A DNA stretch of 35,416 nt from a bacterium. Its GTDB lineage: Bacteria > Spirochaetota > JAHITG01. Below are positions 1 through 35,416 of the stretch, one piece after another (position 1 is the first letter of the stretch; every line of letters begins with the position of its first letter). The position numbers and the translations under genes were made by a program. Below the pieces are notes generated by a model that was not told where the DNA came from, ran no database searches, and saw nothing but the letters and a program-made list of their open reading frames with translations. Location: NCBI GenBank assembly GCA_028711675.1, contig JAQTRT010000003.1, forward strand, positions 1-35,416, in the 5' to 3' direction.

Positions 1-150
1 ATAATAAAAATTTTCAGCTTCGTCCCTGCTCAACCGTAACATCTTCAGAGCAATAATACGGAATCCATGCTTCTCCAGACGCTGTATGATCTCTCCCATG
101 TTCCCGGTCCTGATTGCATTGGGTTTTATGATAACTAAGGTGCGTTCCAT
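1..150 (-). CDS. ndk: Nucleoside diphosphate kinase, N-terminal 50 aa, truncated by window edge
   Basis: Reverse complement from ATG at 150 reads MERTLVIIKPNAIRTGNMGEIIQRLEKHGFRIIALKMLRLSRDEAENFYY, open to the window edge; ERTLxIIKPxA start and RLSxxEAxxFY are typical of Ndk. Absent from the ORF track because it has no stop in the window. Confidence 0.93.
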   Translation of the reverse strand, partial: MERTLVIIKPNAIRTGNMGEIIQRLEKHGFRIIALKMLRLSRDEAENFYY

Positions 151-156
151 AAGTCA

Positions 157-1149
157 TTATACCATCAACTGGGTTATACAGGCTACGGAAACAATATCAT
201 CCGGTACGCACCCGCGGGAAAGGTCATTAACAGGCTTGTTTAAACCCTGCAGGATAGGGCCAAAAGCCTCGGCTTTGGCCAGATACTGGGTTAGTTTATA
301 ACTGATGTTCCCTGAATCCAGGTCAGGAAAGATCAGGACATTGGCCTTGCCGGCCACTTTACTCTCTCCGGCTTTTTTCTTGGCCACTCTCGGCTCAAGA
401 GCTGCATCTCCCTGTAATTCCCCGTCAGCCAGGATATCCGGCCTTCTCACTTTTAAAAGATTATACGCTGTTACGACCTTGTCCACCCTGGGATGCTTAG
501 CGCTTCCTTTGGTGGAAAACGAGAGAAAAGCCACGCGCGGCTCGCACCGGAACAGTTTCACCATGGATTCAGCTGTCGTGAGGGCGATATCACAAAGCTG
601 CTCCGCATTAGGGTCAGGAACGACTCCGCTGTCAGCATACAGGAAAAGCCCCTGCTCACCGTACGGGCAATCCGGGACGATCATGACAAAAAAACTCGAG
701 ACAGTCTTGATCCCGGTCTTGGGCCCTATCACCTGGATAGCGGCCCGCACCAGGTCTGCGGTTGTGTTCATGGCTCCGGCCACCATGCCGTCCGCAAAAC
801 CGGCTCTTACCATCATGGCGCCGAAATAAAGTTCATTGGCCATAGTCTGCCGGCTTAAATCAAGGGAAATATTCTTTTCTTTCCTTAAAATATAGTATTC
901 CTGAACGAAACGTTCGAAATGTTCGCTTTTCCCGATAGAACTGATCTCAACCCCTTCAAGATTAACTTTCAGTTCTTTTTCCTTTTTCCGGATAAAATCC
1001 GGATCACCGCACATAAATAGTTTTTTCACCAGCCCCTGCTTCATCAGCTTTTCCGCGGCAAAATACATCCGGTCTTCCTTATATTCCGGCAGAATGATGG
1101 TCTTCGGATTCTTTTTTACCTGGTCTTTGATATGTTTATTGAAATCCAT
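157..1149 (-). CDS. pta: Phosphate acetyltransferase (PTA_PTB family, short form)
   Basis: 330 aa; KNPKTIILPEYKEDRMYFAAEKL, ADGMVAGAMNTTADLVRAAIQVIG, LQGLNKPVNDLSRGCVPDDIVSVACIT are characteristic of Pta. Confidence 0.93.
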   Translation of the reverse strand: MDFNKHIKDQVKKNPKTIILPEYKEDRMYFAAEKLMKQGLVKKLFMCGDPDFIRKKEKELKVNLEGVEISSIGKSEHFERFVQEYYILRKEKNISLDLSRQTMANELYFGAMMVRAGFADGMVAGAMNTTADLVRAAIQVIGPKTGIKTVSSFFVMIVPDCPYGEQGLFLYADSGVVPDPNAEQLCDIALTTAESMVKLFRCEPRVAFLSFSTKGSAKHPRVDKVVTAYNLLKVRRPDILADGELQGDAALEPRVAKKKAGESKVAGKANVLIFPDLDSGNISYKLTQYLAKAEAFGPILQGLNKPVNDLSRGCVPDDIVSVACITQLMV

Positions 1150-1153
1150 AATA

Positions 1154-1645
1154 TTATCGGTTTAACTTTTTCCTTAAATTTTCTATCACAATCTCCGGGA
1201 CATATCCCGAGACATCTCCTCCGAACCGTACTACTTCCTTGACCAGTGTGGAACTGATGAACGAGTATTTCTCGCTGGTCATCAGGAAGATCGTATCGAT
1301 CTCAGGAGCCAGTTTCTTATTCATAGCCGCAAAGGCAAATTCATAGTCAAAATCCGTTACAACCCGCATACCCCTGATGATCACATCCGCTTTAACCTTT
1401 TTCAGATAATTGATCAGTAATTCATCAAAAGAATCAATAACAACATTATCCAGGTGGTCCAGGCTGTTTTTCAGGAACGATACCCGCTCCTCTATGGTAA
1501 AAACAGGATCCTTATGGCTGTTCTTGGCAACAGCAACGATCAATTTACTGAAAATACTCGATGCACGCGTGATAATATCGATATGCCCGTACGTGATCGG
1601 ATCAAAAGTTCCCGGATATACCGCGATTTTATCCCGTTTTTCCAT
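1154..1645 (-). CDS. coaD: Pantetheine-phosphate adenylyltransferase
   Basis: 163 aa; YPGTFDPITYGHIDIITRA, IIRGMRVVTDFDYEFAFAAMNKKL, SEKYSFISSTLVKEVVRFGGDVSGYVP. Confidence 0.97.
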   Translation of the reverse strand: MEKRDKIAVYPGTFDPITYGHIDIITRASSIFSKLIVAVAKNSHKDPVFTIEERVSFLKNSLDHLDNVVIDSFDELLINYLKKVKADVIIRGMRVVTDFDYEFAFAAMNKKLAPEIDTIFLMTSEKYSFISSTLVKEVVRFGGDVSGYVPEIVIENLRKKLNR

Positions 1646-1657
1646 AAAATATGTAAG

Positions 1658-1685
1658 AATATATTGTTTTAAATAACATTGTCAA
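1658..1685 (-). promoter_or_regulatory. Sigma70-type promoter for coaD-pta-ndk
   Basis: Minus strand TTGACA (1685-1680), 16-nt spacer, TATATT (1663-1658) just upstream of coaD. Confidence 0.6.
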
Positions 1686-1761
1686 TAGTTTTTTACGAAA
1701 CCGACAAGAACATAATAAAAATACCGCAATAAATCAACATCTGCCACCAATCTATCCTCAT

Positions 1762-4700
1762 TTATCTGATCGTAAAAAAATCATCCTCCGGAAAGGAGAG
1801 CATCAGTTTTTCCCCCTGTAAAACAAAAAAACCGGGCCTGTAATATCTGCCGCTTAGCTTGGCTTTTAAAATAAAATAAATGTTATAATGCCCCTTTTTC
1901 AGCTCGGGAATGGGGAAAACAAGCTTCTCCTCCTGTCTGATCACACCGTAGTTCAGATTGGGCTTGATTTTATACAGATGGTAATCCTGGTAATTTTCCA
2001 CGTATTCGAATCCGGCCGGGATATAATCCACGATCTTGATGTTCGATAAATCTTTTTTGGAATTGATCCTTAAATGCACGATGATATCATCGCCGGGATT
2101 AAAGCTGGAACCCGCTCTTTTTAATTTACTGTAGTAATTCTCTCCCTCACTGATATATTTCAGACGATAATAACTTTTTTTAATCTTCAGGGACCTGTTG
2201 TTCTTTTTACTCATGGCGGGCTCAGGGATGATCCGGGTATACAGGCTCTCCTTCTGGCTTTGGTCAGGCATGATGGCATCCCATTCGATCTTAGCCGTGC
2301 CCGGATATAGTGGTTTGAACGACACAAGTATTTTTTTAGAGCCCAGGGCAGGGAGTCCGGCATATCTCCTGCTCTCGCTTCGGTACTTTCCGTTGATGAT
2401 GGTAAAAACAAATCTGCTCTTCACATCGATCTTCCTGTTGTTCCGGACCATGAAAGGGATAAACGCCTGGTCACGGAGGAATAAATAAGCCGGGACCCGG
2501 TAGCTCAACTGGTACTCGGCGGTATAGTTTTGAGGGATCCTGTTTAATCCAAGCTTCGTGTCATCCGTAAATCCCCACAGAACAACGTTCCAGGACCCGA
2601 AATTCTTCAGCACAAATTCGCTGACCAAAGGTACTCCTTTGCTGGTACTGAACAATTCATAATTATAAAGTGAATTGATCAGGTAATCGCTGTACAGGAG
2701 ATCGAATTTCTGCGGTTCCTCAGCCGGAGGCGCTGTTTTCTTGATCAACTGGCCCGGGAATATCATCCTGTCCTCAAGGGAAAGGTATAATTTATCATAT
2801 AAAGGATAGATATCCTGATTGTATAATTCCATATAGTTCCTGTTCAGGGTAAAAAAAAGCACAGCGGCTTTCAGCTCATGGTTCCAGTAATTAACGGGTT
2901 TGATACTGATCCTGTGAAAATTTGTATGATCGGACCTGTTCGAGATCACGGTATTAACTTTTAAAAACTTATTATAGTAAGGAACGCGGATTATGGTCTT
3001 CCGGCTGATGAGCTTATTCCTCTGATGGATGCTCACATACGCGAACACCTCCGGGGAGTACTGTTCATCCACAGGAAAATCAAAAATAGTAAAATTCTTC
3101 TCGGTAAAGTTCATGGTATTATGGAAGAAACGGATCCCCTCAAAGATAAGATTATACCAGCCTTTCTTGAATGGAAAGATAATGAGCAACTTGCCGATAT
3201 CACTGTACACATATTCTTTTTTATCCTGGATAATGACGATGTCATCCAGATGGCTGGGCGGTTCGATACCGTAAATATAGGATAACACCCAAAAAGAGGA
3301 CGAGGTCTGCACTTTATTATTATTCTTATCCAGCAGAAGAAAGGAGGCCCGGTAATATCCGGTCTTGTTCAAACGAAAAGTGATCTCGTTCTTGTCGGGA
3401 TCCAGGCTAAAGGTACGGATCAGCTTGCTCTTTCCCCCTTTCATATCCAGGATACGGTAGAGTTTCAGGGTCAAAGACCTGGGTCTGTCACGGTCATTCA
3501 GCCGGATCAGTTCATAATTAAGCGTGAGGGGATTTTCCACCTCGAACAGATTGCGTGAGGTGGTGATCCTCATGTCATAATCGGCCTGAAGGATCTTTAT
3601 CATCCTGTAATTAGCTTCCTTGAGCCCGTTGTTGCCCCTTGCTTTAATGACAAACTTCAATTCATAATTCCCGGTCCTGGCTGCTGACAGTTTCTTGATC
3701 TTGAACCTGACCTTCCCGGAGCCTGCCCGCTTCTTTAAAGTGTACAGGTATCTGAAATTCCCAGTGGAATTCAGTTCTCTCAGGAACACATCGCAAAAGA
3801 CATCCCCCTGGCGCAGAGGAGGACCGTACCGGCAGGCGATCGATGCCGTGACCTCAACAGGTTCGTCGGTATAATAAACATCCTTTTCCGTGGAGACCTT
3901 GATCTCGTATTCCGGAAAATTCTTCTTTAAAAGAACGAATGGCCGGCGCCGGCTGAAGTCCAGCCCTTTAACCTCAAGGTAGTACAAGCCGTCACTGAAT
4001 GAATCATCCAGGACGAAAGAATCGCTCACATACCCTGTCTCGATGTTCCGGAATTTTTTGCTTTTCACGGGAAGGGAATTACTGTTCAGGATCGAAATCT
4101 CCACCTCGGACAGGGAACGGTTATAATAATCAAAGAACTCCCTTTCTTTCAGCAGTATCACATAAAGCAGGTTCTCGCCGATGTAAAAATATTCTTTCGG
4201 AAAAATGATCTCTGTATACGGTTCAGGCCTTCGGGGATGGATCTGGTCTTCCCGGATGGAAAGCAAGTCCATCTGGTTGCTGTATACGGCGGTCAGGACA
4301 TAATCGGCCTTCTCCAGGCTGCAGTCATAAAAATAACCGCTATTCCGGGGGAGCGGAAGGAGATATTCTCCCTTCCGGATAAAAAGGTCATACCCGGAGA
4401 CCGGTATATCGGTTACTGTATCTACCAGGTAACTGCTGGCCTGGTCATTCAGAAGCCGGGTCACCAGCTTATAGCGGCTGATCAGGAGAAGGATGTTCGT
4501 ATTCCAAGTAGTCCCGGACAGGATCAACCGGTAAAATCCCCGGTCCAGATGAGAAAGAGGAAGATCATACCTGTATCGTGCCTGTTTGCGTAAGAGTCTC
4601 GCCCACAGGTTCCGTTCGATCCTCTTCCCCCTGATCACGCTTTTTCCTATGGTCTTTTCTGTATAAAGGGGTCCGTTCGCCATAAGGACAAGGGAGAACT

Positions 4701-4833
4701 GCAGCTCTTTTTCCGGACGGAACCCCAGCCGGATGATCTTTTTATCCGGGCTGTAAAACTTTAAAAGATTCTGACCGGATGAGATCAAAGGGAAAAAAAG
4801 AAGCAAAAATATAAGGATCGTTTTTTTCTTCAT
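1762..4833 (-). CDS. Secreted alpha-2-macroglobulin-like (macroglobulin-domain) protein lacking a recognisable thioester domain
   Basis: ORF 1762..4893; the likely start is the internal ATG at 4833 (MKKKTILIFLLLFFPLISSGQ, signal peptide) with GGAAGG just upstream. MG-like segments (VYYTDEPVEVTASIACRYGPPLRQGDV; PAYLFLRDQAFIPFMVRNNRK) and a C-terminal IVDYIPAGFEYV segment typical of the bacterial A2M C-terminus. No CxEQ motif. Confidence 0.6.
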   Translation of the reverse strand: MKKKTILIFLLLFFPLISSGQNLLKFYSPDKKIIRLGFRPEKELQFSLVLMANGPLYTEKTIGKSVIRGKRIERNLWARLLRKQARYRYDLPLSHLDRGFYRLILSGTTWNTNILLLISRYKLVTRLLNDQASSYLVDTVTDIPVSGYDLFIRKGEYLLPLPRNSGYFYDCSLEKADYVLTAVYSNQMDLLSIREDQIHPRRPEPYTEIIFPKEYFYIGENLLYVILLKEREFFDYYNRSLSEVEISILNSNSLPVKSKKFRNIETGYVSDSFVLDDSFSDGLYYLEVKGLDFSRRRPFVLLKKNFPEYEIKVSTEKDVYYTDEPVEVTASIACRYGPPLRQGDVFCDVFLRELNSTGNFRYLYTLKKRAGSGKVRFKIKKLSAARTGNYELKFVIKARGNNGLKEANYRMIKILQADYDMRITTSRNLFEVENPLTLNYELIRLNDRDRPRSLTLKLYRILDMKGGKSKLIRTFSLDPDKNEITFRLNKTGYYRASFLLLDKNNNKVQTSSSFWVLSYIYGIEPPSHLDDIVIIQDKKEYVYSDIGKLLIIFPFKKGWYNLIFEGIRFFHNTMNFTEKNFTIFDFPVDEQYSPEVFAYVSIHQRNKLISRKTIIRVPYYNKFLKVNTVISNRSDHTNFHRISIKPVNYWNHELKAAVLFFTLNRNYMELYNQDIYPLYDKLYLSLEDRMIFPGQLIKKTAPPAEEPQKFDLLYSDYLINSLYNYELFSTSKGVPLVSEFVLKNFGSWNVVLWGFTDDTKLGLNRIPQNYTAEYQLSYRVPAYLFLRDQAFIPFMVRNNRKIDVKSRFVFTIINGKYRSESRRYAGLPALGSKKILVSFKPLYPGTAKIEWDAIMPDQSQKESLYTRIIPEPAMSKKNNRSLKIKKSYYRLKYISEGENYYSKLKRAGSSFNPGDDIIVHLRINSKKDLSNIKIVDYIPAGFEYVENYQDYHLYKIKPNLNYGVIRQEEKLVFPIPELKKGHYNIYFILKAKLSGRYYRPGFFVLQGEKLMLSFPEDDFFTIR

Positions 4834-4928
4834 ACCTTCCAAAGGGATAATATAATTAAAAACAAAATCAAATATATTATCCCGGTGATCCAATTGACTT
4901 TAAAAAAATATTTAATACATATATATCC

Positions 4929-6308
4929 ATGGATTTACACGATGCGGAAAAGCTGGTAAGAAAGAATCTTTCCAAGGACATAGAGCAGATCACGGAAAAA
5001 TTCGCAGAACACGATTATGACATCTTCATTGTCGGAGGATTCATCCGGGACCTGATCCTCGGACGGAGCAAACCGGGGCAGGAGATGGACCTGGCTACAA
5101 ACGCCAGGCCTGAGGAGATAAAAAAGATCTTCCGTAGAACTATTCCCACCGGTATCCGGCATGGTACCATCACCCTCATCTGGGAGGAAAAAACCTATGA
5201 GATCACGACCTTCCGGGCAGACGGTAAATATACGGACGGCAGGCACCCGGATACGGTCCGGTTCTCAAAGACCATCGAAGAAGACCTTTCCCGCCGGGAC
5301 TTTACTATTAATGCCCTGGCCTTTGACCTGAGAAAACAAAGACTGATCGATCATCATGAAGGCCTGAAAGACCTGGAAGCCGGGATCATCCGCACTATCG
5401 GGAACCCGGATGACCGTTTCCAGGAAGACGGGTTGAGGCTCATGCGCGCCATCCGTTTTGCCACAGTCCTGAACTTCCGTATCGAAGAGAAAACCAGACG
5501 GAGCATCAGCAAGAACCTGTACATGCTGAGTAAAGTGGCCATGGAGAGGATCAAGGACGAATTCGTGAAACTCATGCAGGCGGAGAAGCCGTCCCAGGGT
5601 ATTGAATTCATGAGAAAGAGCGAAATGCTCAGAAAGCTCATTCCCGAATTATTGACGGGATTCGGTCTGCTCCAGAATAAATTCCATAAATATGACGTGT
5701 ATTATCATCTGTTATACTCCTGCGATGCCGCTCCCGGGGACAACCTGAACGTCCGCCTGGCCGCCCTGTTCCATGATGTCTGCAAGCCCGCGACCCGTCT
5801 GAATAAGGATGAAGCGAAGGAAGCTACGTTTTATAACCATGAGATATTAAGCAGCCTGGTGGCGAAAAAGATACTGAAGAGGATGAAATTCAGCAATGAA
5901 ATAATCAACAAAGTGGAAAAACTCATCGCCCTCCACATGTTCTATTATACGGACGAATGGACAGATTCAGCCGTCCGGCGGTTCCTGAGAAAAGCCGGTC
6001 TGGACCTCCTGGATGAACTTTTCGTCCTCAGAGAAGCGGACCGCATCGGGAACGGCACCAAGGAAGAAAAATCCAAACACCTGGAAGAGCTGAAGAAACG
6101 GATAAGAAAAATACTGGATGAAGAGAACGCTTTCTCTCTGAAACACCTGAAGATCAACGGCCAGGACGTTATGAGGATCAAAGGCATACCGCCGTCCCCC
6201 CTTGTGGGAAAGATACTTAATGCTATCATGGAAAAAGTACTGGAAGACTCATCGCTCAACACAAAGGAAAAGCTGGAAGAGCTTGTGAAAGAATATAAAG
6301 AATCATGA
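4929..6308 (+). CDS. CCA tRNA nucleotidyltransferase / poly(A) polymerase family with HD domain
   Basis: 459 aa; IVGGFIRDLILGR, MDLATNARPEEIK, RRDFTINALAFD, DGLRLMRAIRFA, LFHDVCKP (HD). Confidence 0.9.
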   Translation: MDLHDAEKLVRKNLSKDIEQITEKFAEHDYDIFIVGGFIRDLILGRSKPGQEMDLATNARPEEIKKIFRRTIPTGIRHGTITLIWEEKTYEITTFRADGKYTDGRHPDTVRFSKTIEEDLSRRDFTINALAFDLRKQRLIDHHEGLKDLEAGIIRTIGNPDDRFQEDGLRLMRAIRFATVLNFRIEEKTRRSISKNLYMLSKVAMERIKDEFVKLMQAEKPSQGIEFMRKSEMLRKLIPELLTGFGLLQNKFHKYDVYYHLLYSCDAAPGDNLNVRLAALFHDVCKPATRLNKDEAKEATFYNHEILSSLVAKKILKRMKFSNEIINKVEKLIALHMFYYTDEWTDSAVRRFLRKAGLDLLDELFVLREADRIGNGTKEEKSKHLEELKKRIRKILDEENAFSLKHLKINGQDVMRIKGIPPSPLVGKILNAIMEKVLEDSSLNTKEKLEELVKEYKES

Positions 6309-6350
6309 GGATGGGACAACGGGTCTTTATGAGCTGTCGTTCTCTTTAAT

Positions 6351-6498
6351 GGGGCTGTCCTAAAAGACGGTTAGATATTTCTTTAATGTCATTGCGGGAT
6401 TTTTTCTTAAAAACCGGGGCGATCCCCGTCTTTTTTAAGCATGAGATTGCTTCGCTCCGCTCGCAATGACATGCAATTGACTTTTCAGACAGTCCCCC
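6351..6498. mobile_element. MITE-like nested palindromic element
   Basis: Outer imperfect inverted repeats ggggctgtcctaaaag (6351-6366) / cttttcagacagtccccc; inner inverted repeat atgtcattgcg (6386-6396) / cgcaatgacat; central hairpin. The tgcttcgctccgctcgcaatgac arm resembles a dispersed GTCATTGCGAGC...GAAGCAATC repeat found in many bacterial genomes. No ORF. Confidence 0.6.
6406..6439. terminator. Bidirectional rho-independent-like hairpin between convergent genes
   Basis: cttaaaaaccggggcgatccccgtcttttttaag: GC-rich stem flanked by A/T tracts on both sides; lies between the 3' ends of the + gene (6308) and the - gene (6526). Confidence 0.6.
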
Positions 6499-6525
6499 TG
6501 AATCACCACACCTGAAGGTGCGGTG

Positions 6526-9138
6526 CTACTTTATCTGTTTCAAAAGAATTCTTAATTCGTCGATTTCATCCTTGTTCCCGCTTTCTTTACCCAGTTTCTC
6601 AAGGATACGGCCCATCCTGTCCACAAGTTCGCTCTTCACATTGTCCGTGTACCGGATACGGCCGGTCAGGACCTGCTGAAGCCCTTCCCGTATATCGTTT
6701 GCCAGGACTACTTTATTATTATAAAAAAGAAGGACCTTCTTCAAACGCGGGAGCTTTTCACCTTCGGGATAGAAAAAAAGGGATTGGAAGTAAATAAGCG
6801 AGGCCTCCACAGGAACCACGATAAGATTGCCGGTAACCACACGCCATGCTTTCTTTTTCCACATGTTCAGCAGTTCTGAGATATTGTTGTCCTCATTGAT
6901 CGCCGCATTGACCTGAAGCAGGTCCACCGGCTGTTCCTTATTGGTAAAAGTATAGATCACCAGATGGCCGTAGCGGCTGTTATCACACCCGGCCAGGAGC
7001 ATGCCGGTAAGGCTGCTGTGCCGGCTGGATTTAAACGGTATGATGTTCAGGAATTCCAGTTTCTCCTGGCCGTGAAGGCGGTTGATCATGTAATGGCTGT
7101 TGATCAGATTTTCCGTATCGTCCAGTATCTCGGAGGGAATATCCCACATATCTTCATTATGGTAAAGGGTCTCGGGCTGAGAGACGTGGTACCGGCACAG
7201 AATTTCTGCCTGGATCATGAACAGATCGGACGGATAACGGAAATGCTCCCTGAATTCCGGCCCCAGCTGGTTCAGGTTCCTGAACAAACCCGGGAAGGTC
7301 TTCTGATAGGAACGGATGATGGGATCCTTGTTATCCGTCACATACAGGTCCACACGGCCCGAATACGCATCAATGATGATCTTGACCGAGTTCCGGATAT
7401 AATTAAGGGAATCATTGTACATATCAGAATATGGAAATTTATCCGTGTAGGTACAAGCATCGATGTACCAGTACAGCCGTCCCTGCACCAGGACCAGGTA
7501 CGGATCATTGTCCAGCAGGAGGAAAGGCACCAGGCTTTTAGCGATCTCGATGATATTCCGTTTTATTATGAGCCGGCTTTTGACTGTGATCAGCCTTGAG
7601 AACAGAATCCTGAAATCAGACAAGTGCACGGCCATGAGAAGCTTTTTCCAGAACGTATCCAGAAGGATCCCGCCATTCCCTTGATAAACCGCACTGACAG
7701 GCGTGGAACGCTGCGGATAATCAAATTCTCTCACTTTGGTCCTGACGATCACATAATCCCTGGCCAATTCGCCAAAATAAATCTCCGGCCTGGTGACAGG
7801 AAGGTCCGGGAGCGTCTCAAGAGGCAGGTCTTTGATATAAAACGCGGGAAGCGAATCCCGGTCCTTGCTGCCCACAGGACTCATGACCAGTCCATAACCG
7901 TGCGTATACCGCAGATATTTATTCACCCAGTTCCGGTAGACCGGCGGCAGGTTATCACGGGACATCTCGCGGGCTGAAAGTTTCACCTCCCGGAGTTTTC
8001 CGCTGATCCTGTAACGGTCAATGTCCACATTATAAAAAAGGTAATAAGGCCGGAAACTCTGGAGCAAATTAAAGACGGTCTTGATCTGCCTGGGGTCCCA
8101 GATCTTGATATTGGAAATCACCTCTTTTTCCTGATTTATTTTTTTCATACTGAGACCGCTCTTGATGTCCCGGTCGATGTTCCTTACATTGTTCAGACGA
8201 TAGGCGATCTTTGTGAATTTGATTGTGTTCTCGATATATGGTTTTTCCTTTTCTATCTCATTAGGAACTATCACAAACTGCTGGAGCAGGAAAGGATATA
8301 TCCCTCTCAGGAATATCAGGATCAGCAGGATACCGGCCGGAAGGATGATAAGGATATTCCTGGGCCGTATGATCCAGTAAACCAGAGTAAAAGAAATGAG
8401 GAGAAAAAGGGAGAAAAAGAGATTATAGAAAGGAAGCCGGCCGTACACATCCAGATAAGAGGCGCCTTTGATCATCAGCCCCTGGTTAAACAGGACACTG
8501 AACCGGCTCAAATAAAAACCAATGGAAATATTGATCAGGACAAGGAAAAAGACCATACCGATATGGACCCTGACCGGATAAGCCGCACACAGACTGTTCT
8601 TATTAAAGGTCAACAGGCCTGAAAAAAAATAATACAGGATATTCCAGACCAGAAGAAAGAGGAAGAAAAAAAGGCTCCATGACTTTAAAAAATTATAAAG
8701 AGGGAGCTTAAAGACATAAAAACCGATATCCGTACGGAAAATCGGATCGTTCATATTGAATTTAACTGAATTAAGAAAATTAAGGACCTCTTCCCACCAC
8801 TGGGCCGGGATAATGGCGTAGATAAAGGAAACGATGAAGAGGCTGGTCAGGTTATTCAGGATAAAAAGAAGGCCCTTGAACTTTTTTATTTTTTTCTTGG
8901 CATTCCATTTCAGGACAAGGGAATTGAGGAACAGGAAAAGAAAAGAGAGTAAAAAAAAGAAGAGAAAGACCAGGAGTTTCACCCGGATCACTTTTATAAA
9001 CCTGCTGACATACCCCAGTGAATCGAACCAGAGGTAATCGACAAAAAAATTCTTTAAAAAGACCAGAAAGACAAGCGAAAAGACTGAAAAAGTAATAAGA
9101 AGAAGCCTGTTCTCAAGACGGTTCATTCTATTCTTCAT
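6526..9138 (-). CDS. UPF0182 family membrane protein
   Basis: 870 aa; multiple N-terminal TM segments, FFVDYLWFDSLGYVSRF, VNKYLRYTHGYGLVMSPV, LPDLPVTRPEIYFGE, conserved in UPF0182. Confidence 0.92.
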   Translation of the reverse strand: MKNRMNRLENRLLLITFSVFSLVFLVFLKNFFVDYLWFDSLGYVSRFIKVIRVKLLVFLFFFLLSFLFLFLNSLVLKWNAKKKIKKFKGLLFILNNLTSLFIVSFIYAIIPAQWWEEVLNFLNSVKFNMNDPIFRTDIGFYVFKLPLYNFLKSWSLFFFLFLLVWNILYYFFSGLLTFNKNSLCAAYPVRVHIGMVFFLVLINISIGFYLSRFSVLFNQGLMIKGASYLDVYGRLPFYNLFFSLFLLISFTLVYWIIRPRNILIILPAGILLILIFLRGIYPFLLQQFVIVPNEIEKEKPYIENTIKFTKIAYRLNNVRNIDRDIKSGLSMKKINQEKEVISNIKIWDPRQIKTVFNLLQSFRPYYLFYNVDIDRYRISGKLREVKLSAREMSRDNLPPVYRNWVNKYLRYTHGYGLVMSPVGSKDRDSLPAFYIKDLPLETLPDLPVTRPEIYFGELARDYVIVRTKVREFDYPQRSTPVSAVYQGNGGILLDTFWKKLLMAVHLSDFRILFSRLITVKSRLIIKRNIIEIAKSLVPFLLLDNDPYLVLVQGRLYWYIDACTYTDKFPYSDMYNDSLNYIRNSVKIIIDAYSGRVDLYVTDNKDPIIRSYQKTFPGLFRNLNQLGPEFREHFRYPSDLFMIQAEILCRYHVSQPETLYHNEDMWDIPSEILDDTENLINSHYMINRLHGQEKLEFLNIIPFKSSRHSSLTGMLLAGCDNSRYGHLVIYTFTNKEQPVDLLQVNAAINEDNNISELLNMWKKKAWRVVTGNLIVVPVEASLIYFQSLFFYPEGEKLPRLKKVLLFYNNKVVLANDIREGLQQVLTGRIRYTDNVKSELVDRMGRILEKLGKESGNKDEIDELRILLKQIK

Positions 9139-9227
9139 GATAGCTGAATATAATAAAAAAAATCGGAATTACAAGTGAAATATTTATCATTGCCATGATT
9201 AATTCTATATTTATTATTTAGATAAAA

Positions 9228-9366
9228 CCGCTAAGCCGCCAAAAAAAGTTATAAAGATTATAAAAATAAAGATAAATTTCCCATAAACCTTTACAGCCTT
9301 TAAAACCTTTTAAACTTTTACACCATTCCTTTTAAGCCTTTATTTCCTTTTTTTCCGCCTTAGCGG
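9228..9366. repeat. Intergenic period-9 AAAG/CCTTT inverted repeat element (copy A)
   Basis: Ends ccgctaagccgccaaaaaaag (9228-9248) and ctttttttccgccttagcgg (ending 9366) are inverted; interior has CCTTT units at a mostly 9-nt period. Confidence 0.6.
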
Positions 9367-9440
9367 CTCATCCTTATCTTTCTGCTGATTTATCGCTTGA
9401 CATTGGAATTAAAAACATTAAATATATTAACCTAATAAGT

Positions 9441-9512
9441 CGCGGGGTAGTGCAGAGGTAGCACGTCGGGCTCATAACCCGAAGGTCGAAGGTTCGAGTC
9501 CTTCCCCCGCTA
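9441..9512 (+). tRNA. tRNA-Met (CAU), probable initiator
   Basis: CGCGGGG-TA-GTGC-AGAGGTA-GCAC-G-TCGGG-CTCATAA-CCCGA-AGGTC-GAAGG-TTCGAGT-CCTTC-CCCCGCT-A. Cloverleaf folds; anticodon CAT; three consecutive G-C pairs in the anticodon stem and unpaired C1/T72 indicate the initiator. CCA not encoded. Confidence 0.92.
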
Positions 9513-9595
9513 ATTTCTCGTTTATAGTTGGTTATGAGTTCAAAAAAATGAACCAAATCCCTGAACCAACAACCGACTAACCCCGAACCAAGATC

Positions 9596-9669
9596 GGCGG
9601 TGTAGCTCAGTTGGCTAGAGCAAGCGGCTCATATCCGCTGTGTCGGGGGTTCGACTCCCTCCACCGCTA
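9596..9669 (+). tRNA. tRNA with CAU anticodon (elongator Met; Ile-lysidine form not excluded)
   Basis: GGCGGTG-TA-GCTC-AGTTGGCTA-GAGC-A-AGCGG-CTCATAT-CCGCT-GTGTC-GGGGG-TTCGACT-CCCTC-CACCGCT-A. Cloverleaf folds; CCA not encoded. Confidence 0.9.
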
Positions 9670-9733
9670 ATGAAAATATCAGCAAGGGATCAACAGATTC
9701 TGAGTCTTAATAAAATTTAATCAATTAAAATAA

Positions 9734-11065
<1,332 letters not shown>

Positions 11066-11073
11066 ACCTGTTA

Positions 11074-11202
11074 GAAAAGGTGATAAAGGGATTAAAGGTT
11101 ATAAAGGCATTAAAGGCAGGATAAGCTTACCTTTAAGACCCTTATAGCCTTTCAAACCTTTATTGCCTTTATGACGTTTTCTAGTGCCTTGGTGGCAAAG
11201 CG
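11074..11202. repeat. Intergenic period-9 AAAGG/CCTTT inverted repeat element (copy B)
   Basis: AAAGG GATT AAAGG TTAT AAAGG CATT AAAGG, centre AAGCTT (11123-11128), then CCTTT AAGA CCCTT ATAG CCTTT CAAA CCTTT ATTG CCTTT; distal gtgccttggtggcaaagcg. Confidence 0.75.
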
Positions 11203-11214
11203 TTTTTTAGTAAA

Positions 11215-11655
11215 ATGAGAAAAAAAAACAACTTCAGGTTCATCTTCCTCTCCCTCATCATCATCTATCTTTTCATTTTCAGCGACATCGGCATCATAGC
11301 CCGGATCCAGCTGAACCAGGAGATGAAAAGGTTCGAGAAAAAGATCGCTCTTCTCAGAAAAGAGAATGAAAAATTAAAACTGACCGTGGAACAATTGAAG
11401 TCGGACCGCAACTACCTGGCGGAAATGGCCAGGAAACTGGGTTATGCCCGGAACGGGGAGAAGATCTACAGGTTCTATGAAGAACCACCTACGAACAGCC
11501 TGTCAAGCGGTACGAATATTAAACTTTCCTTCAGAGAAAAACTCAAATTCAACAATTATATCATTTACTGGATTCTCTTTCTTATTGTTGTTATAATCTA
11601 TATCCTTCTGCTTTATTTTGGCCGGAACAACAGGAACAGTACGAAAGACAGTTGA
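11215..11655 (+). CDS. ftsB: FtsB/DivIC-family septum formation initiator with an extra C-terminal TM segment
   Basis: 146 aa; N-terminal TM, coiled coil (KRFEKKIALLRKENEKLKLTVEQLKSD), YLAEMARKLGYARNGEKIYRF signature; next to eno as in many bacteria. Confidence 0.8.
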   Translation: MRKKNNFRFIFLSLIIIYLFIFSDIGIIARIQLNQEMKRFEKKIALLRKENEKLKLTVEQLKSDRNYLAEMARKLGYARNGEKIYRFYEEPPTNSLSSGTNIKLSFREKLKFNNYIIYWILFLIVVIIYILLLYFGRNNRNSTKDS

Positions 11656-11693
11656 TCCCGCGCGATGGAACGCTCATCCATGAATCCTTTACA

Positions 11694-13319
11694 TCAATAA
11701 GAATACGAGAGGGAAAGCTTAATGATTGTCTGATAATCCATCAGGTCACCGGGTCTCAAACCCAGTTCATATCCCGTATAACTTATATCCAGTTGTACAT
11801 GAGCATATACAATAGGAGCCAGAACAGCAGAAAACAAGCAGCAAACAGGATTCTTCTGGACGAATTCCCTGTCATTAGGATTAAATTTGGGGAAATAGAT
11901 CCTGTTCGGCCGAAGGAATTTTAAAAGAGGAACATAAGTTATAAATTTAGAAAGAAAAAGAGTTACAGCGCCGCCTACGATCATTCCCGTTATCACAGTC
12001 TTATCATTTATATTAAATTCGTCGTTATCTGTACTGTAATGCCCTATCGCAGCCCCGCCGATTATACCCAATACAGTGGCACCGGAATCTACTCCTACAC
12101 CGAAAGAAGGATATCCCTCGTTGATACCGGCCCGTAAGGTAAGGATACGGAAAAGGAATTTCGCTTCTGTACCAAAATGCCATTTTAAAAAGAAATTTTT
12201 TTCTTGTTGATGAAAAACATCTTCCACGTCAAGAGCCAGGATAGGATCCTGTATGATCTCTATAAGATTAAAATGAGGCATCCAGGCCGCGCCGACCCTG
12301 GCATTAATAGGGATACGGGAAGACTCGGATTTATCCCACCAGTTGATCTTTGTATATACATCGGATAAAAGAAGGCCGAATTTCCAGGCAAAGCTGGGGC
12401 GGTACATGACGCCCAGGTCGAACCCGTAGCCTGTTCCTATCTTCAGCTGTTCAATAGGGACTGAAGCATAATCAACGCCGTGAAGCATGATATCCATGAT
12501 CGATCTTTTCTCAAGGGTATCCTCAAGATCACCACGGATATAATCCCCTTCAATAAACTGGTACACAGCGGCAAAATCATCCAGGCTGGCCAGTTCAGCC
12601 TTGATCCTGGTAAAATATTTTAAAGTAATGCCCGCGCTCCAGGCTTTGTAGCCCGGAATCGGAATGCCGATGCCCACGGGGACGATAAAGTCCGCATTGA
12701 ACTTCGTGATCAGGTTGGGGAAAAATCCCGCGGGCTCCACCCGGATCACAGCATCAGAGGCTATAAAAAATCCGAACCCGAAATAATGGCGCGCATAGCT
12801 CATGACTTCCGCATTCATGGTGAGATGGATAGCCGAATAGTACAGCTTGATGAACTGCTCGTTCGCAAATACCGCCTCTTCCAGGGTCAGGGTGCCGTCC
12901 TGGAACTTCTTAAAGAAATCCATATCGATCAGTTTAAAAAGCGGCGCATCCGATTCTGTATCCTTTTCATTCCTTAAATGGGCATAATACAGGAGATTGT
13001 TAATACCGATTTTATCAATGATATTACTATTCAATCCCCAATTAAGAGAGACAACAGTTAAATCGCCAATATTATTATACTTCGGCTTCCATTGAGTGGG
13101 ATCACGGATGGCGTCCAATTTGGAGGTTTCCATCAAGCCGTATGTAGCGAACCCGGCCGGATTGAAAAAAAGCATATTCTTGTCATCCGCAATGGCTGTA
13201 AAAGTATTACCCATACCTGCAACTCGGGCACTATTGAACTGGATGGGCCGTTCCGATGCCATGCCCCGGTTCATCAGGCAGGTCAGTATAAAAAAAATAA
13301 TAATCGTCTTTTTCAGCAT
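11694..13319 (-). CDS. PorV/UPF0164-like outer membrane protein
   Basis: 541 aa; signal peptide; ARVAGMGNTFTAIADDKNMLFFNPAGFA is the typical N-terminal signature of PorV/TraF/FadL-like barrels. Confidence 0.65.
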   Translation of the reverse strand: MLKKTIIIFFILTCLMNRGMASERPIQFNSARVAGMGNTFTAIADDKNMLFFNPAGFATYGLMETSKLDAIRDPTQWKPKYNNIGDLTVVSLNWGLNSNIIDKIGINNLLYYAHLRNEKDTESDAPLFKLIDMDFFKKFQDGTLTLEEAVFANEQFIKLYYSAIHLTMNAEVMSYARHYFGFGFFIASDAVIRVEPAGFFPNLITKFNADFIVPVGIGIPIPGYKAWSAGITLKYFTRIKAELASLDDFAAVYQFIEGDYIRGDLEDTLEKRSIMDIMLHGVDYASVPIEQLKIGTGYGFDLGVMYRPSFAWKFGLLLSDVYTKINWWDKSESSRIPINARVGAAWMPHFNLIEIIQDPILALDVEDVFHQQEKNFFLKWHFGTEAKFLFRILTLRAGINEGYPSFGVGVDSGATVLGIIGGAAIGHYSTDNDEFNINDKTVITGMIVGGAVTLFLSKFITYVPLLKFLRPNRIYFPKFNPNDREFVQKNPVCCLFSAVLAPIVYAHVQLDISYTGYELGLRPGDLMDYQTIIKLSLSYSY

Positions 13320-13352
13320 GTCTTTCCTTTATCCGGTCTCTTGGTCATGTAC

Positions 13353-14579
13353 TCAGGAGCCGCTCCCCATCAGGTTCTTAATGAGGTTGGCGTTCTCGAC
13401 ATCCCTCATAAGCTGTAACATGGTATTCGTGGTCTGCTGCAGGATCTTTAAATCTTCAGCAGTCTGGGGAGACGCCAAATTAGTAAAAAAATCTCCCGGT
13501 TTCCGGACAAATTTATAATACAGATTTGTCATTCCCGTACGAGGATCAGTACTGTTCACGAAAGCGTGGGGCCAGACGCTCTTGCTGAACGAGGCGTACC
13601 AGCTCACGGAATCGCTGATGTATCCCGGTACGTTCACTCCTACAATGCGTACATGGTCGTTGTTCAGGTTATTGGCGTCAGTATCGGCGCCGGTCAGATA
13701 CGCGGACATTTCCGTATACCGTTCATTGATATCGTTCCGGATATCGTCCATAACACCGCCTGAGGTCAATCCTGCCACAGCCTTGTTCAGGCTGGACGAT
13801 GCGCCGGTAAAATCCACAAATGAGGAACCAAAGGTCTTATAAACCAGCAGCAAAGCTTCATTGATATCATGGCCCTGCCAAATCAGGTTGGAAATGGTGG
13901 ACCGCTGTATGGATGCCATGGTAGGCAGAGAGCTCTCGATCGCGCTCAGATCACCCTCAATATTGTTCTGAAGCGTGGTAATGTCTGCCACAGCAGGATT
14001 ATAACCCAGGTTTCCGTTGTCAAAAATAAAAAGATCGCCGCCGCCCGGGCCTGCTGTGCTGAAATAGATGGAATCGCCGTTGGAATCCCCGTTCCTCAGG
14101 AACCCCCGGATAAAATAAGCAAGCATGAGGTTCATGTTGATCTCAAAATCATAAGCAGAGACTGCTCCGTCGCAGCGGCCTTCGGATATGGGGCCCAGAT
14201 ACGCGATCACGACATCCATAGTGCCCAAGAAACCGCCTGCAGAAGCTGTGATAAGACCTGGCAGGTCAGAATCCTGGCCTGAGGACATTTTGGATGCCAG
14301 CCAGATCAAATTAGCGTTATTGAGCAGGATATTCGCTCTTGCATAACCCCGCCGCGCCTTGCTGTTTCTGCCGTCTGCCCTGACAGCCCGAGCGTAATAA
14401 TTGGTGGCAGCAGCCACTTCCCCTTTCTGCATGGCGATATCGCCCATCTCGACCAGATCTGCAGCATCGGTCGTACCCGTGTCCTTGTCCGGATAAAGCC
14501 CGTCAAAGACACTGCAGGACATGATCCCGACTATAATCACTGTACAGGTCAGCATGATGATCAAAAATTTCCTGTTCAT
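13353..14579 (-). CDS. TPR-containing lipoprotein
   Basis: 408 aa; lipobox VGIMSC; EMGDIAMQKGEVAAATNYYARAVRADGRNSKARRGYARA is TPR-like. Confidence 0.65.
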   Translation of the reverse strand: MNRKFLIIMLTCTVIIVGIMSCSVFDGLYPDKDTGTTDAADLVEMGDIAMQKGEVAAATNYYARAVRADGRNSKARRGYARANILLNNANLIWLASKMSSGQDSDLPGLITASAGGFLGTMDVVIAYLGPISEGRCDGAVSAYDFEINMNLMLAYFIRGFLRNGDSNGDSIYFSTAGPGGGDLFIFDNGNLGYNPAVADITTLQNNIEGDLSAIESSLPTMASIQRSTISNLIWQGHDINEALLLVYKTFGSSFVDFTGASSSLNKAVAGLTSGGVMDDIRNDINERYTEMSAYLTGADTDANNLNNDHVRIVGVNVPGYISDSVSWYASFSKSVWPHAFVNSTDPRTGMTNLYYKFVRKPGDFFTNLASPQTAEDLKILQQTTNTMLQLMRDVENANLIKNLMGSGS

Positions 14580-14661
14580 ACATGACCTCCGTTCAACAAA
14601 CGGGCAAAGGCTGTAATGTTCATTATTGGATATAAAAAATCTGTCTTGACCAATTTCTTTT

Positions 14662-14745
14662 CCTCTATAGCCTTTTTAACCTTTAAAACCTTTCTGTACC
14701 TTATCTTTATAACCCTTTTTGCCTTTCAAACCTTTTCAGCCTTCC
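14662..14745. repeat. Period-9 CCTTTNNNN array, single arm (copy C)
   Basis: cctctatag cctttttaa cctttaaaa cctttctgta ccttatctttataa ccctttttg cctttcaaa ccttttcag ccttc. Confidence 0.7.
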
Positions 14746-14747
14746 TT

Positions 14748-15557
14748 TTACTTCTTCCCTTTCTTCGTTTTCACGGTTGTTCCGGTGGTCTCCTGCGTGG
14801 CTTTTGTCGTCATCTCGGCCGGAGCCTGACTTTCGGCTTTCGTGCCCTCTTCCGCTTTTTTCTCCTCTTCCTTCTTGGCGCCCTTCACCTTCTCCGCCTT
14901 AAGAGGGATGGGTTCCGTATATTTCCCTTCGCTGATGCTTTTCACGATGGTCTCGACCACATCCTTCACATAACCCCGCATTTCGGTTATCCAGTACACG
15001 GCTCCGGAATAAGTATCCGTGATGCGGAGTGTCACTTCGATAAAGCTCTTTTTCCAGTCCTCGCCTTCCTGGTATTTATTGATCCTGCCGCCCAGGACCG
15101 TCTCGATCTTCTTGTAAGGTACGGCCTTGAACTCGATGGACCGCTGAAGGGTGTTTCCCTGAAGCTCCAGGTCTCCCCGCTTTTTTTCCAGGGTATCGGT
15201 TTCGATGATCTTATCCTCATATTCGCCCAGGGCTACGTCCACTTTACCCATTTCATAGAACCTCTTTAATAAATTATCGGTAAATTTATTGCTCAGATCG
15301 ACATAATCGATGATCTCGCCTCCCATGGTTTTACAATATTTAGCGTCGAATTTCAGCACGGAAACCGACTTGATCTTGGCTTCCTCGAACCGGGATGTAG
15401 GTTTAATATCTGTCTCAATATAGATACCTGTTTTCTTGCTGAATTTCGGGATCGATATCCCGCCGCCCAGGCCCAGACAAGCAGCCTGCACCTGGTTTAA
15501 ACCGGATAAAACAAAAACAACAACCGTTATAATTATTAATCCTTTACCTGATTTCAT
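14748..15557 (-). CDS. CsgG-like periplasmic/outer-membrane assembly protein with low-complexity tail
   Basis: 269 aa; signal peptide; KSVSVLKFDA, FTDNLLKRFYEMGKVDV, ETVLGGRINKYQ, IEVTLRITDTYSGAVYWITEMRG resemble CsgG/FlgO-type domains; K/E/A/T-rich C-terminus. SD aaggaggtt upstream. Confidence 0.55.
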   Translation of the reverse strand: MKSGKGLIIITVVVFVLSGLNQVQAACLGLGGGISIPKFSKKTGIYIETDIKPTSRFEEAKIKSVSVLKFDAKYCKTMGGEIIDYVDLSNKFTDNLLKRFYEMGKVDVALGEYEDKIIETDTLEKKRGDLELQGNTLQRSIEFKAVPYKKIETVLGGRINKYQEGEDWKKSFIEVTLRITDTYSGAVYWITEMRGYVKDVVETIVKSISEGKYTEPIPLKAEKVKGAKKEEEKKAEEGTKAESQAPAEMTTKATQETTGTTVKTKKGKK

Positions 15558-15583
15558 TTGAACCTCCTTAATCCACGGTATAT

Positions 15584-15611
15584 ATTATACTTTAAAACAA
15601 ATTAAAGTCAA
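15584..15611 (-). promoter_or_regulatory. Sigma70-type promoter
   Basis: Minus strand TTGACT (15611-15606), 16-nt spacer, TATAAT (15589-15584), upstream of the CsgG-like gene. Confidence 0.65.
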
Positions 15612-15674
15612 CCGAAAGACAGACATACAGAACACGATTCTGATATTTTATCTTTATCTTTCATAAAGAATACT

Positions 15675-15777
15675 GTTATAAAGGTTAAAAAGGCTTTAAA
15701 GGCTCATCCTCCAGCCATGTCTTTCTCGTTCCTGCCTTTATAACCTTTATTCCCTTTACAACCTTTTTAACCTTTTA
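15675..15777. repeat. Period-9 AAAGG/CCTTT inverted repeat element (copy D)
   Basis: Left arm gttataaaggttaaaaaggctttaaaggc; right arm cctttataacctttattccctttacaacctttttaacctttta. Confidence 0.75.
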
Positions 15778-18700
15778 TTATTTATAGTACAGTTCTAAAA
15801 TAGAACCGTCCGATGTACTGATATAAGTACTGTTCTGGGAAATGATCAGAGGACGCGTATAGACAGGGGTGCTCCAGACATATTTCCATTTCTGCTTTCC
15901 GGTCTCCAGGTCGACGGCGTACACTGTTCCCTTCTCCTCGGAAAAGACCACCAGGGTCTCCCTGATATCAGGCACGGATTTTATAGAGGAATTAACGTAA
16001 AACTTCCAGTTGATCTTTCCCTCCGGGTATACAGAGTACAGGATGCTGCCTGCCCCGAAATAAAAATTATATTTATCCGAGCACACACCGCCTTCCACAG
16101 GCATCTCCACCCTGATCTGCCTGGACACTTCACCCGTGTTCTTGTTTAAAATATAAAAAATCCCTTTATCCGTACCGGCACCGATATAATTCTGGCAGAG
16201 GGCCGGTGAACCGCGGATGCCGCCCACAGCCTCGAATACCCATACTTTCCGGCCGTTGCGGTCCAGGCATATGACCTCTCCATCCCGGTTGCAGAAATAA
16301 AGCCTGTCCTTATCGAGGACGATGTCGCCGGAGAGCATGCTTCCGGAATTGAACTTCCAGGCCAGCTGGCCTGTTATCATATTCAAAGAATATACATTTC
16401 CATTCTCCGTGCCGAAATAAATATTCCCTTTATCCATGGCCGGGAAACCCGTGATCCGGCTCTCCGCGTCAAATGTCCAGAGCTTATTCAGGTCCGCATT
16501 CATGCAGATCATCCGGCCGTCCTCCAGACCGGCATAGACCCGTTTATTAAAGGACCGGACATCAGAGGTGACAGGCACGCCAAAGACCTGTTTATTCCTG
16601 ATCAATTCCTTGGAACGGGAAAGGGTATCGATGGCATACAGGATACCGCCGTTGTCTCCGGCATACAGGATACCATTATCATAATCCGCGTTCCCCGCGG
16701 ATGCCGAATAAAGGGAATAGATATTCATGAGCCGGACATCAGGGACCAGGGCGATCAGTCTCTCCTGCGCCCACTGGGCCATCTGGGTCCCGGGTATCAT
16801 GATGATGACCCTTTTATAGGACTGGATGGCTTTCTCCAGGTATTTCGGGACATCCATTTTCATGGCTACCTGCATCTTTTGTTCATATATCTTTCCGGCT
16901 CCGTAATAATAAAGCGGAACCTCCTGCACGGAAAGGGCTACCTCGATGCATTTGACAGCTTCATCGATCTTGCCCGGCATCAGGTACAGGGTCCGTGCCA
17001 GATAAAAATAAAAAGCCGGCACATCCTCCTTAAGACGGAGGGCTTGCTTGAAATTATATTCGGACTTGACGTAATCATTCAGCTTGAAATACCCGAGGCC
17101 GCAGTTAAAATACGCCGGGTCATAATTCCTGTCCAATTCTTTCGTGGCTTCGAATTCACGCACTGCTTTCTGGTAATCCCCTTTCTTGAAATGCGCGATA
17201 CCCAGGTTGATATGCGCGTTCAGGTTCCCGGGATTCACGGTAATGGCATCGGTAAATATCTTCAGGGCTTCGTCGAAACTCTCGCTTTTCATGAAAATCT
17301 CGCCGATATCGTTCAGGACCGAATCATTTTTCGGATCAAGTTCCAGGGACTTGCTGTAATAATTATATGAGGTTTTGTAATCACCCTGGTTCATATAAAT
17401 CAGGCCCAGCATCTGATAGTAATCCGGGGACTGGGGAAAATTTCTGATCCCCTCGTTCAATATCTTTTCCGCATTCCGGAAATCCTTTTTGATAATGTAA
17501 ATATTAGCCAGGTTCAGATACAGTTCTTTCATGTCCCGGTAGGTCTTCAGGGCCATTTTATAGCTTTCAATGGCCTTGTCATACTCACCCCGTTCATACT
17601 GATCCCCGGCTGTATTGATATATTTCAAGCTCTCCAGGTAATCGATCTTATCCTGCGCATCGAAAAAGGACGGGTTATACCGCAGGGCGTTCTGGAACTC
17701 ATCCCGTGACTCACTGTACTGTTTCGCGTTGAACAATACCACGCCTTTTTTATAATGAGCGTTCGCCAGCCTGTTCTTAGCGGGCTTGAAACCCGGATTG
17801 AGCTGAAGCGCTTTCTTGTATTCTTCAATGGCTTCATTGAACTTTTTATTGGCCTCAAGGCTCAAGCCCAGTTTGTAATAAAGCTGCGGGTCCTGGCCTT
17901 TCAGTTTTTCCAGCTGTTCGCTCACTTTCCTGGCATTCTGCACGTCACCGCTGTTCCGGTACGCCCTTTCCAGCCCCAGAAGGGCGGGGAAATAATTCTT
18001 CTCCTTCTCCAGGGCTTTCTTGTAGTTCAGGACAGCGGACGGATAAACAGCGGTCTCCAGATAAGAGTTGCCCAGGTTCACCAGGATCTCGAGGAAATCC
18101 GGCTGCATTTTAAGGGCCTGGTTATATTTTTCAATGGCTGCTTTATAATTCTTCTCCTCAAACAATTTATTCCCTTCCTGGACCAGGAGCATGGCTGAGG
18201 ATTTCTTCGAGAATTCCGTTGCCTTTTCCAGGTCCTTGTTCAGCTGATAAGCCTTGTTAAAGGACTCCCTGGCTTCCTTGTATCTTTCTACTTCATAATA
18301 CGCAACTCCCAGGTTCAGGTAAGCTTCCGCATAATCATTCTTTAAACTGATACCGGCCTGAAAGCTCTCGATGGCTTTAGTAAAGGATTCGGTCTCGTTA
18401 TAGACCATCCCCATTAAATTAAATATCCGGTAATTTTCAGGCCATTTTTCCTTGGCTTCTTTCAAGTAATTAATGGCGTCCTTGTATCGTTTAGCCTTTA
18501 AAAAGATATCCACCAGAGTCAGGTACAGATTCACGTCATCGCTCTTTATCTTATACGCTTTCAGCAGATACTGTTCGGCTGAAACAGCATCATTAAGGAA
18601 ATAAAAGGACTGGCCTGTTAAAAAATTCAGTTCATAATTGTCCGGGATCAGTCTTTCAGACTCGCGGAAGGAAAGAAGAGCTTCCTTGTATTTTTTATCC

Positions 18701-19482
18701 TGGAACAGTTCCCTGCCCTGCCTCAATAAAAGAAGGCCGCTGGCCATGTCCCGGGTATCGCTGAGCCGTTTATCTTTGTTGATTTTCAGGCCTTCGTCAA
18801 GCACTTCCATGGCCTTCTGATAATCTTTTAGCTGGATATATATCTGGCCCAGTCCGAGATAAGCTTCCCAAAGGGATTTATCCAGGTCCCTGGCCTTTTC
18901 ATAATTTTTAAAAGCATCGTCAAAGGCCGAATCCCCGTAATAGATATTGGCGATCTCCAGGAATGGAGCCGGATCACGGGAGTTGATCTTCGTTACCAGC
19001 AGGAAGTTCTTCAGGGCGTTATCCCTATCCTCCAGTTTCTTGCAGGCCAGGCCTTTGGTATAATAAGCATCCGCAGTCCGGGGATTGAACCTGATATAGT
19101 TATCCAGGTTCTCGATGCTGTTCTTGTACTGGCTATCCTTATAATACGCATTACCCAGACCGAGATAAGCATCAGACAGGTCCGGCCATTCCTTTAAAGC
19201 CGCCTGAAAATCGTCAATGGCAGCCTTGTATTTTCCCGCCTTGAAATTCTTATTGCCGCTGTTGGCCTTCTCCACGGCTTTGTTCCGTTTTTTCTTCTCG
19301 TCATTGGTCAGCGTGTCCCAGTTCCTCTCTTTTTGCGCAGTCTCGGGCACATCCACATCCCGGGCTGTCAGGACCTGTTTTTCGGTTTCTCCGGATGTAC
19401 TGACCGATTTTTTAAATACAGCGCAATTCTGGTACAGGAGAGCCTGCCCTATAATAACAGTTAATAATAATATTTTTTTCAT
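15778..19482 (-). CDS. Large lipoprotein: long TPR array fused to a C-terminal PQQ-type beta-propeller
   Basis: 1234 aa; lipobox LLYQNC; many TPR units (AYLGLGNAYYKDSQYKNSIENLDNYIRFNP etc.); C-terminal repeats NIYFGTENGNVYSLNMITGQLAWKFNSGS, GTVYAVDLETGKQKWKYVW typical of PQQ repeats. Confidence 0.88.
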   Translation of the reverse strand: MKKILLLTVIIGQALLYQNCAVFKKSVSTSGETEKQVLTARDVDVPETAQKERNWDTLTNDEKKKRNKAVEKANSGNKNFKAGKYKAAIDDFQAALKEWPDLSDAYLGLGNAYYKDSQYKNSIENLDNYIRFNPRTADAYYTKGLACKKLEDRDNALKNFLLVTKINSRDPAPFLEIANIYYGDSAFDDAFKNYEKARDLDKSLWEAYLGLGQIYIQLKDYQKAMEVLDEGLKINKDKRLSDTRDMASGLLLLRQGRELFQDKKYKEALLSFRESERLIPDNYELNFLTGQSFYFLNDAVSAEQYLLKAYKIKSDDVNLYLTLVDIFLKAKRYKDAINYLKEAKEKWPENYRIFNLMGMVYNETESFTKAIESFQAGISLKNDYAEAYLNLGVAYYEVERYKEARESFNKAYQLNKDLEKATEFSKKSSAMLLVQEGNKLFEEKNYKAAIEKYNQALKMQPDFLEILVNLGNSYLETAVYPSAVLNYKKALEKEKNYFPALLGLERAYRNSGDVQNARKVSEQLEKLKGQDPQLYYKLGLSLEANKKFNEAIEEYKKALQLNPGFKPAKNRLANAHYKKGVVLFNAKQYSESRDEFQNALRYNPSFFDAQDKIDYLESLKYINTAGDQYERGEYDKAIESYKMALKTYRDMKELYLNLANIYIIKKDFRNAEKILNEGIRNFPQSPDYYQMLGLIYMNQGDYKTSYNYYSKSLELDPKNDSVLNDIGEIFMKSESFDEALKIFTDAITVNPGNLNAHINLGIAHFKKGDYQKAVREFEATKELDRNYDPAYFNCGLGYFKLNDYVKSEYNFKQALRLKEDVPAFYFYLARTLYLMPGKIDEAVKCIEVALSVQEVPLYYYGAGKIYEQKMQVAMKMDVPKYLEKAIQSYKRVIIMIPGTQMAQWAQERLIALVPDVRLMNIYSLYSASAGNADYDNGILYAGDNGGILYAIDTLSRSKELIRNKQVFGVPVTSDVRSFNKRVYAGLEDGRMICMNADLNKLWTFDAESRITGFPAMDKGNIYFGTENGNVYSLNMITGQLAWKFNSGSMLSGDIVLDKDRLYFCNRDGEVICLDRNGRKVWVFEAVGGIRGSPALCQNYIGAGTDKGIFYILNKNTGEVSRQIRVEMPVEGGVCSDKYNFYFGAGSILYSVYPEGKINWKFYVNSSIKSVPDIRETLVVFSEEKGTVYAVDLETGKQKWKYVWSTPVYTRPLIISQNSTYISTSDGSILELYYK

Positions 19483-19540
19483 TTTTAAAATGATCTTTCT
19501 TTAAAACCATGAACTACGGACGAAAAACAACGAATGTCCT

Positions 19541-20032
19541 TTATTCATAGATCCAGTTCACGATCTTCCACACGCCGTTCTCTTTCTGCCAGTAAATTCT
19601 TTCCTTCCCCTGATAGTCCAGAGGTTTGTAAGAGAGGTTGACCGGCGAGGCAGAATAAGTGAACCGGTCTGTGCTGACCGCTGTCCCGCCTTTCACGTTC
19701 ACACTGAAATCAAGGATGGAGTAATTGATCTGCTCATACACCTTATACAGGAGCACAGTGTTCTTCTTCAGTTCGGACAGTTTAACTCCCGTATCGCTGC
19801 TGAATCCTTCCGAATAGTACAAAAAAGCCTTTTCCACATCCTTGTTCCTGATGGCTTCGCTGATGTTCTTCCGGAAACCGGAAAAATAATCAATGTCTTC
19901 CTTTGTATATTCGCCCTTGATGGTCATATCTCCGGTCTTTTCCTCCCGGCCGTTCATACCCGGCGGCGGAACGCATGCGATCATCGCCATCATCAACAGA
20001 AAGCTGGTTCTCCATAATTTTATCGGATTCAT
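19541..20032 (-). CDS. Small lipoprotein, possible NTF2/SnoaL-like domain
   Basis: ORF 19541..20077; better start ATG at 20032 (MNPIKLWRTSFLLMMAMIAC, lipobox) with SD AGGAGG upstream; C-terminus YWQKENGVWKIVNWIYE. Confidence 0.55.
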   Translation of the reverse strand: MNPIKLWRTSFLLMMAMIACVPPPGMNGREEKTGDMTIKGEYTKEDIDYFSGFRKNISEAIRNKDVEKAFLYYSEGFSSDTGVKLSELKKNTVLLYKVYEQINYSILDFSVNVKGGTAVSTDRFTYSASPVNLSYKPLDYQGKERIYWQKENGVWKIVNWIYE

Positions 20033-20076
20033 ATCTGATACCCTCCTGAAAATATATTTCTCGGACGATCTTCTCA

Positions 20077-20823
20077 TTATTTTTCCCAGAAGAAGGGGAA
20101 GAACCAGAACATATTCTGACCCCAGTAAAAACGCACACCTGCCTTTAACGTAAACTGCCTGAGCTTGATCTGATTCCGGTCAAAGGTATATTCCTCATCA
20201 AAACTGGAGTCACTTCCCTTTGAATCATCACCGTAATAATCGGGGATGTAATTCTTTCTTCTTTTTATACTGCCCCAAATATATTTTTCCTCGATAAAAA
20301 CGACCAGGGTATCGGTCAACCTGTACTCCAGGCCTCCCTGTTGAATGTAGCTGAGTCCCTGGTTATCCTCCATGACCGGCGAACCGGAATTAATCTGATA
20401 CCTGCTGAAAAGGCCTGTGAAACCCGCCCCGGCGCCGATATACGGGACCATGTCGCCGAAAAACCCGCTCTCAGCCATCCTGAAACCCGCTCCCAGGACG
20501 AGGTGCAATCCCAGGATCTCATGGATCACGTCTTCCCCTTCATACAGGTTATAACTGATGGATCCGTTCAGCCATATATTCTCAAAGATACGGTTCGCGG
20601 GCTTGATCTTTCCTGTCAGACGGATCCAGTCGATATCGTAGGAAGCTCCGTTATGAAGCCCCAGGTATCCGTCAGCCAGACCGCTGCTCACACCGCTGGC
20701 CAGGGACCATATGATCCTGGTCCGTGTATCCCCGAAATAGGAATCATTCTGAACCTAGAAATCATCGCCGCATAAACGGTTCAGGCCAAAAATCAGTAAA
20801 ATTAAAAAAATTTTCTTGATCAT
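20077..20823 (-). pseudogene. Outer-membrane beta-barrel protein interrupted by an in-frame TAG codon
   Basis: From ATG at 20823 the same frame reads MIKKIFLILLIFGLNRLCGDDF*VQNDSYFGDTRTRIIWSLASGVSSGLADGYLG..., continuing into ORF 20077..20691. TAG at 20757-20755. Body is barrel-like (VPYIGAGAGFTGLF, TLKAGVRFYWG). Confidence 0.75.
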
Positions 20824-20826
20824 AGT

Positions 20827-21522
20827 TTAAAATAAAGTAAAAATAAAACCAGCCATATAGCTTATCTCGTACTCTTTCTGATCTTTCACCTCATCGTCAT
20901 CGGAATTATCATCGGTATTTATTCTAATGCTGAAATTATACGTATAGTACCCGCCCAGGTCCAGGTACAGAAGATTCCTGATCAGCTCCAGTTCAACCCC
21001 GAAATTCAGATCCGCATGACCGCCGTCCCCGTTCAGTTCGGTGAAATACGTCATTCTCTTTTCATCCATGAAAATATGGGTATAATTGATGAACACGGGA
21101 CCGCCGCCGATCATGAGATACGGCATGATGCTCTCCACCAGGGGAAGGGACAGGGGAAACCGGGTCACAGCCCCCAGAAGGAACGCAGGCTGCTCTTTTT
21201 CCCTGTAAGCATCATAGGTCCGGTCATCGGTATATTCCTCTGCTTCGAACAGGCAGCTTATCTTAAACGCAAAACCAACCTGGTAATTCCTTGTCTCCTG
21301 GGCCAGGAGGAGCGATACGGAGAATTTCGAAAAATTATTACTGTCCTTGTAATTCAGATAATACACGCCGCCGTACTGAAATCCCAGGCCAAGATGGAAA
21401 TACACTTTTTTCAGCTCGTTTTTGTAATACTGTTCCGTGGCCGGTACCTTCTCCCAGTCATCGGAAGCCTGTATCTGGCCGCTGCACATAAAGATCATAA
21501 TAATAAAAACCAGCTTTTTCAT
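20827..21522 (-). CDS. Outer-membrane beta-barrel protein
   Basis: 231 aa; signal peptide MKKLVFIIMIFMCSGQIQA; alternating amphipathic strands, PYLMIGGGPVFINY, C-terminal ...ISYMAGFIFTLF with terminal aromatic. Confidence 0.6.
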   Translation of the reverse strand: MKKLVFIIMIFMCSGQIQASDDWEKVPATEQYYKNELKKVYFHLGLGFQYGGVYYLNYKDSNNFSKFSVSLLLAQETRNYQVGFAFKISCLFEAEEYTDDRTYDAYREKEQPAFLLGAVTRFPLSLPLVESIMPYLMIGGGPVFINYTHIFMDEKRMTYFTELNGDGGHADLNFGVELELIRNLLYLDLGGYYTYNFSIRINTDDNSDDDEVKDQKEYEISYMAGFIFTLF

Positions 21523-21525
21523 GAT

Positions 21526-22362
21526 TTACTGATTATTGTCCCCACGCTCATTTTCATCCCTGAAATTAACGTCGATATCGTAATTGACGGAACCGCTTGA
21601 GTTTCCGCTTCTGTCCACTGTGTATACAGCCAGTATTTTCCAGTAGGAACCATGGTTCCATGTAAGACTTTCGATCTCATCGGATGAAAAGAGGATCTTG
21701 ATGTAGATCAGATGACCATTGATAAAATCAACCACGCCTGTTCCCAGGGTAGGACCAGTCACAAATGAATCGCTCAGGCTCCGCATGGATATATTCACAT
21801 CGCACGCTTTAACGGAAAGATCCCGTACGATCTCCCTGCCATAGGCATCCAGGAACGTCAAACGGTAGAACCGTTCATAATAGAACGTGGCCGGATCATC
21901 TTTCACGACCAGGGTGCAGTCCGGAAAAACAAAGCCCGCCACTTTTTTTTCACCTGTGACATAGAAGTCCGCGATCTGGGGACTATCAAATTCCGCAGCG
22001 GGACGGTAGGGATTCCCCAGGCTGTTCTCTGCCAGATGGATGACAGGTTTACCTTCCGAGCTCCCGAAACCGGTGTTGGAACAGGAAGCCCACAGATCGA
22101 TGGATTTCGTATTATCCCAGGAAGCATAGCATTTGCTTTTCACCACGCCCACGATAAAAGGCTGATCAGGCAGGACCAGTAAATTTAAATTAATCAGGAA
22201 CGGAGATAATGACTGGATACTCAGGTAATCCGGCTGAACGGAAAAAGTATAATTCTCGTCCGAATCCTTTGTTTTAGGGGCAAAAGGATTATCCTGTCTG
22301 GTGCATCCTGCCAGGAGAACAAGAAGAAGAATAAAAATTTGGGCCTTTTTTATTTTCATCAT
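21526..22362 (-). CDS. Lipoprotein of unknown function
   Basis: ORF 21526..22410, but the first 16 codons overlap a consensus promoter; likely start at 22362 (MMKIKKAQIFILLLVLLAGC, lipobox LLAGC). Confidence 0.6.
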   Translation of the reverse strand: MMKIKKAQIFILLLVLLAGCTRQDNPFAPKTKDSDENYTFSVQPDYLSIQSLSPFLINLNLLVLPDQPFIVGVVKSKCYASWDNTKSIDLWASCSNTGFGSSEGKPVIHLAENSLGNPYRPAAEFDSPQIADFYVTGEKKVAGFVFPDCTLVVKDDPATFYYERFYRLTFLDAYGREIVRDLSVKACDVNISMRSLSDSFVTGPTLGTGVVDFINGHLIYIKILFSSDEIESLTWNHGSYWKILAVYTVDRSGNSSGSVNYDIDVNFRDENERGDNNQ

Positions 22363-22374
22363 ACTTGTGGAAAA

Positions 22375-22396
22375 AAAGGAGCCCGCGTGCTCCTTT
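22375..22396 (-). terminator. Terminator-like hairpin (fabD terminator and/or attenuator)
   Basis: Minus strand AAAGGAGC-ACGCGG-GCTCCTTT followed by TTTT: 8-bp stem plus U tract. Confidence 0.6.
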
Positions 22397-22401
22397 CCCT
22401 G

Positions 22402-22430
22402 ATTATACAAAAATTCTAAACCAATGTCAA
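22402..22430 (-). promoter_or_regulatory. Consensus sigma70-type promoter
   Basis: Minus strand TTGACA (22430-22425), 17-nt spacer, TATAAT (22407-22402). Confidence 0.75.
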
Positions 22431-22456
22431 TATTTTTACAAAAACAGAATATCTCT

Positions 22457-23383
22457 TTAAATGACCGGTTCTTTCAGGTCCCCGCTGTTCTGGAAGTTTC
22501 TTATACTCATGTCCTTATTGATATTTTTCATGAACCCGGAAAGGACCTTTCCAGGCCCCAGCTCGTAAAAGCCGGAGACTCCCAGGCTGATCAGATGCTG
22601 GACGGAATGTTTCCAGAGGACCGGCGAAACAAGCTGTTTGATCATAAGCTCTTTGATCTGGTCCAGGTCACGGACCTCTTTTCCCGTGACATTCATGACA
22701 ACAGGCATTGACGGCTGGTGCAGCACGGATCCCTCGATCGCTTTCTGCAGATCGTCCCTGGCATCGGCCATCAACGGGCTGTGAAAAGCTCCGCTGACCG
22801 GAAGGATGACAGCCCTGCGCGCGCCCTTGCTCTTTAAGACCTCCACTGCTCTTTCAATCCCCTTCTCTGTCCCGGAAATGACCAGCTGGCCGGGTGAATT
22901 GTAATTCACCGCTTTCACAAGGTCACCGGACCGGGTGATCTCCTGGCAGACATCCTCCACGACCTTGTCCTCAAGATTCAGGACCGCGGCCATGGTCCCG
23001 GGATTCTTCTCCGAGGCCCTGTTCATGGCTTCGCCTCTTACTTTAACCAGCCTGATCCCGGTGGAGAAATCGAATACGCCGGCTGAATAAAGGGCGCTGT
23101 ATTCTCCCAGGCTGAAGCCAGCCGTGCTGTCCGGTTTGAGCCCTTTCTCCTTTAAAAGATGGTCCAGGATACAGCTCACGGTAAAGATCCCGGGCTGTGT
23201 AAATTTAGTAAGCCTTAATTCCTCATCCGGGCCTTCGAAGCATACCTTTTTCAAGCCCGGGATGATCTCTTCCGCCTGATTAAAATACTGCCTGGCTGTA
23301 TCAAACTGTTCATACAGGTCCTTTCCCATACCGGGGTATTGAGAACCCTGGCCGGCGAATAAAAAAGCCTTTTTCCCGTTCAT
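22457..23383 (-). CDS. fabD: Malonyl-CoA:ACP transacylase
   Basis: ORF 22457..23413; start MNGKKAFLFAGQGSQYPGMGKDLY at 23383 with SD GGAGG; GFSLGEYSAL active-site motif, SGAFHSPLM. Confidence 0.96.
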   Translation of the reverse strand: MNGKKAFLFAGQGSQYPGMGKDLYEQFDTARQYFNQAEEIIPGLKKVCFEGPDEELRLTKFTQPGIFTVSCILDHLLKEKGLKPDSTAGFSLGEYSALYSAGVFDFSTGIRLVKVRGEAMNRASEKNPGTMAAVLNLEDKVVEDVCQEITRSGDLVKAVNYNSPGQLVISGTEKGIERAVEVLKSKGARRAVILPVSGAFHSPLMADARDDLQKAIEGSVLHQPSMPVVMNVTGKEVRDLDQIKELMIKQLVSPVLWKHSVQHLISLGVSGFYELGPGKVLSGFMKNINKDMSIRNFQNSGDLKEPVI

Positions 23384-23532
23384 CGGTAAAGCCTCCTGAG
23401 ACCGCAACGCCATTTTAATTTAAAATGAATCGAAACCGGTTGAAATAAAAAAACGGGCCTTCATGACCACCCGCATATTTGATTCGAACGTTTATTATAA
23501 AAATTATGTATTATGAATATGAAGTCAAGCTT

Positions 23533-24480
23533 TTATCGCACACCGCCAAATCTGAAGGAAGCGGAGAACTGATGGACCAGGCCCAGGTTAAAATTATAAT
23601 TCAAGGCATAATCAAAACTGAAGTCTTCTATCTCCATGCCCAATCCTGCCGAAACACCTTCTTTGTAACCTGTCCTGATCCGGAACATGTTCATGAAGAG
23701 ATACTCCAGACCTATGTTCAGCTCCGGGCTGTGTTCCCTGAAAAGGATCTGGCTGAAATCCAGGTTGATGAGAAGAGTATCATACAGCATGCGGTAACAA
23801 ACCCCGAGCTTGATCTTTAACGGGTACCATTCTCTCTCCGTCCCCAGCTTATTGCTGGGGGGAAGGATATTCTGCACGACCAGACCGAAGATAAAGTCCT
23901 TGAAGATCTTCGACGTCTTGATGGGTACGTATTTGGCCCCTATATCAAAAGCAATACCGTAGGAGGAGTAGGTATACATGGTATGCTTGATGAGTTTCAT
24001 GCTGATCCCCACATCCAGGAACTTTAAATGGCGGGAGCTGAACTTCTTGAGGTAATTGACCGGCGCACCGTACGAAATGATCACCATGGATTGCGTATCA
24101 CTGTATACACCCAGGTCTTCCTGGAGCGGACCGGTACCCACAATGTCGCCTGTGGAAAGATAGATCATACCTACCCCGAATACACCGATGCCGTAGAAAG
24201 GCAGGGCATATCCGCCGAACCAGTATGTGCTGCTCTCATACAGTTTTTCATACATGGCATAGACCTGCTGTTTGTTCAGACGGCCCAGACCAGCCGGATT
24301 CCAGTAAAGGGATGTGATCTCATCAGAAAGGGCTGTATATGCAGATCCCAATCCCATGGCCCTGGTGCCTGCCATATAGTTCAGGATAGGAAGCGTGACT
24401 CCGCCCTCTCCCAATTCTTCAGCCCAGATATCTCCTGTTAAAAGGAGCATCATAATGGCAATCAGTATCATTATTCTCAT
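23533..24480 (-). CDS. PorV/PorQ-family (UPF0164-like) outer membrane protein
   Basis: 315 aa; signal peptide; NYMAGTRAMGLGSAYTALSDEITSLYWNPAGLGRL signature. Confidence 0.85.
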   Translation of the reverse strand: MRIMILIAIMMLLLTGDIWAEELGEGGVTLPILNYMAGTRAMGLGSAYTALSDEITSLYWNPAGLGRLNKQQVYAMYEKLYESSTYWFGGYALPFYGIGVFGVGMIYLSTGDIVGTGPLQEDLGVYSDTQSMVIISYGAPVNYLKKFSSRHLKFLDVGISMKLIKHTMYTYSSYGIAFDIGAKYVPIKTSKIFKDFIFGLVVQNILPPSNKLGTEREWYPLKIKLGVCYRMLYDTLLINLDFSQILFREHSPELNIGLEYLFMNMFRIRTGYKEGVSAGLGMEIEDFSFDYALNYNFNLGLVHQFSASFRFGGVR

Positions 24481-24739
24481 ATCTTATCAATAATACAGCA
24501 ATATTCATGCCAAATAACAGGGTAAAATCATCTTTATTCCCCGGTTAATTTGGAAAAATTCTGATATATCCCCCTTCTCATCTTCACTAAAATGTATAAT
24601 AATTATACAGATTGGCCCGGGATATATTCCCGCTCTGTATTCAGTTTATCGACTAAAAGCGGATGATTTTATGAAAAATTTATGAGATTATTTTATTTAT
24701 CCAGCCGAAATAGAACATAACAGGCTAAGGAAAAATTAT

Positions 24740-24767
24740 TTGACAAAAATATTAAATTTGATATTAT
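24740..24767 (+). promoter_or_regulatory. Sigma70-type promoter
   Basis: TTGACA (24740-24745), 16-nt spacer, TATTAT (24762-24767), upstream of the 24807 operon. Confidence 0.6.
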
Positions 24768-24806
24768 CAATATCAGGGACCAACCAATCAATACAGGGAG
24801 AATAAA

Positions 24807-26573
24807 ATGAATAATAATCTAAAAACCATATTTATCGTCCCATCCCTTCTTTTATTCCTCGTTTCAGCCCAGGCAGCCACGGAGTATTCGCCAAGGAAAC
24901 TGGCTGTTGGCAATATTTCGGATGATATCTATGACACATATGACTTTATCACAACCAGACCTGATCTGTTGACCCGCGTGGATAAAGGCGAGATACTGGT
25001 CTATCCCGATGAACTGGTTAAAGATATCTCCAGCCTGGTCAATATGCTCAATGACAATCCGGAAAGAAATTTTAACAACCGGCTGGGATTCGTTTATAAC
25101 ATGAGAGCCGTGGCTTTCGGCCTTCATCTTAAGAATGAATATTCCAGGCTCTTTTCCTCCAGCCCTTATCATGATTCCTCTCTTTCCTATTCCGACATCG
25201 ACCTGGACGGTATCACGGCAGAGGCCAACGAAGCCATGAGTACCATGAACCACAGCGGTTCCAATTACACAGGGGTCGAGAATCTCGATTATGGCATAAG
25301 CTTTGCCCTGCCTCTCAACAACATGTATCTCGGTGTCTCGTATCAAAAAATCGGGGATGACACAGTCAGCCTGTCCAGCGAAAATTATGAAAGATACCAT
25401 AATAATTACGGGTCCAGCATCATCAGTTCCAAGACCAATTATTCCATCAATAACCAGAGCAAGGACAGTCTCTCCCAGGATATTTTCATACTTAATTTCG
25501 GGATAAACAAGACACCTGTCTCATCCGGCAGCAACATCATTTCCCCGAAAGAGCCTTTCTTCCTGCTCCAGACCAAGTTCATCATCCAGTCGGAAAGACT
25601 GGTCCAGAAGAACAAAAAAAGGACTGTTTATGACCAGGATCCCGGGATACAGATCTCCTCTACAAAAATGAACAAAACAATTCAGGAGGACAGCGGCAGT
25701 AAACCTTACATGGAATGGGACAAGACCACTGAACAATATATTCTTCAGACCGAGCCGCGTTTCACATTCAAGGCCAATCCTGATCTTAAATATAATATCC
25801 AGGCCAAGTTCGGAATCGGATTCTCCGGCTCCTATACCAACCAGGAAAAGACCATTGACTCGGATGTGGAATACGCCACAGACCCTCTGGCCAAATTCCA
25901 GGATACCCGATCCTCGTATGACGAACGGATCAGCACCTATAAAGGCGACGTGAGCTACCTCATGTACGGCCTGAGGATCGAACAGGTCTTTAAACCGAAA
26001 TATTTCATCGTAGGCATTGCCCTGGACGCCACCATTGAACATAATACTCTGAGCCAGTCCGGCCGCCAAACGCATGTTAAAAAAGTAAAGTATGAGACCT
26101 CCACCAATTATACGTGCCAGAGCCCGGCCTTTTCCGGGATCCCGGAACAGTATATTCTGACCCAGTATCCTGATACCAAAGTATCTGTGGAGACAAAAGA
26201 GATCACAGCCACCATATCCATGCCCGCTGGTTTCGAATTCGACGTGCTCAGCTGGCTGAAGATGCGGATAGGTTATACGTTCACCCTGACAAGCAGCGCC
26301 GTCAGGACCACTACGATCACAACGAACGGCGGCCAGACCACGACCACCACGTCCTTTGAGGACCCGTCCACCCCCACCCAAATCACATACAGCGGCACAG
26401 GTTATTCGGAGACCACGGATGTCGATTATTCCACTTCCTACGCCTATACCAGCATACTCTCTTCCGGATTCGAGATCATCCTTTCCCCAAAAACAGTGAT
26501 GAACCTTTCCGGCCAGTATAATATCACAGGCCAGAACGGTATTTTCCTCGCTGAAACAAAGTTTAAATTTTAA
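24807..26573 (+). CDS. Secreted beta-barrel-like outer membrane protein, Ser/Thr rich
   Basis: 588 aa; signal peptide ending SAQA-A; alternating strand pattern through to a C-terminal ETKFKF strand; SD agggag upstream. Confidence 0.6.
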   Translation: MNNNLKTIFIVPSLLLFLVSAQAATEYSPRKLAVGNISDDIYDTYDFITTRPDLLTRVDKGEILVYPDELVKDISSLVNMLNDNPERNFNNRLGFVYNMRAVAFGLHLKNEYSRLFSSSPYHDSSLSYSDIDLDGITAEANEAMSTMNHSGSNYTGVENLDYGISFALPLNNMYLGVSYQKIGDDTVSLSSENYERYHNNYGSSIISSKTNYSINNQSKDSLSQDIFILNFGINKTPVSSGSNIISPKEPFFLLQTKFIIQSERLVQKNKKRTVYDQDPGIQISSTKMNKTIQEDSGSKPYMEWDKTTEQYILQTEPRFTFKANPDLKYNIQAKFGIGFSGSYTNQEKTIDSDVEYATDPLAKFQDTRSSYDERISTYKGDVSYLMYGLRIEQVFKPKYFIVGIALDATIEHNTLSQSGRQTHVKKVKYETSTNYTCQSPAFSGIPEQYILTQYPDTKVSVETKEITATISMPAGFEFDVLSWLKMRIGYTFTLTSSAVRTTTITTNGGQTTTTTSFEDPSTPTQITYSGTGYSETTDVDYSTSYAYTSILSSGFEIILSPKTVMNLSGQYNITGQNGIFLAETKFKF

Positions 26574-26585
26574 AGAGGTTGACCC

Positions 26586-27308
26586 ATGTATAAAAAAACA
26601 GTATATGCTCTTTTTATCTCTTTTATGATCATGTACGGATGTTCCACGGAAATCACGGAAGATTCCATCCTGCCTGTGGCGCCCTCCAAATCCAATTATT
26701 CCACTGACACCAATGCCCCTGCTAACCCGTACATCATCCCCGAGTTCTGCGGCACGTACGCTAGCCTGAAATCCACCATCAGCTGGGTAAATGATGATAC
26801 GGCTCTGTCGTTCGATGTTTACCGGAACAACGTGAAGATCGCGTCCATCAATAAAAAGACCACACCTCCTGAGAAGATTTGCATTATACCTCCCTTTACT
26901 TTTATATACTGTTATTTTTACGAAGATACTGCGCCGGCTGACGGGACTTACAACTATAGCGTGAAAGCCATCGGTACAAGCGGCAAGACCAACGCGAACA
27001 CATCCCTTATCCCCATTGCCTGTTCCAACCATAGCGTGAAAGGGAATCTGGCCGGGACATATTATACGACAGGTTACCACTGCCAGAAGATCTATATCGG
27101 GAACGCCTCTCTTATCGCCACCAATCTCTTAGGTACGGACAAGGTTGCATACACACGCACGGACGCGAACGGGAATTTCTCAATAACCAGCCTGCCTGAA
27201 GGGCACTATACGCTCTATTTTTCGCACCCCGCTTATCCCCAGAAGATTGTAAATAATATACTCATTACGAACAATATAACCACGTCCACCAGCATTATAT
27301 ACCCCTGA
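26586..27308 (+). CDS. Lipoprotein with Fn3-like and carboxypeptidase-regulatory-like domains
   Basis: 240 aa; lipobox MIMYGC; STISWVNDDTALSFDVYRNNVKI...DGTYNYSVKAIG (Fn3-like); YTRTDANGNFSITSLPEGHYTLYFSHPAY (CarboxypepD_reg-like). SD agagg upstream. Confidence 0.65.
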   Translation: MYKKTVYALFISFMIMYGCSTEITEDSILPVAPSKSNYSTDTNAPANPYIIPEFCGTYASLKSTISWVNDDTALSFDVYRNNVKIASINKKTTPPEKICIIPPFTFIYCYFYEDTAPADGTYNYSVKAIGTSGKTNANTSLIPIACSNHSVKGNLAGTYYTTGYHCQKIYIGNASLIATNLLGTDKVAYTRTDANGNFSITSLPEGHYTLYFSHPAYPQKIVNNILITNNITTSTSIIYP

Positions 27309-27312
27309 TATC

Positions 27313-28221
27313 ATGAACAGAAAAAGAATATATTACATCCTGATCTTTCTATCTGTTTTTCTTCTTTTCTTCAACGGATGGGTGGAAGACAAAGTCTTTG
27401 AACTGGAACTGAAGCCCAGGCTGAACAAGCCGTTTCTCCCTGTGGACGAAAATTATGGTATGCTCCAGGCCCGGTACAGCGAACTCCTCCTGGAAAAAGG
27501 CAGGTTCGATGCTCTCCTGGAAGGGACCCTCGCTCTCTCCAACCTTTACCTGAACAAGGAAGCCTGCAGCCAGTATACTAATGCGTATTCCTCCTACTCC
27601 CGGAAGCTCACGGACATGAAAAGCGGTCTTGAACCCTTCAGGAACGCCAATGAAGCAGCATATCAGGAAGTACAGGTCCTCCTGGGTGACGCTAAAGCCT
27701 CCATGGAAAAAGGGACCGATCTGTTCAGCGCATTCCAGAGCATCGAAGGGAAGAAACACCTTTATGCCGAATGGGCGTCTACCACGGAATCGCATGTCCA
27801 GGCCCTGACAGAGGAACTTTCTTTAAAAAATGAAGAGGTCCGGGTCCGGATGAAGCCTAAAAGTTTCTCAGCTCTGACCGCATTATTATCTAAAGTAAAA
27901 GGAACCGGGAATAAACCTGTCACGCCCCTGAGCATAAAACCCGAAGAGATCATCGAAGCCATGAACGTCCAAGAAAGGCCCCAGAACAGAAAGGAATCCA
28001 TGAACCTGTATACGGAAGGGACAAAACTGATGGAAGCCGGGGCTGTGGACGAGGCCATGAAAAAATTCAAGCAATCTGTTGAACTGGACAAGAACAATTA
28101 CAAGGCCATGCAGTCCATCGCCGAGGTATATATCGTGAACAAAGAGTTCAACAGCGCCATCAGGATCATCAATACAGCCATCGATGTCTATAAGAAAAAC
28201 AATAATCTCCAGGCCCGGTAA
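27313..28221 (+). CDS. Membrane-anchored coiled-coil/TPR protein
   Basis: 302 aa; N-terminal hydrophobic anchor; C-terminal TPR pair KLMEAGAVDEAMKKFKQSVELDKNNYKAMQSIAEVYIVNKEFNSAIRIINTAID. Confidence 0.6.
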   Translation: MNRKRIYYILIFLSVFLLFFNGWVEDKVFELELKPRLNKPFLPVDENYGMLQARYSELLLEKGRFDALLEGTLALSNLYLNKEACSQYTNAYSSYSRKLTDMKSGLEPFRNANEAAYQEVQVLLGDAKASMEKGTDLFSAFQSIEGKKHLYAEWASTTESHVQALTEELSLKNEEVRVRMKPKSFSALTALLSKVKGTGNKPVTPLSIKPEEIIEAMNVQERPQNRKESMNLYTEGTKLMEAGAVDEAMKKFKQSVELDKNNYKAMQSIAEVYIVNKEFNSAIRIINTAIDVYKKNNNLQAR

Positions 28222-28243
28222 AAGACAATCCCCAAAAAAAATC

Positions 28244-28271
28244 TTGACTAATTAATTAAAGGATATATAAT
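28244..28271 (+). promoter_or_regulatory. Sigma70-type promoter for rpmB
   Basis: TTGACT (28244-28249), 16-nt spacer, TATAAT (28266-28271). Confidence 0.7.
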
Positions 28272-28309
28272 TACATATTTAATTCCGACGGAGAAAAGAG
28301 GACAAGATC

Positions 28310-28498
28310 ATGGCGAAATGTGCGATTTGCGGAAAAAAACCGGTGTACGGCAATAATGTGAGCCACTCCAACCTGAAGACAAGAAGGGTCTGGCAGCCTA
28401 ATACACATAAGATGCGGATCATCATCGATGGTAAGCCGGCCCGGGTGAATGTCTGTGCTCAGTGCATCAAGTCCGGTAAAGTACAAAAAGCTATTTAG
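28310..28498 (+). CDS. rpmB: 50S ribosomal protein L28
   Basis: 62 aa; MAKCAICGKKPVYGNNVSHSNLKTRRVWQPNTHKMRI; C-x2-C...C-x2-C (zinc-binding form). Confidence 0.97.
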   Translation: MAKCAICGKKPVYGNNVSHSNLKTRRVWQPNTHKMRIIIDGKPARVNVCAQCIKSGKVQKAI

Positions 28499-29423
28499 AT
28501 AAGATCAGATTGGGGTGTTCCGCGATCTTCTCGGAAAAATCTTCCCACTCCTTCATCGTTTTCTCGATCTTCCGGTAATATTCCTCACTAAAAATAAGCT
28601 TGCCTGTTATGTTTTTCTCTCCGGTAATGGATTCAGTCTCATATTTCAGGTTCTGGCTGATCAGGATCACGTTCTCCAGGGATAAGTTCAGGCTGCTGAG
28701 GTCCTTATCAAGTTCCTTGAGGCCGAGAAACAGTTCATTCATATCGTTCTTATCAATAGAACGGATGTTAACCTTTAACCGGTCGATAAATCCTTTAAAA
28801 TCCTTTACCCTGGCCAGCGCCACTTCTGTGTTCTCTTTAAAAGACGTGATGTCTCCCATAGTACCGGGTCTTTTATCGCGGATGGTATCCAGATAATGCC
28901 TTAAACCCTGGTTGATATTGTTCATCAGCTCCTGAAAAGCGGGTATCTTGACGTCCTTGGCATAGATGGTCTTCTGGGTCAGTTTAGCCAGACTGATCTG
29001 GAATATCTCCAGACTTAAAGCATCATTCCCCATCAGGCTCGTGCCGGAAGCGATAAAACCGCCGGAATTCTCGTTCTGGTCCAGTTCAACGAACTTTTCC
29101 CCCATCATGCCCACGGTAAAGATACTGATGTCCGCTCTTTCCCTTACCTTGAAATCCTCCATAATGTTCAGGAGGACCATGATCTTATTCCCTGACCGGT
29201 ATATCTTTTTCACATACCCGATCCTCACTCCGCCGATGAACTTCACATCCGCCCCTTTTTTTAAATCAGCCACAAAATTGAACTGGACAGGTATCGGATA
29301 ATACTTGACCAGAACGAATTCCCGGATGATAAAGACCGTGGAAAGAGTCAGGAGCAGGATCAGAGTGAAAAAAATGATCCCGATCTTGTGCAATGTTTCC
29401 CTGCTGATCTCTTTTTCCTGCAT
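28491..29423 (-). CDS. MCE-domain (MlaD-like) protein
   Basis: 310 aa; N-terminal TM; VQFNFVADLKKGADVKFIGGVRIGYVKKI...GMMGEKFVELD MCE domain; long helical C-terminus. Confidence 0.85.
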   Translation of the reverse strand: MQEKEISRETLHKIGIIFFTLILLLTLSTVFIIREFVLVKYYPIPVQFNFVADLKKGADVKFIGGVRIGYVKKIYRSGNKIMVLLNIMEDFKVRERADISIFTVGMMGEKFVELDQNENSGGFIASGTSLMGNDALSLEIFQISLAKLTQKTIYAKDVKIPAFQELMNNINQGLRHYLDTIRDKRPGTMGDITSFKENTEVALARVKDFKGFIDRLKVNIRSIDKNDMNELFLGLKELDKDLSSLNLSLENVILISQNLKYETESITGEKNITGKLIFSEEYYRKIEKTMKEWEDFSEKIAEHPNLILSK

Positions 29424-29429
29424 AAATGT

Positions 29430-29457
29430 AAAATATACTAATTATCTTCTTTGTCAA
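29430..29457 (-). promoter_or_regulatory. Possible sigma70-type promoter for the MCE gene
   Basis: Minus strand TTGACA (29457-29452), 16-nt spacer, TATTTT (29435-29430). Confidence 0.45.
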
Positions 29458-29484
29458 ATTAATATTACCCCGGGAAAGGCCTAA

Positions 29485-29520
29485 AAATAAAAAGCCGCTG
29501 TAGGGGAATACAGCGGCTTT
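29485..29520 (-). terminator. Rho-independent terminator
   Basis: Minus strand AAAGCCGCTGTA-TTCCCC-TACAGCGGCTTT (12-bp perfect stem) followed by TTATTTTTA; downstream of the MshEN gene. Confidence 0.88.
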
Positions 29521-29614
29521 AAGAAGTAATCAATCATTGTAAGGAGGAGTCTTTACTTTGTTCTCTCCCTTATCATATTTATCGTCACTAATTTAAAATT
29601 TCTTTAACTCTTTT

Positions 29615-30430
29615 TTAAGGAAATTTCAACAGGATATTCTCCCCGGCCTGTGTGGGGAAAACAAGGACCCGGATCATGAATTCCCTGTTGCTGATATTTT
29701 TTCTGAAAATCCCCTCGGAAAATTCCTTGGAATGCAGGGGAAGCTTGGCCAGGCTCTTGATATTGGCGGCAATATGCTTATAGTACTGGTCCTGGACCGG
29801 CCTGCTCTTGATGACGGAACTAGTCGTAAGAAAAAGGATGGTGAACCGGTTCTCGAAATATTCCAGGTGTATCTCGCGGGCAGACATATTATACGCCTGA
29901 TTAAAGAGCATATCCAGCATCTTGGCCGCGGATATCTTATAATTATGGTATTCTTCTTCCTTATCCTGATTATCCTCCCAGTCATATTCCCGTTTACCGA
30001 AGCAGACATGGATCGCGTCCAGAATGGACTTTTCCGGGCTAAGAACGACCTCGATGCTGTAATCCGTTGTGAACTTGATCTGGTCCACAAAAGAAAGATC
30101 ATACGGATTGGTAGCCGCAACGGTCAGGCGGTTCTCGTTCAGGAGAATGGGGATGAGCCTGTACTTTCTGCAGATGGTTTCCGGGATAAGCTTGACGATA
30201 AGGGGATTTAACATCTGGATGTTCACTTTAACAGCGGGGATACCGAACTGCCTTTCCAGGATCCTGATCAGATCATCTTCAGTGATATATCCCAGGTTAA
30301 TGAGGGTATGCCCCAGCCGGTCCCCGGTCTTTCTCTGTTCCTCAAGGGCATTGAGGAGCTGTTCATTGCTTATTTTCTTTTCATTGATTAACAGTTGACC
30401 CAGCGGAATCTCTACTTTCTTTGGTTCCAT
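29615..30430 (-). CDS. MshEN-domain protein with degenerate GspE/PilB-like C-terminus, no ATPase core
   Basis: 271 aa; two 24-residue MshEN motifs PLGQLLINEKKISNEQLLNALEEQ + RKTGD + RLGHTLINLGYITEDDLIRILERQ; C-terminus resembles the GspE N2 region (AREIHLEYFENRFTI...FPTQAGENILLKF) then stops before Walker A. Confidence 0.85.
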   Translation of the reverse strand: MEPKKVEIPLGQLLINEKKISNEQLLNALEEQRKTGDRLGHTLINLGYITEDDLIRILERQFGIPAVKVNIQMLNPLIVKLIPETICRKYRLIPILLNENRLTVAATNPYDLSFVDQIKFTTDYSIEVVLSPEKSILDAIHVCFGKREYDWEDNQDKEEEYHNYKISAAKMLDMLFNQAYNMSAREIHLEYFENRFTILFLTTSSVIKSRPVQDQYYKHIAANIKSLAKLPLHSKEFSEGIFRKNISNREFMIRVLVFPTQAGENILLKFP

Positions 30431-30494
30431 AGTTATTTAACCGCGTTTGTTCAGAATAGCGCTTAAGGGAAACCGATCAGCTGTCTTGGGATTT

Positions 30495-30815
30495 TTAAGA
30501 TAAATCCTTATAAAATCTGAAGTATTGCCCTATCTTGGTAGCGGTAAAAACATCCAGCACGTCCTTGGATATGGAAAGGATACCCATTTCACCGCTGGCT
30601 TTATTGAGACGCTTGACCGCATCGATGAGAACCCCCAGGCCGGAACTGTCAATATAGACCACGTTCTTAAAATCGATCAGTATCTTCTTTTCGTTCTTGC
30701 CGATCAGGTCGTTAAGCACTGTCTTCAAGTCACCCACGTTATTGAACTCTATCTCGGAATTGGGCTCCGTGAAGCGGACGATGGAATAATCTTTTAATTT
30801 TTCAACTACAATCAT
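30495..30815 (-). CDS. STAS-domain anti-sigma factor antagonist
   Basis: 106 aa; ILIDFKNVVYIDSSGLGVLIDAVKRL is the canonical STAS phosphorylation site region. Confidence 0.93.
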   Translation of the reverse strand: MIVVEKLKDYSIVRFTEPNSEIEFNNVGDLKTVLNDLIGKNEKKILIDFKNVVYIDSSGLGVLIDAVKRLNKASGEMGILSISKDVLDVFTATKIGQYFRFYKDLS

Positions 30816-30827
30816 GGTCTTGGTCTT

Positions 30828-31370
30828 TTATTTATCGTTTAATTCATTGGCGGAATAAAATTTCATACAAGCCACCTTGTTCTTCTTCTCATTATAATAC
30901 ATGCCGCCGTTCCAGAACTCAACGGCCGCGAAGAGGGAATTCCCGCCGTCCATATCAGAACTGTCCTCTGTCCGGTACGATATATAATTAAGCATTTCCT
31001 CGAAATTATTGCACATGAAGCATTCGGTGCGTTTAGCGTTGAACTCGTTCCAGTGGTCCAGGTTTTTGAATCCCTCTCCCTCGTCCTCCACGATGATACG
31101 GGCGAATTTTTTTTCGCTATTGAATTCCCACCATACTTTTATCTTCTTTTCCGGATCCTTCCTGTTTCCGTGAACAATGGCATTTTTTATGATCTCGCTG
31201 ATCTGCTGTTCCAATAAATTCCTCATTTTTAAATTATCCGGCGCTTCGAACACGATGATGGTGGCAAAGTTTCTAATCTGATTGAATTTACTGGGAAAAA
31301 CGCGGGATTTGGTATTGGCCGTATTGAAATACGGGCTATTCTCATCAACGATTAGCTTTTTTGCCGGCAT
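30828..31370 (-). CDS. RsbW-like HATPase (anti-sigma regulatory kinase family)
   Basis: 180 aa; N box EQQISEIIKNAIVHGNRKDPEKKIKV, G1 IIVEDEGEGFKN, divergent G2 GGNSLFAAVEFW. Confidence 0.85.
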   Translation of the reverse strand: MPAKKLIVDENSPYFNTANTKSRVFPSKFNQIRNFATIIVFEAPDNLKMRNLLEQQISEIIKNAIVHGNRKDPEKKIKVWWEFNSEKKFARIIVEDEGEGFKNLDHWNEFNAKRTECFMCNNFEEMLNYISYRTEDSSDMDGGNSLFAAVEFWNGGMYYNEKKNKVACMKFYSANELNDK

Positions 31371-31396
31371 AATCCTTCCTTTTATGAACCGCTTAT

Positions 31397-31424
31397 ATAA
31401 TAAATTAATTTAATAAAATGTCAA
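31397..31424 (-). promoter_or_regulatory. Sigma70-type promoter for the HATPase-STAS-MshEN operon
   Basis: Minus strand TTGACA (31424-31419), 16-nt spacer, TATTAT (31402-31397). Confidence 0.65.
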
Positions 31425-31452
31425 CAAGTTTTTATAAAACTTTAAAAAAAAT

Positions 31453-31480
31453 TTGACCCGTTAATAATATTTAATATACT
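31453..31480 (+). promoter_or_regulatory. Sigma70-type promoter for the molybdenum hydroxylase operon
   Basis: TTGACC (31453-31458), 16-nt spacer, TATACT (31475-31480). Confidence 0.6.
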
Positions 31481-31517
31481 TTACTCAAATCCGGTCCGCC
31501 TTATAAGGAGTATACCT

Positions 31518-32369
31518 ATGCTCACTAACATTAAGTACTACTCATGCCCTCAGAGCATAAATGAAGCGGTCAGGGAACTGACCAAAGGCAGGGGCCGGTA
31601 CTCCATCCTGGCCGGCGGCACGTCATCCCTGATCCATACCCATCCCCGCTGCCTTGGTTTTGTGAGCTTAAAGGACCTCGGCCTGGGATACATACGGCAA
31701 GCAAAGGGAATGCTCCGGATCGGGGCTATGACGCGGATCCAGGAGATCCTTGAGGATAAAAGGGCAGGAAGATTGGCCGGCGGTTTGTTATACAAAGCTT
31801 GTTCCTGCCTGGGATCGACATTGAACCGGAGCCTCATCACAGCAGGAGGGAACATGACCCAGATCTTCCGCTGGAGCGATTTTCCAGTGGCTCTCCTTGT
31901 TCTGGACACGAAAATAACGGTTGCCGGGCCGTCACGGATGACGGTTCCGCTCATTGACCTCCTCAAGAAACATCCTAAAACAAAATTAAAATACAATCAG
32001 ATCATAACAGAGATCGGGATCCGAGATCCCGGGAAAGGATACAGGAGCGAATTCATAAAATTCTCCAGGACCAATTTTGACCTGGCTATCCTCAGTATAG
32101 CTGTCCTGGCCTGTGTGAACCAGGGCCGATGCACAGATATCCGTATCGCATACGGCGCTGTCCAGCCCCTCTGTTTCAGAGCTTATGGACTGGAAGAACT
32201 GATCAAAGGCCAAAGGATCAGCGAAGAATTAATCCAAAAAGCCGGTGAGGAAAGCACCCGGCTTATATCCTGCTCCAGAGACCTGCGGGTCAGCCCCGAA
32301 TACCAGAGGTCCCTGCTGAAAACATTGACCTTACGGGCTTTAAAAAAGGTCCTGCTGAACCCTAAATGA
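31518..32369 (+). CDS. FAD-binding subunit of a xanthine dehydrogenase-family molybdenum hydroxylase
   Basis: 283 aa; YSILAGGTSSLIH, LRIGAMTRIQEIL, LGSTLNRSLITAGGNM; SD aaggag upstream. Confidence 0.9.
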   Translation: MLTNIKYYSCPQSINEAVRELTKGRGRYSILAGGTSSLIHTHPRCLGFVSLKDLGLGYIRQAKGMLRIGAMTRIQEILEDKRAGRLAGGLLYKACSCLGSTLNRSLITAGGNMTQIFRWSDFPVALLVLDTKITVAGPSRMTVPLIDLLKKHPKTKLKYNQIITEIGIRDPGKGYRSEFIKFSRTNFDLAILSIAVLACVNQGRCTDIRIAYGAVQPLCFRAYGLEELIKGQRISEELIQKAGEESTRLISCSRDLRVSPEYQRSLLKTLTLRALKKVLLNPK

Positions 32370-32503
32370 ATTTTTATGAAATATTCCTGGTATCCATGGG
32401 TTCCCGCTGATTCCAACAGGATTTCCGATCATGTCTGTACTGTTGAATACGGCAGATACCGGCAAAGGCCGATGCCCGACTCGGGCCATAAGGAGGCTTT
32501 TTC

Positions 32504-32968
32504 ATGCATATCCATCTGACAATCAACGGCCAGAAAAAAAGGATAGAAGTACGGCCCGGCGATATCTTGCTTGATGTCCTGAGAAAGGAAGGGTATCAAA
32601 GCATTAAAAAAGGATGCGGTCTGGGGGAATGCGGGGCCTGCGCTGTCCTTCTCGATAACAGGCCTGTTAATTCCTGTCTGGTCCTGGCAGCTGATGCGGA
32701 CGGATCAGAAATCACGACTGCAGAAGGCCTGGGAACACCGGATAAACCTCATTTCCTTCAGGAAGCCTTTGTGAAAGCCGGGGCTGTACAGTGCGGATAC
32801 TGCACACCAGGTATGATCATTTCCGCCAAAGCCCTCCTGGACAGGAATCCCCGGCCTTCAACCGAAGAGATAAAAAAAGGCCTGGACGGTAATTACTGCC
32901 GTTGCACAGGATATGTGAAGATCATAGATGCTGTCCGACAGGCGGCCCTTAAATTAAAACGTTCATAG
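32504..32968 (+). CDS. (2Fe-2S)-binding subunit of a xanthine dehydrogenase-family enzyme
   Basis: 154 aa; KKGCGLGECGACAVLLD and CGYCTPGMIISAKALLDRNPRPSTEEIKKGLDGNYCRCTGY; SD aaggagg upstream. Confidence 0.97.
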   Translation: MHIHLTINGQKKRIEVRPGDILLDVLRKEGYQSIKKGCGLGECGACAVLLDNRPVNSCLVLAADADGSEITTAEGLGTPDKPHFLQEAFVKAGAVQCGYCTPGMIISAKALLDRNPRPSTEEIKKGLDGNYCRCTGYVKIIDAVRQAALKLKRS

Positions 32969-33060
32969 TTTCTGGTTCATGGTTCAGGGATAGGGAAAAG
33001 ATCCTGAAATGACGGCCATGAACGATAAACCATGGACAAAGAGAAGCGAGGATATCCATC

Positions 33061-35379
33061 ATGGAATTAAAATATGTCGGCCGGTCCTGCGATAAGATCG
33101 ATGGTTTGGGACTGGCAGCGGGAAAAGCAGAATTCACCGATGATATCTATCTGCCTGACCTGCTTTATGCCAGGATACTGGGTTCACCCCATGCCCATGC
33201 CGAGATCCTGGAGATCGATCCGTCAGATGCCGTAAAATTGACCGGTGTAAAAGCTGTTCTCACCTACAAGGACCTTCCCCGGATACCCCATACCACGGCC
33301 GGCCAGGGTTATCCTGAGCCATCCCCCTATGACACATTCACACTGGATAAAAAAGTACGGTTCGCGGGTGACCGTGTCGCGGCAGTAGCTGCTGTGGACG
33401 CAGAGACGGCGGAAAGGGCCCTTGAACTGATAAAAGTAAAATATAAAATACTTCCTGCTCTCCTGGATATGCGGAAAGCACATGAGCCCGGTTCCCCGGT
33501 CATTCACGATGAACCGGAAGCCCATACCATCATCCCCCTGAAATACAAACCTGAACAGAACATTGCCACTGAAGTAGATGCCTCGGCAGGAGACATGGAG
33601 AAAGGGTTCCGGGAAGCTGATTTCATCCTGGACCATGAATACTCGGCGCATTACGCCTCCCACTGCGCAAATGAGACCCATATCGTTATCACATACCTTG
33701 ACTCCAACAACCGCTTGATTATCCGTTCCAGCACACAGGTCCCTTTTCATGTACGCAGGATCGTGGCGGACAGGCTTCAGGTCCCGGTCTCCCGCATCAG
33801 GGTCATCAAACCCCGTATCGGAGGCGGATTCGGCGGCAAGCAGGAGGTGCTCATCGAGGATATCTGCAGCGCCCTGACATTAAAGACAGGCAAGCCTGTC
33901 AAGCTGCAGTACACAAGGGAAGAGGAATTCATCGCTTCCCGCACAAGGCATCCTCAGATCGTTAAATTAAAAACAGGCGTTAAAAAGGACGGAACGCTGA
34001 CAGCCATGGACATGCAGGTTCTCATGAACACAGGCGCGTACGGAAGCCATTGTCTGACCGTTGCCTGCAACACAGGAAGCAAAGTGCTGCCCTTATTGCG
34101 CTGTGAGAACATCCATTTCAAGGCTACATCCGTTTATACCAACCTGCCGGTCGGCGGGGCTTACCGGGGATACGGCGCAACCCAGGGATATATCGCCCTG
34201 GGCATACAAACGGACGAGATGGCGGAAAAGACCGGGATGGATATCACGGAGTTCTATAAAAAGAACCATATCCGGATCAATGAGACATCCCCGGTCTTCA
34301 AGGCCCTCGGCGAGGGACGGGAAGGCGTTCTGCAGAACATAGAAAGCTGCGGTCTGGATGAATGTATCGATGCCGGGATAAAGGAAAGCGACTGGTTTAA
34401 AAAGAAAAAACAGTATCAGGACCAGAAAGGGACTGTGAAACGGGGAATGGGCATGGTGGCCCTGATGCAGGGGTCCAGCATCCCGGATATCGATATGGGC
34501 GCGGCCAGTATAAAAATGAACGAGGATGGTTCGTTCAATCTGCTCGTGGGCGCCACGGACCTGGGGACAGGCTCGGATACCATCCTGGCCCAGATCGTAG
34601 CGGAAGTGCTTGATGTACCCGTAGAAAAGGTACTCGTTTATTCCTCTGACACGGACCTGACGCCTTTTGATGTAGGGGCTTATGCTTCTTCCACAACGTA
34701 TCTGTCCGGCCAGGCCGTTAAAAAAACAGCAGAAGATATCAGGGAGCAGATTCTGGACACAGCATCAGAAATGCTGGGCCGGGACAAACAGGACCTTGAT
34801 ACGTCCGCCGGCGCTGTCATTGACAGGAGCAGCGGCCGGAAAACAACCTACCAGGAGATCGCCCTGCATTCCCTGTATGAAAGGAACCAGCACCAGATCG
34901 CCTCCATCAAGTCCCATATCACGCATAAATCCCCGCCCCCTTTTGCCGCTCATTTTGCCGAAGTGGAAGTGGACACAGAGACAGGTAAGGTGACGGTATT
35001 GAAATATGTGGCAGCCGTAGAATGCGGGAAAGCCATCAATCCTCTTCTGGCAGAAGGACAGACAGAAGGAGCCGTAGTCAACGGCATCAGCTATGCTCTT
35101 ACTGAAGAATACCTGTTCGACAATCAGGGCCGGATGCTCAATCCCAACTTCGCTAATTATAAGCTTTATTTCACAAAAGACCTGCCTGAGATAAAGACCA
35201 TCCTGATCGAAGGCCATCCGGAACCCACCGGTCCTTACGGAGCCAAGAGCGTCTCCGAGATATCCATCAACGGCCCCATCCCCGCCATCTCCAACGCTCT
35301 GTATCAAGCCCTGGGTGTCCGCCTTCGTCATCCGCCGTTCACACCGGAAAAAATATTAAAGGCCCTGGGCAGGATATAG
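33061..35379 (+). CDS. Molybdopterin-binding subunit of a xanthine dehydrogenase-family enzyme
   Basis: 772 aa; RIGGGFGGKQE, VGGAYRGYGATQGY, VGATDLGTGSDTILAQIVAEVL, GPYGAKSVSEISINGPIPAISNAL. Confidence 0.95.
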   Translation: MELKYVGRSCDKIDGLGLAAGKAEFTDDIYLPDLLYARILGSPHAHAEILEIDPSDAVKLTGVKAVLTYKDLPRIPHTTAGQGYPEPSPYDTFTLDKKVRFAGDRVAAVAAVDAETAERALELIKVKYKILPALLDMRKAHEPGSPVIHDEPEAHTIIPLKYKPEQNIATEVDASAGDMEKGFREADFILDHEYSAHYASHCANETHIVITYLDSNNRLIIRSSTQVPFHVRRIVADRLQVPVSRIRVIKPRIGGGFGGKQEVLIEDICSALTLKTGKPVKLQYTREEEFIASRTRHPQIVKLKTGVKKDGTLTAMDMQVLMNTGAYGSHCLTVACNTGSKVLPLLRCENIHFKATSVYTNLPVGGAYRGYGATQGYIALGIQTDEMAEKTGMDITEFYKKNHIRINETSPVFKALGEGREGVLQNIESCGLDECIDAGIKESDWFKKKKQYQDQKGTVKRGMGMVALMQGSSIPDIDMGAASIKMNEDGSFNLLVGATDLGTGSDTILAQIVAEVLDVPVEKVLVYSSDTDLTPFDVGAYASSTTYLSGQAVKKTAEDIREQILDTASEMLGRDKQDLDTSAGAVIDRSSGRKTTYQEIALHSLYERNQHQIASIKSHITHKSPPPFAAHFAEVEVDTETGKVTVLKYVAAVECGKAINPLLAEGQTEGAVVNGISYALTEEYLFDNQGRMLNPNFANYKLYFTKDLPEIKTILIEGHPEPTGPYGAKSVSEISINGPIPAISNALYQALGVRLRHPPFTPEKILKALGRI

Positions 35380-35416
35380 GAAAGGACATAAAGGCTATAA
35401 AGGTTTTAAAGGGAAG
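35380..35416. repeat. Period-9 AAAGGNNNN array (copy E), cut by window edge
   Basis: aggaaaggacataaaggctataaaggttttaaagggaag: AAAGG ACAT AAAGG CTAT AAAGG TTTT AAAGG. Confidence 0.7.

Follow-up and report, generated by a model that had tools for sequence, protein, structure and literature searches.

The HATPase-STAS-MshEN unit

The window (the whole stretch of DNA analysed, 35,416 nt) corresponds to contig C141 of the source genome, a member of the Spirochaetota designated G000, the assembly of which is 79% complete. On its minus strand, from position 31424 to 29485, lies a unit comprising a promoter, three genes and a strong terminator:

31397 to 31424, minus strand: sigma-70-type promoter, TTGACA-16-TATTAT, matching the consensus at 11 of 12 positions
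30828 to 31370, minus strand: HATPase gene (180 aa), RsbW/SpoIIAB-like, putative serine kinase of its STAS partner
30495 to 30815, minus strand: STAS gene (106 aa), anti-anti-sigma-type, with a DSSGLG phosphosite motif
29615 to 30430, minus strand: MshEN + N2D gene (271 aa), the front half of PilB/GspE without the RecA/Walker domain
29491 to 29520, minus strand: intrinsic terminator, a 12-bp stem followed by a T tract

The HATPase and STAS genes are separated by 12 bp, and the STAS and MshEN genes by 64 bp. The minus-strand unit of the preliminary description, with its own promoter, three genes, both gaps and strong terminator, was thus recovered in full. Of dinucleotide-shuffled versions of the 147-bp intergenic region, 0.55% reached a promoter match of 11/12 grade. 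Since a sequence scan of the gap between the STAS and MshEN genes found no terminator and no promoter match above 8/12, a single transcript for all three genes is the simplest reading and a likely one. A search with Rfam for an upstream riboswitch found none, the only Rfam matches in the 35,416-nt window being two tRNAs. Across the window (1-35416), six promoter matches of at least 11/12 were observed, compared with about one in shuffled sequence, and near-consensus sigma-70 promoters seem to be in use across the source genome.

Also identified in the window were a number of neighbouring genes. Past the terminator lies a single gene for an MCE/MlaD-domain protein (310 aa, 28491-29423) with its own promoter-like site (29457-29430), the convergent end of which is abutted by a short ORF (28310-28498) that reads as ribosomal protein bL28. 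A divergent unit (31518-35379) encodes FAD-binding, 2Fe-2S and molybdopterin-type subunits resembling xanthine dehydrogenase or CO dehydrogenase, and in a 1234-aa lipoprotein-like protein (15778-19482) numerous TPR-like repeats precede a propeller-like part, both descriptions being based on a reading of the sequence only.

The HATPase-STAS pair and its putative phosphatase

The STAS protein scored 61.4 bits against Pfam STAS, over the cut-off, and 62.1 against TIGR00377, the anti-sigma-antagonist superfamily (cut-off 53.45). The phosphosite motif, DS(S/A/T)G with its phosphorylatable serine, reads DSSGLG in the window, and DSAGLG and DSSGLG in the orthologues found beside the HATPase gene in the relatives G001 and G002 (62% and 60% identical, respectively). 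Given that the MlaD-like gene lies just downstream (28491-29423), on the same strand and about 70 bp beyond the terminator, the STAS protein might instead represent an MlaB-like part of a lipid transporter. However, the intervening sequence contains both a strong terminator and a distinct promoter-like site, the STAS gene stays beside the HATPase gene in relatives, and the MlaB profile match is negligible (E 0.027, against 3.8e-17 for anti-anti-sigma). The MlaB assignment was rejected on this profile score, and we regard it as extremely improbable.

The HATPase was more divergent from established models, scoring 25.4 bits against Pfam HATPase_c_2, just under the cut-off of 27.4, and 32.7 against the NCBIfam SpoIIAB equivalog, far from its cut-off of 135. 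Judged by its sequence, the protein is a divergent relative, and is an equivalog of neither RsbW nor SpoIIAB. A profile built from 15 members nonetheless retrieved SpoIIAB (2e-7) and RsbW (6e-6) as its first matches in the PDB. Furthermore, the top 14 Foldseek matches to the AF2 model (pLDDT 90) were all SpoIIAB, RsbW or SigF anti-sigma factor, with SpoIIAB the best match, followed by the other two. The N-box and G1 residues E59, N63, D96, G98 and G100 are invariant across the 15 relatives.

Among 393 Spirochaetota genomes searched, the HATPase family was present in 144. A STAS gene adjoined the HATPase gene in 29 of the 30 best loci, and a PP2C gene was adjacent too in 25 of these, a layout that is the RsbU–RsbV–RsbW arrangement; in both such clusters read gene by gene, the order was PP2C–STAS–HATPase. 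In two genomes (L060 9528-10691, L061 1140-1484) the STAS-HATPase genes were followed by a conserved protein with no Pfam match, which is a candidate for the switch's target or its output.

As in the RsbU-RsbV-RsbW and SpoIIAA-SpoIIAB systems of Bacillus, a STAS antagonist with a DSSG motif is encoded beside a GHKL HATPase carrying an N-box (ExxKNxxxHGN) and a G1 box (DxGxG), and a SpoIIE-type PP2C is adjacent in most relatives. Unlike in those systems, the window HATPase possesses a longer ATP-lid region (WNxFxxxR) and DGGNxL where the G2 box is expected, and the order in the window is HATPase-STAS. The earlier assignment of the two proteins as a partner-switch pair is borne out by their families, their conserved residues, the predicted fold and the genes that surround them in relatives; the two likely represent a divergent RsbW–RsbV pair of a spirochaete-wide partner switch. 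Literature searches on a spirochaete Rsb switch found no paper. The assignment of a spirochaete-wide, sub-threshold HATPase family to RsbU–RsbV–RsbW-type regulation should aid the annotation of many spirochaete genomes.

Neither a PP2C phosphatase nor a sigma factor gene adjoins the pair in the window, from which it had previously been concluded that the output may be non-transcriptional. This does not follow, as a full-length RsbU-type PP2C orthologue is encoded on another contig of the same genome (G000:C276:10986-12689); because the cognate phosphatase is encoded in trans, the missing neighbour says nothing about output. Orthologues of this phosphatase were identified in relatives (G001:C344, G002:C1 and G004:C99); these and the G000 copy scored 268–278 bits, compared with at most 192 for the next match, and matches to SpoIIE-type phosphatases numbered 27 in all in G000. 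A STAS gene lies beside the PP2C orthologue in G000, G002 and G004; the G001 orthologue is at the end of its contig. The RsbUVW arrangement is split in the group to which the window belongs, the PP2C and one STAS gene being located apart from the HATPase and a second STAS gene.

The protein families, the conserved residues, the fold, the arrangement of the genes in relatives and the presence of the phosphatase are all observed; from these we infer a cycle of phosphorylation and dephosphorylation. The HATPase would phosphorylate the STAS protein on the serine of its DSSG motif, and would bind a target for as long as the STAS protein is phosphorylated. The GAF-containing membrane PP2C encoded on contig C276, beside the second STAS gene, would then strip the phosphate from the STAS protein, which in its unphosphorylated form would draw the HATPase off its target.

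The motor-less MshEN-N2D protein

The 271-aa protein scored 59.9 bits against Pfam MshEN, over the cut-off, and its profile matches included PilB (5zfr, 3e-45) and MshE (5htl, 2e-26). Its domain order, MshEN_N, MshEN_C and the N2D domain of PilB/GspE, is that of MshE, PilB, PilF and GspE; unlike these proteins, it ends before the RecA ATPase. A RecA-type ATPase with a Walker A motif was sought in the protein and is absent, the T2SSE match covering profile positions 9-109 of 370. Its earlier description as a short MshEN protein was accordingly right as to the MshEN domain but incomplete, in that the N2D domain is also present. The structural model is weak (pLDDT 60, from a four-sequence alignment), with the N2D part matching PilB at 1.8 Å over 105 columns.

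The short protein was detected in 4 of the 393 Spirochaetota genomes, the window's included, with same-length orthologues in G001, G002 and G004 only (41–57% identical to the window copy). A pseudogene of full PilB was considered and rejected: the four orthologues share their end point, and no downstream open frame continues the domain. Given the same-length orthologues in three other genomes, the 271-aa protein is, by sequence comparison, a conserved shortened protein rather than a broken gene.

The clear derivation from PilB/GspE, together with the full GspE encoded in a T2SS-like cluster of G000 (contig C174), might suggest a regulatory role in which the protein mixes or competes with the full-length ATPase of a motor for type IV pili, type II secretion or Tad. 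Against this, the short protein is kept in G001 and G002, which lack PilB/GspE and possess only a CpaE-CpaF fusion ATPase, and in G004 (91% complete), which has no other T2SSE match. Since these three genomes keep the short protein without such a motor, no PilB/GspE partner appears to be needed. With three of the four holders lacking such a motor, a role as motor companion was disfavoured, and we consider motor regulation highly improbable. In genomes lacking PilB, its front half can thus persist on its own, in which respect the short protein also differs from MshE, PilB, PilF and GspE.

We also compared the protein with the MshEN consensus motifs (PMC5013675), using the residue numbers of V. 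cholerae MshE, with which the N-terminal numbering matches. Motif II (RLGxx..G..LxxxLxxQ) is complete, from R38 to Q61, as in the known MshEN domains. Motif I, (R/K/L)LGxx(LVI)(LVI)xxG(LVI)(LVI)xxxxLxxxLxxQ, is by contrast degraded, with P9 in place of R/K/L, K18 in place of G and K19 in place of LVI, while L25, L29 and Q32 are kept. In MshE, Arg9 and Gln32 matter and Asp108 touches the ligand (PMC5013675). The window copy alone carries N108 in place of the DP-motif aspartate, which the three orthologues keep. On this comparison, one of the two c-di-GMP half-sites (half-site I) is degraded (R9P, G18K; also D108N), and predicted c-di-GMP binding is for this reason uncertain.

These substitutions would fit a degenerate relative that has lost c-di-GMP binding and acts as a scaffold or partner of something else, a reading for which XpsE, where binding was lost via changes at several key residues, provides a precedent (PMC5013675). 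The intact motif II, the retention of Q32 and Q61, and the aspartate of the orthologues nevertheless argue against such a loss. In addition, the first motif residue may be K or L as well as R, and PilF GSPII-C binds c-di-GMP even though one of its motifs starts with a proline (PMC11731258). We consider degeneration unlikely. The MshEN–N2D protein is a PilB/GspE derivative that has lost its motor, and is probably a free-standing receptor with its own older role, possibly still for c-di-GMP, although its standing as a c-di-GMP receptor is uncertain. In many of the spirochaete genomes we also observed short open frames whose match, of about 55 residues, is confined to an MshEN_N-like c-di-GMP motif; one of these (L175 3488-3779, on G001:C87) runs off its contig.

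Gene order in relatives and coupling of the two parts

Among the genomes compared, in which the window's genus was represented by the source genome alone, the HATPase-STAS-MshEN triplet was found only in that genome; it may be conserved within the genus. In G001, G002 and G004 the MshEN gene lies elsewhere, adjoining a PLD-type gene (G001, close to the contig end, with the downstream side unseen), aroA (G002), and a flavodoxin gene and lepB (G004), all named by sequence reading. The HATPase-STAS pair of G001 and G002, the two closest relatives, likewise has neighbours that differ from those in the window, facing a long HATPase gene with a HEAT-repeat gene after it and, in G001, a hydantoinase gene as well. 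The counterpart block of G000 (long HATPase, HEAT, hydantoinase) lies on contig C215, where it faces a GAF-GGDEF gene instead of the pair. At this locus (L056, G000:C215) the GAF-GGDEF diguanylate cyclase gene occupies 1291-2652 and the block 2658-5931. The C215 layout is consistent with relocation of the HATPase-STAS pair in the G000 lineage. Most simply, the pair would have moved to a position upstream of the MshEN gene, giving rise to a shared transcript in this lineage only.

It had been proposed that the MshEN protein provides the c-di-GMP input to the switch, or is an output of it, a proposal that finds no support beyond adjacency, the triplet not being conserved in relatives. Consistent with such coupling, in which the protein would bind c-di-GMP and feed the signal into the HATPase-STAS switch or be controlled by it, the genes share a strand, one promoter and one terminator across a 64-bp gap, and motif II is intact. 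Furthermore, 17 GGDEF matches were identified in G000, on account of which c-di-GMP is probably present in the source organism. Conversely, the MshEN gene is apart from the pair in every other holder, half-site I is degraded, the HATPase family elsewhere pairs with STAS and mostly PP2C, and the short MshEN protein occurs in just 4 of 393 genomes. We consider this coupling unlikely. The more specific proposal that a motor-less MshEN-N2D protein was recruited here, through relocation of the switch genes, as a c-di-GMP-responsive input or target of the RsbV/RsbW switch appears decidedly unlikely.

Literature searches on a link between MshEN and partner switching found no paper. In the sigma-WhiG-RsiG system of Streptomyces, c-di-GMP does act on an anti-sigma system (PMC13232838); in contrast to the arrangement considered here, it directly stabilises the sigma-anti-sigma complex, and HATPase, STAS and MshEN proteins are not part of it. 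If true, a c-di-GMP link at this locus would represent a direct new route, via an MshEN receptor, joining two large signalling systems, c-di-GMP and partner switching. The present evidence does not favour it.

Taken as a whole, the locus is best explained, with fair though far from complete confidence, by an ordinary RsbW/RsbV switch with an unrelated, motor-less MshEN neighbour. Shared function is only weakly indicated by a common promoter, and we infer co-transcription together with an absence of functional coupling, such that the HATPase-STAS pair and the MshEN gene probably stand side by side without forming a single circuit.

A co-occurrence was also observed between the short MshEN protein and the long HATPase, the two being present in an identical set of four among 393 genomes. 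A functional link between them was rejected, since a MutS tree groups the four holders together (support 94/91), and their co-occurrence is explained by descent within this clade. A contig search with a single-protein query returned no matches; with an alignment query, the window's nearest relatives were spirochaete MAGs, e.g. JAHITG010000325 and JAFGFC010000187. The long HATPases, restricted to these four Spirochaetota genomes (L053 7097-8071, L054 8188-9165, L055 5849-6799, L056 2658-3632 and L062 3029-3976), yielded no Pfam match for their N-terminal domain in the two scanned; they comprise about 320 aa, of which this uncharacterised domain makes up about 150 aa.
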